From Pseudoalteromonas arctica A 37-1-2 (GTDB lineage: Bacteria; Pseudomonadota; Gammaproteobacteria; Enterobacterales; Alteromonadaceae): a DNA stretch of 64,000 nucleotides. A program made the position numbers and the translations under genes. This document shows, in pieces, positions 1 to 64,000 of this stretch (position 1 is the stretch's first letter; every line of letters begins with the position of its first letter). The notes beneath the pieces were generated by a model that saw nothing but the letters and a program-made list of their open reading frames with translations, ran no database searches and had not been told where the DNA came from. Where the stretch lies: NCBI RefSeq assembly GCF_000238395.3, contig NZ_CP011026.1:434001-498000 (forward strand), given 5' to 3'.

Positions 1-6
1 TATTAT

Positions 7-1383
7 ATGAGCTTTTTAATGAGTGCATTACTACGTCATACATCTTCTGGTATTCCTTTATCTTTTATTCTTAAAAACGAATTATCTGACTGGCAAGCAC
101 AGCAGCCTGCATTTATACAAAATTGGTTAACTAATACAGGTTTCGAAAAGCAAGGTGTTGCTTTAATCCCTGATGCTAAAACGGGCGAGTTAAGCCAGGT
201 ATTTTGTTTAATGCAAAGTAGCGATGATTTTTGGGCTGCGGGTAATTTAGCAAATACACTTCCTACTGGTACTTATCAAATTCAAGGCGAGAGCGCTTTT
301 GTAGAGCAAGTTGCTTTAGGGTTTGTGCTTGGTGGTTACGAATTTAGTGAATATAAAGAAAAACCAACAGCAAAAGCGCAATTAGCCATTAGCGATAAAG
401 CGTTGTTTGAGCGTATTAGCCAACAAGCTGATGCTATTACACTTGCACGTGATCTAGTTAATACGCCAGCGGTAGATATGATGCCGCAACATTTATCGCA
501 AGTAATGGAAGATTTAGCTGCAACTTACAATGGCGAATTTTCACAGTGGATTGGCGATGAGTTACTAGAGCAAAACTACCCGACTATTCACATGGTGGGT
601 CGTGCAAGCGAAAATAAACCGCGTTTACTCGATTTAAAATGGGGTGCAACAGATGCCCCATTAATTACACTAGTAGGTAAGGGCGTATGTTTTGACTCTG
701 GTGGACTTGATTTAAAACCAAGCTCTGGCATGCGTAACATGAAAAAAGACATGGGCGGGGCGGCGCACGTAATTGCACTAGCACAACTTATTATGGCAGC
801 TAACTTACCAATTAGATTACGAGTGCTTGTACCCGCTGTTGAAAATGCAGTATCGCGCAATGCATTTCGCCCTGGCGATGTTGTTAAAACACGCAAAGGC
901 ATTATGGTCGAAATTGATAATACAGACGCAGAAGGGCGCTTAGTATTGTGTGATGCATTAAGCGAAGCACAAAACGATAATCCTGAGCTAATTATTGATT
1001 TTGCTACCCTCACGGGTGCATGTCGTGTTGCTTTAGGCACGGAGCTTCCGGGCTTTTTCTCAACAGAGCGCGATGTAGCAAATGGTATTATTGATGCAGG
1101 TTTAAGTGTACATGACCCTGTTTGGCAACTTCCGTTGTTTGAGCAATACAAAAGCTTACTAAAAAGTGATGTAGCTGATATGGCAAACTGTGCAAGCACA
1201 CCGTTTGGTGGTGCTATTACAGCGGCGCTTTACTTAAAAGAATTTGTTGAACCAACAACACCGTGGGTACATTTTGATGTAATGGCGTGGAACTTACGTG
1301 CATTACCAGGTCGCCCAACGGGTGGTGAAGCATTAGGTATTCGTGCTGTATTTAACTACTTACAAAATCGTTTTAATAAATAA
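7..1383 (+). CDS. M17 (leucyl) aminopeptidase family protein
   Basis: A cytosolic di-metal aminopeptidase that removes N-terminal residues from peptides. The C-terminal catalytic domain carries the family signature NTDAEGRL (residues 305-312). The metal and catalytic residues K225, D230, K237, D248, D307, E309 and R311 sit at a constant offset of 45 from E. coli PepA (K270, D275, K282, D293, D352, E354, R356), so the active site is complete. At 458 aa it is shorter than PepA (503 aa); the N-terminal regulatory/DNA-binding domain is reduced. The gene starts at the window edge, so the ribosome binding site is not visible; the second Met (position 19) is an alternative start. Family assignment is firm; the exact subtype (PepA-like or PepB-like) is not decided. 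Confidence 0.93.
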   Translation: MSFLMSALLRHTSSGIPLSFILKNELSDWQAQQPAFIQNWLTNTGFEKQGVALIPDAKTGELSQVFCLMQSSDDFWAAGNLANTLPTGTYQIQGESAFVEQVALGFVLGGYEFSEYKEKPTAKAQLAISDKALFERISQQADAITLARDLVNTPAVDMMPQHLSQVMEDLAATYNGEFSQWIGDELLEQNYPTIHMVGRASENKPRLLDLKWGATDAPLITLVGKGVCFDSGGLDLKPSSGMRNMKKDMGGAAHVIALAQLIMAANLPIRLRVLVPAVENAVSRNAFRPGDVVKTRKGIMVEIDNTDAEGRLVLCDALSEAQNDNPELIIDFATLTGACRVALGTELPGFFSTERDVANGIIDAGLSVHDPVWQLPLFEQYKSLLKSDVADMANCASTPFGGAITAALYLKEFVEPTTPWVHFDVMAWNLRALPGRPTGGEALGIRAVFNYLQNRFNK

Positions 1384-1405
1384 GTTTTTGATTCAATAGT
1401 AAGAA

Positions 1406-1442
1406 CTTGAGCTTATGAGTTTTAAACCTCATAAAGCTCAAG
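1406..1442 (-). terminator. Hairpin at the end of the gloA2-like gene
   Basis: Inverted repeat of about 14 bp with a one-base bulge: cttgagcttatgag pairs with ctcataaagctcaag. It overlaps the 3' end of the minus-strand gene and lies between convergent genes. The tract after it on the minus strand is only moderately T-rich, so a terminator role is plausible but weak. Confidence 0.35.
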
Positions 1443-1808
1443 TGGCAAGTTATCTGGATCGGCAAAAAAGGTAAACTTTTTGCCGGTTATTTCATCCACT
1501 CTAATATCCTCAACGTTTACTTCGCACGACTCTAAATACGTTTTTGCAATCTGTACATCCGCTACCTTAAAAGCTAAATGTCTTAAGCCTTGTGCTTCGG
1601 GATAGGTTGGTCTTGCGGGAGCTCCATCAAACGAAAATAGCTCTATTTGGCTACCATCTGGCATGGCTAAATCTAATTTATATGAATTACGATCAGCTCT
1701 AAAGTGCTCATTAATAACGTTAAGTTTAAGTACATTGCTATAAAAGTGTTTAGAACGTGCATAGTCACTACAAATAATCGCAGCGTGGTGAATACCTAAA
1801 AGTTTCAA
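1422..1808 (-). CDS. gloA2: GloA2/YaeR-like VOC metalloprotein (glyoxalase I family)
   Basis: Single-domain VOC (glyoxalase/dioxygenase superfamily) protein very close to E. coli YaeR/GloA2: shared blocks are HHxAII at the N-terminus, IELFSF in the middle, GLRHLAF, and LPLELYE at the end. It probably binds one metal ion through His/Glu of these blocks; the substrate is uncertain in the family. The start chosen is TTG at 1808, preceded by AAGGA at proper spacing, giving 128 aa (YaeR is 129). The longer frame from 1829 runs into the upstream terminator hairpin and is unlikely. A terminator separates it from the fabH-like gene upstream, so it may need its own promoter. Confidence 0.85.
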   Translation of the reverse strand: MKLLGIHHAAIICSDYARSKHFYSNVLKLNVINEHFRADRNSYKLDLAMPDGSQIELFSFDGAPARPTYPEAQGLRHLAFKVADVQIAKTYLESCEVNVEDIRVDEITGKKFTFFADPDNLPLELYEV

Positions 1809-1820
1809 ATTTAATTCCTT

Positions 1821-1854
1821 AAAAAGCAAAAACGCACTTAAATAAGTGCGTTTT
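1821..1854 (-). terminator. Rho-independent terminator of the KAS III gene
   Basis: Perfect stem aaaacgcactt/aagtgcgtttt with a 4-nt loop, followed on the minus strand by a T-rich run. It lies just after the fabH-like gene and immediately before the ribosome binding site of the gloA2-like gene. Confidence 0.8.
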
Positions 1855-1878
1855 ATATGTTGCTTACTACATGTTGTG

Positions 1879-2958
1879 TTAGCTTGGCTGCGCTTCTTTA
1901 CATGCTTTAACGGCCGGTGCTACAAGTTCTAAACCGGTTTTATCACATGGCGGTAAAGCGGCATCGCTTACACTAATAGGCGTTACGCGTTCGCCCCATT
2001 TTATGTAACTTGCAGCCCAGGTAAGGCCTGCACCAAATGCAGCAGACATAATGTTTGAATGCGGTTTAATTAACCCTTGCTCAACGGCTTCACATAACGC
2101 AATAGCAATCGTAGCAGCAGAGGTATTACCATACTCACCAATGTTAACCATTACTTTTTCGTCAGGTACTTTTAAACGATGCTGAATAGCTTGAATAATA
2201 CGTAAGTTAGCTTGGTGTGGAACGAGTACATTAATGTCATCAAGGCTCAAATCGGCTTGTTTAAGTACATCGTCGCACGCTTCGCTCATGCCTTTAACAG
2301 CACGTTTGAAAATTTCACGACCTTCAAATAATAAATCAGATGGTCCAATTGGCTCATATTTATTTAAATCACTACCAAAGTTAGTGATGTGTAAAATATC
2401 GCGGTCTTCACTGTCACAACCAGTTTTGGTTGCTAGTAAACCAGCTGGCGTATCTGCCGCTTCAAGTACTACTGCACCTGCGCCATCGCCAAATAAAACA
2501 GCGCTATCGCGACGTGCCCAGTTTACGTACCAGGTCATACGCTCAGCGGCAATGACCACTGCTTTTTTGATCATACCCGCTTGAATTTGTGCTGTAGCAG
2601 CTTGCAATGCATATAAAAAGCCCGAACATGCCGCGTTTGTATCCATTGCGGCAGCGCCTGTTGCACCAATATTTTTTTGCACTTGCGAGGCAGTATTTGC
2701 CACAACAGTAGAAGGTGTACAGGTTGCTAATATCACTAAATCAATATCTTTAGGATCAACGCCTGCGCAGGCAATAGCATGCTTAGCTGCAACGGTTGCC
2801 AGCTCGGCGGTACTTACATGGCTCACTCGGCGAGATTTAATGCCTGTACGCGAGGTTATCCACTCGTCGGTGGTATCAACTATTTCACTAATTTCATCGT
2901 TGCTAATGCTTGCTGGTGGAATGCATTTACCCCAACCAGTGATATGTGCGTAAGGCAT
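1879..2958 (-). CDS. Beta-ketoacyl-ACP synthase III family protein (FabH-like)
   Basis: Thiolase-fold condensing enzyme of the KAS III family, expected to condense an acyl-CoA starter with malonyl-ACP. The Cys-His-Asn triad is intact: C111 in TNAACSGF, H247 in VPHQAN, N277 in GNTSAA. At 359 aa it is about 40 residues longer than FabH (317 aa in E. coli). The extra part is a C-terminal tail from about residue 325, rich in Pro and Cys, with no domain I recognise. It stands alone and not in a fab cluster, so it is probably a second KAS III with a special starter (branched, long-chain or secondary metabolite) and not the housekeeping enzyme. That last point is inference. Confidence 0.87.
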
Positions 2959-3112
2959 AGTATGTTCTCTTAAGGTGGTCTGACATGTATTACTTAATGG
3001 GTGAGTTATACCAAAAAACGGCTTTCAAGACTAGTTTATAGCATGCTTTGTGTCGTAAATATTCGCAATTACAGGTTATTTAAGGTAATGCTAGTATAAA
3101 AAAGGAGCAAGT

Positions 3113-4420
3113 ATGAAAACAACACTAATAACAACATTCACTGCAATAACGCTGGCATTAATAGCAAATGGGGCTTTTGCTCAACAGCATAAAATTATTT
3201 ATGCGGGCAGTTTACTTGCATCCGAGGATCAAAAAGTAAAAACAGAGCAAACGTTAGTCATAACAGATAATACAATAACAGCCATTAAAAACGGCTACCT
3301 CACAAAAGCAGAACTTAACCTACCTGATGCAGATATTATAAATCTAAAAAATCAATTTGTAATGCCTGGCCTTATTGATATGCATGTTCACGTTACGTTT
3401 GAGCGAGATGCTAAAGCAAACCCTCACCGCTGGGCAACAGAATATGATGCCGATTATGCTTTGCGCTCAATTAAATATTTACAACGTACGCTCGATGCGG
3501 GTTTTACATCAGTGCGAGATTTAGGTAGCGATCACAAAGTTATATTTCCGCTAAAACGTGCTATTGAGCGAAATGATATTAACGGCCCTCGCATTTTTGC
3601 AGCGGGTAATACAATATCGCCTACCGGTGGGCACGCAGATATGCACGGTTATCGAAAAGATATTACAGATGCGGTTACAGGCGGGATTGGTATATGTAAT
3701 GGCGCGGATGATTGTAGCCGTGCGGTACGCGAGGTAATTAAAAGTGGCGCTGATGTAATTAAAATTACTGCCACGGGTGGAGTACTAAGTAATACCGCTG
3801 CTGGTGTTAACCAACAACTTACAGATGCAGAGCTGATTGCAATTGTTGATACTGCTCATCACTTAGGTCGTAAAGTTACAGCGCATGCACACGGTACACA
3901 AGGTATAAAAGCGGCCTTAAAAGCCGGTGTAGATTCTATTGAGCATGGCTCTTATTTAGATAAAGAGGCAATAAAGTTATTTAAAAAAACGGGAGCTTAT
4001 TTAGTACCGACGCTTTTAGCGGGTGCAACGGTAAGTGAAGAGGTGCTTACAAATCCAAATATGCCACCGGCAATAGCCGACAAAGTGCGTGAAGTGACTC
4101 CAAAAATGCAGGCTTCGTTTAAACTTGCACTGAAAAACAAGGTTAATATAGCTTTTGGAACAGACTCTGGGGTGTCGCGTCATGGGCTCAATGCTAACGA
4201 ATTTAGTTTAATGGTAAACAATGGTATGAGCGAAGCCCAAGCTATTAAATCAGCAACCATACATGCAGCTAAACTGCTGGGGCAAAGCGCACTCATTGGC
4301 GACTTGAGTGTTGGTAAACAAGCAGATATTATCAGTGTGAATGGCTCACCGCTTAAAAATATCGACGTACTTAAAAACGTGCAATTTGTTATGAAAGCCG
4401 GGCAAGTTTATAAACAATAG
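3113..4420 (+). CDS. Secreted metal-dependent amidohydrolase (imidazolonepropionase/prolidase-like)
   Basis: Amidohydrolase-superfamily enzyme with a clear Sec signal peptide (residues 1-23, ending AFA). The metal-binding set is present: H91 and H93 in DMHVHV, a bridging Lys K217 in VIKITATGG, H258/H260 in TAHAH, H278 in SIEHG and D351 in FGTDSG. This subgroup includes periplasmic Xaa-Pro/Xaa-Arg dipeptidases and is often annotated as imidazolonepropionase-like. The exported location argues for peptide or amide hydrolysis in the periplasm and not for histidine catabolism. A good AAGGAG site precedes the ATG. The next gene starts 8 bp after its stop, so the two probably form an operon. Confidence 0.88.
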   Translation: MKTTLITTFTAITLALIANGAFAQQHKIIYAGSLLASEDQKVKTEQTLVITDNTITAIKNGYLTKAELNLPDADIINLKNQFVMPGLIDMHVHVTFERDAKANPHRWATEYDADYALRSIKYLQRTLDAGFTSVRDLGSDHKVIFPLKRAIERNDINGPRIFAAGNTISPTGGHADMHGYRKDITDAVTGGIGICNGADDCSRAVREVIKSGADVIKITATGGVLSNTAAGVNQQLTDAELIAIVDTAHHLGRKVTAHAHGTQGIKAALKAGVDSIEHGSYLDKEAIKLFKKTGAYLVPTLLAGATVSEEVLTNPNMPPAIADKVREVTPKMQASFKLALKNKVNIAFGTDSGVSRHGLNANEFSLMVNNGMSEAQAIKSATIHAAKLLGQSALIGDLSVGKQADIISVNGSPLKNIDVLKNVQFVMKAGQVYKQ

Positions 4421-4428
4421 GGAAGGTT

Positions 4429-4833
4429 ATGAGCAGCAAAATAAAAGTGTCGTTGTTTAATCATTTGATTGACGCTGAGCGCCAGTTACTCGACCCAGAA
4501 GTTCGCCAATCTGAGCGCGCATTAGATGCTTTACTCGATGATGAATTTATCGAAATTGCTGCCAATGGCACTACATTTAATAAATACCAAGTACTTACCC
4601 GCTTACCTACCGAGGTTGTGCCACAGTTTTATAATCAGCAGTTTAAGGGCCGAATGCTGAGCGATGATGTAGTGCAACTTAGTTATCAAGCAGCTTATAG
4701 GCGCTCTGCTCGCAGTGAATTTAATTATTCATTGCGTATGTCGCTTTGGCGTAAGCAAGGTGAGCAATGGCAAATGGTGTTTCACCAAGGAACGCCTTGT
4801 GCTCCGTTTTCAATTTCGATGGATGATGATTAA
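4429..4833 (+). CDS. DUF4440/SnoaL-like (NTF2 fold) protein
   Basis: A 134-aa soluble protein. Its pattern (an early ALLDDEFIEI helix/strand, then RSLWRKQGEQW-like strands and a VFHQGTP ending) fits the DUF4440/NTF2-like fold. Such proteins are small cone-shaped domains with varied enzymatic or binding roles; no function can be given here. It is probably cotranscribed with the amidohydrolase 8 bp upstream and lies about 60 bp before the RegB-like gene. Confidence 0.7.
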   Translation: MSSKIKVSLFNHLIDAERQLLDPEVRQSERALDALLDDEFIEIAANGTTFNKYQVLTRLPTEVVPQFYNQQFKGRMLSDDVVQLSYQAAYRRSARSEFNYSLRMSLWRKQGEQWQMVFHQGTPCAPFSISMDDD

Positions 4834-4894
4834 AAACCATATAACCGTTAAAATAACCTTATTAAACATTTGATTGGGCAATTACCTCTTGTTA

Positions 4895-6136
4895 ATGCGT
4901 ACCGACCCCACCATTAGTCGACTATTAATGCTGCGAAGCGGCGCTATTGCGGTGCAATTAATTGCTGTGCTTAGCGTTTATTTTTTACTAGAACATCAAA
5001 TTGCATTACTGCCTTTACTGATTGTTATTGCCGTTGAGGCTGTGTTTCAGCTTATTAGTCTATTTGCTTATCGTAATGTGAGCCGCGCTAAACCTTTGGG
5101 TATGTTGATGCAGTTAACCGCTGATGTATTATTTTTAACGGTTTTACTCTCGCTAAGCGGTGGTGCAACCAATGCATTTGTATCACTGTTATTGCTCCCA
5201 ATAATGATAGCCGCTGTTACGCTGCGAGAAAAAGGATTAGCTTATATTGCGGTATTAGCCATTGCCGCATATAGCTTTTTACTGATTAAGATGCCCGATC
5301 ACAGCATGCATCAAATGAATATGAGTGGTCACTTTATTGGCATGTGGGTCAATTTTGTTTTAAGTGCCAGCGTAATCGCACTTGTTATTGGCGCAATGAG
5401 CAGGGCACTTAAAGAGCGAGAGCGAATTATTGCAAACGTGCGTGAAAAACAATTACGTAATGAACAGCTTGTTATCCTTGATGGGGCCGCTGCACAAATA
5501 ACCCATCAACTAGCGACCCCAATTGCAAACTTACAGTTACTGTTTGAAGAGTTATTAGAAGAGCAACCAAACAATCCTATTGTTAAGTACATGCAAGCGC
5601 CGCTTACTCAGTGCAGTACACAACTTAACGACTTTAGAAAACTCTCAGAGCAATTACGTCTTAAAAATTCGCAAGAGCATACCACCGTAAAGCAACTGCA
5701 AACGCAAATTACAGATACGCTTTTACTGCAATACCCTGATCAGCACATTAAATGGATTACGCCACCTATTGCAGCAACATTGATAAGTGATGCGATGTTA
5801 TTGCCTGCTATTTTGAATTTATTGCAAAACGCCGCGCTCGCTAATCAAAAACAAGGTCAAACTCAATTAGAGCTGAGTTGGCAGCAAGATAACTTACATA
5901 GTGAATGCGTTTACTTGTTAATTCGCGATTTTGGCCCTGGCTTTTCATCATCGCAATTAGCAGAGCTGGGTGGTCAACTTATGCCAAGCGATCAAGGAAT
6001 GGGGCTTGCTGTGCTTTTATCAAACGTTACTTTTGAGCGTTTAAATGGCTCACTTACCTTGTTTAACCATGCAGATGGCGGCGCTGTCGCCAAAGTTAAA
6101 CTCGCTATTGTAAACACTGAGAATAACGCCTCATGA
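4895..6136 (+). CDS. RegB/PrrB/ActS-family redox sensor histidine kinase
   Basis: Membrane sensor kinase with about six N-terminal TM segments, a DHp domain and an ATPase domain. RegB hallmarks are visible (numbering from ATG 4895). They are a quinone-motif variant GGATNAF at 89-95 (consensus GGxxNPF), a His-rich loop before GMWVNF (about 134-153), the phospho-acceptor H204 in THQLATP, and a Cys at 240 in the region of the redox-active Cys265 of RegB. The N-box (LLQNAALANQ) and G-box (DFGPGF, QGMGLAV) complete the kinase. Neither the ATG at 4895 nor the in-frame TTG at 4874 has a strong ribosome binding site, so the start is uncertain. It overlaps the regulator by 4 bp (ATGA). Its expected role is to sense quinone redox state and phosphorylate the RegA-like partner. 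Confidence 0.88.
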   Translation: MRTDPTISRLLMLRSGAIAVQLIAVLSVYFLLEHQIALLPLLIVIAVEAVFQLISLFAYRNVSRAKPLGMLMQLTADVLFLTVLLSLSGGATNAFVSLLLLPIMIAAVTLREKGLAYIAVLAIAAYSFLLIKMPDHSMHQMNMSGHFIGMWVNFVLSASVIALVIGAMSRALKERERIIANVREKQLRNEQLVILDGAAAQITHQLATPIANLQLLFEELLEEQPNNPIVKYMQAPLTQCSTQLNDFRKLSEQLRLKNSQEHTTVKQLQTQITDTLLLQYPDQHIKWITPPIAATLISDAMLLPAILNLLQNAALANQKQGQTQLELSWQQDNLHSECVYLLIRDFGPGFSSSQLAELGGQLMPSDQGMGLAVLLSNVTFERLNGSLTLFNHADGGAVAKVKLAIVNTENNAS

Positions 6137-6660
6137 AGTTACTTATAATTGAAGACGACATAAATTTAGCCAGCACACTGGCAAGGCGTTTAACTAAACA
6201 AGGCTTTACCTGCGAGGTGGCGCATAATCAAAGTGATGCGTTACTTACCGCGCGTAAACTATTGCCCGACTTTATTTTATTAGACATGAAACTAGGTGAC
6301 GATAACGGACTTGCACTCATAAAGCCGCTGCGTAGTTTGCTCCCCCAAGCTCATATTGTTTTATTAACCGGGTTTGCAAGTATAGCAACCGCAGTAGAGG
6401 CAATGCGTTTAGGCGCAAACGATTACCTTACTAAGCCGGTTGATATGGCAACATTATTAAAAGCGCTTAACACCGAGCCTATGGCATCGGCATCGAATGT
6501 TATTGATGATGCGGTTATGTCGCCGGAGCGCTTAGAGTGGGAGCATATTCAACAAGTACTGCACAGTAATAATGGCAATGTGTCGGTTACCGCAAGGCAA
6601 CTTAATATGCATAGACGTACTTTGCAGCGCAAGTTACAAAAAAAGCCGGTGCAGCAGTAA
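6133..6660 (+). CDS. RegA/PrrA/ActR-family response regulator
   Basis: A 175-aa response regulator: receiver domain (phospho-acceptor D51, K101 of the LTKP motif) joined by a short linker to a Fis-type helix-turn-helix. The C-terminal end HRRTLQRKLQKKPV closely matches the near-invariant RegA/PrrA/ActR DNA-binding helix. It overlaps the sensor gene by 4 bp, so the two are translationally coupled. In other proteobacteria this pair controls respiration, carbon fixation and redox balance; targets here are unknown. Confidence 0.9.
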   Translation: MKLLIIEDDINLASTLARRLTKQGFTCEVAHNQSDALLTARKLLPDFILLDMKLGDDNGLALIKPLRSLLPQAHIVLLTGFASIATAVEAMRLGANDYLTKPVDMATLLKALNTEPMASASNVIDDAVMSPERLEWEHIQQVLHSNNGNVSVTARQLNMHRRTLQRKLQKKPVQQ

Positions 6661-6687
6661 TTTAGTACTTAATTTAAGGAAAGTGTT

Positions 6688-7110
6688 ATGAGCGATGATG
6701 CAGTGACAATAATGCAAAATCAAAAAATTATATTATTTGATGCGCAATGTAAGCTGTGCAGCGCGTGGTGTAATTTTATTATTGCTCACGATAAAAATAC
6801 TATTTTTAAATTATGCAGCGTGCAATCTCCAAAAGGGGAACTGTTGTTAACACACTTTGGTTTTTCAACAATTGAATATGCCTCAATGGTTTACCTAGAA
6901 AATGGTAAAGCGTATACGCAAAGCCATGCTTTTTTTAACGTTGTTAAGCAGCTAGGTTACCCATACAAACTAGCAACTGTATTTAGTATTTTGCCAAATA
7001 GGTTTAATAATTGGTTATACGATAGGATTGCTTTAAACCGCTATACCTTATTTGGAAAATATCAGTATTGCAGAATTCCCAACCCAGAGGATGCCAAACA
7101 TTATTTATAA
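6688..7110 (+). CDS. DCC-family thiol-disulfide oxidoreductase-like protein (DUF393)
   Basis: A 140-aa protein of the DCC/DUF393 (YuxK) family. The usual N-terminal DGxCxLC motif appears here as DAQCKLC with Cys at 21, 24 and 28, so the Gly is replaced. The family is thought to be thioredoxin-like, but its biochemistry is unsettled. A good AAGGAA site precedes the ATG. It follows the RegA-like gene by 27 bp and may be cotranscribed, which would put a thiol protein next to a redox two-component system. A second, unrelated DCC gene lies at 13935-14333. Confidence 0.8.
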   Translation: MSDDAVTIMQNQKIILFDAQCKLCSAWCNFIIAHDKNTIFKLCSVQSPKGELLLTHFGFSTIEYASMVYLENGKAYTQSHAFFNVVKQLGYPYKLATVFSILPNRFNNWLYDRIALNRYTLFGKYQYCRIPNPEDAKHYL

Positions 7111-7212
7111 ATTAGGCGTTAATACACTGCAGTATAAGTAGATGCTAGGTTTATGGGGTTGTGTTAAAATCGCCGCGTTTAATTTTAGCTAACGGTATAA
7201 AAGGCTTTTTTC

Positions 7213-7491
7213 ATGGCAAACACAGCACATGCACTTCACATTTTGGTTAAACATAAAGAAATTGCAGAAGATATTATTAAGCAATTAGGTAAAGGTGCAA
7301 AGTTTCAAACCTTAGCTAAAAAATATTCGTCGTGCCCATCGGGCAAAAAAGGCGGTGACTTAGGTGAATTTGGACGCGGACAAATGGTCCCACAGTTTGA
7401 CAAAATTGCGTTTAAAGGCGCAATTTTAGAACCCCACCTAGTTAAAACTAAATTTGGCTGGCATGTAATTAAAGTACTTTATCGTACTTAG
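7213..7491 (+). CDS. ppiC: Peptidyl-prolyl cis-trans isomerase C (parvulin)
   Basis: A 92-aa single-domain parvulin, the size of E. coli PpiC (93 aa). Conserved blocks: ALHILVK at the start, [30 protein letters not shown], and a final FGWHVIKV. It has no signal peptide and is cytosolic. It catalyses cis-trans isomerisation of prolyl peptide bonds. It is the last core gene before the accessory islet. Confidence 0.93.
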
Positions 7492-7542
7492 TTTATTTAA
7501 ACTGTTTAGCAATTGACGCGTCTTAGCAAGCGTCCACCTCAT

Positions 7543-7594
7543 CACCTATCCTAAACGTTACACTTTGACGAACTAAGAATTAGGATGGGTGTCA
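7543..7594. repeat. Imperfect inverted repeat at the left edge of the islet
   Basis: The arm cacctatcctaa (7543-7554) pairs with ttaggatgggtg (7580-7591), 11 of 12 positions. The right arm continues to ttaggatgggtgtca. The same 15-bp motif recurs inverted at 9937-9953 (tgacacccatcttaa) and partly at 10263-10277. It marks the left edge of the islet and looks like a REP-type or transposon-end sequence. Confidence 0.55.
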
Positions 7595-7610
7595 TCTTAA
7601 TTTCTGTTAA

Positions 7611-7904
7611 TTTCTGCTTGCTAATAATGGTAGGCGTTATTCAGCCAATAAATTATCTGAAATGGTTGCGCGGTATGTCAAACTAGCTGGGCATAAACGA
7701 GCTGGAGCATGTCATTTATTTAGACATGCCACAGCGACTATTATGCTTGATAACGGCGCTGAGCTTCGTCATGTTCAAGAAATGTTAAGGCATGCCAATA
7801 TATCAACAACGCAAATATACACACACGTATCACGGAGTGTTTTAACAAGTACCTACCAGCGCAGTCACCCGTCTGCACCATTAAAGTCATCATTCTATTT
7901 GTAA
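7611..7904 (+). pseudogene. C-terminal remnant of a tyrosine recombinase/integrase
   Basis: Only the C-terminal catalytic part of a phage/XerC-type tyrosine recombinase remains. It contains the HLFRH box (HxxR), the MLRHANISTTQIYTH block with the second His region and the nucleophile Tyr. The in-frame homology-like sequence begins after a stop at 7608 and reads upstream of the first ATG (7662), so the frame is a decayed 5'-truncated gene. The N-terminal core-binding domain and the first catalytic Arg are missing. It cannot be an active integrase alone, but shows that mobile DNA has passed through here. Confidence 0.8.
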
Positions 7905-7923
7905 TAGCGACAGGATAAACCAG

Positions 7924-7958
7924 AGGCTTCAATGAGCAATACATTGAAGCCTTTGATA
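7924..7958 (+). terminator. Terminator-like hairpin after the recombinase remnant
   Basis: Perfect 11-bp stem aggcttcaatg/cattgaagcct with a 7-nt loop, followed by only a short mixed T/A tract. It probably insulates the toxin-antitoxin operon from upstream transcription. Confidence 0.5.
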
Positions 7959-8003
7959 TTAAGTGAGTAATGCTCTTTTGTTATTAAATAATGTGATTGC
8001 ACG

Positions 8004-8032
8004 TGGAAAGCTATAACACTGAGTGGTATAGT
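8004..8032 (+). promoter_or_regulatory. Promoter and palindromic operator of the toxin-antitoxin operon
   Basis: Positions 8011-8031 form a 21-bp palindrome (ctataacactgagtggtatag) in which 9 of 10 arm positions pair around one central base. It overlaps a possible promoter: TGGAAA at 8004-8009, 17 bp, TATAGT at 8027-8032. The position fits autorepression by the HTH antitoxin, the usual arrangement in such operons. Assignment is by sequence pattern only. Confidence 0.55.
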
Positions 8033-8054
8033 TAGCCAAGAGTAAGGAATTTAA

Positions 8055-8429
8055 ATGTATATCTTTAAATCAAAATGGTTCAGTAAGTGGGCTGAAAAAG
8101 AATGTTTAACCGATCATGCTTTGCAAGAGACTATACGTGAACTTGGAGAGGGACTTAATGATGGTGAACTAGGCGGCCATGTTTATAAAAAACGAGCAGC
8201 AATTCAAGGCCAAGGTAAACGTGGCGGGTTTCGTACTATTGTTGCGTTTAAAGTGGGTGATAAATCATTCTTCATGTTTGGTTTTTCTAAAAATCAACGA
8301 GATAACATAGGTAAAAAAGAGTTGAAAACACTGAAGTTGATGGCAAAAGAATTACTTGGTTATTCAGATATTCAACTCAAAAAAGCCATTGAATCAGGTG
8401 AATTAATAGAGGTAATAAATCATGAGTAA
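8055..8429 (+). CDS. RelE-like toxin of a type II toxin-antitoxin pair (COG4737/PF06296 type)
   Basis: A 124-aa basic protein with the pattern of the COG4737 RelE group: a GKRGGFRTIVAFKVGD block, FMFGFSKNQRDNI, then a C-terminal helix ending LLGYSDIQLKKAIESGELIEV. Members act as ribosome-dependent or free mRNA endoribonucleases; activity here is inferred. In this group the toxin gene comes first. It overlaps the antitoxin gene by 8 bp. A palindromic operator candidate lies 24 bp upstream. Arginine codons here are mostly CGN, unlike the Rhs tail downstream. Confidence 0.85.
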   Translation: MYIFKSKWFSKWAEKECLTDHALQETIRELGEGLNDGELGGHVYKKRAAIQGQGKRGGFRTIVAFKVGDKSFFMFGFSKNQRDNIGKKELKTLKLMAKELLGYSDIQLKKAIESGELIEVINHE

Positions 8430-8730
8430 TAGTATTTTAGATGTCATGCACGACACCGCAAAAGGGTTGACTGATGCGGGTGTAATGGATGTGCAAACAA
8501 TGCGGGAATTTGATGTGTTATGCCTACCAGAAATAGAGCGCTATGATGCTGCACATATAAAAGCGATACGAGAGAGAGCTCATGTTAGTCAAGCCGTGTT
8601 TGCTGCTTATTTAAATACAAGCCCTTCGACGGTTAGATCATGGGAGCAAGGTGGGAAATCACCAAAAGGAGCGTCTTTAAAATTACTCAACCTAGTAGCG
8701 CACAAAGGGCTAGGTGTACTTGCTTATTAA
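8422..8730 (+). CDS. NadS-like HTH antitoxin (Xre family)
   Basis: A 102-aa DNA-binding antitoxin. The C-terminal half is an HTH_3 domain: IKAIRERAHVSQAVFAAYLN then SPSTVRSWEQGGKSPKG, typical of the NadS/HigA-like partner of COG4737 toxins. The N-terminal 40 residues likely contact the toxin. It overlaps the toxin gene by 8 bp and should repress the operon by binding the palindrome at 8011-8031. Confidence 0.85.
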   Translation: MSNSILDVMHDTAKGLTDAGVMDVQTMREFDVLCLPEIERYDAAHIKAIRERAHVSQAVFAAYLNTSPSTVRSWEQGGKSPKGASLKLLNLVAHKGLGVLAY

Positions 8731-8828
8731 ATTCATTGTACACTGAACACTTAATATCACTAAGACGTTCATTTAAATCATTACTTTAATAAGATTAACT
8801 CTGTGGATCATAAAGCCAATTACTGTAT

Positions 8829-9413
8829 ATGCAGGCACGATACTATGATCCAGTCATAGGTCGTTTTTATTCGAATGATCCAGTAGGTTTTACTAACGTG
8901 CATACTTTCAACAGATATACCAATAATAATCCGTATAAATACACTGATCCAGACGGAAAATTTCCGCTTCTAATATTATTTGCACCTGAACTAATTGCGT
9001 TAGGTAATGCGGCTTTATTCACAGGAAGTGCAGCTTTAGCAGGTTATGCTGGTTCAGAAGCAATTAATGCATACAATGAATCATCTGAAGAACAACCTGA
9101 AATTAAAAAGCAAAAACAAGATGAACACAAAAAAGGAACTCCAGGAAATAAAAATAGGACGAAACAAAACCCAGGAAATCCTCCTTCGACATGGGATAAC
9201 CCAAGCGAAGCTGACGACTTGACTCAAGATGCGTGGGAAAATGGAACTACAGATCCCAATAACTCGAAAATTAAAACTCTAGAAACTGGTAGAAGAGTTG
9301 GAACTACAGGGGACGGTACAAAAGGTCAATTTGGAGTTAAAGTTCACCAAGATAGTAAAGGTAAGATACATGGACATCCTTACGGTGTGGACAAAAGTAA
9401 AGATAAAACATAA
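8829..9413 (+). CDS. Orphan Rhs C-terminal tip with candidate toxin domain (5'-truncated)
   Basis: The first 45 residues are the end of the Rhs repeat-associated core: MQARYYDPVIGRFYSNDPVGF-type signature and the NPYKYTDPDGK border. The core-like reading continues only four codons upstream (to about 8817) and then meets a stop, so the large Rhs shell is absent. After the border come a hydrophobic pretoxin stretch (residues 46-70), a charged linker and an unrecognised C-terminal domain of about 60 residues with the motif KVHQDSKGKIHGHPYG; paired His suggest a nuclease, but this is a guess. Core Arg codons are CGA/CGT; those after the border are AGA/AGG, a sign of separate origin. No clear ribosome binding site is seen. 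It is followed after 15 bp by a probable immunity gene. Confidence 0.75.
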   Translation: MQARYYDPVIGRFYSNDPVGFTNVHTFNRYTNNNPYKYTDPDGKFPLLILFAPELIALGNAALFTGSAALAGYAGSEAINAYNESSEEQPEIKKQKQDEHKKGTPGNKNRTKQNPGNPPSTWDNPSEADDLTQDAWENGTTDPNNSKIKTLETGRRVGTTGDGTKGQFGVKVHQDSKGKIHGHPYGVDKSKDKT

Positions 9414-9428
9414 TGAGGCTTGATTACA

Positions 9429-9875
9429 ATGAGTGATAATGAATTTGATAACTTTAATAAGGCTTCAGAAGCTATTAGAGATGTTTTATTTATGTATAAA
9501 ACACTAATTGAGTATTCTGGATTATATGATGACTTTGGCTCTGAAGATGGAAAATTTGAACCCGAAATTTTTATAGATTGTAAGGCAAGCGATTATTGCA
9601 TCGACGAAGATGATGCAAGGCTTCTTCATGAGGGAAGTGCTATTAAATTAATATGTTCAGTATTCCAAGCTTGGAGCCAAGGTGGTTACCCAGTGAGTTA
9701 TTCTCAAGCTGCTGAGAAAGCTAGAAATATTCTAGAGAATGGAAGTATTAGCCACATGCCTGAATTAGAAACAACGTTAAAAGTCGCTTTATCTTCTTGT
9801 GAAGATGCACAGCCTCACTTTAAAGTGGTTTATGAAAAATATGTTAAGAGCTATTTCAAATCCTTAGTTGGATAA
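9429..9875 (+). CDS. Probable immunity protein for the Rhs tip
   Basis: A 148-aa, strongly acidic soluble protein with no family I recognise. It is called an immunity candidate only from position (15 bp after the Rhs C-terminal tip, same strand), size and acidity. The ATG at 9429 has a GAGG at 9415-9418; an in-frame TTG lies at 9420. All three Arg codons are AGA/AGG, as in the toxin tail and unlike neighbouring core genes, so the two segments probably arrived together. Confidence 0.6.
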   Translation: MSDNEFDNFNKASEAIRDVLFMYKTLIEYSGLYDDFGSEDGKFEPEIFIDCKASDYCIDEDDARLLHEGSAIKLICSVFQAWSQGGYPVSYSQAAEKARNILENGSISHMPELETTLKVALSSCEDAQPHFKVVYEKYVKSYFKSLVG

Positions 9876-9936
9876 GAATTTATTAATAAAATTGTTTGAA
9901 TCCAAAGCTCCTTTGAAATGCCTCTTAAAATTAACG

Positions 9937-9953
9937 TGACACCCATCTTAATT
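9937..9953. repeat. Inverted copy of the islet-edge motif
   Basis: tgacacccatcttaatt is the reverse complement, with one mismatch, of the motif at 7578-7594 (ttaggatgggtgtca). The two copies bracket the recombinase remnant, the toxin-antitoxin pair and the Rhs/immunity pair, as ends of a mobile unit would. Confidence 0.5.
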
Positions 9954-10050
9954 GGGATAGTTTTGCTTGTTCAATTAAGGTGACTGTTCTGCTTGATTTT
10001 GCTATACAAATTAGCTGTTTATGTTCGTTGAAACTCAAATAAGTTACTGT

Positions 10051-10081
10051 GTCGGATGGCGCTTTGCTTATCCGACCTACG
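10051..10081. repeat. REP-like palindrome
   Basis: gtcggat...atccgac with an interior ggcgctttgctt and a cctacg tail. The layout (head stem, small mismatch bulge, CCTAC end) is that of enterobacterial-style REP sequences associated with Y1 (RAYT) transposases. Outer stem is 7 bp. Confidence 0.6.
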
Positions 10082-10146
10082 TTTTTAAATATATTTGATG
10101 GGTGGTTACCCTCTCTGCCAAGCTAGTTGTCTAATATTAAATATTC

Positions 10147-10177
10147 GTTGTGTTTCGCTACGCTCTATCCAACCTAC
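10147..10177. repeat. Degenerate REP-like palindrome
   Basis: gttgtgtttcgctacgctctatccaacctac shares the ctatcc-aac-cctacg ending and internal cgctacgctc with the REP-like unit about 95 bp upstream, but its stem is weaker. Confidence 0.4.
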
Positions 10178-10262
10178 GTGTTGAACTTAAATTTTTACGC
10201 AGACGAAAATAGCGTTGCCTGAGCGTTTTGCTCATCAGCTGAAATTAGTTGACCACTACAGA

Positions 10263-10277
10263 TACCCATCCTAATTT
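10263..10277. repeat. Third copy of the acccatcctaa motif
   Basis: tacccatcctaattt is in the same orientation as the copy at 9937-9953 and keeps 11 core bases of it with one change. Confidence 0.4.
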
Positions 10278-10435
10278 TTATACAGTGAAGTTCATTTACG
10301 AGAATCCAAGAGGCTGTGTTAGAGATAAATCGCTTGTGATGTTACGAATAATCACACGCATTCAGTGCTGTATGTTGACGATAAAATATCTAACAAGTTT
10401 ATAGTAAGATAATTCTTGTTCGCTTACTTACACGT

Positions 10436-10468
10436 AATAAAAAAAAGCTGCAATGTGCAGCCTTTTTT
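10436..10468 (-). terminator. Terminator of the DsbA/FrnE-like gene
   Basis: Stem gctgca/tgcagc with a 3-nt loop flanked by a long A run on one side and a T run on the other, so it can work in both directions. It lies 24 bp after the minus-strand stop. Confidence 0.8.
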
Positions 10469-10492
10469 AAGTGTTAAACAATAATTTACTCG

Positions 10493-11152
10493 TTAAGCGT
10501 CTTGTTTGGCTTCTTCTTCACTAATTTGTTTTAGTGCTTGAATGAATGAGTCGCTTGGTTGTCCGCCAGTAAGTGCATATTTATCGTTTATGATAAACGT
10601 AGGTACTGAAGTAATACCCATCTGTTTAAAGTTGTCTTGCTCTTGGCGTACGTCTTGTACGTATTTGTCTGAATGTAGAATACCGCGCGCAGTTTCTTTA
10701 TCAAGACCCACTTTTTCAACTACGTCGAGCAATGCTTCTTCTTGATTTAAGTATTTTAAATCTGTGAAGTGCGCTTCGAAAAAGGCGAGTTTTAACTCTG
10801 TTTGCTTACCTTCTTCACGTGCCCACATTAATAAACGATGCAAGTCAAAGCTGTTGATCATGATGCGTTTGCCATCAAAATTAAAGGTGAATCCAGCACG
10901 TTGACCGGCTTCGAACATGTTTTTACGATTTTCGTCGCCTTGCTCTTCACTTAGGTTGTACTTTTGCATTAAATGTTCGTTTAAGTCTTGACCTTCAATT
11001 GGCATATCTGGATTTAGTTCAAAAGGATGCCACGTAATATCTGCGCTCATTTCGTCTTTAAGTTGCTCTAGTGCAGTTTCTAGGTTTTTATAACCCACTA
11101 CACACCAAGGGCACATTACGTCTGAAACGATATCAATTTTAAAGTTTTTCAT
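10493..11152 (-). CDS. DsbA-family oxidoreductase, FrnE-like
   Basis: A 219-aa DSBA-like thioredoxin-fold protein without a signal peptide. The active site is C14-P-W-C17 near the N-terminus, followed by the HPFELNPDMP segment typical of the FrnE group, an all-helical insert, and the cis-Pro segment TSVPTF near 183. Cytosolic FrnE-like proteins act as disulfide isomerases or oxidoreductases, some linked to oxidative stress; the substrate is unknown. AAGGAT lies before the ATG. It appears monocistronic, with terminators on both sides. Confidence 0.88.
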   Translation of the reverse strand: MKNFKIDIVSDVMCPWCVVGYKNLETALEQLKDEMSADITWHPFELNPDMPIEGQDLNEHLMQKYNLSEEQGDENRKNMFEAGQRAGFTFNFDGKRIMINSFDLHRLLMWAREEGKQTELKLAFFEAHFTDLKYLNQEEALLDVVEKVGLDKETARGILHSDKYVQDVRQEQDNFKQMGITSVPTFIINDKYALTGGQPSDSFIQALKQISEEEAKQDA

Positions 11153-11230
11153 ATTTATCCTTTTGAGGATTGCTTATAACTAAGTATAAAAAAGGATATT
11201 GGGATTAATTTAGCTTTATCAATACCAAAC

Positions 11231-11262
11231 TAAAAAGAGCAGCTATACAGCTGCTCTTTTAG
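11231..11262 (-). terminator. Terminator of the M24 peptidase gene
   Basis: Perfect 12-bp stem aaaagagcagct/agctgctctttt with loop atac; T-run on the minus strand. Confidence 0.85.
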
Positions 11263-11275
11263 AAGGTACTAATCT

Positions 11276-12496
11276 TTAGGCGTTAAGCCCAAATGGGTCG
11301 TCAATGCTATAACTTGGTTGTGTAAACCAATGAGGGCCGTTGTCGGTCATGTAAAAATGATCTTCTAAACGTACGCCAAATTCATCCGGTATAACTAACA
11401 TTGGCTCGTTACTAAAGCACATGCCTGGGGCAAGTGGGGTTTTATCACCGCCAACTAAGTATGGCCATTCGTGAATGTCTAGCCCAATGCCGTGGCCAGT
11501 TCGATGCGGGCAACCCGGTGTTTGGTACTGCGGACCTAGGCCTTGCGCCGCTAAATAAGTACGTGCGCCCGCATCTACGTATTCGCAGGTGGCACCGATT
11601 TTAGCTGCATTAAATGCCGCCATTTGCGCTGCTTTTTCATGATCCCAAAACATACGTTGGCGCATTGTTGGTTCGCCAAATACATAGGTACGGGTTATAT
11701 CTGATAGGTAGTCGTGTACTTTACAGCCGGTATCTATTAATACCATATCGCCTTTTTTAAGTACTTGGGCGTCTTTAACACCGTGCGGAAAAGACGTTGC
11801 AACACCAAACAACACAATACAAAAATAGTTACCTGGCGCGCCTACCTTTTGGTGGGCTTGTTTAACAAAGGCTTCTACTTCGGTGGTGGTTATTCCCTCA
11901 TAAAGCATGCTTGCTGTGGCTTGATGCACGGCTAAGGTCATATCCATCGCGCGCTGCATTAAGCTAAGCTCATGAACTGATTTATGCATACGACAATGCG
12001 CCGTTACAGGTTGTGCGTTTATGAGTGTTAAACCCGTTTGCGCTTTATTAATGCCGTCGAATATAAAAAATTGTGCGCTTTCATCAATGCCAATGGTTGC
12101 GTTTTCATTAATATTTAACTTTTTTAGTACTTCGACAAAAAGTGCATAAGGATTTTCGTGTTCTTGCCACCCATGAATAGGCCCCTCTATTACTTTAAAC
12201 CCGTTTAGTGAACCAATTTCGAAATAAGGCGCAATGTATTGTACTTCACCAAGGGCCGGTAATATTGCGCCAACCATGCGCTCGCTCGCGTACCATTTCA
12301 TACCTGTAAAGTAGGTTAGGTTGGTGCCAGCGTTTAAATAAATTGCATCTATGTTGTTTGCAAGCATATAAGCTTGCGCTTTGGCTATGCGCTCTAAATG
12401 TTCGTCAGCTGCAATAGGGGTTAGCGTTTGCGTCATATTACTTAGGCTTGCCAGCGCTTGCTCGCTCGATTGTGTACCAATACCGATGGTAGTCAT
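11276..12496 (-). CDS. M24-family metallopeptidase (Xaa-Pro dipeptidase/aminopeptidase-like)
   Basis: A 406-aa pita-bread-fold peptidase: N-terminal creatinase-like domain (about 30-175) and C-terminal catalytic domain. All five metal ligands are visible: D255 and D266 (LIDTG, LSDITRT), H335 (HRTGHGIG), E364 (FSNEPM) and E378 (VRLEDH). It should hydrolyse Xaa-Pro or related peptides in the cytosol. DMSP lyase DddP belongs to the same fold, but nothing here points to that subgroup. An AAGGAG precedes the ATG. Confidence 0.88.
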   Translation of the reverse strand: MTTIGIGTQSSEQALASLSNMTQTLTPIAADEHLERIAKAQAYMLANNIDAIYLNAGTNLTYFTGMKWYASERMVGAILPALGEVQYIAPYFEIGSLNGFKVIEGPIHGWQEHENPYALFVEVLKKLNINENATIGIDESAQFFIFDGINKAQTGLTLINAQPVTAHCRMHKSVHELSLMQRAMDMTLAVHQATASMLYEGITTTEVEAFVKQAHQKVGAPGNYFCIVLFGVATSFPHGVKDAQVLKKGDMVLIDTGCKVHDYLSDITRTYVFGEPTMRQRMFWDHEKAAQMAAFNAAKIGATCEYVDAGARTYLAAQGLGPQYQTPGCPHRTGHGIGLDIHEWPYLVGGDKTPLAPGMCFSNEPMLVIPDEFGVRLEDHFYMTDNGPHWFTQPSYSIDDPFGLNA

Positions 12497-12597
12497 ATTT
12501 TTCTCCTTGGATTTTTAGCTAGTGTGATTAATACCAAGGTAAAATTCAATGTTATGCGATAAGAGGCTATAAAATAATAACCTCTTAAAAGGTCATA

Positions 12598-13206
12598 TTA
12601 TTTTTTAGCGTAAGGTAAACGCGTGAGTTTATTACTTGTGTGGTAGCTATCAAGCCCGGTTACTGCCACTGTTTCTATTGCTTGTAAATCTAGGAAACCA
12701 TCGCTTTGCAGCGCGGCTTTATCAACAAAAACATCCATAATTTCGCCAATAACGAGCTCAGTCCCATTGATGGCTAAATGTTGGTTTTCTATAAATTTAA
12801 CCGAGTACTTTAAGCGGCTTTCTTTTACAAAAGGCGCTGCAAAGTCGTTTAAGTATTCAGGTGTTAAGCCTGTAGCATCAAACTCAGACTCGTCTTTATC
12901 GTAACGAGCTGAAGTTTGATGAGCTTGTTTGTAAATTGACTTATTAACTTGGTTAATGGTGTAAGTGCCCGTTTGTAAAATGTTTTCAAATGTATGACGC
13001 GGCACACTATGAGGGCGCATAATCATTGCGACTAAAGGTGGGTTAGCCCCAAGGTGAATAACCGAGCTTACAATCGACAAGTTGGTATTGCCGAGTAAGT
13101 CTTGCGTGCCAATTAAATTAGCGCTTTTAAAACCCGAAAGAGAATTAATTAGATGTGTACGGGTATGTTTTTCAAGTGCGTCTATACGCGCTTTAGTAAA
13201 ATGCAT
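12598..13206 (-). CDS. Flavin reductase-like (FMN-binding split barrel) protein
   Basis: A 202-aa protein of the flavin reductase family: FKSANLIGT and SIVSSVIHLGANPPLVAMIMRP in the N-terminal half form the FMN-binding split-barrel pattern, with TYTINQVN following. Such proteins reduce or bind FMN using NAD(P)H. It is the last gene of a three-gene minus-strand operon, 9 bp after an SDR gene that itself overlaps a DCC gene. Confidence 0.8.
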   Translation of the reverse strand: MHFTKARIDALEKHTRTHLINSLSGFKSANLIGTQDLLGNTNLSIVSSVIHLGANPPLVAMIMRPHSVPRHTFENILQTGTYTINQVNKSIYKQAHQTSARYDKDESEFDATGLTPEYLNDFAAPFVKESRLKYSVKFIENQHLAINGTELVIGEIMDVFVDKAALQSDGFLDLQAIETVAVTGLDSYHTSNKLTRLPYAKK

Positions 13207-13215
13207 TAGAAGTCC

Positions 13216-13938
13216 TTACCACGGTATTGTAGAGCCTTGCCAGTCTAAATAAGCAGGCTCACCGTTTAGTTTTAAATCAGGGTTATTGTTTGTTAATTCA
13301 AATAGTTGCTTGGCTACAAATTCAGGCGTAAATAATTTGCCTTCAGGTACATTCTTTTGAAAGGGCTTTGAAAGTGCTGTATCTGTAGTGCCAGGGTGAA
13401 ACAGAATGAGTTTGGTATTTTTAGCACGACGAGCAAGCTCTATAGCAGCGGTTTTAAATAGCATGTTAAGCGCCGCTTTAGATGCGCGGTAAGTATACCA
13501 ACCACCTAATTTATTGTCGTTTATGCTGCCTACGCGCGCACTTAATGCAGTAATAGTACACTGCGTTTTGTGGGTTAAAAGCGGCAAAATACTCTGCAAG
13601 CAAAGTAGGGGAGTTAGGGTGTTTGAATTTAGAAGTTGGCTAAAATACTCAGCGTCTAAATCCTCCAGCTTTTTTTCGGGCATATGGGTTTTGTTGTGCA
13701 GTGTACCATTGAATATAATAACTTGTTGTATATCGGCATTTTGCTCTTTTAGGTAATTAGTAACGCGCGCTAAACTTTGTTTTGTGTAGTCAGTATGCAG
13801 GTGGACAACACTTGAGCCAGATTCAATACTTTTTGAACTAATACAAACGATCTGATGAGTAGGCGTGTTTATTTGTAGATGTTCTATATATGCATTTGCT
13901 ATGGCGCTGCTTGCGCCGAATAAAACAATAGTTTTCAT
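13216..13938 (-). CDS. Short-chain dehydrogenase/reductase (CsgA-like)
   Basis: A 240-aa SDR with N-terminal Rossmann fold (GASSAIA at 8-14) and catalytic S133, Y150 and K154 (YRASK). It resembles the CsgA-like SDR group of marine gammaproteobacteria; substrate unknown. It overlaps the DCC gene upstream by 4 bp and precedes the flavin reductase by 9 bp, which suggests a joint redox function. Confidence 0.83.
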   Translation of the reverse strand: MKTIVLFGASSAIANAYIEHLQINTPTHQIVCISSKSIESGSSVVHLHTDYTKQSLARVTNYLKEQNADIQQVIIFNGTLHNKTHMPEKKLEDLDAEYFSQLLNSNTLTPLLCLQSILPLLTHKTQCTITALSARVGSINDNKLGGWYTYRASKAALNMLFKTAAIELARRAKNTKLILFHPGTTDTALSKPFQKNVPEGKLFTPEFVAKQLFELTNNNPDLKLNGEPAYLDWQGSTIPW

Positions 13939-14333
13939 TTATCACCTTTTGCTTTTAGTCCACATTGGCCATTACTGCACTGAGTATTTGGCATTAAAAA
14001 GCGACTGATGGGGTGCCGATACTTAGCAAATAATAGGTATCCGCAGTCAGCGAAAAAGCGAATTATTGGCAAGCGAAAAATTTTCAACCAGCTATGTTTA
14101 CCCACTATTTTCCATGCTTCGTAAGTTACATCAAGCCCATAAATCATTTCACCTGATTGCTTTTGAGCTTGCAGATAGTTCATTGCTTTGTCTTTATCAA
14201 TATACGGGTAGCGCTCACTGAAGTCGCTCGCGTTAAGATCTTCAAGCGTAATTAAGTTTTTGTTATCAGCGTGTTTTAGTTGCTGCATTTCGGTGCTACA
14301 AAGAGGGCAGTTACCATCGTAAAAAATGATCAT
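13935..14333 (-). CDS. DCC-family thiol-disulfide oxidoreductase-like protein (DUF393)
   Basis: A 132-aa protein with the canonical DCC start FYDGNCPLC (C9, C12) and the RFFADCGYLLFAKYRHPISR block; Cys near the end (NTQCSNGQCG) may be extra thiols. First gene of an operon with an SDR (4-bp overlap) and a flavin reductase. It is more typical of the family than the DCC protein at 6688-7110. Confidence 0.83.
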   Translation of the reverse strand: MIIFYDGNCPLCSTEMQQLKHADNKNLITLEDLNASDFSERYPYIDKDKAMNYLQAQKQSGEMIYGLDVTYEAWKIVGKHSWLKIFRLPIIRFFADCGYLLFAKYRHPISRFLMPNTQCSNGQCGLKAKGDK

Positions 14334-14453
14334 GTGAATGCTTTGTGATTATTTTATATATACTTTTTTACGACAAGACATTGCAAATGGATCTATTAAA
14401 TATCTCTTCATGATGATATTAATAGTGTCCTACGAAAAAATGGAGACTGATAA

Positions 14454-17099
14454 ATGAGTGAACAATACGCCGCCTTGCGAGGTAATGTAAATTTACTAGG
14501 GCAACTACTAGGACAAACAATCAAAGATGCCCAAGGTCAAGCGATTTTAGATAAAGTGGAAGAAATTCGTGCTTTATCAAAATCATCTCGCAGTGGTAAC
14601 GAAGACGACAGACAAGCGCTTATAGATGTTTTACATGCGCTTAGTGATGAAGAGCTTTTACCGGTTGCCCGTTCATTTAATCATTTTTTAAACCTTGCTA
14701 ATGTAGCAGAGCAATTTCATACCGTTTCGCGTTTTAATGACGTTGGCCTTGGTCAACAAAATCCTCTCACTCAAACATTAAAAACGTTAGCTACAAAAGC
14801 AGAACAAGGCCAGTTAGACAGTAATCATTTGGCCGAAACACTCTCAAAACTCCACATAAACTTAGTATTGACCGCTCACCCAACCGAGGTTACGCGCCGT
14901 ACTATTATTAACAAACACGTTGAACTAAGTGATTGCTTAGCGTCATTAGAGCGAAAAGATAACTTAGTGCAAGAGCGGGACAATATTTTAAATCGTATTG
15001 AACAGCTGATTAGCCAAGCTTGGCATACCGACGATATTCGTCGCTCTCGCCCAACGCCAGTTGATGAAGCCAAATGGGGCTATGCAGTAATAGAAAATAG
15101 CCTTTGGCATGCGGTTCCGCGCTTTTTACGTGAATTTTCAGCCAATGTTAAAGACCAGTTGAGCTTAGAGTTACCAATAGATTACAGCCCAATCGAGTTT
15201 ACATCGTGGATGGGTGGAGACCGTGATGGTAATCCATTTGTAACATCGCAGGTAACAAAAGAAGTGCTTGATCATGGTCGTTGGATGGCACTTAACTTAT
15301 ACATTCAAGACTTAAAAACGTTGTGCGCTGAACTCTCTATGTCAGATGCCAGTGATGAGCTTGTTGAGCTTGCAGGGCAAGAGTTTGAACCATATAGAGC
15401 GGTAATCAAAAAGCTTAAAAATCAGGTTGCGGAAACAGTGGCGCACTTAGGTGCTAAAATTAAAAATAAGCGCAGCGATTCACAAGATTTAATTACTAAT
15501 ATTAATCAGCTTAAGCACCCAGTTGAAGTGTGCTATCGCTCTTTATTAAAGTGTAATATGAAAGTAGTTGCGGATGGTTTATTACTTGATTTACTGCACC
15601 GTATAAATAGCTTTGGTTTGCGTTTAGCTAAACTTGATGTGCGCCAAGATTCGTCTCGCCACGGCGATGTGTTTTCAGAACTGACTCGTTATTTAGGTTT
15701 AGGCGACTACAACCAATGGCAAGAGCAAGACAAACAAGCATTTTTACTTGCAGAGCTTAACTCGCGCAGACCGCTTATTCCAAAACATTGGCAACCAAGC
15801 CCTGATGTACAAGAAGTACTTGATACCTTTGATGTAATTGCCAAGCAAGACGAAGCAACATTTGGTTTGTATATTATTTCGATGGCACGAACAGCGTCAG
15901 ACATTTTAGCAGTACAACTATTGCTAAAAGAAAGCGGCTGTAGCTTTGATTTACCAGTAGCACCGTTGTTTGAAACACTCGACGATTTAAACGCAGGCAG
16001 TGATGTAATTACCACATTGCTTGATAATGTTTGGTATCGCGGGCACATTAAAAACACCCAAAATGTAATGATTGGTTACTCTGATTCTGCTAAAGATGCC
16101 GGCATGATGGCAGCAGGTTGGGCGCAGTACGAAGCAATGGATAAACTAGTGCAGCTTGCTGATGAGCGTGGTATTGAACTTGTTTTATTCCACGGACGTG
16201 GTGGTACAGTAGGACGTGGTGGTGCACCCGCTGCACAAGCGCTGCATTCACAACCGCCTGGCTCATTAAAAGGTGGCTTGCGTGTAACCGAGCAAGGCGA
16301 GATGATTCGCTTTAAATTTGGTTTACCCGATGTAGCACTGCAAAGCTTAAATATTTACGCAGGCGCAGTTCTGCAAAGTAACTTATTACCGCCACCAGAG
16401 CCAAAACCGCAGTGGCGCGAAGTAATGAAGCTAATAAGTGAGGAGTCATGTGAGCATTACCGTAATGTAGTTCGTCACGATGAAAACTTTGTACCTTACT
16501 TTAGAATGGCAACACCTGAGCTTGAGCTGTCTAAGTTACCGCTTGGCTCGCGTCCTGCAAAACGTAATCCTAATGGTGGCGTTGAAAGTCTACGTGCTAT
16601 TCCATGGATTTTTGCGTGGAGCCAAAACCGTTTAATGCTTCCTGCATGGCTAGGTGCGTTAACAGGTTTAAAAGCTGCGCTTAATAAGTACGGCGCTGAA
16701 ACCCTAAACGAAATGAGCTTACAGTGGCCGTTCTTTAGATCGCGCCTAGAAATGCTAGAAATGGTATTTAGTAAAGCCGATTGTTGGTTGAGTGAGCATT
16801 ATGATAATGCGCTGGTGGAAGATATGTACAAACCACTGGGTGTAACACTTCGTAAAGAGCTTCAAGAAGCCATTAGCTTGGTGCAATCACTTAGCCCGCA
16901 AAAAAGCCTACTAGCCGAACAACCTTGGATTAAGGAGTCGATTAGTTTACGTAACCCGTACACCGATCCACTTAACTTACTACAGGTTGAGCTTTTACGC
17001 CGTGCTCGCTCAGAGGAAAAGCGCAACGAAGGTGACATTGATAATGCATTAATGATCACGATGACAGGTATTGCAGCAGGTATGCGTAATACCGGCTAA
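14454..17099 (+). CDS. ppc: Phosphoenolpyruvate carboxylase
   Basis: An 881-aa PEPC, the size of the E. coli enzyme (883 aa). It makes oxaloacetate from PEP and bicarbonate to refill the TCA cycle. Signature regions are intact: LTAHPTE with catalytic H142, [34 protein letters not shown], and the conserved C-terminal end [14 protein letters not shown] precedes the ATG. It is divergent from the DCC-SDR-flavin reductase operon and ends in a strong terminator. Confidence 0.98.
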
Positions 17100-17157
17100 C
17101 ATATTATTTTGTTAGGTATACCAATTAATTATTTTGTTGGGTATATCAGTTAAAATT

Positions 17158-17187
17158 AAAGGGAGCACGCGATGTGCTCCCTTTTTT
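17158..17187 (+). terminator. Terminator of ppc
   Basis: Stem gggagcac/gtgctccc with a 5-nt loop followed by six T. Confidence 0.92.
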
Positions 17188-17258
17188 GCGTTAAATAGGC
17201 TGGTATTTAACATCCTAACCTTTTAAACTACTTAGCCATTGAATAATTAAAAAATGTT

Positions 17259-18185
17259 ATGGCTTCAGCAACTTTTACTGTACAGCAAGATACAGCACTT
17301 ACAAATTCGCACATCACATTAAACGTAGCGCAAACAGCGTCATTACGTAGTCAATTAAAATCACAACGTGGCATATTAAATTCTAATAATATTAAGCAGT
17401 TATGCGCACAACTCAATGTGTCTGATGATGCATTATTACAAGGTTTAGTACCTTTGGCTTCTGAGTATGCTGTTGCGCCGATATCAGATTTTCATGTAGG
17501 CGCAATTGTTAAAGCACTTGATGAAAACGATGAGGTAAACTTTTACTTTGGTGCAAATGTAGAGTTTGATCATCAAGCATTGAGTTTAGTGGTTCATGCA
17601 GAGCAATCGGCTATAAATAACGCATGGTTAAACGGCGCTAAAAAAATAGTTAAAATAGCGATTAGCGATGCACCGTGTGGGTATTGTCGTCAGTTTATGA
17701 ACGAACTCGCTGATGCGAAAGAGTTTGATATTTTATTGCCAGAGCAACACTTTAAATTGGCAGAATTACTGCCGCACTCGTTTGGGCCGACTGATTTAGG
17801 TAACGCGTTTAGCTTGTTTAATCCAGAGCCTCACCAGCAAGTATTTGCAAATGATCAACTAGATGAAAAACTAGCAAGTACAGCATTAAACGCATACGTA
17901 CCCTATAGTAAAAACTTTAGTGCAGTAAAAATTAGTACATTTGAAAATGGTGATTTTTACGGAAGTTACGCAGAAAACGCAGCATACAGCCCAAGCTTGT
18001 CGCCACTACAAAGTGCACTTAGCCAATTATTTATCGCAGGGCTTAGCTTTAACGAAAGTACAGTAAAATCAATTACACTTTTAGAAACCGCAGGCCATGA
18101 AAACCAAGCGGGTGTAGCACGTGCTGTACTTGCAAGTTTTAAAAATCTACCGGCAATAGAAGTAATTAGCGCTCAGCTAAAATAA
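17259..18185 (+). CDS. cdd: Cytidine deaminase (two-domain, E. coli type)
   Basis: A 308-aa deaminase of the E. coli two-domain dimeric type (294 aa there). Zinc site: H113-A-E115 (VHAEQSAI) and C140/C143 (APCGYCRQF), each 11 positions later than in E. coli Cdd. The C-terminal half is the catalytically inactive repeat. It converts (deoxy)cytidine to (deoxy)uridine, whose uracil is released by the uridine phosphorylase encoded convergently next door. No good ribosome binding site is visible before the ATG. Confidence 0.95.
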
Positions 18186-18192
18186 CCTCTTA

Positions 18193-18232
18193 AAAATTAT
18201 AAAGCACAGCCAGAGCTGTGCTTTATAATTTT
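18193..18232. terminator. Bidirectional terminator between cdd and udp
   Basis: An 18-bp perfect stem (aaaattataaagcacagc and its complement) with loop caga; A and T runs at the two ends let it stop transcription from both sides. Confidence 0.92.
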
Positions 18233-18253
18233 ATCTATTGAGTTTACTTGGTA

Positions 18254-19009
18254 TTAATCAAGTAATACTTTAGCCGCTTCTAATACTACCGCTACAGATT
18301 TACGCTCAATTTCACCATGGTCAACATTTGGTATTTCTTGGCGAGTACGATTAACAAGTACGCCGGCAACACATGCTGCTTGTAAGCCAAGGGCTGCACA
18401 CATAGTAAATAATGTTGCTGATTCCATTTCGTAGTTCATCACGCCCAGTTTTTGCCACTCTTCGCAGCTACCTTGTAGTGATTTAGGAACGTAACCAGAA
18501 TGCGTATCGTAACGCTCTTGTCCTGGATAAAATGTATCGCTTGATGCAGTAATACCAATATGAAAATCGATATTTAAGTTTTTACATGCTTGTACCATAG
18601 CTTGTGTTGCATAAAAGTCAGACACAGCAGGGTAGCTAAGAGGAGCAAAATGCTGGCTTGCACCGTCTAAACGTACAGACGCTTGGCTAATTAAAATTTC
18701 GCCTTCGTTGATATGTGGCTGAATCGCACCTGTTGTACCAATACGTAAAAATTTACGCACGCCAAGTTGTGCTAATTCTTCTACTGCAATCGACGTAGAT
18801 GGACCACCAATACCCGTAGAACAAACAACCACCGAATGGCCGTTTAGTTGACCTAAGTAAACATGAAACTCACGAGTTTGAGCAAGGCAGGTTGGGTTGT
18901 CTAGGAATTGTGAAATGCGTGCAGCACGATCTGGATCGCCCGGTACAATCGCAAGTTTTGCACCTTTAAGATCGTCAATACATAGTCCTAAGTGAAATAC
19001 CTTTTCCAT
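18254..19009 (-). CDS. udp: Uridine phosphorylase
   Basis: A 251-aa protein matching E. coli Udp (253 aa): phosphate-binding [26 protein letters not shown] and the ribose/base site [11 protein letters not shown]. It cleaves uridine with phosphate to uracil and ribose 1-phosphate. Convergent with cdd; together they form a pyrimidine nucleoside salvage pair. Confidence 0.96.
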
Positions 19010-19463
19010 AGCTAAGCCTTTTTATAATAAATTGTGTCAATCTAGCATCATTGCTAGAAACGTTTATCAAGTACAGGACGATTGTCCGTTTTATTTTAAC
19101 TCCTCCAATTAAGTCTTAATAATTTTAAGGATTAATTTGATTTATTCATCAACTATGAATATTCAATCAAGTGCTTATATACGTAGGCTTGTTGTGCTGT
19201 TGACATGTTCAAGCAGACATAATAAGTATCAACCAAGCGCGTAACTACAATTAAATAGTTTATGGTAAATATTCATTAATATTAAATTAATTCAATGGCT
19301 TAAATTTGTATTAAGCACGTAAAAGATAACGTGTTTATTTATATTAGGCACAGACTTATTTAGCAAAGTGGAATTTATTTGAAGTTTAGGCACTTTTGGT
19401 GATTTTGCATAACTAATCAAAAGTAATTAGCTACGTACAGAATAAAAATCGAAGGAGTTTATT
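19010..19463. other. Gene-free region upstream of udp and the arginase-family gene
   Basis: 454 bp between divergent genes, very AT-rich. The only structures seen are short palindromes such as ctagcatcattgctag (19053-19068). No open frame has coding character; a 29-codon frame at 19155 lacks a ribosome binding site. It must hold the two promoters, which I cannot place with confidence. Confidence 0.5.
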
Positions 19464-20573
19464 ATGAGCACACAATTTGAAGCATTTAAAAACAAAGTTG
19501 AGCACTGTTTGTGCGCACCTGGTGATGGCGTATACACAGTAAATACTGCAAAGGAGCGCAAAGCCGCACTGCGTAATAAACTTTATGGACAAACTGAAAA
19601 CGTTGATAATTTGTGGCGCGAGTCTTTAAATGAATTACCAAATTCTCCACATAAAGCCGTTATGTTAGGTATTAGCTCAGACTGTGGCGGTGGTATTTTA
19701 CGCGGTGCAAACTGGGGGCCACTGTTTGTGCGCTCAGCTTTAATTGATCAGCAACCGCAGTGTCACTCGTTTGATTTAGGCGATGTACGTGTAATCCCAC
19801 ATTTACTTCATGATAAATACCTAAATGATGCAACCATTTCTAATTGCCAAAAAGCCCTATATGGCAATGAAGATAACGACTATTACGTAAGTCCGTTATC
19901 AATCACAGAGGATGTATGCGACAGCTTTTACGCAACATTTAAAGATAAAGGGATATTTGGTATTGGTGGCGATCACTCAATTAGTTACCCACTTACCAAA
20001 GCGTACTTAAAAGCAAAACGTGAGCAAGGTAAGCGTACCGCTATTATTCACTTTGACGCGCATACAGATTTACTTGTTGAGCGCCTAGGCATAGATTTAT
20101 GTTTTGGCTCGTGGTGTACACATATTTTAGAATTTTTACCAGCACCACATCATTTAATACAATTTGGTATACGCTCAAGTGGCAAGCCTAAAGCGCACTG
20201 GGAAAGTACCTTTGGCGTTAAGCAACATTGGGCACATGAAATCATTGAGCGCGGCGCAGCAGCAGTTGCTGCCGACGCTATTGCACAATTAAAAGCCGAT
20301 AACGTTGATGAAGTATACGTAAGCTTTGATATTGATGCGCTTGATGCAGAGTTTGCATCTGCCACAGGTACGCCAGAACATAATGGTTTAACACCACAGC
20401 ATGCGCTTGATATTTTATCAGCCATTGCGGATGAGTTTCCGATTACGGGTGCGGATATGATGGAAATAGCGCCATTTACCGACAGCTCTTTAGTGGGCCA
20501 ATCAAGCTCTGAAACGACACTTAGAGAAGGCGCTAAAATTTCAGCCTTTTTAATTAGTGCGATGAACAAGTAA
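19464..20573 (+). CDS. Arginase/agmatinase/formiminoglutamase-family hydrolase
   Basis: A 369-aa ureohydrolase-family enzyme. The di-manganese ligands are all present: H171 (GGDHS), D198, H200 and D202 (FDAHTDL), D289 and D291 (SFDIDALD). It should cleave a guanidino or formimino group, but the substrate (arginine, agmatine, guanidinobutyrate or formiminoglutamate) cannot be read from the motifs. It is longer than typical family members (300-320 aa) with about 60 extra N-terminal residues. No hut or arg genes are adjacent. A strong GAAGGAG precedes the ATG. Confidence 0.85.
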   Translation: MSTQFEAFKNKVEHCLCAPGDGVYTVNTAKERKAALRNKLYGQTENVDNLWRESLNELPNSPHKAVMLGISSDCGGGILRGANWGPLFVRSALIDQQPQCHSFDLGDVRVIPHLLHDKYLNDATISNCQKALYGNEDNDYYVSPLSITEDVCDSFYATFKDKGIFGIGGDHSISYPLTKAYLKAKREQGKRTAIIHFDAHTDLLVERLGIDLCFGSWCTHILEFLPAPHHLIQFGIRSSGKPKAHWESTFGVKQHWAHEIIERGAAAVAADAIAQLKADNVDEVYVSFDIDALDAEFASATGTPEHNGLTPQHALDILSAIADEFPITGADMMEIAPFTDSSLVGQSSSETTLREGAKISAFLISAMNK

Positions 20574-20649
20574 GCTGTATGAGCTATAAATACTAGCACT
20601 ATCAGCGTATAAGTGTGCATTACATGACTAAAAACTAGCAGTTCATAAA

Positions 20650-20694
20650 GCCTCAGCTATATTTATTAAATACTTATAATGAGTTAGTTGAGGC
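20650..20694 (+). promoter_or_regulatory. Hairpin that would hide the ribosome binding site of the solute-binding protein gene
   Basis: gcctcagcta (20650-20659) pairs fully with tagttgaggc (20685-20694), with one G-U wobble. The right arm contains the GAGG that serves the ATG at 20703. If formed in mRNA it would block initiation. Confidence 0.4.
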
Positions 20695-20702
20695 CTTGCT
20701 AA

Positions 20703-21392
20703 ATGAAATTATTGATCTTTTTATTGTTCATTAGCTGTATTAAAGTTGATGCAACTGAAATCACAATAGTAACGGAAGTATTTCCGGACTTTCAGTATCT
20801 CAATGGAGATAATAAACTCGTTGGGCGTTCCGTCGATAAAGTTCATAAAGCGCTAGAAGGCACTGGTATAAAATACACTATGTTGGCGCATAGTTGGGCC
20901 ATTTCCTACAATGCAGCGCTACGCGATAAAAATACCTGTATATTTTCAATTGTTCGATTACCTAATAGAGAAAGTAAGTTTAACTGGGTAGGTGAACTGG
21001 AAAGCTTTGATTCTGCTATTTATGGTCTAAAATCTAGAGGTATAAAGTTAAATACTCTCAATGATGCTAAAAAATATAAAATAGCAGTACTGCGTGATAA
21101 CTTTAGTCATCACTATTTGCTTGAGAGGGGCTTTAGTGAGAACAAGCATTTATTACTCATCGATAGCCTAGATAAAATAGATAAACTCATAAGCACTCGT
21201 CACCATATACTTGATTTTGTTATCCTCAACAAAAAGCAATTTAACTACCGAGTTAAAACAGAGCCTAGGCTTGAGCTACTCGAGCCATTACTAAATCTAA
21301 ATACAGCTCAATCTCCATTATTTTTTGCTTGTAATATAAATATGGATCCGGCCTTAGTTGTTCAATTAAAAGTCGCCTTTAAAGGCAATTAA
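20703..21392 (+). CDS. Solitary periplasmic solute-binding protein (SBP_bac_3-like)
   Basis: A 229-aa exported protein with a short signal peptide (about 1-18, ending VDA). The body follows the extracellular solute-binding family 3 pattern (ITIVTEVFPDFQYLNG, then GRSVDKVHKAL, later a KIAVLRDNFSHHYLLERGF hinge segment). There are no permease or ATPase genes nearby, so it may be a sensor ligand-binding protein rather than part of a transporter. Ligand unknown. Its ribosome binding site lies in a hairpin arm. Confidence 0.72.
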   Translation: MKLLIFLLFISCIKVDATEITIVTEVFPDFQYLNGDNKLVGRSVDKVHKALEGTGIKYTMLAHSWAISYNAALRDKNTCIFSIVRLPNRESKFNWVGELESFDSAIYGLKSRGIKLNTLNDAKKYKIAVLRDNFSHHYLLERGFSENKHLLLIDSLDKIDKLISTRHHILDFVILNKKQFNYRVKTEPRLELLEPLLNLNTAQSPLFFACNINMDPALVVQLKVAFKGN

Positions 21393-21540
21393 ACAGTTTA
21401 AAAAAACAGTTTAATCAATGTAACCTCATGAAATTAAATTACTTTAATATATTTTATAAATATAAATTGCCGCATTTTAAAAACCGATTATAATCCAGCT
21501 GCTTTTTGTTTAAAAAAGCACTAACTTTTTGGAGCATTAA

Positions 21541-22842
21541 ATGGGTGATTTAATCGGGATTAGCTTATTGATCTTGATCAGTGCGTTGTTTGCTATGTCA
21601 GAAATAGCAATTGCAGCGTCGCGTAAAATAAAACTGCGAGTAATGGCAGATGAAGGGAATATAAAGGCAGCAGCGGTACTAAAGCTACAAGAAAATCCAG
21701 GGGCTTTTTTTGCCATGATCCAAATAGCACTCAACGCGATTGCGATATTGGGTGGTATTGTGGGCGAGCAGGCCTTATCGCCTTATGTTGAAAGTGTGTT
21801 GGTATTGTTTTATCAAGGTGCGCATTTAGAAAAAATTAGCTTTTTATTCTCGTTTTTTACTATTACATCCTTGTTTATATTATTCGCCGATTTAATGCCA
21901 AAGCGTTTAGCGATGATCATGCCAGAAGCGGTCGCTGTTAGAGTGGTTACAATAATGCGCTGGGTTACCTTTGCATTAACCCCGCTGGTGATGTTTTTTA
22001 ATGGGGTAACTAACTTTGTGCTGCGCTTATTTAAAGTGCCCGCTGAGCGAGAAGACAATGTGACAACAGAGGACATTGTTGCCATGATGGAAGCAGGTGC
22101 TGCATACGGTAGTTTGCAAAAGCAAGAGTATGAACTCATTGGCAATGTGTTTGACCTAGAAGCGCGATTTTTATCAAGCGTAATGACGCCACGCGACCAA
22201 ATTGTATATTTTGATTTAAACGAATCTAGCCATGATATTGCGACTAAAATTATTGACCATCCTCATAACCACTTTTTAGTGGTGTCAGGAAATTTAGATA
22301 AGTTGCATGGCTCTGTTGAATCTAAAGATATTTTACGACAAGTACTAAAGGGCGAAGCTGCCAATATAAACGATGATCTCATTGATAAAGATGTTTTTTA
22401 CTTACCGGAAACATTAAGCCTATCAGAAGCTTTAAATGCGTTTAAAAGCGCAGCAAAACCATTTGCTGTTGTCGTAAACGAATATGCGCTTTCGGTGGGC
22501 ATTGTAACGGTAAAAGATTTAATGAAAGGGTTTATGGGTGATTTAATTACTCATCAAGGCGACGAATTAATCATAGAACGCGATAAAAATTCATGGCTTG
22601 TAGATGGCTTAACCCCAATTACCGATTTAGCAAAAGTACTTGATATAGAAGAATTTCCCGATCAGATGCACTATGAAACGGTCGCTGGCTTTTTAATTTA
22701 CAATATGAAGCGAATACCTAAACGCGCGGAGCATTTAACTTTTTCAGGCTTTAAGTTTGAAGTTGTTGATGTAGAAGGAATTAGGGTAGAGCAGTTGTTA
22801 GTCTCAAGGGTTATTAACCCGCAGAGTGCTAATATCCTTTAA
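21541..22842 (+). CDS. paeA: CNNM/HlyC-CorC family membrane protein, PaeA (YtfL)-like
   Basis: A 433-aa protein similar along its length to E. coli PaeA/YtfL (447 aa), reported to help export polyamines. The order is: DUF21 membrane domain with four TM segments (about 1-155, containing SEIAIAASRKIKLR and LNAIAILGGIVG), a CBS pair (about 205-325), and a CorC_HlyC domain (345-425). The opening residues MSEIAIAASRK and later ENPGAFFAMIQI are near-identical to YtfL. The start has a GGAG. The polyamine role is taken from the homologue. Confidence 0.88.
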   Translation: MGDLIGISLLILISALFAMSEIAIAASRKIKLRVMADEGNIKAAAVLKLQENPGAFFAMIQIALNAIAILGGIVGEQALSPYVESVLVLFYQGAHLEKISFLFSFFTITSLFILFADLMPKRLAMIMPEAVAVRVVTIMRWVTFALTPLVMFFNGVTNFVLRLFKVPAEREDNVTTEDIVAMMEAGAAYGSLQKQEYELIGNVFDLEARFLSSVMTPRDQIVYFDLNESSHDIATKIIDHPHNHFLVVSGNLDKLHGSVESKDILRQVLKGEAANINDDLIDKDVFYLPETLSLSEALNAFKSAAKPFAVVVNEYALSVGIVTVKDLMKGFMGDLITHQGDELIIERDKNSWLVDGLTPITDLAKVLDIEEFPDQMHYETVAGFLIYNMKRIPKRAEHLTFSGFKFEVVDVEGIRVEQLLVSRVINPQSANIL

Positions 22843-22874
22843 AATAAGGTGTGCGCTTTAGTTTTTATATAAAT

Positions 22875-22902
22875 AGCCAAGCTGTATTTGCTTGGCTTTT
22901 TT
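22875..22902 (+). terminator. Terminator of the paeA-like gene
   Basis: Stem agccaagc/gcttggct with a 7-nt loop followed by a run of T. Confidence 0.9.
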
Positions 22903-23091
22903 GTGTCTGTTAAAAAATTCGTTTCTAAAATGGGATATTATTTCAATATGTTAAGTTGTTTTATTTTCATACAGTCTTGATTCTATTTTCATCTAATTAA
23001 CATTAAATCCAACCTAAGACGTATATTGTACTGAGGAGTGTAAGTTTGTGTAAATTTCTTCTAATTAAGATTCATTATCAGCGCGTTTTAA

Positions 23092-23115
23092 TTTAGAATG
23101 ATCGTTCACTCTAAA
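23092..23115. promoter_or_regulatory. Candidate TetR-family operator before the RND operon
   Basis: A 24-bp palindrome, tttagaatgatc/gttcactctaaa, with 10 of 12 positions paired. It ends 16 bp before the ATG of the adaptor gene. Length and symmetry fit the operator of a TetR/AcrR-type dimer, and such a regulator is encoded at the 3' end of the operon. Confidence 0.6.
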
Positions 23116-23131
23116 CTAAAAGGTATTTAAC

Positions 23132-24301
23132 ATGCAGCGTTCCCGCATCGCTTTATTTGTATTGTCAGCCCTCGTCGGTTCTGTTGCTTTAACTGGTTGC
23201 GATCAGGCTGCTGAGCAGTCACAAGCTTCAGCTCCTAAAGCTGTACCAGTGGGTGTACTTACATTAAAAAGCCAAGCGCTTACTCTCAAAAAAGAACTTC
23301 CTGGTCGTATCAGTGCATTTCAAATTGCTGAAATTCGCCCACAAGTAAGTGGTATTGTGCAATCTCGTTTATTTGTTGAAGGTAAAGAGGTTAAACAAGG
23401 CCAGGCTCTGTATCAAATAGACCCTGCGACATTTGAAGCAGACTTAGCAGCAAGTGAAGCAAGTGTTGCTCGTGCTCAGGCGAGTATTTCAAGTAGTAAA
23501 GCTAAAGCATCTCGTTTTAGCGAGCTTTTAAAAATAAAAGCGGTAAGTCAGCAAGACTTTGATGAAGCAGATGCTGCATACAAGCAAGCAAAAGCAGAAT
23601 TATTAACGGCTAAAGCGCAGTTAAAATCGGCGCAAATTAACCTTGATTACAGCCATGTGTCGTCACCAATTAGTGGTCAAATTAGTAAATCAAGCGTAAC
23701 TGTAGGTGCACTAGTTAGTGCTAACCAAAGTACTGCACTTGCTACAGTGACTCAGTTAGATCCAATTTATATCGATTTAACACAATCAAGTAATGAGCTT
23801 ACCAAACTTAAAAAAGCAATATCATCAGGTGCTCTAAGTGTTGATTCGACTAGCCAAACTGACGTTGAACTTATTATGGAAGATGGCTCTGTTTATCCTC
23901 ATAAAGGCACATTGCAGTTTTCTGAAGTGACAGTTGATCCAAGTACTGGCTCAGTAATACTACGTGCTAAATTTTCAAACCCAGAAAAATTATTACTGCC
24001 AGGCATGTATGCTCGAGCTTCTATTGTGGAAGGTGTTAAGGCGGGTGCTATTTTAGCTCCGCAACGTGGTGTTAGCCGTAATTCAAAAGGCGAACCAACA
24101 GCAATGGTTGTCAGCAAAGACAACACGGTAGAAAGCCGCGTATTAAAAGTAGATAGAACGATTGGTTCTGATTGGCTTGTTACTGATGGCTTAATGGATG
24201 GCGATAAGTTAATAGTTGAAGGTTTACAAAAAATCCGCCCTGGTGCACCAGTGAATCCATCTGAAATTCAATCGTCTACTAAAGCCGATCAAGCGCAATA
24301 A
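23132..24301 (+). CDS. RND efflux periplasmic adaptor lipoprotein (AcrA/MexA family)
   Basis: A 389-aa membrane fusion protein, first gene of the tripartite efflux operon. The signal peptide ends in lipobox LTGC with lipidated C23. Then come a barrel-sandwich half (IRPQVSGIVQSRLFVEGKEVKQGQ region near 65-85), an alpha-helical coiled-coil hairpin (about 100-170), the second lipoyl half (SPISGQISKSSVTVGALV) and a beta-barrel. It links the inner-membrane pump to the outer-membrane channel. The pump gene follows 12 bp later. Confidence 0.94.
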   Translation: MQRSRIALFVLSALVGSVALTGCDQAAEQSQASAPKAVPVGVLTLKSQALTLKKELPGRISAFQIAEIRPQVSGIVQSRLFVEGKEVKQGQALYQIDPATFEADLAASEASVARAQASISSSKAKASRFSELLKIKAVSQQDFDEADAAYKQAKAELLTAKAQLKSAQINLDYSHVSSPISGQISKSSVTVGALVSANQSTALATVTQLDPIYIDLTQSSNELTKLKKAISSGALSVDSTSQTDVELIMEDGSVYPHKGTLQFSEVTVDPSTGSVILRAKFSNPEKLLLPGMYARASIVEGVKAGAILAPQRGVSRNSKGEPTAMVVSKDNTVESRVLKVDRTIGSDWLVTDGLMDGDKLIVEGLQKIRPGAPVNPSEIQSSTKADQAQ

Positions 24302-24313
24302 CGGAGAGTTTTA

Positions 24314-27300
24314 ATGTCACGATTTTTTATCGATAGACCGATATTTGCTTGGGTACTCGCTATTGTAGTGATGCTTGCAGGTATTTTGGCGATTAGGAGT
24401 TTACCTATTTCGCAGTATCCTTCAATTGCACCACCTGCAGTGAGTATTACTGCAACGTACCCTGGTGCATCTGCACGCACACTTGAAGATACGGTAACGC
24501 AAGTTATTGAGCAAAAAATGAAAGGACTTGATGGCCTGCTTTATATGTCATCTACGTCTGAGTCGAGTGGTTCTGCTACGCTTACACTTTCGTTTAGCGC
24601 CGAAACAGACCCTGATATTGCACAAGTTCAAGTGCAAAATAAACTAGCGACAGCGACTCCACTATTACCAGAAGCCGTACAAAGGCAAGGTGTTGTAGTT
24701 GCAAAGTCAGCGCGTAACTTTTTAATGGTTTATGCTTTTGTGTCTAAAGATGGCAGTATGACCAATATTGATATTGGCGATTATGTTTCATCAAACGTGC
24801 AAGATATTGTCTCGCGTGTTGAAGGCGTAGGTGAAGTGCAGCTGTTTGGTTCTCAGTACGCGATGCGTATTTGGTTAGACCCTTCAAAGTTACAAAATTA
24901 TAAGCTGACACCTGCTGATATTAGTGCATCAATTAGTGCGCAAAATGCACAAGTATCTGCTGGTCAACTTGGCGGTATGCCTGCCGTTGATGGTCAGCAA
25001 CTTAATGCAACAGTAACGGCTCAAAGTCGATTACAAACGCCAGAGCAATTTGAACAAATATTGGTTAAAACCAATCCAGATGGCTCTTTTGTACGTCTAG
25101 AGGACGTTGCTAGAGTAGAGCTTGGCGGTGAAAGCTACCGCGTTGTTGCTCGTTACGATGGGCAACCTGCATCAGGATTAGGTATTAAATTAGCCAGTGG
25201 TGCTAACGCACTTGATACTGCCGCTGGAGTTAAAAAAGCAATTGAAGAGCTAAAACCGTTTTTCCCTGAAGGGTTAGATGCTGTTATACCTTACGACACA
25301 ACGCCGTTTGTATCGTTATCTATTGAAAAAGTTATTCACACCTTAATTGAAGCTGTTGTACTTGTTTTTGTAGTTATGTATTTGTTCCTACAAAACTTTA
25401 GGGCAACACTTATACCAACAATAGCAGTGCCAGTGGTTTTACTAGGTACGTTTGGTATTTTGTACACCTTTGGTTATTCAATAAATACGCTAACGATGTT
25501 TGCGATGGTACTTGCCATAGGGTTATTGGTAGATGACGCAATCGTTGTTGTAGAAAACGTTGAGCGCTTAATGACCGAGGAAAAACTCTCGGCACTTGAA
25601 GCTACGCGTAAATCGATGGATGAAATTAAAGGCGCGCTGGTAGGTATTGCCATGGTGCTTTCTGCGGTATTTATCCCAATGGCATTCTTTAGTGGCTCTA
25701 CCGGTATTATTTATCGTCAGTTTTCTATAACACTGGTATCGGCGATGGGGTTATCTGTTTTAGTTGCTCTTATTTTAACGCCTGCATTGTGTGCAACGCT
25801 TTTAAAACCAAGCCATGTACATAACAATGAGACGTTATTTGGCCGATTTTTTACAGGCTTTAACCGTGGTTTTGATAAAACAAATTCAGGTGCACAAAGC
25901 TTTGTAGGCCGTATGCTTACACACTCTAAACGCTACTTACTTATTTATGGCGTGATTGTGGGCGGTATGGTTTATGTATTCTCAAGCTTGCCAACGGCAT
26001 TTTTACCTGACGAAGACCAAGGTATTTTGTTTAACCAAGTTTCATTACCGGCAGGCTCTACAACACAACAAACGCTTGAGGTTGTTAAAAAGGTAGAAAA
26101 TCACTTTTTAAACGATCAATCTGAAGCTGTGAATGGTATTTTTACCGTTACTGGTTTTAGTTTTGCAGGCTCTGGCCAAAACTCAGCAATTGCCTTTGTT
26201 AACCTTAAACATTGGGATGAGCGTCAGCGTGACGAGTTATCTGTTCAAGGTGTTGCAGGTAAAGCGATGGGCTACTTTTCAACGATAAAAGAAGCGTTTG
26301 TGTTTGCATTCCCGCCACCTGCAATTGTTGAACTGGGTACTGCTAATGGCTTCAATATTTTCTTACAAGACCGTGTAGGCCTTGGCCATGACGCACTTTT
26401 GGCGGCACGAAATCAGTTATTAGGTTTAGCAAGCCAAAGTCCAATTTTAGCGGGCGTACGTCCAAATGGACAAGAAGATATGCCAGAGCTGCAACTTGAT
26501 ACAGACCTTGCAAAAGCCGAAGCGCTTGGCGTGTCGCAAAACGATATTAACAGTACACTTTCGACAGCATGGGGTAGTAGTTATGTGAATGACTTTATTG
26601 ACCGTGGTCGAGTTAAAAAAGTGTATATGCAAGGTGATGCACAATCGCGCATGGTGCCTGAGGACCTAAATAAGTGGTATGTGCGCAATGATAATGGCGA
26701 TATGGTGCCGTTTTCAGCGTTCGCTAGTGCTTACTGGACGTATGGTTCGCCACGTTTAGAGCGTTACAATGGTTTTTCAGCAATGGAAATTCAAGGTAGT
26801 GCAGCGCCGGGTTATAGTACAGGCCAAGCAATGGATGAAATGGAGCGTTTAGTTAAACAGCTGCCTAATGGTATTTCGTCTGAGTGGACCGGTATTTCAT
26901 TCCAAGAGCGCTCAAGTAGTGGTCAAGCACCTTTACTATATGGCTTATCGCTGTTGTTTGTATTTTTATGTTTAGCTGCACTTTATGAAAGTTGGTCGGT
27001 ACCGTTTGCGGTAATGATGATTGTGCCACTGGGTATATTTGGTGCAATTATGGCAGCGCTAGGCGGTGGCTTATCTAACGATATTTACTTGCAGGTAGGC
27101 TTGTTGACCACCATTGGTTTGGCATCTAAAAATGCGATACTGATTGTAGAGTTTGCGATTCATAAAATGGATGATGGGCTTGGCTTAGTTGATGCGGCTA
27201 TTGCAGCTGTACGCTTACGTTTACGTCCAATACTTATGACTTCGATGGCCTTTATTTGTGGTGTTTTACCACTTGCAATAGCCTCAAGTGCGGGTTCTGG

Positions 27301-27448
27301 TGCGCAAAATGCGTTAGGTATTTCGATTATTGGCGGCACACTCGCATCATCAATATTAGTTGTTGTATTTGTACCGTTGTTCTTTGTGTTAGTTCGCCGT
27401 GTATTCCCTGGTAAAACTAACGAGACAACAAAGGAGAGCGCAGAATGA
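24314..27448 (+). CDS. RND efflux pump inner-membrane permease (AcrB/MexB, HAE1 family)
   Basis: A 1044-aa twelve-TM proton-driven drug exporter, aligned almost residue for residue with E. coli AcrB (1049 aa). Proton-relay D407 and D408 lie in GLLVDDAI at the same numbering, and the TM10 Lys is in [11 protein letters not shown]. The N-terminus [17 protein letters not shown] is the family signature. Its substrates are likely hydrophobic toxic compounds, including bile-like or antibiotic molecules. It overlaps the outer-membrane gene by 4 bp. Confidence 0.96.
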
Positions 27449-28863
27449 GCATTAAAACATTCAGCCTAAGTGCAATTGCTTTATTGGTGCTAAGTGGTTG
27501 TCAATTAGCGCCAGAGCAAAAAGACCTTGCTCTACCAGTATCTGATGCTTATGCATCAGGTACTGAGCAAAGCGCTGCGCAGCAATTAAATTGGCAGCAG
27601 TTTTTTAATGATGAAAAACTACAAACCTTAATTACGCAAAGCCTTGAGCATAATAAAGACATGCAAATTGCAGTGCTTAATGTGCAGCGTGTTCGTGGTT
27701 TGTATCAAATCGAAGATTCTGCTTTGTATCCGTCGCTTGATTTAAATGCTTCTGGTACGCGCCAGCGTTTACCGGCTGATTTGTCGGGTACTGGCGATGC
27801 AGCTATTAGCTCGCAATACAGTGCAACAGTGGGCATTACGTCTTACGAGTTAGATATTTGGGGCAAAGTACGCAATCAATCAGCGCAAGCACTCCAAAAT
27901 TTATACTCTACAGAGCTTAGCCAATACAGTACGCAGGTGTCTTTAATTTCAGAGTTGGCAAATGCGTGGCTTAGTTACGCGACGGACTTACAACTGCTAG
28001 AGCTTGCAAAAGAAACGCTCACCTCTCAGCAAGAATCATTATCGCTTACGCAAAAAAGCTTTGATTTAGGTGCGACGTCTTCAATTACCCTTGAGCAGCT
28101 TAGAAGTACAGTTGCTACAGCAAAAGTAGACATAGCAACGTACAAACGTTTGTTAAAGCGTGATAAAAGTGCCCTAGATTTATTAGTGGGTAAATCTGTT
28201 TCAGCTGATTTACTGCCTAGTAAAGACCTGACTAACTTGATCAGCATGCCAGAAGTGCCGATTGGTTTACCGTCTGACCTGTTATCGCAACGCCCTGATA
28301 TTAAAGCCGCTGAGCATTTAATGCTTGCTGCAAATGCCAATATTGGTATTGCACGTGCGGCGTTTTATCCAAGTATTAGCTTAACAGCCAATGCCGGGTC
28401 TGCTTCAAGTGATTTAAGTGGCTTGTTTGATTCAGGCTCGGGTACATGGAGTTTTGTGCCATCAATTAGCTTACCTATTTTTAATATGGGACGTAACCAA
28501 GCAAATCTTGATGTAGCAAAAGCTGATCAAGAAATTGCAGTGGCTACTTATCAGCAAAAAATTCAAAATGCGTTTCGCGAAGTTGCCGATGCACTTGCTG
28601 ATAGAGAAGGTTACCAAGAGCAATTAAGTGCCCTTGATATGCTTATAAATAGCCGACAAATCACGTTTGATTTATCAAAAATGCGTTACGAAAAAGGCGC
28701 AGATAGCTACTTGCAAGTACTTGATGCTCAGCGTACATGGTACGGCGCGCAGCAACAGTTAATTTCGGGTCAGCAAGCGTATCTTGCAAGCCAAATTAAC
28801 TTGTACAAAGCGCTTGGTGGCGGATGGAACGTAACCAGTGAAACAGCTCAGGTAGAGAAATAA
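27445..28863 (+). CDS. RND efflux outer-membrane channel lipoprotein (OprM/NodT family)
   Basis: A 472-aa outer-membrane factor with lipobox VLSGC (C19). Two repeats of the OEP domain are evident, each with long helices and the LYELDIWGK and [12 protein letters not shown] beta-hairpin signatures. The ATG overlaps the pump stop (ATGA), so translation is coupled. It forms the trimeric exit duct of the pump. Confidence 0.94.
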
Positions 28864-28867
28864 TATT

Positions 28868-28886
28868 TGCGGCTTTTAAAGCCGCA
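28868..28886 (+). terminator. Hairpin between the channel gene and the TetR gene
   Basis: tgcggctt/aagccgca stem with a tight loop but no T-run after it. It may reduce, not stop, read-through into the regulator gene. Confidence 0.4.
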
Positions 28887-28959
28887 TTACATATTTACAT
28901 GGCAAGACTATTTATAGCTCTTGCTTTACTGGGTTTATGACTTGGTAGTGGAGTTGAAC

Positions 28960-29586
28960 ATGAAGCCTAAAGCAAAAAGGCAAACAGATCCCGCGATAGC
29001 ACTTGCTAGGCGTGAGCAAATATTAACAGCTGCTGCAGAGTGTTTTCGCCGAAAAGGTTACCACGGTGCAGGCATGGCTGAAATATCTAAAACGGCAGGG
29101 ATGAGTGCGGGCCATATTTATAATTACTTTGAAAGTAAAGAAGCCATTATAGAAAGCATTATTGAAAAAGACATGGAAGAAATGTTTTCTATCTTCCAAC
29201 AGTTTGAAGATCACCCAGGTGATGTTTTAGCAGCTCTTTTAGATGGCTTAAACATTGGTGTGCAAAGGCACATGGACACAGGGGCATGTGTAGTTGATTT
29301 AGATATGATGGCTGAAGCAGGTCGAAATGTTAAAGTAGCTTCATTGCTACGTGATATGGATACTCAAGCACGCGGGCGCATGAGACAGCTTTTAACTAGC
29401 GAGCGAAGTGCGCTCAAAGACATTGATGAGCTTGAACTTGAAAGTCGAATTAATGTTATTTTTTCGATGATGGCAGGGTTATTACTTAGAAAGTTACTCT
29501 ACCCTGAGCTCACCGAAGAAACGGTACTAATAGCGCTTCGCCCGGCGATGAAAACATTACTGATGCCATTTGATAAAGCGCAGTAA
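28960..29586 (+). CDS. TetR/AcrR-family regulator of the RND operon
   Basis: A 208-aa repressor. N-terminal TetR HTH: REQILTAAAECFRRKGYHGAG, then ISKTAGMSAGHIYNYFESKEAI. The C-terminal half is a ligand-binding helical domain without a close signature. The ATG at 28960 has a GGAG; the longer frame from a TTG at 28921 is disfavoured. Placed 96 bp after the efflux operon on the same strand, it most likely represses it through the palindrome at 23092-23115. Confidence 0.88.
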   Translation: MKPKAKRQTDPAIALARREQILTAAAECFRRKGYHGAGMAEISKTAGMSAGHIYNYFESKEAIIESIIEKDMEEMFSIFQQFEDHPGDVLAALLDGLNIGVQRHMDTGACVVDLDMMAEAGRNVKVASLLRDMDTQARGRMRQLLTSERSALKDIDELELESRINVIFSMMAGLLLRKLLYPELTEETVLIALRPAMKTLLMPFDKAQ

Positions 29587-29610
29587 CGCTCAAAATAAAT
29601 AACCAAAAGT

Positions 29611-29640
29611 AAGCTAGCCAATACTTTGGCTAGCTTTTTT
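29611..29640 (+). terminator. Terminator of the TetR gene
   Basis: Stem aagctagcca/tggctagctt, 6-nt loop, then a T-run. It separates this gene from the convergent HupE/UreJ gene and may act for both. Confidence 0.88.
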
Positions 29641-29652
29641 ATTTTAGTCTAT

Positions 29653-30765
29653 TTAAAATCGCTCGATTGACCACTGAAGTGCAATGATTGCGATAGCAAC
29701 GGAGCCCATTGGCATTAACCACTTTTTATACCAAGTGTAGTGTCGTACATAAATGAGTATTGGTAAGGCTACTAGTAAGATACTAAGTTGACCGATTTCG
29801 ACGCCTAAATTAAACGCCAATATACTAAGCAGTTGATAGTCGCTCGACAAGCCAAGTTCGCCAAGTACGCTCGCAAATCCCATCCCATGTAGTAAACCAA
29901 AAGCAAAAGTAAGCCAACCTAAACGAAGTACCAACGGCCACACATTATTTAATGCTGCAAATAAAACCGATATAGCAATTCCAAGCTCTACCCAGCGGCT
30001 ATTTGGTGATACAAAGTTCATAGCTGTTGCGGTAAGCGTAATAGAGTGCGCAAGCGTAAACGCGGTTACTATCCATGCTGTGTGTTTAATAATTTGTTTT
30101 TTAGAGCTAATACCTTGCCATGCTTTATCGCTGCGTTTTAAAACACAGGTAAGTAACAGGGCGATTAAAAATAAAATATGATCAATACCAATCCAAATAT
30201 GTAAAACACCCTGATACACGTATTGATTAAACGTACTTAAATAACTTGTTTGCTCAAAGCTGAACGTTTGTTGTGCCTCGTTGATATTAAATACACGAGA
30301 TACACCGTTTATATTTACGATGGATTTATGATTGGCATCGGTATTAAAAAAAGCAGAATAGGAAAGGGAGATTGCTTCATTGTCATCACAACTAAACAGC
30401 AGCGGAATCACCAAATAAGGCTGGTTAAAATGGTTATCTAGTTGATAGATACCTTCACTTTTTATAAGGCATGATTGCGCGTTTTGCGTGATATTTAAAT
30501 TTTCTTCAATGAAGTTATTAATTGAGCTGCGTTTTGCTTTTATTTCTGCCCACGAAATTTGCCCGTTTTTATCTAAATCCAGAGGCACTGCGTGCTCTAA
30601 GTCGGCTATATTTATTTGCCAAGTACCCATGTATTGGTTTTTGTTGGTGTCGTTATTGTTCTCGCTATTTAAGGTTATATAACTTGTACTTAGTTGATGG
30701 GCAAAGCTGTAAGTTGAAAAAATGCACAGCATTAAAGTGAGTATAAATAGATAAGGCGTTTTCAT
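29653..30765 (-). CDS. HupE/UreJ-family membrane protein with N-terminal EF-hand domain
   Basis: A 370-aa protein: signal peptide (1-22), a periplasmic domain of about 160 residues, then about seven TM segments. The membrane half has the HupE/UreJ metal motif H189-x5-D195-H196 and FGLLHGMGF with H293, plus H240. The periplasmic part contains a perfect EF-hand loop D63-x-D65-x-N67-G68-x-I70-x-x-x-E74. HupE relatives are nickel or cobalt permeases; the metal here is not known. Last gene of the DUF4331 module, overlapping the TPR gene by 4 bp. Confidence 0.82.
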   Translation of the reverse strand: MKTPYLFILTLMLCIFSTYSFAHQLSTSYITLNSENNNDTNKNQYMGTWQINIADLEHAVPLDLDKNGQISWAEIKAKRSSINNFIEENLNITQNAQSCLIKSEGIYQLDNHFNQPYLVIPLLFSCDDNEAISLSYSAFFNTDANHKSIVNINGVSRVFNINEAQQTFSFEQTSYLSTFNQYVYQGVLHIWIGIDHILFLIALLLTCVLKRSDKAWQGISSKKQIIKHTAWIVTAFTLAHSITLTATAMNFVSPNSRWVELGIAISVLFAALNNVWPLVLRLGWLTFAFGLLHGMGFASVLGELGLSSDYQLLSILAFNLGVEIGQLSILLVALPILIYVRHYTWYKKWLMPMGSVAIAIIALQWSIERF

Positions 30766-31787
30766 AGTGTGTCTCGTTGCATCGCTTTTGCTTGAGTAAG
30801 TAATTGCTCATCGGTGCTCATTTTAGCCTGTTGCCAATTAATATGAGCCCAGTAAAGTGCTTTTTCGCGATTTGGTTGTACATCAAGGTAATATTTAGCT
30901 AAGTCACTTGCATGAAAAGAATCTTTACGAAGCTCTCGTAGTGTAACTCTTTGCGCCATTGTATTTTGCCATTTTTTATCGCGTTTATTTAGTTTTTTTT
31001 CTGCGATTGAAAGTCTTAGCAAAATAGCATCCTCTAAATTACTTTTATCAGGAAGCAGTACGCTTAATGTATTTAATACTTGTTGTGGTTGATTTAGAGC
31101 AATTTGAATATCGGCCCATAAAACAATAAGGCTCACAGGGGCTTGAACTAAATCTACACTTTGTAAGTGAGACAACGCTTGTTTGTAGTTATTTAAACGG
31201 TAGCTCATTTCACTTAAAACATGGTTTGTAGCTAGGCTAGTTTGATTATTATTTATAATTTTTACTAATGCTTGGTAGCTGTCTAAAACGCTTTCATGTT
31301 GGCTTTGTACATCGAGTACACAGGTGCTAGCAGTAATAGTGCTTACTTGCCCAATTAAGGCTACGCAGTGTTTTTTTGCTTGTGCGAACTTACCTTGAGT
31401 CATAAATATATTGGCTAGCAATAAATGGCTATTACTATGTTTTGGCTCTTTAATCAAAACGTTGTTAGCAATATCAATAGCTTCGTCAAAAAGGTGCTCT
31501 TTTTGTAAAACGCGAGCATATAAGTAACCAATTTGAGATGAGGGTGTTTGTTTATATAGCTGGGCTAAACGGGTTTTAAGTAGCCCCTGTAAGCGCTCTG
31601 TTTGGCCGGCATATTGGCTGTTAGTGACTAATGTATTTATTTCGTCAACAGAGAGGGAAGCACTAAGCGTTGAATTACTGTTAGCAATAACTGCATCATC
31701 TTTTGGGGTAAAAGGCGCAGCGCTTAACGCAAGGGGTGTTAGGCATAAAGTAATAAATGCGACGGACTTAAAAATTGATAAATGCAT
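30762..31787 (-). CDS. Exported tetratricopeptide-repeat protein
   Basis: A 341-aa exported protein: signal peptide to about residue 23 (ALSAAP), then helical TPR-like repeats (for example PKHSNSHLLLANIFMTQGKFAQAKKH) across the rest. TPRs mediate protein contacts. The ATG at 31787 is chosen because AAAGGA precedes it. It overlaps the HupE-like gene by 4 bp, so these two are tightly coupled; the lipoprotein gene is 53 bp upstream. Confidence 0.78.
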   Translation of the reverse strand: MHLSIFKSVAFITLCLTPLALSAAPFTPKDDAVIANSNSTLSASLSVDEINTLVTNSQYAGQTERLQGLLKTRLAQLYKQTPSSQIGYLYARVLQKEHLFDEAIDIANNVLIKEPKHSNSHLLLANIFMTQGKFAQAKKHCVALIGQVSTITASTCVLDVQSQHESVLDSYQALVKIINNNQTSLATNHVLSEMSYRLNNYKQALSHLQSVDLVQAPVSLIVLWADIQIALNQPQQVLNTLSVLLPDKSNLEDAILLRLSIAEKKLNKRDKKWQNTMAQRVTLRELRKDSFHASDLAKYYLDVQPNREKALYWAHINWQQAKMSTDEQLLTQAKAMQRDTL

Positions 31788-31840
31788 TATAAATATCCTT
31801 TGAAAAAAGCCATCCATGGCCTGTCAGCTTAATTACTTGG

Positions 31841-32350
31841 TTAGTTACCGTTTGTTGAAATTAATCCATCAACATTGGTATCGGTGTTTGTAAACACCCG
31901 ACCGTTAACAGTTAACGGCTCTGCATTTGGGGCTTGATTAAATGCATCGGTTGCAAATTGAGCAAAGTCGACTTGTAGTGCGTCAATTGTAATGTTCACT
32001 GTTGCAGTTACTTGCGAATTAACGCCATCACTTACACCAAACATAAAACTATCTGAACCTGTCACTTCTTTATTCGGTGTATAGGTAAAGTTACCATCGC
32101 TATTAACGGTAACAGTTCCGAGAGTTGGCTCACTTGTTAACGAGTAAGTCAGTGAATCGCCATCATTGTCGGTTGCGCTAAGCATATCGGTAATGCTTAC
32201 TTCAGTTTGTGTAGTTAGTATTGCATCACTTGCTGTAGGCGCTGTGTTTACAACCGGTGTAGGTTGTTTTTTATCGTCATCGCTACTACATGCTCCCAAT
32301 GTTAATGCACTGAGGAGAACACAAATATGGGTAGTTTTTAAATTACGCAT
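31841..32350 (-). CDS. Lipoprotein with one cadherin/Ig-like repeat
   Basis: A 169-aa lipoprotein: lipobox LGAC (C21), an acidic spacer, then a bacterial Ig/cadherin-like tandem-type domain (NTAPTASDAIL...ATDNDGDSLTYSL...GTVTVNSDGNFTYTPN, SDSFMFGVSDG). Acidic DNDGD residues suggest Ca2+. The last 45 residues form an unassigned tail. It follows the DUF4331 gene by 11 bp and belongs to the same operon. Confidence 0.8.
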   Translation of the reverse strand: MRNLKTTHICVLLSALTLGACSSDDDKKQPTPVVNTAPTASDAILTTQTEVSITDMLSATDNDGDSLTYSLTSEPTLGTVTVNSDGNFTYTPNKEVTGSDSFMFGVSDGVNSQVTATVNITIDALQVDFAQFATDAFNQAPNAEPLTVNGRVFTNTDTNVDGLISTNGN

Positions 32351-32361
32351 TATTTTACTCC

Positions 32362-33954
32362 TTATTTAGAGCCAGTAAGTGGTGTTGCAAGGTATGGGAA
32401 TGATGAATTCATCATTGTTGCATCAATAGGCGCGCCGTCTGTAAATGGGACTGTGCCTGTATTAGCATCCTCTGGTGCACAAAGTCCTAAATCAGTGTCT
32501 TCACCATTTACAGGAATAGGATGACATAAACGACCCATCACAACACGAAGTGCAATATCAACCACATCATCACCCGGGCGACGACCATTTGGAAAGCCGG
32601 CTAAATCATTACCCGCTACACCAAATGCAGATTGATCAGCTTGCGCTGTTGCTGCAATGCCTGTATTTAAACGTAGCATCTCTGAAGGTGTTACAGTTGC
32701 TTGCTGATTAACGCCTGCAAAACCTGTTAAAAATGCAGTGATTAAATCAGTACGCGGGAAGTTTGTGGGTGCCAGTGTTTCTAAGTTTGCGCCAAGGGTC
32801 GTATTAACAGCATCTTTAAACAAAATGTTTAATAACTCAGGTAGTGCTGGATGAGATACATAATCTAAAAATTGTGCATCATCTTTAGGGTGAGCAGTAG
32901 AGAATGTGTCTTTGTCTTTAATGCCAATTACAAGCTCGTTTACAAGCGGGCTACCCAAGCGTGAAACTTGTGTTAAAGCACCACCATTAACGGCGTTATT
33001 AGCAAATTTAGCATTAGGGTTTAATACGCGAGCTTGAGGTAGGCTTGCTGTTGTCCACGAACCTATTACGCCGTTACCTTCACCTACAACACAACTTTTA
33101 GGAATTTCGATAGCGATTGACGTTACGTTTTTATCTGCAAGGTCGTCGTTATCAGCTGATTGTGTTATACCACCTGGAAAACCACCGCCGTCACCAGCAC
33201 CAGGGGCGCTATCACCCTCTACAGGTACATAGTTAACTAAATCAAATGTTTTACCTAGGTTAACTACAAATGGGTCTTTACGTTGTCCTACAAAAACTTG
33301 TGCCATGCTTTCACAGTTAGGAATTGAAACCTGATACACAAATTGGTCAGCGTAAGTTTGGTAATCGCTCATTGAACCAAATGTTTTATTGCCCACATAA
33401 TCAAGTGGTTTAGAAAATGTACTTGAGTTTGATGCTGTGTTGTTTAATACCGTTGTTTCGCCAGTACGCTGCGCGCCGCGAATCATGCTCATTGTGTATG
33501 ATTCACTAAAATTTGCAGCGCTGTCATCACCGGCAGATACACCGCCTACATTTTTAAGCGGTACAGACACGGTGCGTTGATTACCTTCAGGTCCAACAGT
33601 TAATTGCACACCTTGGTTATCATTAGGAAGCATGCTTTTAAAGTTAAACGCAAATGTAATATCTTCAACAGCATCGCCGTCGTTATCTATATGAATGCTG
33701 TAGGTGGCATCTGGGTCCATTGCAAAGTAATTAGGACCGCCGTAGGCGTCTTGCAGCGGGATATAGTTAGCAATTAATGTTACAAAATCATCACGACCTT
33801 GCTCGTAACTATTAAATACATAAAAATCGGTTGAATCTAAAGTCGGGAAACGGCTTATATTTGGCGCTTCTCTGTGGCTTGATGCTTCACTTGGTGCACT
33901 TACAAACGTACTACATATTACTACTGCGAGTATTGATGGAGTTAAAGCTTTCAT
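32362..33954 (-). CDS. Secreted DUF4331 protein
   Basis: A 530-aa exported protein (signal peptide 1-24). It begins with the family hallmark SSHREAP, followed by TDFYVFNSYE, and has DNDGD-type acidic loops. DUF4331 function is not established. AAAGGA precedes the ATG. About 37 bp upstream lies an ECF-type promoter signature identical to the one before the adjacent sigma-factor gene. It leads the operon DUF4331-lipoprotein-TPR-HupE. Confidence 0.85.
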   Translation of the reverse strand: MKALTPSILAVVICSTFVSAPSEASSHREAPNISRFPTLDSTDFYVFNSYEQGRDDFVTLIANYIPLQDAYGGPNYFAMDPDATYSIHIDNDGDAVEDITFAFNFKSMLPNDNQGVQLTVGPEGNQRTVSVPLKNVGGVSAGDDSAANFSESYTMSMIRGAQRTGETTVLNNTASNSSTFSKPLDYVGNKTFGSMSDYQTYADQFVYQVSIPNCESMAQVFVGQRKDPFVVNLGKTFDLVNYVPVEGDSAPGAGDGGGFPGGITQSADNDDLADKNVTSIAIEIPKSCVVGEGNGVIGSWTTASLPQARVLNPNAKFANNAVNGGALTQVSRLGSPLVNELVIGIKDKDTFSTAHPKDDAQFLDYVSHPALPELLNILFKDAVNTTLGANLETLAPTNFPRTDLITAFLTGFAGVNQQATVTPSEMLRLNTGIAATAQADQSAFGVAGNDLAGFPNGRRPGDDVVDIALRVVMGRLCHPIPVNGEDTDLGLCAPEDANTGTVPFTDGAPIDATMMNSSFPYLATPLTGSK

Positions 33955-33990
33955 GACTTTGTCCTTTAGTTTTGATTGAAGTCATAGCTA

Positions 33991-34020
33991 ATAACGGGGC
34001 AGGATTTAAATTGGATGCAA
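33991..34020 (-). promoter_or_regulatory. ECF-type promoter of the DUF4331 operon
   Basis: On the minus strand: TTGCATCCAA (34020-34011), a 14-nt spacer, then CGTTAT (33996-33991). The same element with the same spacing precedes the sigma gene. The upstream T6 tract is also shared. Confidence 0.72.
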
Positions 34021-34112
34021 AAAAGTTAAATTATTTTTATTTATTGTTAATAAAGTTTTGAAGAAGGTTGGCTGCTTTATGTAAGCAGCCAACTTTGGTC
34101 ATAATAGTAGGG

Positions 34113-34796
34113 TTATAAAAGTACTAGCTCTGTGGTGTAAAGCACTTCAGTAGGAGAACCATTTTGTGAGCCGCCAATAGGTTCTAAGCTCACTGCTAGC
34201 AATGCAATATCACTTGCGTTAAAACGGTTATCTTTTAATAATATTTTACTGCCTTGCTTGGGAAGTAAACCCAATGAAATAGGTGCATCTTGACCTTTTA
34301 AAATCATCCACAACTCATAATCTTTATTAGTTTGGGCAACCAATTGGCTACTGGCTTTAATTGAGAGCCCTTGCTCGCTTACATCAATAAACCATAATGA
34401 TTGTTTATCTTGATTTTGAACCAAAGCAATTTGTTGAGTGTGCATAACATTGGTACTAGGTTGAATAACCAAAAAGGCTAAAACAATACACGCAGCAGTT
34501 GCCACAAAAGACCATGTACGCCAAATTGAAGGCTTGGTATGTATGACTGTTTTACTTGTTTGTGGCCTGTTTTCAATACGCTGTAGTATATTGACCCATA
34601 CATCGTCACGTGGTGTTTGCGGTGTAATAGCACTCGCTAAGTTGTTTAGGTTTTGCTCCCATATATTTGTTGCTTCACGTGCTTGATTTGAGTTAAGTAA
34701 CAGACGCTGAAAACGCTTACGGGCAAGCCCTCTAAGTGTGCCAAGCACGTACTGCCCAGCAAGCGCGTCTAATAGTTCGGGTTTATTATAATTCAT
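34113..34796 (-). CDS. Anti-sigma factor (RskA/anti-sigma-K type)
   Basis: A 227-aa membrane anti-sigma factor: cytosolic N-terminal helices (ELLDALAGQYVLGTLRGLAR), one TM segment (about 92-112) and a periplasmic RskA-like C-terminal domain with YELWMI and SLEPIGGSQNGSPTE. The ATG at 34796 overlaps the sigma stop (ATGA), typical of coupled sigma/anti-sigma pairs. It should hold the ECF sigma inactive until a signal acts on its periplasmic domain. Confidence 0.87.
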   Translation of the reverse strand: MNYNKPELLDALAGQYVLGTLRGLARKRFQRLLLNSNQAREATNIWEQNLNNLASAITPQTPRDDVWVNILQRIENRPQTSKTVIHTKPSIWRTWSFVATAACIVLAFLVIQPSTNVMHTQQIALVQNQDKQSLWFIDVSEQGLSIKASSQLVAQTNKDYELWMILKGQDAPISLGLLPKQGSKILLKDNRFNASDIALLAVSLEPIGGSQNGSPTEVLYTTELVLL

Positions 34797-35317
34797 AATG
34801 TTAAACACCTTTGTAGCTGCATAAGACCACGCCTGATCCAGCTTTTAACTGTACCTAATGGCGTTTCTATATGATCAACTAGCTCGCTATGACTCAGCCC
34901 CTTATAATAAGCTAAGTGAATAGCTTGTTTTTGTTGCGGCTCAAGCTGTTCGATACAATTAACCAGTTTTGTTTCTTCATCGTAATTAACGTCAACACTT
35001 TCATTTTCATATTCGTCATCGCCTAATGACTGCTCTTTTCGTACTTTGTGATAGCGTAGTGAGTCAAGACTTCTATACCTAACTATACTTATCATCCAAC
35101 TAATAACGGTGCCTTTAGAGGCGTTATATTCAGATGCGTTATGCCAAATTTTTATAAAAGCGTCTTGTAGTGCCTCTTCCGCGTAAGCTCTGTTAGTGAG
35201 CATATTTAAACTAATGGCAAAAAGTTTGCCGCTAGTTTGTTGATATAAACTTGAGAAAGCATTTTTGTCTCCTTGTGCTGTTGCGCACAAAAGAGGGAGT
35301 AAATCATCGTTATCCAT
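34793..35317 (-). CDS. ECF RNA polymerase sigma factor (SigK-like)
   Basis: A 174-aa group IV sigma factor: region 2 (KLFAISLNMLTNRAYAEEALQDAFIKIWH) and region 4 (LEPQQKQAIHLAYYKGLSHSEL...TPLGTVKSWIRRGL). Coupled with the RskA-type anti-sigma gene. The ATG at 35317 is used; the frame could be extended to a TTG at 35377, but that lies inside the -35 element of the gene's own promoter and would be upstream of the transcript start. Confidence 0.9.
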   Translation of the reverse strand: MDNDDLLPLLCATAQGDKNAFSSLYQQTSGKLFAISLNMLTNRAYAEEALQDAFIKIWHNASEYNASKGTVISWMISIVRYRSLDSLRYHKVRKEQSLGDDEYENESVDVNYDEETKLVNCIEQLEPQQKQAIHLAYYKGLSHSELVDHIETPLGTVKSWIRRGLMQLQRCLTL

Positions 35318-35347
35318 AGGGGTCCTGTTTTTCTTATTATCATTGAG

Positions 35348-35377
35348 TAAACGGTTGAGAGTGTGATTTGGATGCAA
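35348..35377 (-). promoter_or_regulatory. Autoregulatory ECF-type promoter of the sigma gene
   Basis: On the minus strand: TTGCATCCAA (35377-35368), 14-nt spacer, CGTTTA (35353-35348). It matches the element at 33991-34020 in both boxes and spacing. It leaves a leader of about 25 nt before the ATG. Confidence 0.72.
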
Positions 35378-35666
35378 AAAATTTAATTGATTTTTAGATT
35401 AGCTGTTTTATACGTTAGTACAAGCAATAACCGATCAGTGTTTGAAATTTAGACGTATAAGTATAATTTATTCACATGCTTGTAAAAAATGCACAAAGAG
35501 CAGATTGCACTTAAATTTATTTTATTATTAACATTATATATCAATGGCTTATGATTTTAATTTGAATTTAAAATGCCATTTATATGGCGTGATATTTGCA
35601 AAAGAGTACATAAAGCCGTTTAAATTAAAATTAGAAAATCGGAATCATTTACACAAAGGAGAGACT

Positions 35667-37286
35667 ATGTGGGCTGCAATTGGTTATTCACTTTTAGCAT
35701 TACTACTTATTTTTATTGGTTGGGAAGTAAACTCTGTTTACTTTGCTATTGTTTTTTATTGGACTGCACTGTCACTTTTATTAGTGAGTACCGCATATAT
35801 TTTTAATACAGCAAAAATATTTAGAAAACGTGAAAATGGGGTGATCCCATTTTATATACGTTGGGCGTTTGTGCCATTTTTATTTGGTGTGCAAATTTAT
35901 AATGCCTGGTCACGTAAGCGCGATAAAGTGCCGCCAATTCAAAAAATAAACGAAAACCTATTTTTAGCTTGCCGATTATTTCCCTCAGACATAGACACAT
36001 TAAAAGATAACGGAATTACGGCAATTTTAGATGTTACGTGTGAATTTGATGGACTCGAGTGGAGTTCAACACAAGAGAATATAAATTACTTAAACATTCC
36101 GGTGCTCGATCATAGTATTCCTACCCATTCTCAGTTAAATCAGGCTATTAATTGGATACATCATCATATTAAAGAAAACCGTCGCGTAGTTGTACATTGT
36201 GCTTTAGGCCGTGGGCGCTCTGTTTTTGTAATGGCGGCTTATTTATTGAGTCAAAACAAAAATGCAGATGTACATGAAGTACTTGCACAAATAAAGGAAA
36301 CCCGCGAAACCGCAAACTTAAATAAGCATCAGCTGCGTCATTTAGCTAAGCGTCATAAAAAAGGCGAATTACTGATTAAAAACAAAGCAGTTTTAATTGC
36401 AAATCCAGTATCTGGTACACGATTATGGCAAGAAAAAGAGCACTTAATTGTTGCGCGGTTATCGGCCTATTACGATTTAAAAGTACTTACTACTTCACAA
36501 GACGTAAACGGTATTGAGCTGGCTAAACAAGCGATTACGCAAAAACCAGACATGATAATAGCGTGTGGAGGCGATGGTACAGTGGCCGAAGTTGCAAGCG
36601 TACTTGTAAATACACAATGTAAGCTAGGTATTATACCAATGGGGACTGCAAACGCACTTGCGCATGTGTTGATGGGGATTAGCTCTAAATTTATTCCTGT
36701 TGAACAAGCTTGTGACTTAATTATAGATGGTCAAACAAGCACAATAGATACCGCTTATTGTAATAACGAATTAGTACTACTACTCGCGGGTATTGGTTTT
36801 GAGCAATCTATGATAGAAAAAGCAGATAGAGAGTCGAAAAATAAGTCGGGGCAACTTGCCTATTTAAATGGCTTTTTTGAAGCGTTTGGCGAGCAAAAAT
36901 CACAGTTACTTAGTGTGAAACTCGATGATAATGAGCCGAAAGAAATATGTACAAATAGCTTTATTGTGGCTAATGCTGCGCCTTTTACAACGTTATTGGC
37001 TCAAGGTGGTGGGCAGCCAAATCATAGTGACGGGCTTCTTGATGTGAATTGGCTAACACCAAATAATGAAAATTCTACGACAATATTGAGTATTGCAGAA
37101 CTGATGTTTAGCAGTTTAACGCAAACACATTTAGCTATAAATTCGCATCATACAAATGCTAAAAGAGTCGAGGTGACAGGCGAAGGAGAGCTTAAGTACG
37201 TACTTGACGGTGAAGTTAAAACTGCTCACAAACTCGTTATTACTATTGAGCCGGCCTCATTAAATGTGATTTGCAAAGAGCAATAA
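35667..37286 (+). CDS. Dual-specificity phosphatase fused to a diacylglycerol/lipid kinase
   Basis: A 539-aa membrane-anchored fusion. Two N-terminal TM segments (about 5-50) precede a phosphatase domain with the P-loop HCALGRGR (177-184, nucleophile C178). From residue 245 a DAGK/YegS-like catalytic domain follows, with ANPVSG, CGGDGT (300-305) and PMGTANALA. The start at 35667 has AAGGAG; the frame continues upstream to 35544 but lacks such a site. A phosphatase that removes a phosphate joined to a kinase that adds one to lipids suggests a role in phospholipid turnover; substrates are unknown. Confidence 0.87.
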   Translation: MWAAIGYSLLALLLIFIGWEVNSVYFAIVFYWTALSLLLVSTAYIFNTAKIFRKRENGVIPFYIRWAFVPFLFGVQIYNAWSRKRDKVPPIQKINENLFLACRLFPSDIDTLKDNGITAILDVTCEFDGLEWSSTQENINYLNIPVLDHSIPTHSQLNQAINWIHHHIKENRRVVVHCALGRGRSVFVMAAYLLSQNKNADVHEVLAQIKETRETANLNKHQLRHLAKRHKKGELLIKNKAVLIANPVSGTRLWQEKEHLIVARLSAYYDLKVLTTSQDVNGIELAKQAITQKPDMIIACGGDGTVAEVASVLVNTQCKLGIIPMGTANALAHVLMGISSKFIPVEQACDLIIDGQTSTIDTAYCNNELVLLLAGIGFEQSMIEKADRESKNKSGQLAYLNGFFEAFGEQKSQLLSVKLDDNEPKEICTNSFIVANAAPFTTLLAQGGGQPNHSDGLLDVNWLTPNNENSTTILSIAELMFSSLTQTHLAINSHHTNAKRVEVTGEGELKYVLDGEVKTAHKLVITIEPASLNVICKEQ

Positions 37287-37304
37287 ATCGCGCTAATTAC
37301 AATC

Positions 37305-37333
37305 AAAAAAGGAGCTAAATTAGCTCCTTTTTT
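37305..37333. terminator. Bidirectional terminator
   Basis: aaaaaaggagcta/tagctcctttttt with a 3-nt loop between two convergent genes; A and T runs serve both directions. Confidence 0.9.
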
Positions 37334-37336
37334 ACA

Positions 37337-37651
37337 TCATTTTTTAATTGATGGCCAAACAAACCCTGTTGTATCCGGCGCTTGAGAAGATGTTTCTCTC
37401 GGCGCACTTTTTGGTCTACGAATAGGTTTGTTATTTATAGTGTGAATATAAAGTGCTTCCACTTTATCGCGAGCCCAAGGCGTTTTACGCAAAAACTTTA
37501 AACTCGATTTAATGCTCGGTTGATCAGTAAAGCATTTGATTTTTACTTGCTCGCCAAGTGTTCTCCAGCCAAGTCGCTGTTCTAACTCAACAAGTATTTG
37601 TTCTAACGTTACCCCATGTAAAGGGTTTTTAGGTTGATTATCCATAGCCAT
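37337..37651 (-). CDS. VF530-family (DUF2132) small protein
   Basis: A 104-aa protein with the VF530 signature: [46 protein letters not shown]530 is a small DNA-binding-like fold, function unknown. The tail from residue 72 is basic and Pro-rich. Two Met starts (37651, 37645) are possible. Confidence 0.85.
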
Positions 37652-37699
37652 ACTACTTATTTAAACTGCGTGCATTGTAGCTCAAATCATCTTTTAGCG

Positions 37700-38002
37700 C
37701 TAATTCACAGTGATTGTTTTAGGAGCTGTTGGGTAAATAGCATTACCCTGTTTATCTATTTTAAGCCAAATGAGTTGGCTGTTACTGTGCTGGGGTGTTT
37801 TAGCACCGCACAAAAGTGTAAATGAGTGAATTTGTATTAATGCGCCTTCGCTATAGCGTTTGTTGTCGTACCAACAGTTTGATTCTTCATTTACAAACTG
37901 GTTTGCATCAATAATTGAATGGGTTTTAAGGGTTGTTGCTTCACTAAGTATTGAATACGATAAGCTGCTAAAACAAAAGCATAGAATTAAAAAGTTACGC
38001 AT
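37700..38002 (-). CDS. Exported DUF1496-like small protein
   Basis: A 100-aa protein with signal peptide (about 1-22). The core NCWYDNKRYSEGALIQIHSFTLLCG fits the DUF1496 pattern of two Cys flanking a YSxGA motif, likely disulfide-bonded in the periplasm. Role unknown. Confidence 0.68.
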   Translation of the reverse strand: MRNFLILCFCFSSLSYSILSEATTLKTHSIIDANQFVNEESNCWYDNKRYSEGALIQIHSFTLLCGAKTPQHSNSQLIWLKIDKQGNAIYPTAPKTITVN

Positions 38003-38140
38003 TAGAGGCCTTTAAATAGGGAGGGTTAAAAATAATACATTAAGCTAAAAAACGTGCTAGTGTAAAGTACACAAAGTGATTTTAATTATAAACTTAGTTA
38101 CTCACAGAACAACTTGGATTCAAATAAAAAGGTGCACACA

Positions 38141-38374
38141 ATGCAATTTAATCAAACAATGATCGAAGAATTCACACTATTAGCGAAGTTTCCTCGCGAC
38201 AGTAAAATGCAGGGTATTAAATTACACTCAGACGCAGAGCCAAGCTTACTTAGTGCAGCGCAACGTTTATTTGAAAAAGGGATTATAGATAGCCCAGATG
38301 GCGGATATTTAACTGATCTGGGCTTAGATTTAATTGAGCACATTACGGTTATTCATAGTGCGCTACAAAGCTAG
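38141..38374 (+). CDS. TIGR02647-like small protein
   Basis: A 77-aa protein; the pattern ASLL-like AAQRLFEKGIIDSPDGGYLTDLGLDLIEH fits the TIGR02647 family of proteobacterial small proteins, possibly winged-helix-like. ATG 38141 has AAGG upstream at proper spacing; the frame open from 38114 is not needed. Function unknown. Confidence 0.72.
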   Translation: MQFNQTMIEEFTLLAKFPRDSKMQGIKLHSDAEPSLLSAAQRLFEKGIIDSPDGGYLTDLGLDLIEHITVIHSALQS

Positions 38375-38407
38375 CTAACCTGAACTCTAGTTAGTTACTG
38401 AACTAGC

Positions 38408-39037
38408 TTAATTTGCATCGGGTTGATTTTGCGGTGCAGCATCATTAAATGCAGCTAATTTATTACAGTGTTCGTAAATAGCTGCAATTTTTGGATAAGC
38501 GCTCATATTTACGTTAAAACGAATTGCATTAAATACTTGCGGCACTAAACAAATGTCAGCAAGTGTTGGTTGATTACCAAAACAGTAGTCATCATTTTCG
38601 TTTAGCATCAGTTCTATTTTTTCAAAACCAACTTCTATCCAATGTCGATACCACTTATTTTTAGCCTCGTCATCAACACCTAATTCGTTCGATAAATACT
38701 TCAGCACGCGTAAATTATTAACAGGATGAATATCGCAGGCAATGGCAAAGCTTAAATTTCTTATTTGTGCTTTTTGCCACGCAGTTCCTGTAATTAATGG
38801 CGATTGCGGATAAGTTTCATCAAGCCATTCCAGTATTGCAAGCGATTGTGCTAAAACACCATTATCGGTTTTAAGTGCAGGTAGTAAGCCTTGCGGATTA
38901 GTCGCTAAGTATTCTTCCCCAAGCTGCTCCGATTTTAAAAGGTTAACAATAGCAAGTTCATGATCAATTGCTTTTAAGTTAAGCGCTATACGCACCCTAT
39001 AGGCCGCTGATGAGCGAAAGTAGCTGTATAATTTCAT
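38408..39037 (-). CDS. maiA: Maleylacetoacetate isomerase (zeta-class GST)
   Basis: A 209-aa zeta-class glutathione transferase with the SSAAYR motif (9-14) that binds glutathione. It isomerises maleylacetoacetate to fumarylacetoacetate in tyrosine/phenylalanine breakdown. Located 2 bp after hmgA, whose product it uses. The fumarylacetoacetase gene is not in the window. Confidence 0.93.
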   Translation of the reverse strand: MKLYSYFRSSAAYRVRIALNLKAIDHELAIVNLLKSEQLGEEYLATNPQGLLPALKTDNGVLAQSLAILEWLDETYPQSPLITGTAWQKAQIRNLSFAIACDIHPVNNLRVLKYLSNELGVDDEAKNKWYRHWIEVGFEKIELMLNENDDYCFGNQPTLADICLVPQVFNAIRFNVNMSAYPKIAAIYEHCNKLAAFNDAAPQNQPDAN

Positions 39038-39039
39038 AA

Positions 39040-40341
39040 TTAATCCTGTGAACCTGTAAATTGTTTTTTAATAGTACGCCAGCAATCGGTGTAGTTTGGT
39101 TGGCGTTCCCTACCTTCTAATGCATATTTTGTCGGTGAAATTATATAGCGCGACTCAAACATAAAGGCCAATGTGTTTTCGTATTTTTGTGGTGTAAGCT
39201 CAGCGTTTGAGGCTTTTTCAAATACGTCGGCTTCAGGTCCATGTGGCGACATACAATTGTGTAAACTTGCACCACCAGGTACAAAACCATGCTCTTTTGC
39301 ATCATACACACCCTCAATCAAGCCCATAAATTCACTCATAATATTGCGGTGATAATACGGCGGGCGGAATGTATTTTCGGCTACCATCCAACGTGGTGGA
39401 AATATCACAAAATCGACATTTGCCATACCCTCAGTAGCAGAAGGAGAGGTTAGCACAGTGAATATAGATGGGTCGGGATGATCAAAACTTACTGTATTCA
39501 TCACATTAAAACGCGATAAGTCGTATTTATAGGGGGAGCTGTTACCCGTCCATGCAACCACATCAAAAGGAGAGTGCTTAATTTCACAGCTAAATAAATT
39601 ACCGTTGAATTTAGATACAAGCTCAAAGTCACCTTCTTTATCTTCAAAGGCAGCAACGGGGTATTGAAAGTCTCTGTCGTTGGCGTAACCGTTTGCACCA
39701 ACAGGTCCTCGCTCTGCAAGCTCTAACGCATGGCCATAATTTTCACAAATATAACCACGGGCTGTATCATCAATTAAATCAACAGCGAACTTAATTCCTC
39801 TGGGAATTACAGCAATTTCACCTGGTTTAATGCTTAACTTACCGCACTCGGTGTGAATTAATAACTCACCTTGCTGAGGGACAAACAACATTTCGCCATC
39901 GGCATTGCAAAAGTAACGTCCTTGCATTGACTGATTAGCGACATATACATGAATGCCAATACCAGATTGCCCATTAGCACTGCCATTAGCAGCCATAGTT
40001 ACCAAGCCATCAATAAAATCAGTAGGATGTGAAGGCATATCAATAGGGTTCCAACGTAGCATTGTTGGTGGTGTTACGGCTTCAGTAATTGGGGCTGTTC
40101 TTATTAAGCCGTTATCAATTGCTTGGTAATTACCTTGCACTACAGACGGACGAAGGCGGTAAAACCAAGTGCGGCGATTTGAAGCGCGAGGAGCCGTAAA
40201 TGCAGTCGAACTAAGTTGCTCGGTGTATAAATCGTATTTGACCTTTTGTGGGCTAAATTGTCCTATTGGCAATGCACCGGGTAGCGCTTGTGTTTCAAAT
40301 TCATTACCAAAACCTGTCATATAACTTAATTGTGTCGCCAT
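39040..40341 (-). CDS. hmgA: Homogentisate 1,2-dioxygenase
   Basis: A 433-aa ring-cleaving dioxygenase. Iron ligands H331, E337 and H367 are in [12 protein letters not shown] and [11 protein letters not shown]-terminal [18 protein letters not shown] is the family signature. It makes maleylacetoacetate from homogentisate. First gene of hmgA-maiA; a MarR gene is divergent upstream. Confidence 0.97.
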
Positions 40342-40492
40342 TACTGACTCCTGTGAGAGGGGGGTGGTTTAATATTATTTTTATTTCAGTTAAGATACTC
40401 TCAAGTGAGACTAATATCAAATGTGCAACTATGCATCTGCGTAAATATTAATGAACACCAAAGTAAACCTTACAAAGCTGGGATAACTAAAA
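40342..40492. promoter_or_regulatory. hmgA/marR divergent promoter region
   Basis: 151 bp between divergent genes. It contains the short palindrome tctca-ag-tgaga (40399-40410), a weak operator candidate for the MarR protein. Promoter boxes could not be placed with confidence. Confidence 0.35.
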
Positions 40493-40924
40493 ATGAAAAT
40501 TGATTTAGCAACGTTTTTACCTTATCAATTAACGAATGTAGCAACACGTGTAAGTAACGACTTTGCCGAGGTTTATCAAACTAAGTACGGTTTAAATATT
40601 CCCCAGTGGCGAATACTTGCTAATTTAGCGCAGTATGGCCAAAGCAACGCAAAGGATTTATGCACGCAAGCAAATATGGACAAGTCGACAGTGTCGCGCG
40701 CGGTAAAAGTTTTAATAGATAAAGGTTTAGTTAGAAGTGAGCTAAATGAGCAAGACAAACGCGCAGCATTACTTGTGCTGAGCCAAGTAGGGCAAAACTT
40801 ATATGAAAATATAGCGCCCGATGCACTAAATTGGGAAAAACAGTTACTGAGCACTTTAACCAACGAAGAATACGAAGTGCTAGTGAGTATTTTTGAAAAG
40901 TTAAATAACAAATTAAAGGCATAA
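40493..40924 (+). CDS. MarR-family transcriptional regulator
   Basis: A 143-aa winged-helix regulator: AYGLNIPQWRILANL-type helix, AKDLCTQANMDKSTVSRAVKVLIDKGLV recognition helix, then the DKRAALLVLSQVG wing. Divergent from hmgA-maiA, which suggests that it controls homogentisate catabolism; this is positional inference. Confidence 0.85.
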   Translation: MKIDLATFLPYQLTNVATRVSNDFAEVYQTKYGLNIPQWRILANLAQYGQSNAKDLCTQANMDKSTVSRAVKVLIDKGLVRSELNEQDKRAALLVLSQVGQNLYENIAPDALNWEKQLLSTLTNEEYEVLVSIFEKLNNKLKA

Positions 40925-40949
40925 AAAAGCCCACCAAAGTGGGCTTTTA
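40923..40949. terminator. Terminator between marR and the TonB receptor gene
   Basis: agcccac/gtgggct stem with a 4-nt loop, flanked by A6 and T4; usable from both convergent genes. Confidence 0.8.
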
Positions 40950-40976
40950 AAAGATGTTTTAGGTTACAGTTCTAAA

Positions 40977-43900
40977 TTAGAAATCGTATTTGATACCTAC
41001 TCGCATTTCCCAAAGAGAAGGGTTAACTTCTATACTTGTTCCTGCTGGATTGTTAAAGCTATTGTAAACATATTTACCATCAACAATATCAGCTGTTACG
41101 GCACTTTGAAGAGATGAACCGCTTTCTAACACACCCCAGTCATCATTTAACATATTACCAATATTGGCAATAGTAAAGTATGCAGCGCCTTTGTGGCCTT
41201 CTTTAAACCCTGCAAACTCTTGTTCTACTTTTAAGTCAAAAGTAACCCACCAATCACCATCAATACTATTTCGCTCTAGTATTTCACCGCGGCTCAGACC
41301 TTCACTACTAATCCAATCATTAAATGCTGTTAAATCAAAATCAGGTCCATAGCTAACAGTGCTATCGTCAACCGTTGGTACATATAATAATTGACGAGCA
41401 TTATCATTATATCCAAAAGTGAAATTATTTTCATTTTCGAATGAGTAAGAATACGGCGATGTTTTCGATGCTTGGCCAAATAAGTTAAATTTAGTGTCAT
41501 AACCGTCAAATAGCTCATAGCTATAAGCTAATGACATCGTGAAGCGATGTGGAATCTCATAATTTGATGTAGCAACACCTGGGTTTTCTGAGTCAGAAAC
41601 AGCAATCCCATGGTAATTAGAGAATGCCACAGAGCTTGTCATTGGATGTACGTCTTTAGACTCTGTATAAGCATATGAAAGAGATAGATCAATTCCATTA
41701 TCAAACGATTTACTCATACCAAATGATAATATATGAGAGTATGCATCGTCACCATCAACGTTTGTTAACAGGAAGTCTGAACCACCATTATAAATAAGGC
41801 GTCCATCAGGGGCCGTTCCAGTTTGTTCATATGCTAAATTTTGAACAATCGCTGAGTTTCTCTTATCAGTGTATAAATAATCTACGTTAAATACATAGTT
41901 ATCTTCAGTGATATAGGTACCACCTAGTGAAAACTTCCACTCTGATGGAATTTCAAAATCAGGGTCAGTAACATTTACATCAGCATCTGCACCACCTAGC
42001 CCTACAGTATCATATAAACTTTGAGGAATATCGTAGCCAGGTTGACCATTGCCATTAAATGCTATCGTGTCAGCACCTAAGATTTGTAAATCGTCACCGC
42101 GAACTTGGACATTACGCACACCATCGTTCGAATAACTGTTAGAAATCCACACATTTGGATTACCACCTGAGTATAAGCCAATACCACCACGTAACTCTAA
42201 TTGGTCATTATAAATCCAGTTAACACCTAAACGAGGTTGCAATAAATCAACACCATCAAGATTTTGACTATTTGAATAACCATAGCGGTCTTCAAAATTT
42301 TGGTTGAATGTTGGAGTATCATCACTCGTATACCAGTCATAACGAAGACCAACAGTAAACGTTACATCGTAGTCAACTAAATCAAATTTATCTTGAGCAT
42401 ATAAAGTATTTAAAGCATATTTAAACTCACCAGCAGCATCATCTGGATTTTGACTTGCCGCATTACCGTAATATATACGATCAGCTAAACCACTTTCAAA
42501 ATCTGTTATAGAGTTGAAACGGTACTCACCTTGACTATGCTGTACAAATAAATTGAAAACATCTAGTTCCTCTCGTTCGTAGCCAAACGAGATTTCATGC
42601 TCTTCTAAGTAATAAGTACCGGCAAGTTTAAGCGATAAGTTATCGTAATTAAGTTTGTTTGATTGACGTGAATCATCCGGACCAAGGTAAACAGTTACAT
42701 CACCTGTGTTGATTTGGAATTCACCAAAGCCTGATGCTGCATCTATAGAGTTTTGACGATTATCAAGCTTTGAGTATCCTACACGGATTTCAGTAGAAAA
42801 ATTATCAGTCCAATCAGAGTAGAATGAAGTTACATAAGATTCTAACTTTGCACCACGTTCATAGAAATGGTTAGACAGAGCTAAACGCTCTGAACCAGTG
42901 TCTGATTGTGAAATTGCAAAGCCATCATTGTAATTGTATAAAAAGCTTGCTCGATGGGAATCATTAATATTCCAATCTAACTTCACTAAGATTTTTTCAT
43001 CTTCAACAGGCATACTTGGGATTAAAGAACCTGGATCGTATGCATAGTTATCAATCGCTATTTGTGTTACTCGATCAATAGTCGCTTGATCTATACGACC
43101 ATTTACAAAAGGTGAGTACTCAAAAATTTCTGCGCCTTCTAATTTTTCGTATGATGTAAATAGGAATAACTTATCTTCTATAAGAGGAAGACCTACATTA
43201 AAGCCATAACGTTTTTCTGAGTAATCGCCTAGATCCTGCTTATTACCTTTAATTGAATCTCCAGACAGTGAGTCATTAGTGTAATCATAGAAGAAACCAC
43301 CAGTAAGTTCATTTGTACCAGATTTAGTTACTGCATTGATGTTACATGATGTAAAGCCACCGTACTGAACATCAAATGGAGCAAGCTCTACTGCAACTTG
43401 AGCGATAGAATCAAAAGAAAAAGGGATTCTTTCTGTAGGGTAACCACTTGAATTTAAACCAAAGTTATCGTTCATGCGAACGCCATCAAGGGTTAGGCTG
43501 TTAAATCGAGGGTTACCACCACCACAATTAATCGCGCCAGCATTTGTTTCGTCAATGTAAATTCGAGGGTCTGCTCGGATTATATCTTTTAAATCGCGAT
43601 TGATGGCTGGTTTGTTTTCTAAATCACTTAATGAAAATGTTGACGCAGGGCCTGTACCACCAGATTGAGAACTAATAGGTGCACCTGTTACAACAATTTG
43701 CTCCATTTGTTCTGAACTCAAAGCAACAGTAACTGGATAGGTTTGACCTAGTGTTAAATAAATATTTTCAAGTTCAGTATCTTGAAATTTATCTGAGTCT
43801 ACAATTATTTTGTATGGACCACCAACACGTAACCCTTTAGATGAAAAGCTACCAGCTTCATTCACTGTTGTCGTTTTAGTTGAACCTGATGGGACGTGTA

Positions 43901-44057
43901 TAACTGTAATTTTAGTACCGACCGCAGGACTACCATTTGGCCCTGTAATTTGACCTTTTACAGATGATGACGTTTCGTTAGCCATTGCAGCGCCACTCAC
44001 ACCAACACATGCTGCTATAGCAAGTGAAAGAGCTGTTTTGCGTAATTGAGTTTTCAT
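40977..44057 (-). CDS. Oar-like TonB-dependent receptor
   Basis: A 1026-aa outer-membrane protein. The order is signal peptide (1-26), a carboxypeptidase-regulatory-like (CNA-B-type) domain (about 33-115: VKGQITGPNGSPAVGTKITV), a plug with NAVTKSGTNELTGGFF, and a large beta-barrel ending in the aromatic IKYDF. This architecture is that of the Oar family, which imports or senses large, often peptide, ligands. The neighbouring gene encodes a second protein of the same design. Confidence 0.87.
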   Translation of the reverse strand: MKTQLRKTALSLAIAACVGVSGAAMANETSSSVKGQITGPNGSPAVGTKITVIHVPSGSTKTTTVNEAGSFSSKGLRVGGPYKIIVDSDKFQDTELENIYLTLGQTYPVTVALSSEQMEQIVVTGAPISSQSGGTGPASTFSLSDLENKPAINRDLKDIIRADPRIYIDETNAGAINCGGGNPRFNSLTLDGVRMNDNFGLNSSGYPTERIPFSFDSIAQVAVELAPFDVQYGGFTSCNINAVTKSGTNELTGGFFYDYTNDSLSGDSIKGNKQDLGDYSEKRYGFNVGLPLIEDKLFLFTSYEKLEGAEIFEYSPFVNGRIDQATIDRVTQIAIDNYAYDPGSLIPSMPVEDEKILVKLDWNINDSHRASFLYNYNDGFAISQSDTGSERLALSNHFYERGAKLESYVTSFYSDWTDNFSTEIRVGYSKLDNRQNSIDAASGFGEFQINTGDVTVYLGPDDSRQSNKLNYDNLSLKLAGTYYLEEHEISFGYEREELDVFNLFVQHSQGEYRFNSITDFESGLADRIYYGNAASQNPDDAAGEFKYALNTLYAQDKFDLVDYDVTFTVGLRYDWYTSDDTPTFNQNFEDRYGYSNSQNLDGVDLLQPRLGVNWIYNDQLELRGGIGLYSGGNPNVWISNSYSNDGVRNVQVRGDDLQILGADTIAFNGNGQPGYDIPQSLYDTVGLGGADADVNVTDPDFEIPSEWKFSLGGTYITEDNYVFNVDYLYTDKRNSAIVQNLAYEQTGTAPDGRLIYNGGSDFLLTNVDGDDAYSHILSFGMSKSFDNGIDLSLSYAYTESKDVHPMTSSVAFSNYHGIAVSDSENPGVATSNYEIPHRFTMSLAYSYELFDGYDTKFNLFGQASKTSPYSYSFENENNFTFGYNDNARQLLYVPTVDDSTVSYGPDFDLTAFNDWISSEGLSRGEILERNSIDGDWWVTFDLKVEQEFAGFKEGHKGAAYFTIANIGNMLNDDWGVLESGSSLQSAVTADIVDGKYVYNSFNNPAGTSIEVNPSLWEMRVGIKYDF

Positions 44058-44320
44058 TTAATTTTCCCGTGTAGTTATTAATTAAATTTTTATATTTTTA
44101 TTTTAAATTTTGCAAAATAAACAGTTTAAGTTCATTTTTCAAAATCCGTTACTAGTGTACCTTATTTATTCGTTACAAATAAAATACAACTGCAATATAT
44201 TTTTAATAAATAGTAATATATTTGTCTATTTGAGTGCTTTTTTTGAGCAATAACTCTATTTCGGGATATATACTACGTGGGGTTTATGACAAAAATGTGA
44301 AATTGTAGCGTGGAATATAA
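44058..44320. other. Gene-free promoter region of the first Oar-like receptor
   Basis: Strongly AT-rich; no open frame or clear palindrome other than the downstream terminator of the second receptor gene. It must carry the promoter of the gene ending at 40977. Confidence 0.5.
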
Positions 44321-44348
44321 AAACCCATTACAAATTTGCAATGGGTTT
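44321..44348 (-). terminator. Terminator of the second Oar-like receptor gene
   Basis: 14-bp stem aaacccatt(a/g)caaa... with one mismatch and no spacer loop beyond the tip; T-rich tract on the minus strand. Confidence 0.75.
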
Positions 44349-44399
44349 ATTGTAACTTACAAATAACTTAACAAGTTATTGATGTAGAGTTTTTAAGGC

Positions 44400-47300
44400 T
44401 TAAAACTTGTAGCTAATACCAATTTTAGCCTGCCATGCAGAAGAACTAGTTACATACTGGCTATAGTTACGAACGTCAGCACCGTCGTGTCGAGGGTCAA
44501 TTTTGTAACGACCATCAGCATCTAAACCTTCAAAGTCATATACGGCTTGGTCAGAAAAGCCTAAACGTTTTTCAACACCCCAATCGCTATTTAATAAGTT
44601 TGCAAAGTTATCAACCATGAAATAAATTTCACCGCTGTGACCTTCAGCAAAGCCAGGTATTTCTTGTTTGATACTTACATCCATAGTAGTTACCCAAGGT
44701 TGAGTGCCTGAGTTACGACCTAAAATTTCACCACGCTCTGATATACCAGCACGATTTAGAAGCGTTTCTAATTCATTCCAAGATAAACCAGACTCATCCC
44801 AGTTTACATTTGGATCATCAGCACCTGTAGGTATATAAGCTAAGTAAGCTGAGCTACTATCAAAGTCTTTAGTATCACCTAAGCCGCGCTCTTGGTACAT
44901 ACCCATAGTGTAGCTAAAAGGGCGGCCCGAACGACGTTCAAAAAATACGTTAAACTTAGTTGCGTAGCCACTAAAAAATTCAGTGTTATAAGCCAAATTA
45001 ACTTTAAAGCTGTGCTCTACTTCGTAAGAACCACGGTCAGCAAAATCTTCATTGCGATTACGTGTAATGTTGTACTGATAATTACTTTGTGCACGTGAAG
45101 AAGAACCAGAAGATGCTTCAGTTACGTCTTGGTGTGCGTAGCTTGCTGAAACGTAAAGACCATTTTCGAACTCTTTTGCAAGACCCGTTGAGATAATAAT
45201 TGAACGGCCATCGTCAGATGAGTTAGTCATTGCAATATCAAAGTTTTGATCAAGGTCACCGCTATAAATACTTTCGTTGATTACACGCTCACCATCGGCA
45301 GCTAAACCAACAGGTTGGATAGCCGTGTTATGCCATACAGCTTCGTTCTCTTTCTTATGGTAAGCAATTTCAGCTTGCCATTTAAATCCATCGCCAAGCA
45401 ATTCTGAGTCAAACTCATACTCAAAACCAACTTGAGCACGAATACTTGAAGGTAATTTAAAGTCAGGGTCAATGTAGTTTGTGCTACCAGTACCTTGCAC
45501 TAACGAATTTTTAATTGCGTCAGGCACTTGTGTAATATCAGCCTGGTTGTTTGCATAATAGTTGTTAACGAAGTTTTCTGTCGGTTCAACAATTGTAATA
45601 CCATCATTTTGGAATGAGTTGTTATACCAAACATTTGGAATGCCACCTTGGAAGCGACCTATGCCACCGTTGATGGTTAATGCTTCAGTTGCATAATATT
45701 TAAAGCCTATACGTGGTAGGAAAATATCTAAGCCATCAAGATTTTCTTGGTTATTGAAGTCATCAACTCCATATAATGCGCTGTAAGCATTAACAAAATT
45801 TTCATTACGTGTTGGTTTATCATCTGATGATAAACGCTCATAGCGAATGCCTGCTGTTACTTCTAAATCGTCACCAACGTAAAACGTATCCTCAATGTAA
45901 AGCGCTAATTGGTTGCGCGTGGCATCATAAGCGGTGTCATTTGGATTGTTTGTAAATGCGTTACTGTAAGAAAAATCGTAAGTGCCGTCGTAGTTGCCAA
46001 CTTCACGGTTTTCGAAGCCTTCAAAGTTATCAAACTCCCAAGAGCCTAATGAATTGGAAGCAAATAAGTTGTATAAGTTTAACGACTCATACTGCATACC
46101 AAAGTTAATCTCATGGTCATCCATTAAATAAGTTGCATCAAACGTGAGTGTTAAGTTTTCAGTTGATGCGCTATTTGCATGGCGGAATTCGTCGGTACCA
46201 AACTCGTAAGCAGGACCACGATAGTATTCTTCAACTTTAACGAAACCGATGTCAGAATTTGTTAAGCTTCTAGATGAAACATCTTTATAAGCTATACCAA
46301 TTTCAGTTGAGAAGTTTTCATTCCAGTCTGAGTATAATTTAGTCGCAAAATTATTAAATTTAGTGGCGTAAGTGTAACGGCTTGACGCTAAGCTTACAGT
46401 GCTTCCGCCAGTACCAACATTTGTTTCGTCTTTGTCATCTTGCCATTGGTAAGTAAAATCTAGACGGTGGGCATCATTAATGTTCCAGCTTAATTTAACA
46501 AGTAATGACTCGTTTGTATCTTTAGGATCGCCACCTAAAGAGTCAGTTAATCCATATTCATTACTTAAAATGTTAAGAAAATTATTGTAATTATCTTCTG
46601 TTACGTCGTACTCGTTCGTTGCGCCTGAACCTTCAAAACCATAATCCAAATCAAGTTCACTTGTCCACTTGTTGTAGTTTACAAAATAAAACAAAGTGTC
46701 GTCGATCAACGGTCCGCCAACATTAAAACCATAACGTTTCTCAGTTTGGATTGGCTCAACTTTTTCAATAACATATGTACGATGACCATCTTCATCTAAA
46801 GCCGGTCGGCCATCAGTATAAACTTGAGAAATACTGTCTACATCGCCTGCAATATCAGGAGTTGATGTTTCATAAAAACCAGAAAACTTAAATTCGTTCG
46901 TACCTGATTTTGTTACCGCATTAATGGTACCGCCGCCAAAGTTACCTTTAGAAGCTGAAAATGGAGATACATCAACAGAAATTTGTTCAATAGCATCAAG
47001 TGCAACTGGAGGCTGTGAAGTTGGGTAACCACCGTAACTTAAGCCAAAATCATCGTTTTGGCCGATGCCATCAACAGTTAAACCATTTGATCGAGGGTTA
47101 CTACCTGCAAACGTTAGCTCGCCATTACCGTTAATACTCGCAAGTGGGTTTAAACGCGCAATATCTTTAATATCGCGATTAAAGCTTGGCATATTTTCAA
47201 TAGTGTCAGAGCCAAATGTACTGCTAGAGCCACCTGATTGTTGAACGATTTTATAACCAGACACTTCAATCTTTTCGATGTTTCGTGGAGCAAGCTGCGA

Positions 47301-47627
47301 GCTTAAACGGTAAGTTTCACCAAGGTTCAAGTAGATATTTTCAACAGTGGTATCGTTAAAGGTATCAGAATCGATGATAACCATGTAAGGACCACCTACA
47401 CGTAAGCCGTTGGCTATGAAAGTACCACTTTCGTTTGTAGTTAGTTCGCTAATAGTTCCCGTTGGTTGGTGAACTACTTTAATTTTAACGTTTGCAGCAC
47501 TGCCACCTGAAGGCGTCGTAATTTTACCACGCATTGCAGAAGAAGTATCAGCAGCCATTGCGCTTGTAGAAACACCTAGCGCTAAAATTATAGCACCAGT
47601 TAATTTCGAAAGACGAAGCTTAGTCAT
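44400..47627 (-). CDS. Oar-like TonB-dependent receptor
   Basis: A 1075-aa protein with the same architecture as its neighbour. It has a signal peptide (1-26), an N-terminal CNA-B-type domain (MRGKITTPSGGSAANVKIKVV), a plug with the same NAVTKSGTNEFKF motif, and a barrel ending in IGISYKF. The ATG at 47627 is used; the frame open from 47690 carries a hydrophobic non-signal-like start and is not preferred. GGGAA is upstream. The two receptors are related but clearly diverged in the barrel, so they are separate paralogues with likely different ligands. Confidence 0.87.
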   Translation of the reverse strand: MTKLRLSKLTGAIILALGVSTSAMAADTSSAMRGKITTPSGGSAANVKIKVVHQPTGTISELTTNESGTFIANGLRVGGPYMVIIDSDTFNDTTVENIYLNLGETYRLSSQLAPRNIEKIEVSGYKIVQQSGGSSSTFGSDTIENMPSFNRDIKDIARLNPLASINGNGELTFAGSNPRSNGLTVDGIGQNDDFGLSYGGYPTSQPPVALDAIEQISVDVSPFSASKGNFGGGTINAVTKSGTNEFKFSGFYETSTPDIAGDVDSISQVYTDGRPALDEDGHRTYVIEKVEPIQTEKRYGFNVGGPLIDDTLFYFVNYNKWTSELDLDYGFEGSGATNEYDVTEDNYNNFLNILSNEYGLTDSLGGDPKDTNESLLVKLSWNINDAHRLDFTYQWQDDKDETNVGTGGSTVSLASSRYTYATKFNNFATKLYSDWNENFSTEIGIAYKDVSSRSLTNSDIGFVKVEEYYRGPAYEFGTDEFRHANSASTENLTLTFDATYLMDDHEINFGMQYESLNLYNLFASNSLGSWEFDNFEGFENREVGNYDGTYDFSYSNAFTNNPNDTAYDATRNQLALYIEDTFYVGDDLEVTAGIRYERLSSDDKPTRNENFVNAYSALYGVDDFNNQENLDGLDIFLPRIGFKYYATEALTINGGIGRFQGGIPNVWYNNSFQNDGITIVEPTENFVNNYYANNQADITQVPDAIKNSLVQGTGSTNYIDPDFKLPSSIRAQVGFEYEFDSELLGDGFKWQAEIAYHKKENEAVWHNTAIQPVGLAADGERVINESIYSGDLDQNFDIAMTNSSDDGRSIIISTGLAKEFENGLYVSASYAHQDVTEASSGSSSRAQSNYQYNITRNRNEDFADRGSYEVEHSFKVNLAYNTEFFSGYATKFNVFFERRSGRPFSYTMGMYQERGLGDTKDFDSSSAYLAYIPTGADDPNVNWDESGLSWNELETLLNRAGISERGEILGRNSGTQPWVTTMDVSIKQEIPGFAEGHSGEIYFMVDNFANLLNSDWGVEKRLGFSDQAVYDFEGLDADGRYKIDPRHDGADVRNYSQYVTSSSAWQAKIGISYKF

Positions 47628-47794
47628 AATGTTGATTTCCCGTGTTATTAATGTCAAATTTATAGTTTTAAATATACTTATAAGAACCAAGCTAATGGGC
47701 CTTATTAAGCTTTGCAGTATTTAAATTATGTATTGCTTTTTAATCATATTTCTTTGATTTTACTTTTCTAGTATTACATTAATATGAAATACAT

Positions 47795-48655
47795 CTAGTT
47801 AGTTTGCTTCTTTTCAAAAGCTAAAGCTGTTTCTAACTCTTTTGCAGAAGGGTCAAATAAGGCATTTAATAATCCTGCTAATCGAATACCCGCTTGCTGT
47901 AAGCGCGTTTTTATAATTGGAGTATTGTTATATATGTAGCTATAACCAATTTCGTTGTTGGTATATTTATAAATTTTTGTGGCTAAATTATGAGATTCTT
48001 CAACCCATGTCATAGGTGAGCTTTGTAAATACTGTGCAATTAACTCGCTGTTATTTGTATCAATAAATTGTGCGTACTCAGTGAACGACAAGTTTTCGTT
48101 TTCAACTAGCTTTGTATCCCAAAGGCTATGAAGATTTGTTTCTTCGTTAAAAAATGAAACCTTAATACGGTTACCACCTCTGTCTTCACCTCTACCTGCA
48201 TGAAATGGTTGATGGCTATCACCTACTAAATGCACTAAAAAACGCAAACTGAACTGTTTAGCATCTAAGGTACTGTTGGTATCTGTAAGTGTTTGCATTG
48301 AGTAATGAATACCTTCAAGGATATTACTTACAGATTCTTTATTTTTAGTGTGATCGTGATTGAAGCTGAAAGATTTTCCTGGTGCTGCATTAATATAATG
48401 CCAACGAGATGATTTCTTTTGCCAAAACTCGCCAGGAGCAGAGCGCATTTCATCAGGCCACGTTGATATTTGAGCTAGTGACTCACCATCTAAATAAGGT
48501 TTAATTGCTGCTTTAGTTGTTTCGCTTATATGAGATTGTGCAATCTGCCCGACAATACGATGGCCATTTTGACCCCAAGCATGTGAGTCGGTGCTTGTGA
48601 ATATAGCACTAACCAAAAGTGCAGAGGATATCGAGTACTTTAAACTGTTATGCAT
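47795..48655 (-). CDS. Secreted S1/P1 nuclease
   Basis: A 286-aa zinc-dependent nuclease of the S1/P1 (phospholipase C-like) fold. Signal peptide cleavage at HA-W27 makes Trp the mature N-terminus, which coordinates zinc with H32 and downstream His and Asp (HWHYIN-type block, HLVGDSHQPFHAGRGEDRGGN). It should degrade single-stranded DNA or RNA outside the cell, giving nucleotides to UshA, Udp and Cdd. Confidence 0.9.
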   Translation of the reverse strand: MHNSLKYSISSALLVSAIFTSTDSHAWGQNGHRIVGQIAQSHISETTKAAIKPYLDGESLAQISTWPDEMRSAPGEFWQKKSSRWHYINAAPGKSFSFNHDHTKNKESVSNILEGIHYSMQTLTDTNSTLDAKQFSLRFLVHLVGDSHQPFHAGRGEDRGGNRIKVSFFNEETNLHSLWDTKLVENENLSFTEYAQFIDTNNSELIAQYLQSSPMTWVEESHNLATKIYKYTNNEIGYSYIYNNTPIIKTRLQQAGIRLAGLLNALFDPSAKELETALAFEKKQTN

Positions 48656-48894
48656 TAGAACTTCCTAAATGAATATTTCATGGCGTTGCTATAGGCTAAT
48701 GCGGTCAATTGTCCTTACTTTTGGTGTCGATAGGAAGGACTCATTAAAATTCATAGTTTCTTATTCACATTACTTTTAAATCAATAGGTTATACTTGATA
48801 GGTAAAATTACTTGTTGTAATAAGTAAGTAAAATTGTTCAAATGCACTATATAATCTTTTTTTGAGTAGCATTGCTTTGAATTTTAAAAATATC

Positions 48895-49773
48895 ATGTTG
48901 CACAAGATGTTAATTGTTATATTTTTGTTTCTATTATTGGTCGTTACATGGGTTTTCGGTCAAGTTAGTGTACACAACGATGATTTACATTTTCCAGTTA
49001 TGATTGAAACCTCAACAGAATGTCAAACAACTGCAACAAGTAATAAAGACCAGCTAATTGTTTTCACGCAATCGAAAAAAATAGCCAAGTTATTAACAAA
49101 AAAGTTATGCTTTGATAACGTAGTGACTAAGCAATATGGCTCTGTAAAAGGGTATTGGGGATATAGAACGGCAGACAGCTTTGAGTTTGTTGGTAAAGGA
49201 ATTGCTGACTTAATTTTGGCTAAAAATAATATTATGGCAGCCTTTAAAGCGGAGTCTACATATAACTACCAGCCCGTTGTTGGTTTTTCTGACTACACGG
49301 CTTTTTTTATATCTTCTAAAGAAAAACCACGGATCACCAAACAATACTTTTTAGATAAGCGCATAGGTTTACTTGATTATCCAACCAGCCGATCAGGGCA
49401 TATTTTACCAAAGCAAACGTTTAAAGAGTTGGATATTAATTTAGCCAATTTAAAAATCACTTATGCTAGCTCTCATAACGAATTACGTGATTTACTCGCC
49501 GACGGAAAAGTAGATATTATTGCCTCTTTTTGGAAAGAGAGCGACGAAAAACGTTTTTCAAAAAACTATATTACGCCATTGAGTAATAATATTTCTGGAA
49601 CAAGATGGTATTTAAAAATGCAGCAAAACAATACTGATTTGTTGTGTGCAGTTCAGGAAAACTTACTTGCTATGTCTAAAGATCAAAGGTTGCACTACTA
49701 TCAAAATGTGCAGCCTTTTTGGAGCTGCGGTACTAGTTCAGTAAACTTAAAAGAGGAAGCTGATGATGAGTAA
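48895..49773 (+). CDS. Membrane-anchored PhnD/SBP-like binding protein
   Basis: A 292-aa protein whose N-terminal 20 hydrophobic residues look like a signal anchor. The rest follows the PhnD/phosphonate-type solute-binding pattern (YRTADSFEFVGKGIADL, RIGLLDYPTSRSGHILPKQTFKEL, DGKVDIIASFW). No permease or ATPase follows; instead it overlaps by 11 bp a two-TM protein. The start is uncertain (48895 or 48907; no good ribosome binding site). Ligand unknown. Confidence 0.65.
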   Translation: MLHKMLIVIFLFLLLVVTWVFGQVSVHNDDLHFPVMIETSTECQTTATSNKDQLIVFTQSKKIAKLLTKKLCFDNVVTKQYGSVKGYWGYRTADSFEFVGKGIADLILAKNNIMAAFKAESTYNYQPVVGFSDYTAFFISSKEKPRITKQYFLDKRIGLLDYPTSRSGHILPKQTFKELDINLANLKITYASSHNELRDLLADGKVDIIASFWKESDEKRFSKNYITPLSNNISGTRWYLKMQQNNTDLLCAVQENLLAMSKDQRLHYYQNVQPFWSCGTSSVNLKEEADDE

Positions 49774-50710
49774 GTATAAGCAACTACTTGTTTTTATATG
49801 TTTATTTTTAATTTTATCGTCTGTTTTTTATATTTCTGTAACTCAAAAAAGCCAGCAAGTAGTCAAACAAAAAATAATTCAGATCGAGAGGCAAATAGCA
49901 CTAGATTTACCCTTACTTGATTTATCAAATGAGCTGCTTAAACACTCAGGCAATAAAGACGCGGTTAATAGCTACATTAAAATCTTAAATAGCTACATCA
50001 ATTCGGATGATCTTAGGGTTGTTACTATTGCACCCAAAAGCGAAATAGTAACACCAATTAAGCCCAACCAAATAATACGTAGTTTGAGTACAAACAGCGG
50101 GTTTGTATTAGTTGTACTTAGCGTTAAATACACTCATTTTACGTTGAGTCATATTATTTATTATTTAATGTTTTTTATTTTAAGTGTGTTGGTTAGCTTT
50201 TGGGTAAAGTTTGCGTTTATTAAACAAAGCAATAAGCAGTTTAATAATGCACAGCATCAATCAATTGCAGAGTCTACGCCGCTGATACTTATTGTTGACC
50301 TTAACGATAAAACATTATCAAGTAGTTGTAATTCAGAACAAAAAATGTGTTTAGCCAATAAGCCATTGTGCTTTTATTTAGCACTTGTAGAGTATTGTAC
50401 AAATAATGATGATGTAACGCTTAGTCATAATAAAGATGTGCCAGAGGAGCTGCTAGAGCTTGCTAACAAGTATTTTTATAGGTTGATCGAACTCGGCCAT
50501 ACGGTTAGAAAAAGGCCTAATTTTAATAATAGTCTTGAAAAAACCTTAAGTGAAATACGTGCGGCATTAGATGAAATACTCAGCGAATATCCTGAAGAAA
50601 AAGAGTTATATTACCCACCTAAAGCATACGGGGAGGGTTCTCGCTCTCGTCTGCATAGTTATGGGCTGGCAAATATTAAAAAGGGCAGTATTGAAATAAT
50701 AGGAAAGTAA
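49763..50710 (+). CDS. Two-TM membrane protein of unknown function
   Basis: A 315-aa protein: an N-terminal TM (7-24), an extracytoplasmic region of about 100 residues, a second TM (about 127-148) and a cytosolic C-terminal domain of about 165 residues that I cannot assign. The middle NKPLCFYLALVEYC and the end GSRSRLHSYGLANIKKG are the most notable. Translation overlaps the binding-protein gene; GAGGAAG precedes the start. The layout suggests a signalling pair: binding protein outside, transducer inside. Confidence 0.6.
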   Translation: MMSKYKQLLVFICLFLILSSVFYISVTQKSQQVVKQKIIQIERQIALDLPLLDLSNELLKHSGNKDAVNSYIKILNSYINSDDLRVVTIAPKSEIVTPIKPNQIIRSLSTNSGFVLVVLSVKYTHFTLSHIIYYLMFFILSVLVSFWVKFAFIKQSNKQFNNAQHQSIAESTPLILIVDLNDKTLSSSCNSEQKMCLANKPLCFYLALVEYCTNNDDVTLSHNKDVPEELLELANKYFYRLIELGHTVRKRPNFNNSLEKTLSEIRAALDEILSEYPEEKELYYPPKAYGEGSRSRLHSYGLANIKKGSIEIIGK

Positions 50711-50731
50711 CAAGGTCACTTTCCTATTATT
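50695..50731. terminator. Hairpin between convergent genes
   Basis: 14-bp perfect stem aataataggaaagt/actttcctattatt with a 9-nt loop overlapping the stop of the two-TM gene; T-run is weak in both directions. Confidence 0.45.
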
Positions 50732-50736
50732 AGAGG

Positions 50737-52371
50737 CTATTTAGGAGTAAATTCAGCCGTTTTAAGAGGGCTGTTTTTTGATATAAAGTCTTGAAGTGCC
50801 TGGGCATCTGTTTCGTCTGTACTAATAAAGCCTTTTTTATTTGTAAGCGTAGGATAGCCATCGCCGCCTGATGCGTTATAGCTATTTAGACTCATACGGT
50901 ACGTTTTATTTTTATTCAAAGGTTGTCCATTAATAACCACATTAACTAGCTGGCCATTTTTACGTTCAAACGATAGTTTATGATACTGCAAATAAGCACC
51001 TGCATCCGGTGGGAAGCTCGTTACTGTATTTAAATAGTCCCATAAATCACTGCCTTGCCAATCCATATAAGTAATACGATTTTTGAAAGGATGTACTTTT
51101 AAAATATCTTTATAGCTTACTTTACCTGCCTCTATTGAGCTGCGAATACCACCGCCACTTATTAATCCAAAGTCTGCATTTACTACATCCATTTGAGCTT
51201 GAATAATTACACGTGCAAGGTTTGTTTGTTGGTAACGAACTTTGTTTCTGTCACCTTCTAAGCGAGCATCTACTTCACCAATGGTACCTTCAATTTGTTT
51301 AGCGCCTTTAGCTTGGTATACCGCTAAATAGGATTCAAGTTTAGGGTCTGGTTTAATGTACTCGTTTGCCAATACTTCTTTAGTAGAGCCATCAGCTTGT
51401 ACTTTATCTACATACAAATTAACAGGCATCAGTTTGTAGTCTAGTAACTTTAATTTTCCGTTTTCAAGCTTAAACTCGGCTTTACCAACATACTTACCCC
51501 ATTCATGGGCTTGCATAATATAAGTACCGTTTTGTTGGTCTGGTTTACAGGCAAGACCTGGTTTAAAGCTATCGTCATTTACATTTGTATCGCTCATACA
51601 TACAGGTTCTTGAGAGTGGCCGCCAATGATCATATCTAGCGTGTTTGCAGGAAGTGAGCGAGCAAGTGTTACATCACCGGGTGCGTTAATACCAAAGCTA
51701 GCATCAACATAATGACCCATATGAGTCAGGGCGATTGTAATGTCAGGGTTGTACTTAGTTTTTATTTCTTTCGCTAGTTTTGCTGTAACGTCAACAGGGT
51801 CTTTAAACTCTAAATGCCCAATATACTGAGGATTACCAATTTTAGCTGTATCGGTTGTTGTTAAACCAATAACAGCAATAGTTAATCCATTCTTTTTGAA
51901 TATTTTGTAGCTATCAAACGCGTGTTCGCCTGACTCTTTTTCAAATATATTGGCTGATAGAAAAGGAAAATCCACCCATTTTTGCTGTTGCTTTAAAACA
52001 TCAATAGGGTTGTCGAATTCGTGATTACCTAATGCCATTGCATCGTAACCAATCAAAGACATACCTTTAAAGTCAGGCTCTGCTTTTTGTAAATCTGACT
52101 CAGGAATGCCAGTATTAATATCACCACCAGAGAGAAGTAGTACTGCATGACCTTGCTTTTGAGCTTTATTGCGTAAAGAGTCAATTAACGTTTTGCGAGC
52201 GGCCATACCGTATTCGCCTTTTTCGTTTTGCCAAAAACGCCCGTGGTTATCGTTAGTGTGAAGTACAGTAAGATATTGAGTTGCAGGAGAGTTACTTACA
52301 CTTGAGTCGGTTGTAGCCGATGTACACCCAAGTACGCTTAAAAAAACTGAAAATAAAATAATTATTCGCAT
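50737..52371 (-). CDS. ushA: UDP-sugar hydrolase/5'-nucleotidase (UshA), lipoprotein form
   Basis: A 544-aa enzyme matching E. coli UshA over its length (GEYGMAARKTLIDS, LLLSGGDINTGIPESDL, IGNHEFDNP-type GNHEFD). Calcineurin-like metal residues D41, H43, D84, N116 and H117 are present, and the C-terminal 5'-nucleotidase domain has GGGIRSSIEAG and SGGDGYP. Unlike E. coli UshA it has a lipobox (VLGC, C16), so it is anchored, as in Vibrio NutA. It releases nucleosides from nucleotides and UDP-sugars. Confidence 0.94.
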   Translation of the reverse strand: MRIIILFSVFLSVLGCTSATTDSSVSNSPATQYLTVLHTNDNHGRFWQNEKGEYGMAARKTLIDSLRNKAQKQGHAVLLLSGGDINTGIPESDLQKAEPDFKGMSLIGYDAMALGNHEFDNPIDVLKQQQKWVDFPFLSANIFEKESGEHAFDSYKIFKKNGLTIAVIGLTTTDTAKIGNPQYIGHLEFKDPVDVTAKLAKEIKTKYNPDITIALTHMGHYVDASFGINAPGDVTLARSLPANTLDMIIGGHSQEPVCMSDTNVNDDSFKPGLACKPDQQNGTYIMQAHEWGKYVGKAEFKLENGKLKLLDYKLMPVNLYVDKVQADGSTKEVLANEYIKPDPKLESYLAVYQAKGAKQIEGTIGEVDARLEGDRNKVRYQQTNLARVIIQAQMDVVNADFGLISGGGIRSSIEAGKVSYKDILKVHPFKNRITYMDWQGSDLWDYLNTVTSFPPDAGAYLQYHKLSFERKNGQLVNVVINGQPLNKNKTYRMSLNSYNASGGDGYPTLTNKKGFISTDETDAQALQDFISKNSPLKTAEFTPK

Positions 52372-52463
52372 AAAATACCTGTCTATTAAGGCCCACTTAA
52401 TTTATTGAGTGGCTAGTTTAAACTAGTTTTATGCGAAAAAAACGTACTTATTTACATTTCATC

Positions 52464-52634
52464 TTAATTACGGCTTGTCGCAGCAGTTTCTCTGCGCTTT
52501 AACTCTTTACTCGCATATTCAGATTTTTCATGATTTGCTGCAATCATCCACGTTAAAAAGCTGGCGGGTAGCTTTGTGTAAGCTTCGCCTCTGTGTAAAC
52601 CAAAGTCACAAATAGTGTGTTGTGTGTTTGACAT
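52464..52634 (-). CDS. Small DUF3820-like protein
   Basis: A 56-aa frame that is too short for usual cutoffs. Its centre DFGLHRGEAYTKLPASFLTWMI fits DUF3820 (F-G-x-H-x-G-E-x-Y-x-x-L-P-x-x-F-L). The tail is basic (SKELKRRETAATS). The ribosome binding site is weak. Lies alone between ushA and the cyclophilin gene. Confidence 0.6.
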   Translation of the reverse strand: MSNTQHTICDFGLHRGEAYTKLPASFLTWMIAANHEKSEYASKELKRRETAATSRN

Positions 52635-52892
52635 TATTATTACCAGTGTTTTTTATTTTGTTTGATAGTAACAAAAGTACACACAGGGGAAAGATGATTT
52701 AGTTTTAGCTGTTTTGATTTATATAACTTAAAAGAATATAGCTAAAACAGCTAAAACAATGTAATTAAAATGTTATCGATGCGGTCTGATTTGTATCAAT
52801 ATGCAATTTGCTCTCGATTTATTCAGTGAGTAATAATAACCTGCCTGTATATTAACAAAACATTTGAATAATTATAACAACAGGAGTTAAAT

Positions 52893-53642
52893 ATGAAGAA
52901 GTTTTTCCTTGGTTCACTATTGGCAGCTGCTAGCTTTAGTAGCACTGCAACTATCGTTGAAATGAAAACTAGCCAAGGTATTATTGTGATTAATTTATTT
53001 GATCAAGACACGCCTAAAACAGTTGAAAACTTTTTAAGTTACGTTGATGATGAGTCTTATAATCAAACCGTGATACACCGTTCACTGAGTGACTTTGTTA
53101 TTCAAGGTGGGGGTTTTACTTTTTCTGACGACTTTGATCCAATTACTACTAAGCCTGCCATTATTAATGAACCTGTATTTTCAAATGTTAAAGGTACTAT
53201 TGCAATGGCGAAAGTAGATGGCGATCCTAATAGTGCCACAAGCCAATGGTTTTTTAATATTGTGGATAACAGTGTTGGCAGTGCTCAATTAGACACACAA
53301 AATGGGGGTTTTACTGTATTTGGACAAATAACAGAGGCAAGCCAAGCCACGCTAGATAATATTGCAGCGTTAGTTCATTGTGGTGAAACACCCGTTGTTG
53401 GTATTACTGCTGAACAATGTGCAAGCACTGATGTAACAATTAGCAGTGCTAATTTAGTGACTATTCAAAATGTGGCGATAATGGATGATGATCCTAATTC
53501 AGCCGCAGGTCTTACTGTTACTGAAAATACGCTAATTGATTCTGACACATCAACAGATTCTAGTAGCGGTTCTGGCGGCGGATTAATTTGGCTTTTAGGT
53601 GCTTTTTTACTTGCGGTTCCTCGTTTAAAACGTGCTAAATAA
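52893..53642 (+). CDS. Exported cyclophilin with GlyGly-CTERM tail
   Basis: A 249-aa peptidyl-prolyl isomerase of the cyclophilin type: signal peptide (1-19), the domain (TSQGIIVINLFDQDTPKTVENFL, VIHRSLSDFVIQGGG, SQWFFNI) and a Ser/Asp linker. The last 25 residues are GSGGG, a hydrophobic segment and a basic end (RLKRAK), the plan of GlyGly-CTERM sorting signals processed by rhombosortase. It therefore probably becomes surface attached. Confidence 0.85.
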   Translation: MKKFFLGSLLAAASFSSTATIVEMKTSQGIIVINLFDQDTPKTVENFLSYVDDESYNQTVIHRSLSDFVIQGGGFTFSDDFDPITTKPAIINEPVFSNVKGTIAMAKVDGDPNSATSQWFFNIVDNSVGSAQLDTQNGGFTVFGQITEASQATLDNIAALVHCGETPVVGITAEQCASTDVTISSANLVTIQNVAIMDDDPNSAAGLTVTENTLIDSDTSTDSSSGSGGGLIWLLGAFLLAVPRLKRAK

Positions 53643-53655
53643 TTAAAATTAACGG

Positions 53656-53689
53656 TAATGTGGATGGCGTAAACCAGCCGCCCACATTA
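53656..53689 (+). terminator. Hairpin after the cyclophilin gene
   Basis: taatgtgg/ccacatta stem with an inner ggc/gcc pair and an A/T-rich, imperfect T tract afterwards. Confidence 0.55.
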
Positions 53690-53706
53690 TTATTAAACCT
53701 TGCTGT

Positions 53707-54123
53707 TTAAAGTAATACTCGCCAAACCATCGCAAGCCAAATTGAAAACACACAAGCACAACCTAGTAAAAACACTTTAAAACGTGCTCGTACGTTATTT
53801 TCACCTAAATGAATAACACTATGCACAATACGTGTTGCTACAAATAAACAGGCCAGTATAGCCACAAGTGTACTGGCGCTATTTAGCTGTAGTGCAAGTA
53901 AACACACCGCGTAAAAAAGCACAGGTATTTCAAACTGATTTGAAAAGTTTCTATCTGCAACCCTAATAGTGTCGCCAGCCTTATCTAATTGCATTGTTTT
54001 AAAATCGCTTAAATCTAGTTGTTTGTTTTTAGCTGCTGCAAAGCGCCTTTTACCCATAATGAGCATGACAACCAGTGAAAGCGTAACTTGTGCAAACATG
54101 GCAAGTATGATGATTTTTTCCAT
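53707..54123 (-). CDS. MAPEG-family membrane protein
   Basis: A 138-aa four-TM protein of the MAPEG type (NFSNQFEIPVLFYAVCLLALQLN and RIVHSVIHLGENNVRARFKVFLLG). The family includes glutathione-linked microsomal enzymes; the bacterial role is not defined. No partner gene is obvious. Confidence 0.78.
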   Translation of the reverse strand: MEKIIILAMFAQVTLSLVVMLIMGKRRFAAAKNKQLDLSDFKTMQLDKAGDTIRVADRNFSNQFEIPVLFYAVCLLALQLNSASTLVAILACLFVATRIVHSVIHLGENNVRARFKVFLLGCACVFSIWLAMVWRVLL

Positions 54124-54362
54124 TGTTTTTCCTTATTATTATTTAGAGTTTGTGTATCTTTTGATATTGAATGATTTTTAATCTCGAAGGTTGGCAGACT
54201 CGCAACTAATAGCCGATTATGAAGACATTTTTCACAATGTGTTACACAAAATAGCGTTATTTTGTAGAAAGTTATTAATTGAAAATGTTAGTTTAGCTTA
54301 ACTATATTGCTTTGAATTGGCGCATGCTATTTTGCGCAATACTTTTTTAATGGAAAACAAAA

Positions 54363-57245
54363 ATGAAAAAGATTATTGGTTTTAGTGCTATCGCACTTGC
54401 AGTTTTAAGTGGTTGTTCAAATACAGCTTCGGTTTCTGTGGCGCCTCCGGCCTCTTTATTATCAGACACGTTAGTTGTAAGCCCTAACGATAACCGCGAA
54501 TATAAAACACTTAAATTAGCAAACGACATTGAAGTTATTTTAGTGTCTGATCCGAGCGCGGAAAAATCGGCAGCGGCACTAAGTGTAGGTGTAGGTTTAC
54601 TACACGACCCGATGTCGCAACAGGGTATGGCGCATTATTTAGAACACATGCTGTTTTTAGGCACTGATCGTTACCCAGATACAAAAGGGTATTCTGATTT
54701 TATGACCAAAAATGGTGGCGCGCACAATGCATATACTTGGCTCGATATTACTAATTACATGTTTAAAATTAATAACGACGCGTTTGATGAAGGGCTAGAC
54801 CGTTTTGCCGACTTTTTTAAAGCACCTAAATTATACCCTGAATACACAGACAAAGAAAAAAATGCAGTAAACGCAGAGTGGTCAATGCGTCGCGAAATGG
54901 ACTTTTTTGGTCAATTTAAACTAGCGCGTAAAATGATGGGCGATCACCCAGCTAATCGCTTTTTAATTGGTAATCTAGAAACACTTGGTGATAAAGAAAA
55001 CAGTTCGCTTCATAAAGAAACGGTTGATTTTTATAATAAATATTATTCTTCAAATGTCATGAAAGTAGCGCTTATTTCTAATTTATCTATTGCTGAAATG
55101 GAGCAAAAAGCACAAAAATACTTTGCTGATATAAAAAATAAAAACATAGAAAAACCAACAGTAACTGCAAAACTTGATTTTGATAACGCTGGCGGAAAAC
55201 GCGTGTTTTATGCACCAAATGAAGATGTAAAACAGCTACAACTTGATTTCACCATTGCTAATAATAATAGCGAATTTGCGCTTAAACCAAACCGATTTGT
55301 AGCGTATTTACTAAGTAATGAAATGCCGGGCAGCCCAGCGCAACTACTTCGTGACAAAGGGTGGGTATCTCAGTTGTCAGCTTCAGCTGCACCAAATCAA
55401 TATGGTAACTACGGGTCATTAAACGTAAACGCAGAGCTTACAGATGAAGGCATGAAAAATCGTGACGAAATAGTTGCGACTATTATGCAGTACATCGATT
55501 TAATTAAAAAAGAGGGCGTTGATAGCAAGTACTTCAACGAAATTCGTACATCACTAAATAACCAGTTTAAGTTTTTAGAAAAAGGTGATGAGTTTAATTA
55601 TGTAAGTTCACTTACGCAAAGCATGCAAGACTATCCGTTAAATCACGCTATTAATGCACCTTACTATTATGCAAAATTTGACGCTGATGCTGTAAATAAA
55701 GTACTTGAGCAGTTAAATGCCGATACTCTTCGTATTTGGTATGTATCGCAACAAGAAGAGACTGACTCGCAACTACACTTTTACGACGGCAAATACCGCA
55801 TTAGTGATATTAGCGATGATGAAATTGCCAGCTGGAAAAAACCAAGCGAATTTAAGTTAGCACTACCAACTGTAAACAATTTATTGCCTGAAAATTTTGC
55901 AATAAAAACTCAAGCATTTAAAGAGCAAAAACACCCTGAGCTTGCTTACGATAAAAATGGTGTAAAAGTATGGCGCCAAGCAAGTCAAAAATTTGCAGAG
56001 CAGCCAAAAGGGCTTGTTGAAGTTTATATAAATACTCAACCAGGTTTGAACGATATTAAAGCAGAAGTACTTTATTCTGTTTGGGCTGATTTATACAATA
56101 TTCAACAAAGTCAGTTAAGTACCGAAGCAGCAATCGCTGGTATGAGTGTAAGCCTTGCGCCGAGTAATGGTCTTGTTTTATCTATGAGTGGTTTCACAGA
56201 TAAACAAGATGTATTGCTTAAACAAGCTTTAACCGGATTAAAAGCCGATGAAACAGCACAAGCATTTAGCCAAGCAGTTGATCGCTTTAAACGTAATTTA
56301 CTAAACCAACAAAAACAGTTTCCGTATGCACAAGCATTTGGCGAGTATTCAAAACTAACGCGTACAGGTGGTTTTGATACAGACGCGCTTATTAAAGCCG
56401 CTGACTCAGTGAGTGTTGCCGACTTAGCACAATTAAAAACAGCTACGTTTGCACAAAACGATTTACGCGTATTTAGTTACGGTAACTACAATCAGCAAGA
56501 TATAGACGCGATTGCAGACGAATTAAGTGCAACATTACCAAGCAACCATAAACGCAGTGAATTTGCGCGAAGCAAAGCATGGTTGCCACAACCGGGCGAA
56601 ACGCTGGTACTGCAAAAAGATATTGATGTAGCCGATGTAGCGGTGGTTGATATGACCGTTCACCCTGTTGCGGGTTACAAACAAAAAGCAGAAGCGGCTG
56701 TATTACAAAGCCACTTTAGAACAGTTGCGTTTGATAAAATGCGTACTGAGGAGCAACTTGCATACGCAGTAGGTGCATTAGCTCGCCCAATCGAGGATTA
56801 CTCAGCAATTGGTTTGTATATTCAAACACCGGTTAAAGGTCCTAAAGAAATACAAGCTCGTTTTGATAAGTTTAAAAAAGAATACGCAGTTGAACTTGAT
56901 AACATGAGCGAAGAGACTTTTGAGCAGCTTAAAAATTCAACCCTAGTATCGCTTAAAGAGCAGCCTAAAAACTTAAGTGACGAAATGAGCCCACTTATAA
57001 ACGATTGGTACCGTGAAAATTTTACCTTTGATTCTAAGCAAAAGCTGATTGATGAAGTTGAAAAAGTAACGCTTGCAGATATAAAAGACTACTACAAGCA
57101 AACAATGCTTAATCCTAATGCGGCACGTTTAAATGTGCAATTACGTGGTACTAAGTTTATAGAAAGTGACTTTGCCGATTTACCAAATCAAACTAAAATC
57201 ACAACGCTTGATGCCTATTACAATGGTATTAAACTACAAAAATAA
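54363..57245 (+). CDS. M16 (pitrilysin-like) zinc protease, lipoprotein
   Basis: A 960-aa four-module M16A protease close in size to pitrilysin (962 aa). Lipobox LSGC (C18). The inverted zinc motif H91-Y-L-E94-H95 with distal E172 (77 residues later) is intact, within HYLEHMLFLGTDRYPD and NAVNAEWS. It should degrade peptides at the outer membrane or in the periplasm. Confidence 0.9.
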   Translation: MKKIIGFSAIALAVLSGCSNTASVSVAPPASLLSDTLVVSPNDNREYKTLKLANDIEVILVSDPSAEKSAAALSVGVGLLHDPMSQQGMAHYLEHMLFLGTDRYPDTKGYSDFMTKNGGAHNAYTWLDITNYMFKINNDAFDEGLDRFADFFKAPKLYPEYTDKEKNAVNAEWSMRREMDFFGQFKLARKMMGDHPANRFLIGNLETLGDKENSSLHKETVDFYNKYYSSNVMKVALISNLSIAEMEQKAQKYFADIKNKNIEKPTVTAKLDFDNAGGKRVFYAPNEDVKQLQLDFTIANNNSEFALKPNRFVAYLLSNEMPGSPAQLLRDKGWVSQLSASAAPNQYGNYGSLNVNAELTDEGMKNRDEIVATIMQYIDLIKKEGVDSKYFNEIRTSLNNQFKFLEKGDEFNYVSSLTQSMQDYPLNHAINAPYYYAKFDADAVNKVLEQLNADTLRIWYVSQQEETDSQLHFYDGKYRISDISDDEIASWKKPSEFKLALPTVNNLLPENFAIKTQAFKEQKHPELAYDKNGVKVWRQASQKFAEQPKGLVEVYINTQPGLNDIKAEVLYSVWADLYNIQQSQLSTEAAIAGMSVSLAPSNGLVLSMSGFTDKQDVLLKQALTGLKADETAQAFSQAVDRFKRNLLNQQKQFPYAQAFGEYSKLTRTGGFDTDALIKAADSVSVADLAQLKTATFAQNDLRVFSYGNYNQQDIDAIADELSATLPSNHKRSEFARSKAWLPQPGETLVLQKDIDVADVAVVDMTVHPVAGYKQKAEAAVLQSHFRTVAFDKMRTEEQLAYAVGALARPIEDYSAIGLYIQTPVKGPKEIQARFDKFKKEYAVELDNMSEETFEQLKNSTLVSLKEQPKNLSDEMSPLINDWYRENFTFDSKQKLIDEVEKVTLADIKDYYKQTMLNPNAARLNVQLRGTKFIESDFADLPNQTKITTLDAYYNGIKLQK

Positions 57246-57262
57246 GCTTTATTTATACAGCT

Positions 57263-57306
57263 AAAAATAAACCCCAATGTATTGCTACATTGGGGTTTAT
57301 TTTTTA
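57263..57306 (+). terminator. Terminator of the M16 protease gene
   Basis: aataaaccccaatgta/tacattggggtttatt stem of about 16 bp with a 4-nt loop followed by a long T-run. Confidence 0.9.
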
Positions 57307-57317
57307 TCTTACTAATA

Positions 57318-57479
57318 ATACCAATTCGCTTAATTAAGTGATCTATTTTGAGGATGGAAAAACGTGTTGATAGCTAGGCAAAAAATTCGCTATTTAGTTG
57401 TTCTAAATGAAAATTTTTTAACGCAGGTAGCGACTCGTTTAGCCCCGCAAAATGATTAAGTATTATTGCGGATTGGTAT
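57318..57479. mobile_element. MITE-like element with ATACCAAT terminal inverted repeats
   Basis: A 162-bp non-coding element. Ends: ATACCAATTCGC (57318-57329) and GCGGATTGGTAT (57468-57479), inverted with one mismatch in 12. It has no open frame and ends just before the stop of the nhaC-like gene. I recall similar sequence scattered in Pseudoalteromonas genomes, but this is memory and has not been checked. Confidence 0.6.
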
Positions 57480-57484
57480 AATAT

Positions 57485-58867
57485 TTAAGCCATTATTAAA
57501 AAGCCTATAACAGCTAATGCCGCAGCAATTAGCGTGTAAGGCAATTGTGTAACGGCATGGCTCATTAAATTACAACCAGAGCCTTGCGCTGCGAGTACGG
57601 TTGAATCTGAGTAAAAACACGCTTGGCTACCAAAAGAAGAAGCCGATAATAGCGCACCAATGACCAGTGGTATGTTTGCATCAACCGCATTTGCCAGTGG
57701 CATAACAATCGGAATTGATACAGCAAAAATACCCCAGCTAGACCCTGTTGCAAACGCTAAAATAGCCATTGAAATAAATACCACGGCTGGTAAATATGCA
57801 GCAGTCATATAAGGGCTTAAGCTGCCAATAACAAACTGAGGTAAACCAATTAAGTCGCATACATCTTTAAATATAAACGCAGCTATAACAGTACCAATAG
57901 CGGGGATCATACTTTTAAAGCCATCAAGCATGCGCTCAATCATTTCACTTACGCTCATTAATTTTTGTAGCGCATAAAACGGGAGAGTGACCGCCATTGT
58001 TGCTAGTAAGCCTTTGTATACGTCTATTTCAAAGTAAACAGTAAATGCAACCAGTAAAATAATCGGCACCAAAAAGTTACGTAATTTACCTTTAGGATCA
58101 GCATCTTCAAAGTTTTCTTCAGCTGCTTTTACTGCATATTCATCCGCTGTTTGAACATTATTGTATTGAGCTGGGTCGACTTGAGCTTGCTCAATTTGCG
58201 CCATTTGTTCTGCTTTTTTCATTGGACCAATCGCAGGAATAATACCCAACACAACAAGTAAAACAACAAGCACTGCAAACCACGCGTAAAACATGTACGG
58301 AATAGCTTGAATATAAACAGCAATACCTTTGCCTTCTTCAGCAATACCGTTATCTACCAATAAGCCACCAAAAAATACCGCCCAGGTAGATAAAGGCACA
58401 AGCACACAAATTGGTGCGGCAGTAGAGTCAACAACATAGGCAAGCATTTCGCGGCTAACTTTAAATTTATCGGTAATGCGTTTCATGGTCTCACCCACAG
58501 TAAGCGCATTTAAGTAGTCATCAATAAAAATAACCACACCTAAACAAAAGGTCATAAACAAAGATGAACGCTTACCTTTAGTGTATTTAAGGGCTAACTT
58601 GCCAAAAGCCGATGCGCCACCTGTGCGCACTAATAGCGCGATTAAAGCGCCAAAGCCACCACATACAAGTATTAGCCAGCCAATGGTTTCGTCTGTCATC
58701 ACTTTTAGCGATGTACTCGCAAAGTTAGTAAGTACCTGTGCAGGATCGGCTATAACTAAACCAACTAAAGCACCAATAAGTAAAGATAAAATAGGGCGGC
58801 GTAATACAACAGCCAATACAATCACCACTAACGGTGGTAGTAAACTCAACGCAGAAGGTTCAAGCAT
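57485..58867 (-). CDS. NhaC-family Na+/H+ antiporter
   Basis: A 460-aa polytopic protein with about eleven TM segments. NhaC/citrate-type motifs are FIDDYLNALTVG in the middle and ATGSSWGIFAVSIPIVMP near 390. It exchanges sodium for protons, or a related substrate (some relatives move amino acids). The MITE-like element touches its 3' end. Confidence 0.87.
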   Translation of the reverse strand: MLEPSALSLLPPLVVIVLAVVLRRPILSLLIGALVGLVIADPAQVLTNFASTSLKVMTDETIGWLILVCGGFGALIALLVRTGGASAFGKLALKYTKGKRSSLFMTFCLGVVIFIDDYLNALTVGETMKRITDKFKVSREMLAYVVDSTAAPICVLVPLSTWAVFFGGLLVDNGIAEEGKGIAVYIQAIPYMFYAWFAVLVVLLVVLGIIPAIGPMKKAEQMAQIEQAQVDPAQYNNVQTADEYAVKAAEENFEDADPKGKLRNFLVPIILLVAFTVYFEIDVYKGLLATMAVTLPFYALQKLMSVSEMIERMLDGFKSMIPAIGTVIAAFIFKDVCDLIGLPQFVIGSLSPYMTAAYLPAVVFISMAILAFATGSSWGIFAVSIPIVMPLANAVDANIPLVIGALLSASSFGSQACFYSDSTVLAAQGSGCNLMSHAVTQLPYTLIAAALAVIGFLIMA

Positions 58868-59190
58868 TTAAGTATTCACAAAATTAAAAGCATGTATAAA
58901 AATTACAATAGTATTAATTTTTAAACTGCTTATACAAAAACAAAGAAGATGATAAGTTTGTTGTAAAATCACCTTCCAAGTCACTGCTTTTGTACGCGAG
59001 GGAGGGACACATAAACAGTTATGTTAAATAGCGGCTTAAGTGAAACGCGTTGGCTTTGGCGCCAGACGGTGCAAGGAGTGCAAACCGCTATTGTTGTGCC
59101 TGTAAAAACATCGGCGCAAAAATAATCCGCTTTTTAATTTCAGTCAACAAAAAGTTACATGCAAAACAAAGTTTTTTAGAGGAACTTACA
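58868..59190. other. Region before the GNAT gene with a possible 34-codon frame
   Basis: About 320 bp upstream of the GNAT gene. A small open frame at 59021-59125 (34 codons, two Trp) has a non-random codon look but lacks a proper ribosome binding site. Otherwise nothing is seen. Confidence 0.4.
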
Positions 59191-59697
59191 TTGAACGCAG
59201 TATTTAAAACAAATCGACTGTTGTTGCGCCATGCAAATGAGCTTGATGCAGCTATTTTACTTAAGCTAGTTAATCAGGCGAGTTTCATAGAGCATATTGG
59301 TGATAAAGCAATCTATACCCTTGATGATGCCAAGTCGTACATCAATCAGTCATTTATTGCTTCTCATGTACGCCAAGGCTTTGGGCCTTACATTATTACT
59401 TTGCATAATGCTGTAGTGGTTGGCGTTGTTGGGTTTTATAAACGCGCCGCGTTACTGCAACCTGATTTAGGTTTTGCACTTGTAAGCGGTTTTGAAAAAA
59501 AGGGTTATGTTTTTGAAGCGGCCAGCGCACTTTTGCAACATAAGCATGAATTTGGAATTACAAAACTGTGTGCAATAACATCACCAGATAATAGGGCATC
59601 GCAGAATGTGTTGTTAAAATTGGGCTTTAAAATAAAGGGCAAGGCGGTTATCAATGATGATAAAACCGCCGTAATTATATTTTCACTTAATACTTAA
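59191..59697 (+). CDS. GNAT-family N-acetyltransferase (RimJ/RimL type)
   Basis: A 168-aa acetyltransferase (TNRLLLRHANELDAA start, GFALVSGFEKKGYVFEAASALLQH acetyl-CoA region, TSPDNRASQNVLLKLGF). TTG at 59191 is used because AGAGGAA lies 6-7 bp upstream; the frame stays open further upstream, but that stretch does not fit the family. Convergent with pqiC, overlapping by 4 bp. Confidence 0.82.
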   Translation: MNAVFKTNRLLLRHANELDAAILLKLVNQASFIEHIGDKAIYTLDDAKSYINQSFIASHVRQGFGPYIITLHNAVVVGVVGFYKRAALLQPDLGFALVSGFEKKGYVFEAASALLQHKHEFGITKLCAITSPDNRASQNVLLKLGFKIKGKAVINDDKTAVIIFSLNT

Positions 59698-60302
59698 AGT
59701 CTTGCTTGTTCTATTTGTTTTGCAACATTTAGGTTTATATTTAGCCATGTTGCTTCAAGCGTTGAAACTAAACCGTCGTATCCATCATCATCGATAGGCA
59801 CTAGGTTTGAAAAATTATGAATACTTATAAGACGTCGGCCTGTTTCAGGGTGTGTGTAATATAAACGCCAAAGCCCTGAAATATCAGCGTTACCTTCCAT
59901 ATCGCCATTAAAGTGGTGAATTTCGTATTCAAGCTCATAAAACGTTTGCTGATCGAGTTCGGTAATGACCGGTAAGCCCTTTATTACCATCCAATTTGGC
60001 ATAGCATTAAAAAGAGTTTGCTGGGCTGTTGCAGTTAGCATTACATCCGGCGATTCGCCCCACAGGTTGTAATTTGCGGCATGAATTTGGTTGCTATCTA
60101 TTTTCATAGCAATACCTAAATTATTTAAAGCACCTCTAAGTACAACTGTTTGTATTCTTAATTGTGCGTCTGTGTCTGTCACATTTCGAGACGAGGCACC
60201 AATAGGCTGCTCAAACTGGTAATACTGTGTCGCAGTTTGTATTGATGAACTACAACCTGCCAATAGTAATAATAAACTTGCAGTTAAAAATAACGATTTC
60301 AT
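59694..60302 (-). CDS. pqiC: PqiC, outer-membrane lipoprotein of the Pqi system
   Basis: A 202-aa lipoprotein (lipobox LAGC, C17) of the PqiC/DUF330 (ABC-type transport auxiliary) family. It is the outer-membrane partner of the PqiB tunnel. Start overlaps the pqiB stop by one base (TAATG). Confidence 0.88.
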   Translation of the reverse strand: MKSLFLTASLLLLLAGCSSSIQTATQYYQFEQPIGASSRNVTDTDAQLRIQTVVLRGALNNLGIAMKIDSNQIHAANYNLWGESPDVMLTATAQQTLFNAMPNWMVIKGLPVITELDQQTFYELEYEIHHFNGDMEGNADISGLWRLYYTHPETGRRLISIHNFSNLVPIDDDGYDGLVSTLEATWLNINLNVAKQIEQARL

Positions 60303-61957
60303 TATTGCTTCCTTGGTTTTGGATCTACTGGTAATGATTTATCAAAAATTAGCATATTAGGTTGCTCGTTTAATCCGCGAGTTAGAGGCTGTAGGCCCTC
60401 GCTTAAACGTTTAAACTCTTTTAATGTTTGCTGTATTTGATGATGAAGTTCAGAACCTGCTTGGTAACTGGCCATGGTTTTATCAAATTGGCGCATAGTA
60501 ACTTCAAATTGCTCCATACTTTTTGTCATCTTTTCGAAATTACGATTAAAGTCGCCTGGTAAGTTTTGTGTATCTTTATGGCTTAGTAGCTCTCGCATTT
60601 CATTAGCAAGCGCTCGGTAATCGGTAAATGTGGCTTGCATTTGTTCTAAGCTATCTTCAACTTTTAAGTTATTTACTTTATTAAGTACGTCAGATACCTG
60701 GTCTGCTAATACGGTTATGCCACTAGAAATACTCGGAAAAACATCATACTGCACAAGTTTACCTAGGTGCGCTTGCGGTGCATCTGGGTATATATCAAAA
60801 TCAACGTACACTGCACCCGTTAATAAATTACCAGGCTTTAACGAGGCGCGCATACCACTTTCAATCCAGCCTTTTAAACTACCTTGCCAATACTCTTTAG
60901 CTGAGGCACTGTCGTGATACAAGCGTCCGTATTCTACTTTTATAAGTACTGGAACCGCCGTATTATGGTTTCTAAAGTGGGCAGGTTTACCGTCAATAAT
61001 TACATTGGCAGGGGTTTCAACAACAGTACCTACACGCATACCTCTATATTCGACAGGAGCACCTGTGCGTAGTCCTCGAACTGATTGTTCAAATTCAATG
61101 AGGTAGTAATCAAAATCGTAAAAGCGCTCTTCTAGCGCTTCTTTATAGCTTTGGCTTAATGAAAAGCTATGCCCATCTTGTGCTATTTCACCCGGGGCCT
61201 GTTGCTCAGGTAAGCCAACCGAAATGCCGCCTTTTAAAAGTTTACTTAAAGAGCCCGTATTAATATTGATGCCATCGGCAGATAGGTCAATTTCAATCCC
61301 TGCGTTCACCCAAAAAATAGAGTTCATGGTGATGAGATTTTGATAAGGTTCTTTAATAAATACGCCGTACTTCATTGCTTGGTTTTCCCAATCAAAAGTG
61401 GCGGTTTCTATTTGACCTATTTTGTAATTTTTGAAAAATATACCAGTACTCACATCAAGCACTTCAGCGTTGTAACTCATTAATTTGAAACGGCCACCTT
61501 TCACATCTTTACCAATGAGGGCGGGTTCGTCTTGTAATTTAAAACGCTCTTTTAGCTCTTTACTTTCACCGGGTGAAAACTCTAAATATACACCAGATAA
61601 TAGCGTGCTCATTCCGCTAATACCCGTTTCATCAATGCGTGGTTTTACGACCCAAATTTTGGCATCATCAGTTAATAAGTTATTGTAGTTTTTGTCTATT
61701 TGCGCACGGGCAATAACGCTGTCTTGGGTGTCTGATAGTCGAACATGATCAATTTGACCTATTTTTACACTGCGCACTTTTATTTCAGTCTTACCTGCAA
61801 TAATGCCCTCAGCTTGTGGCATCTCGATAAAAATTGTAGGGCCTTTATTAGCTTGGTATTGGTATAACATCCACATGCCCACTAACAGCGCAATTGCCGG
61901 AATGATCCAGATAGCGGAAATTTTCGGTTCTTTTGTTATTTCGGCAGTTTCGGTCAT
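60302..61957 (-). CDS. pqiB: PqiB, MCE-family lipid-transport tunnel protein
   Basis: A 551-aa protein: one N-terminal TM (about 13-30), three MCE domains (starting near 38, 155 and 285; each with the GxxVxxRGxxVG-like core) and a C-terminal coiled-coil (about 420-510). It forms a needle across the periplasm for lipid transfer between membranes. Its ATG overlaps the pqiA stop (ATGA). Confidence 0.93.
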   Translation of the reverse strand: MTETAEITKEPKISAIWIIPAIALLVGMWMLYQYQANKGPTIFIEMPQAEGIIAGKTEIKVRSVKIGQIDHVRLSDTQDSVIARAQIDKNYNNLLTDDAKIWVVKPRIDETGISGMSTLLSGVYLEFSPGESKELKERFKLQDEPALIGKDVKGGRFKLMSYNAEVLDVSTGIFFKNYKIGQIETATFDWENQAMKYGVFIKEPYQNLITMNSIFWVNAGIEIDLSADGININTGSLSKLLKGGISVGLPEQQAPGEIAQDGHSFSLSQSYKEALEERFYDFDYYLIEFEQSVRGLRTGAPVEYRGMRVGTVVETPANVIIDGKPAHFRNHNTAVPVLIKVEYGRLYHDSASAKEYWQGSLKGWIESGMRASLKPGNLLTGAVYVDFDIYPDAPQAHLGKLVQYDVFPSISSGITVLADQVSDVLNKVNNLKVEDSLEQMQATFTDYRALANEMRELLSHKDTQNLPGDFNRNFEKMTKSMEQFEVTMRQFDKTMASYQAGSELHHQIQQTLKEFKRLSEGLQPLTRGLNEQPNMLIFDKSLPVDPKPRKQ

Positions 61958-63198
61958 GCTTTGTTCTCTGATTTTTTGTTTTTAGGGGAATCCCACAACA
62001 AGCGTGGGTCAAAGGCATGGGCAGCCATCATTTGGCATATTACCATAACTGTAAAAAATACAATGCCTAATCCTGGTGTTACTGACATTAAATTACCCAG
62101 TTGAACTAAGGCAACTAAAATAGCAACCACGAATACATCTATCATCGACCATTTTCCAATAAACTCAGTCAGTTGATAAATTCGGGTATAACTTTTTGTA
62201 TGTCTATTGGCAGGCCTCGTTACCATAAAGCATAAAAAGCTCAATACAAAAGCTTTAGCAAGTGGCACCACAACGCTGGCTAAAAATATAATAGCGGCAA
62301 TAGGGTAGGAGCCACTTTTCCAAAGTGTAATTACGCCACCAATTAAAGTTGAAGGGGATTCATCCCCAAGGCTAGTGGTGTGCATAATAGGCAACACATT
62401 AGCTGGAATATAACAAACAACAGAGGTAATTAGCCAAGCTGCTGCTTTTTGTACGCTGTAAGGATTTCTAACGTGCGTTTTTGTATGGCAACGCTGACAA
62501 ATATTACCGGTACATAGTTGGTGGCACACATGGCAGGCTTTAATATTTTCATCTATTGCACGTTTAGCATGCTCTGCGCCTTCGAGTACTTTTACAGGCT
62601 TTATTTGAGCCCATAAGCGTGGGCGATTTAAGTGAACAAGCGCGGCTATGTATAAAATAACAAACCCCACATAAGCCCAAAAACTCGTGCCAAAGCTAAT
62701 ATCAGCCAGCGACATGATTTTAACCATACTAACAAGTACGCCAATTAAAAATATTTCCGACATAATCCAGGGCTCTAACGCAAGGGTGAACTTTAGTAGT
62801 CGCCTTGCTATGCCCTCTGGTAATGTTTTTAAAAGCCCAAGATGCAAAGGAATTAAAATAAGAAGTAAACCCATAGGCAGAGCAATAATGCTCAAATCAA
62901 TAAATAAGCCAAGCAGTTCACTATCGTAATTAAATAAAATTCGAGCCGCGTCGGGCAGAGTAATAGTTTGAGTAATACCACTACTGCTAAAAGAAATAAA
63001 AGGGTAAAACATACTGCTCAGCAACATTAATAGTGCGCTAAAGCTTAGTGCAACTATACGACTATCGTGATTAACATCGGCTTCGCAAAGTTTATGGTGG
63101 CAATGCGGGCATATCGCCATTTGTTTTGCGATTATGCGAGGTATATCTATGATCAGATCGCAGCAGGGGCATACAGTTTGCAATTTAATACCAAGCAA
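61954..63198 (-). CDS. pqiA: PqiA, inner-membrane component of the Pqi system
   Basis: A 414-aa protein with two copies of the paraquat-inducible domain, about eight TM segments in all. Each copy begins with a zinc-ribbon-like Cys set: CPCC and CPHC near 10 and 30, and CHVC/CQRC near 225-240. First gene of pqiABC, and divergent from the solute-binding protein gene. Confidence 0.93.
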   Translation of the reverse strand: MLGIKLQTVCPCCDLIIDIPRIIAKQMAICPHCHHKLCEADVNHDSRIVALSFSALLMLLSSMFYPFISFSSSGITQTITLPDAARILFNYDSELLGLFIDLSIIALPMGLLLILIPLHLGLLKTLPEGIARRLLKFTLALEPWIMSEIFLIGVLVSMVKIMSLADISFGTSFWAYVGFVILYIAALVHLNRPRLWAQIKPVKVLEGAEHAKRAIDENIKACHVCHQLCTGNICQRCHTKTHVRNPYSVQKAAAWLITSVVCYIPANVLPIMHTTSLGDESPSTLIGGVITLWKSGSYPIAAIIFLASVVVPLAKAFVLSFLCFMVTRPANRHTKSYTRIYQLTEFIGKWSMIDVFVVAILVALVQLGNLMSVTPGLGIVFFTVMVICQMMAAHAFDPRLLWDSPKNKKSENKA

Positions 63199-63284
63199 GA
63201 AGAATATTTCTTCAATTTTGCTATATTTAATACATTAATACAACGCGTTCTGCCATCAAGCTGTTCGTTATATAAAGGAAGCGT

Positions 63285-64000
63285 GTGAAATATTATTTTT
63301 ACTACATATTAATGTGGCTCTTTATTTGCTCGCAAAATGCTGTGGCTATTAATAAAGAGCGAGAGGTAATGATCGCTGCGAGCGCATCAATTCCACCCTA
63401 TGTTTTTGTAAAAACGGACTCGGGTATACACCTAAATTTAATAAAAGCCGCGTTAAAGGCCAATGGTTTTGCTAATATTAATGTGCAATATATGTCGAAC
63501 AAACGCGCTGAGCATCAATTACATAATAAAGGAGTAGATATACTTTTAAATTATGCTGGAGGAATTAGTGCGGGTATTTATCCAAGTAAAACGGTACTTA
63601 GTTATGAAAATGTGGCCATTACACTCAAGCGAAATAAATATAACATCGATAAAATAGAAGGCATGTTTAATAAAAACGTTCTTGCTTTTCAAAATGCAAC
63701 GGCATATCTGCCTCCTATATTTAAAAGGAATGTTAAACACTTTAGCTCATATCAAGAGGTTATTAATCAAAAAGCGCAGGTAGATAAGCTGTTAAAAGGT
63801 TGGGTTGATGTAATTGTGTTAGATAAGCGTATTTTTTACTATTACTACAATCAACATAAATCCCCCGAAGCTGTGCAAATTTACACTTTATTTCCAAAAG
63901 CAGATCGACCTGCTTATTTTAATAACCTCGTTTTAGCTACTGAGTTTGATATTGGTTTGGCGCTCATCAAGCAAAATGGTACTTATAAAAGGATTGTTGA
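63285..64000 (+). CDS. Solute-binding protein (SBP_bac_3-like), cut by the window end
   Basis: A partial frame with 238 complete codons visible. GTG at 63285 has AAAGGAA upstream; the first 20 residues are a signal peptide (ending NAVA). Then VMIAASASIPPYVFV, SGIHLNLIKAAL and DVIVLDKRIFYY match the family 3 solute-binding pattern, as in the protein at 20703. The C-terminus lies outside the window. Confidence 0.72.
   Translation, partial: MKYYFYYILMWLFICSQNAVAINKEREVMIAASASIPPYVFVKTDSGIHLNLIKAALKANGFANINVQYMSNKRAEHQLHNKGVDILLNYAGGISAGIYPSKTVLSYENVAITLKRNKYNIDKIEGMFNKNVLAFQNATAYLPPIFKRNVKHFSSYQEVINQKAQVDKLLKGWVDVIVLDKRIFYYYYNQHKSPEAVQIYTLFPKADRPAYFNNLVLATEFDIGLALIKQNGTYKRIV

Follow-up and report, generated by a model that had tools for sequence, protein, structure and literature searches.

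The window considered here, a 64,000-nt stretch of the Pseudoalteromonas arctica A 37-1-2 genome, carries two neighboring gene units on its minus strand. One encodes an ECF sigma factor of the SigK type (34793–35317; 174 aa, start ATG 35317; Pfam Sigma70_r2 and Sigma70_r4_2; best solved relative SigK 4nqw) and, overlapping it, an RskA-type anti-sigma factor of 227 aa (34113–34796; Pfam RskA_C 5e-19). An 11-bp terminator-like hairpin without a strong T run follows 3′ of the anti-sigma stop (34067–34093, minus strand; −19.2 kcal/mol, z −5.9); it was not among the listings of the terminator scan. The divergent gene upstream is a phosphatase–lipid kinase fusion (NCBIfam PRK12361).

The second unit begins with the gene for a 530-aa DUF4331 protein with a signal-peptide-like start (32362–33954; Pfam DUF4331 1.6e-154), which shares 64–97% identity with its counterparts at 31 other aligned loci, and continues with genes assigned by Pfam to a small cadherin/Ig-like (Big_9) lipoprotein-like protein (31841–32350), a TPR protein (30762–31787), and a HupE/UreJ_2 membrane protein (29653–30765). 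Among the best 80 of 579 related loci (the wide set, described below), relatives of these three were found in 78, 73, and 56 loci, respectively, and relatives of the sigma and anti-sigma factors occurred together in 73. The HupE/UreJ_2 protein has an invariant HxxxGxDH motif (H189, D195, H196, H240, and H293 are invariant in 20 sequences), and an EF-hand-like DKNGQISWAE lies in its N-terminal part, ahead of the membrane domain. A terminator-like hairpin (29611–29636), with its T-rich tail on the TetR side, sits between the convergent ends of this operon and a TetR gene. The DUF4331 protein itself gave an AlphaFold model too poor for a fold search (mean pLDDT 47.5), and its weak PDB profile matches to complement C3 (E 0.05 or worse) were taken as chance. 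A full-text search of the literature library used gave no paper containing the word DUF4331, and no DUF4331 sigma regulon appears among the papers listed by the literature searches.

The initial annotation had discarded a longer sigma reading frame, from TTG 35377, on the grounds that its start would fall within a promoter box. The relatives bear this out: the 21 codons before the ATG carry a stop in 12 of the 25 other loci, which leaves the long frame unsupported, and a GGA-like ribosome-binding sequence before the ATG is kept in most of them.

A Two-Box Dyad Precedes Both Units

A 14-base block, TTTTTTGCATCCAA, is present in two exact minus-strand copies (34024–34011 and 35381–35368), each followed by CGTT. 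The copy nearer the sigma gene, with core GCATCCAA, and the CGTT at 35350–35353 are the predicted −35 region and −10 box of a sigma-gene promoter; the other copy and the CGTT at 33993–33996 are the corresponding predicted elements of a DUF4331-operon promoter. When searched as a dyad, TGCATCCAA-N13..15-CGTT had exactly two matches in the window, both with N14 (34019–33993 and 35376–35350), compared with a mean of 0.01 in shuffled windows, none of 100 shuffles reaching a count of two. The G of GCATCC lies 58 nt 5′ of the sigma ATG (35317) and 64 nt 5′ of the DUF4331 ATG (33954). The dyad thus stands where it had been reported, i.e., on the same strand before the ECF sigma and DUF4331 genes and before no other gene of the window. 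With up to two mismatches allowed, the count rose to four dyads against an expectation of 1.93, which leaves the exact pair as the only notable matches; TTTTTTGCATCCAA alone, with three mismatches, is unremarkable (15 seen, 22 expected), and the signal is therefore the two-box dyad. The 14-nt spacers and the flanks of the two sites differ. Sigma-70-like promoters were no more numerous in the region than in shuffles.

Across the complete genome of the strain (4,721,971 bases, three contigs), TGCATCCAA-N14-CGTT occurs only at the two window sites, with one match for the backwards-pattern control. At up to two mismatches there were 128 matches (the two exact ones included), not above the 142 of the reversed control, and the weaker matches are thus uninformative as a set. 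Four of the five places with one mismatch (L003, L004, L006, and L007) lie in open frames. The fifth, L005 (G000:C1:1999055–1999081, minus strand; GCATCC-N16-CGTT), lies outside own-strand frames of at least 60 aa. The frame that begins 56 nt downstream of it codes for 265 aa, opens with a signal-peptide-like stretch, matched no Pfam or NCBIfam model, and, judged by eye, may be an outer-membrane barrel. L005 is a possible third target in this genome, one such place per genome being well within chance.

Conservation of the Sites

The sigma factor was searched in 99 genomes, that of A 37-1-2 included, and close matches (at least 54% identity) were found in 22 other genomes, 21 of them Pseudoalteromonas. 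It is present in 22 of 60 genomes of the genus, and DUF4331 occurs in exactly these 22, neither being found alone at the thresholds used. Our near set comprised 25 loci plus the window, including the distant loci L074 and L075 and a 43% paralogue, L073; the last is an additional ECF/RskA pair whose genome carries the main pair as well, and it has neither DUF4331 nor the site. The strict motif (GCATCY-N16-CGTW within 200 nt of a start) was fixed after the near set had been inspected. Window included, it precedes 24 of 26 near sigma genes (misses, L073 and L074) and 23 of 25 near DUF4331 genes (misses, L057 and L075), the relatives being non-independent samples. By eye, L057 has one base changed and L075 has a gap of 17 nt. 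Site-to-start distances are mostly 62–65 nt for DUF4331 (range 53–88) and mostly 49–59 nt for sigma (range 40–174).

The wide set was drawn by scanning contigs with a DUF4331 alignment and keeping the best 80 loci of 579 relatives, some of them from near-set genomes and some from MAGs; it spans Pseudoalteromonas, Alteromonas, Paraglaciecola, Shewanella, Colwellia, Thalassotalea, Rheinheimera, Gilvimarinus, Photobacterium, Kangiella, and other genera. Within 200 nt upstream, 66 of these best 80 DUF4331 genes and 47 of 73 sigma genes have the strict motif, as against shuffled means of 0.02 and 0.03, respectively, and none on the opposite strand or with the pattern reversed. A relaxed pattern, set after the misses had been viewed, raised the counts among the best 80 of 579 loci to 75/80 and 57/73 (shuffled 0.47 and 0.38). 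An unguided count of 5-mer/4-mer dyads in the same best 80 loci ranked GCATC-N17-CGTT top in both sets (57/80 and 32/73), the best dyad in one shuffled set reaching five. Bases outside the pattern are shared as well: among strict matches in the two wide sets (best 80 of 579), T stands just 5′ of the core in 98 and 96%, and A just 3′ of it in 95 and 87%. As to specificity, 76 of 797 open frames (at least ~166 aa) in the best 80 of 579 loci have it within 200 nt. Of these, 69 were classed as DUF4331 or sigma; L168 accounts for one more, a DUF4331 gene that starts earlier, and the remaining six are receptor or DUF4198-type genes at four loci. The initial annotation had set a test beforehand, namely whether relatives that have this locus also keep the boxes, and in both the near and the wide set they do. 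The claimed link of sigma factor and DUF4331 operon through a shared promoter is supported, with self-regulation less widely kept than the DUF4331 site.

Specifically, the sigma site is missing from 26 of 73 loci by the strict and 16 of 73 by the relaxed pattern (best 80 of 579), Colwellia among them. Among Colwellia/Cognaticolwellia, sigma is present at six loci (L150, L155, L162, L168, L169, and L203), all of them without a site before it; five have the strict DUF4331 site and L155 has a GAATCC variant. An AGTATA-NTATC-like block, perhaps a housekeeping −10, stands before sigma at L155, L162, L168, and L203; L150 differs. At five Alteromonas loci (L146, L147, L149, L156, and L189), sigma has no site, and a TonB-dependent receptor gene just upstream on the same strand has one in all five. 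Five of the best 80 loci have no relaxed DUF4331 site, three without a sigma gene in the locus (L170, L192, and L202) and two with one (L172 and L177). At the Kangiella loci L192 and L202, DUF4331 stands with a divergent receptor and without site or sigma in the stretch, which indicates that the operon can live under other control.

A class-wide draw placed DUF4331 in 23 of 274 genomes, that of A 37-1-2 included, and 18 of the 22 others formed a distant set. The strict site precedes DUF4331 in 8 of these 18 loci and is missing in 10 (shuffled mean 0.016). A sigma gene lies in 10 of the loci, preceded by the strict site in 0 of 10, and in the fetched stretch of the other eight none was found. 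Together with the wide-set counts, this makes the link between DUF4331 and the site wider than self-regulation, and the switch may be wired differently at this range. Two distant loci have an alike −35 change in both promoters (TGATCC at L238, ACATCC at L241); we treat this as a hint only, since shuffling alone gives the loose pattern in 0.8 of 18 and 0.4 of 10 regions.

Probable Further Targets in Relatives

In a whole-genome search, GCATCYAA-N14-CGTW was matched 137 times across 24 sigma-bearing genomes, compared with 38 times for the control; the corresponding figures for 24 of the genus's 38 sigma-less genomes were 62 and 25. Twenty of the 137 were picked by eye as promoter-like: eight lie before a TonB-dependent receptor gene (two of these fall within a 5′ extension of the receptor open frame), nine before the gene of a lipoprotein that contains collagen-like and NHL repeats, and three inside other frames. 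The initial annotation had proposed a genome-wide search for a regulon; in A 37-1-2 this yields no further exact site, and in relatives it adds the receptor and the lipoprotein, with the same site.

In 84 genomes searched, the receptor was found in 15 and the lipoprotein in 13, all sigma-bearing except one receptor genome (G013, 50% identity). Candidates were partly scored in many genomes; 17 negatives rescored completely were still negative, and in four sigma-less genomes between one and five candidates went unscored. Within the genus, and with kinship uncorrected, the receptor is in 14 of 22 sigma-bearing vs. 1 of 38 sigma-less genomes (Fisher p 2e-7) and the lipoprotein in 13 of 22 vs. 0 of 38 (p 1e-7). 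The site precedes all 13 lipoprotein genes and 14 of the 15 receptor genes, i.e., the detached receptor has it in every sigma-bearing genome of the genus that has the receptor (14/14). The one miss is the receptor of sigma-less G013 (L103), the control of which must therefore differ. The A 37-1-2 genome has neither receptor nor lipoprotein at the thresholds used.

In the wide set (best 80 of 579), tblastn placed a receptor relative in 24 loci. Fourteen of these lie on the same strand downstream of DUF4331, mostly after TPR or HupE, with no site in the preceding 330 nt; at the five Alteromonas loci above, the receptor precedes sigma. Three (L192, L197, and L202) are divergent and without a site, a misfit for L197, where sigma is present. 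At two Thalassotalea loci (L144 and L152), the receptor is more distant (22–31%) and is joined by a DUF4198-type gene; both genes have a matching site, the DUF4198 type having been assigned by Pfam on the L144 copy. Two DUF4198 genes (L144:4444–5166 and L144:5458–6279) stand beside the sigma pair at L144, and the first has the matching promoter site.

A Proposed Sigma-Controlled Regulon and Its Alternatives

From the computed sites and their conservation, synteny, and co-occurrence, we infer with high confidence that the boxes are promoters read by the local SigK-type sigma factor, and that the sigma/anti-sigma unit and the DUF4331-Big_9-TPR-HupE operon form an envelope regulon, probably for uptake, switched by release of sigma from its RskA-type partner. 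The two promoters, each with −35 GCATCCAA, −10 CGTT, and 16 nt from GCATCC to CGTT, would both be read by the sigma encoded at 35317–34793. The first would drive sigma and anti-sigma, i.e., autoregulation, the second would drive the operon, and the hairpin between the units may separate the two transcripts. A membrane-anchored anti-sigma factor would hold sigma until an envelope signal frees it (a step modeled on SigK/RskA), and the released sigma would then switch on both units. In relatives, the same sigma would also drive the TonB-dependent receptor and the NHL/collagen-like lipoprotein, and the regulon would thus build an envelope apparatus, most likely for uptake. Counting against this reading are the sigma genes without a site in the wide and distant sets, the 10 of 18 distant DUF4331 genes without a strict one, the siteless divergent receptor of L197, and the 62 whole-genome matches in sigma-less genomes.

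Two linked genes may also share a conserved dyad because it is an operator; the boxes would then bind a regulator common to both units and be no sigma promoter at all. We consider this very unlikely, as the half-sites are unlike, the gap is fixed at 16 nt, and the start lies at a median of 63–64 nt from the first box, all of which fits −35/−10 elements; the dyad, moreover, is neither a palindrome nor a direct repeat, and the gene that constantly accompanies it encodes an ECF sigma. Within the genus, the 38 genomes without the sigma argue in the same direction, with no DUF4331, no lipoprotein, and a single receptor relative without the site. A common origin through recent duplication of one upstream region, without function, would account for the 14 exact bases common to both blocks; however, the two sites have unlike spacers and flanks and both persist in other genera, so the sites outlive the similarity of their flanks and this explanation can practically be dismissed.

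The sites could instead be real promoters that another ECF sigma of the cell reads, the local sigma being merely one of its targets. Cross-talk among ECF sigmas is known, the A 37-1-2 genome has five sigma-like matches (the local one included), and many distant loci have no site before sigma. Across the 60 genomes of the genus, however, DUF4331 and the site track the local sigma, whereas relatives of the other ECF sigmas are present in 60 of 60, and the 43% paralogue pair at L073 comes with neither site nor DUF4331. With these distributions in hand, we give a foreign sigma very little credence and retain the local SigK-type sigma as the likely reader of both promoters.

Comparison With Known ECF Systems

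An ECF sigma, its anti-sigma, a promoter of their own, and an adjacent target operon are a common arrangement of ECF systems. The regulon itself is a new one of a known kind, and what is new are the targets and the changing place of the receptor. The GCATCCAA core may resemble the −35 box reported for SigK-type sigma factors (CCATCC-type). By its sequence the sigma is SigK-type (probably of the ECF18/ECF19 kind), with paired cysteines and an RskA-type anti-sigma. SigK 4nqw came first in profile and single-sequence searches, and Cys121/Cys171 align with SigK C133/C183, a pair present in 17 of 18 aligned sigmas, the 43% paralogue included, and absent in L075. As given in PMC7509140, this cysteine pair is conserved in 94% of ECF18, 56% of ECF19, and under 2% elsewhere, M. 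tuberculosis SigK is placed in ECF18, and the oxidation state of its cysteines influences RskA binding; the SigK anti-sigma is placed in AS19-1 in PMC7406223, and the AS19-1 helix motif quoted there resembles the N-terminal LAGQYVLGTL of the anti-sigma here.

The likeness to SigK/RskA of M. tuberculosis thus extends to an adjacent RskA_C anti-sigma, both aligned cysteines, and exported proteins among the targets, with mention of an mpt83-sigK-rskA cassette (PMC7509140). The differences are the Gram-negative hosts and the targets, which here are DUF4331, Big_9, TPR, HupE, and a TonB-dependent receptor, not MPT70/MPT83. SigE of Rhodobacter sphaeroides (2q1z) is the second-best solved relative of the sigma; the window anti-sigma, however, is RskA_C-type and has no cysteine in its N-terminal region, unlike zinc-binding ChrR (PMC7406223). 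FecI/FecR is alike in placing a TonB-dependent receptor gene under an ECF sigma. Signaling of the FecI/FecR kind was rejected, as the anti-sigma is not FecR (RskA_C being its only Pfam match) and the receptor (P0001) has only plug and barrel families, with the plug from residue 38 and no N-terminal signaling domain found.

Probable Role of the Regulon

We propose that the regulon probably serves uptake, as suggested by the receptor, the HupE/UreJ_2 protein with its invariant residues, and the DUF4198-type genes in two loci; nickel or cobalt as substrate is a guess prompted by what the HupE/UreJ family is called. A response to redox or envelope stress, in place of uptake of a metal or metal complex, is a somewhat less favored but serious contender. 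DUF4331 and the NHL lipoprotein are not known to have a transport role, which counts toward stress. So does the pair of cysteines in the sigma, the oxidation state of which affects SigK-RskA in M. tuberculosis (PMC7509140). Against stress stand the TonB-dependent receptor in operon or regulon, the HxxxGxDH kept by the HupE/UreJ_2 membrane protein, and the DUF4198-type gene with a matching site in two Thalassotalea loci. A more speculative reading within uptake, doubtful though worth stating, is that DUF4331, Big_9, TPR, HupE, and the receptor constitute one acquisition machine, not described before, that reaches from the outer to the inner membrane and works under SigK/RskA instead of FecI/FecR; its substrate might be nickel, cobalt, or a metal complex.

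DUF4331 is a strongly conserved exported family, and the regulon supplies it with partners, i.e., sigma, anti-sigma, a HupE-type membrane protein, and a TonB-dependent receptor. Some genera include the receptor gene in the operon, whereas others have it at a separate place behind the same promoter, so that regulon membership appears to be kept despite the moved gene. The promoter could be used as a reporter and as a route to the signal.

The predicted lipoprotein transcripts share one further feature: at L076–L082, L084, L092, and L107, a GAGGTTAAC-like block lies just 3′ of the −10 box and is followed by a start codon, which at L080 and L107 is ATG immediately followed by TAA and looks like a tiny upstream reading frame.
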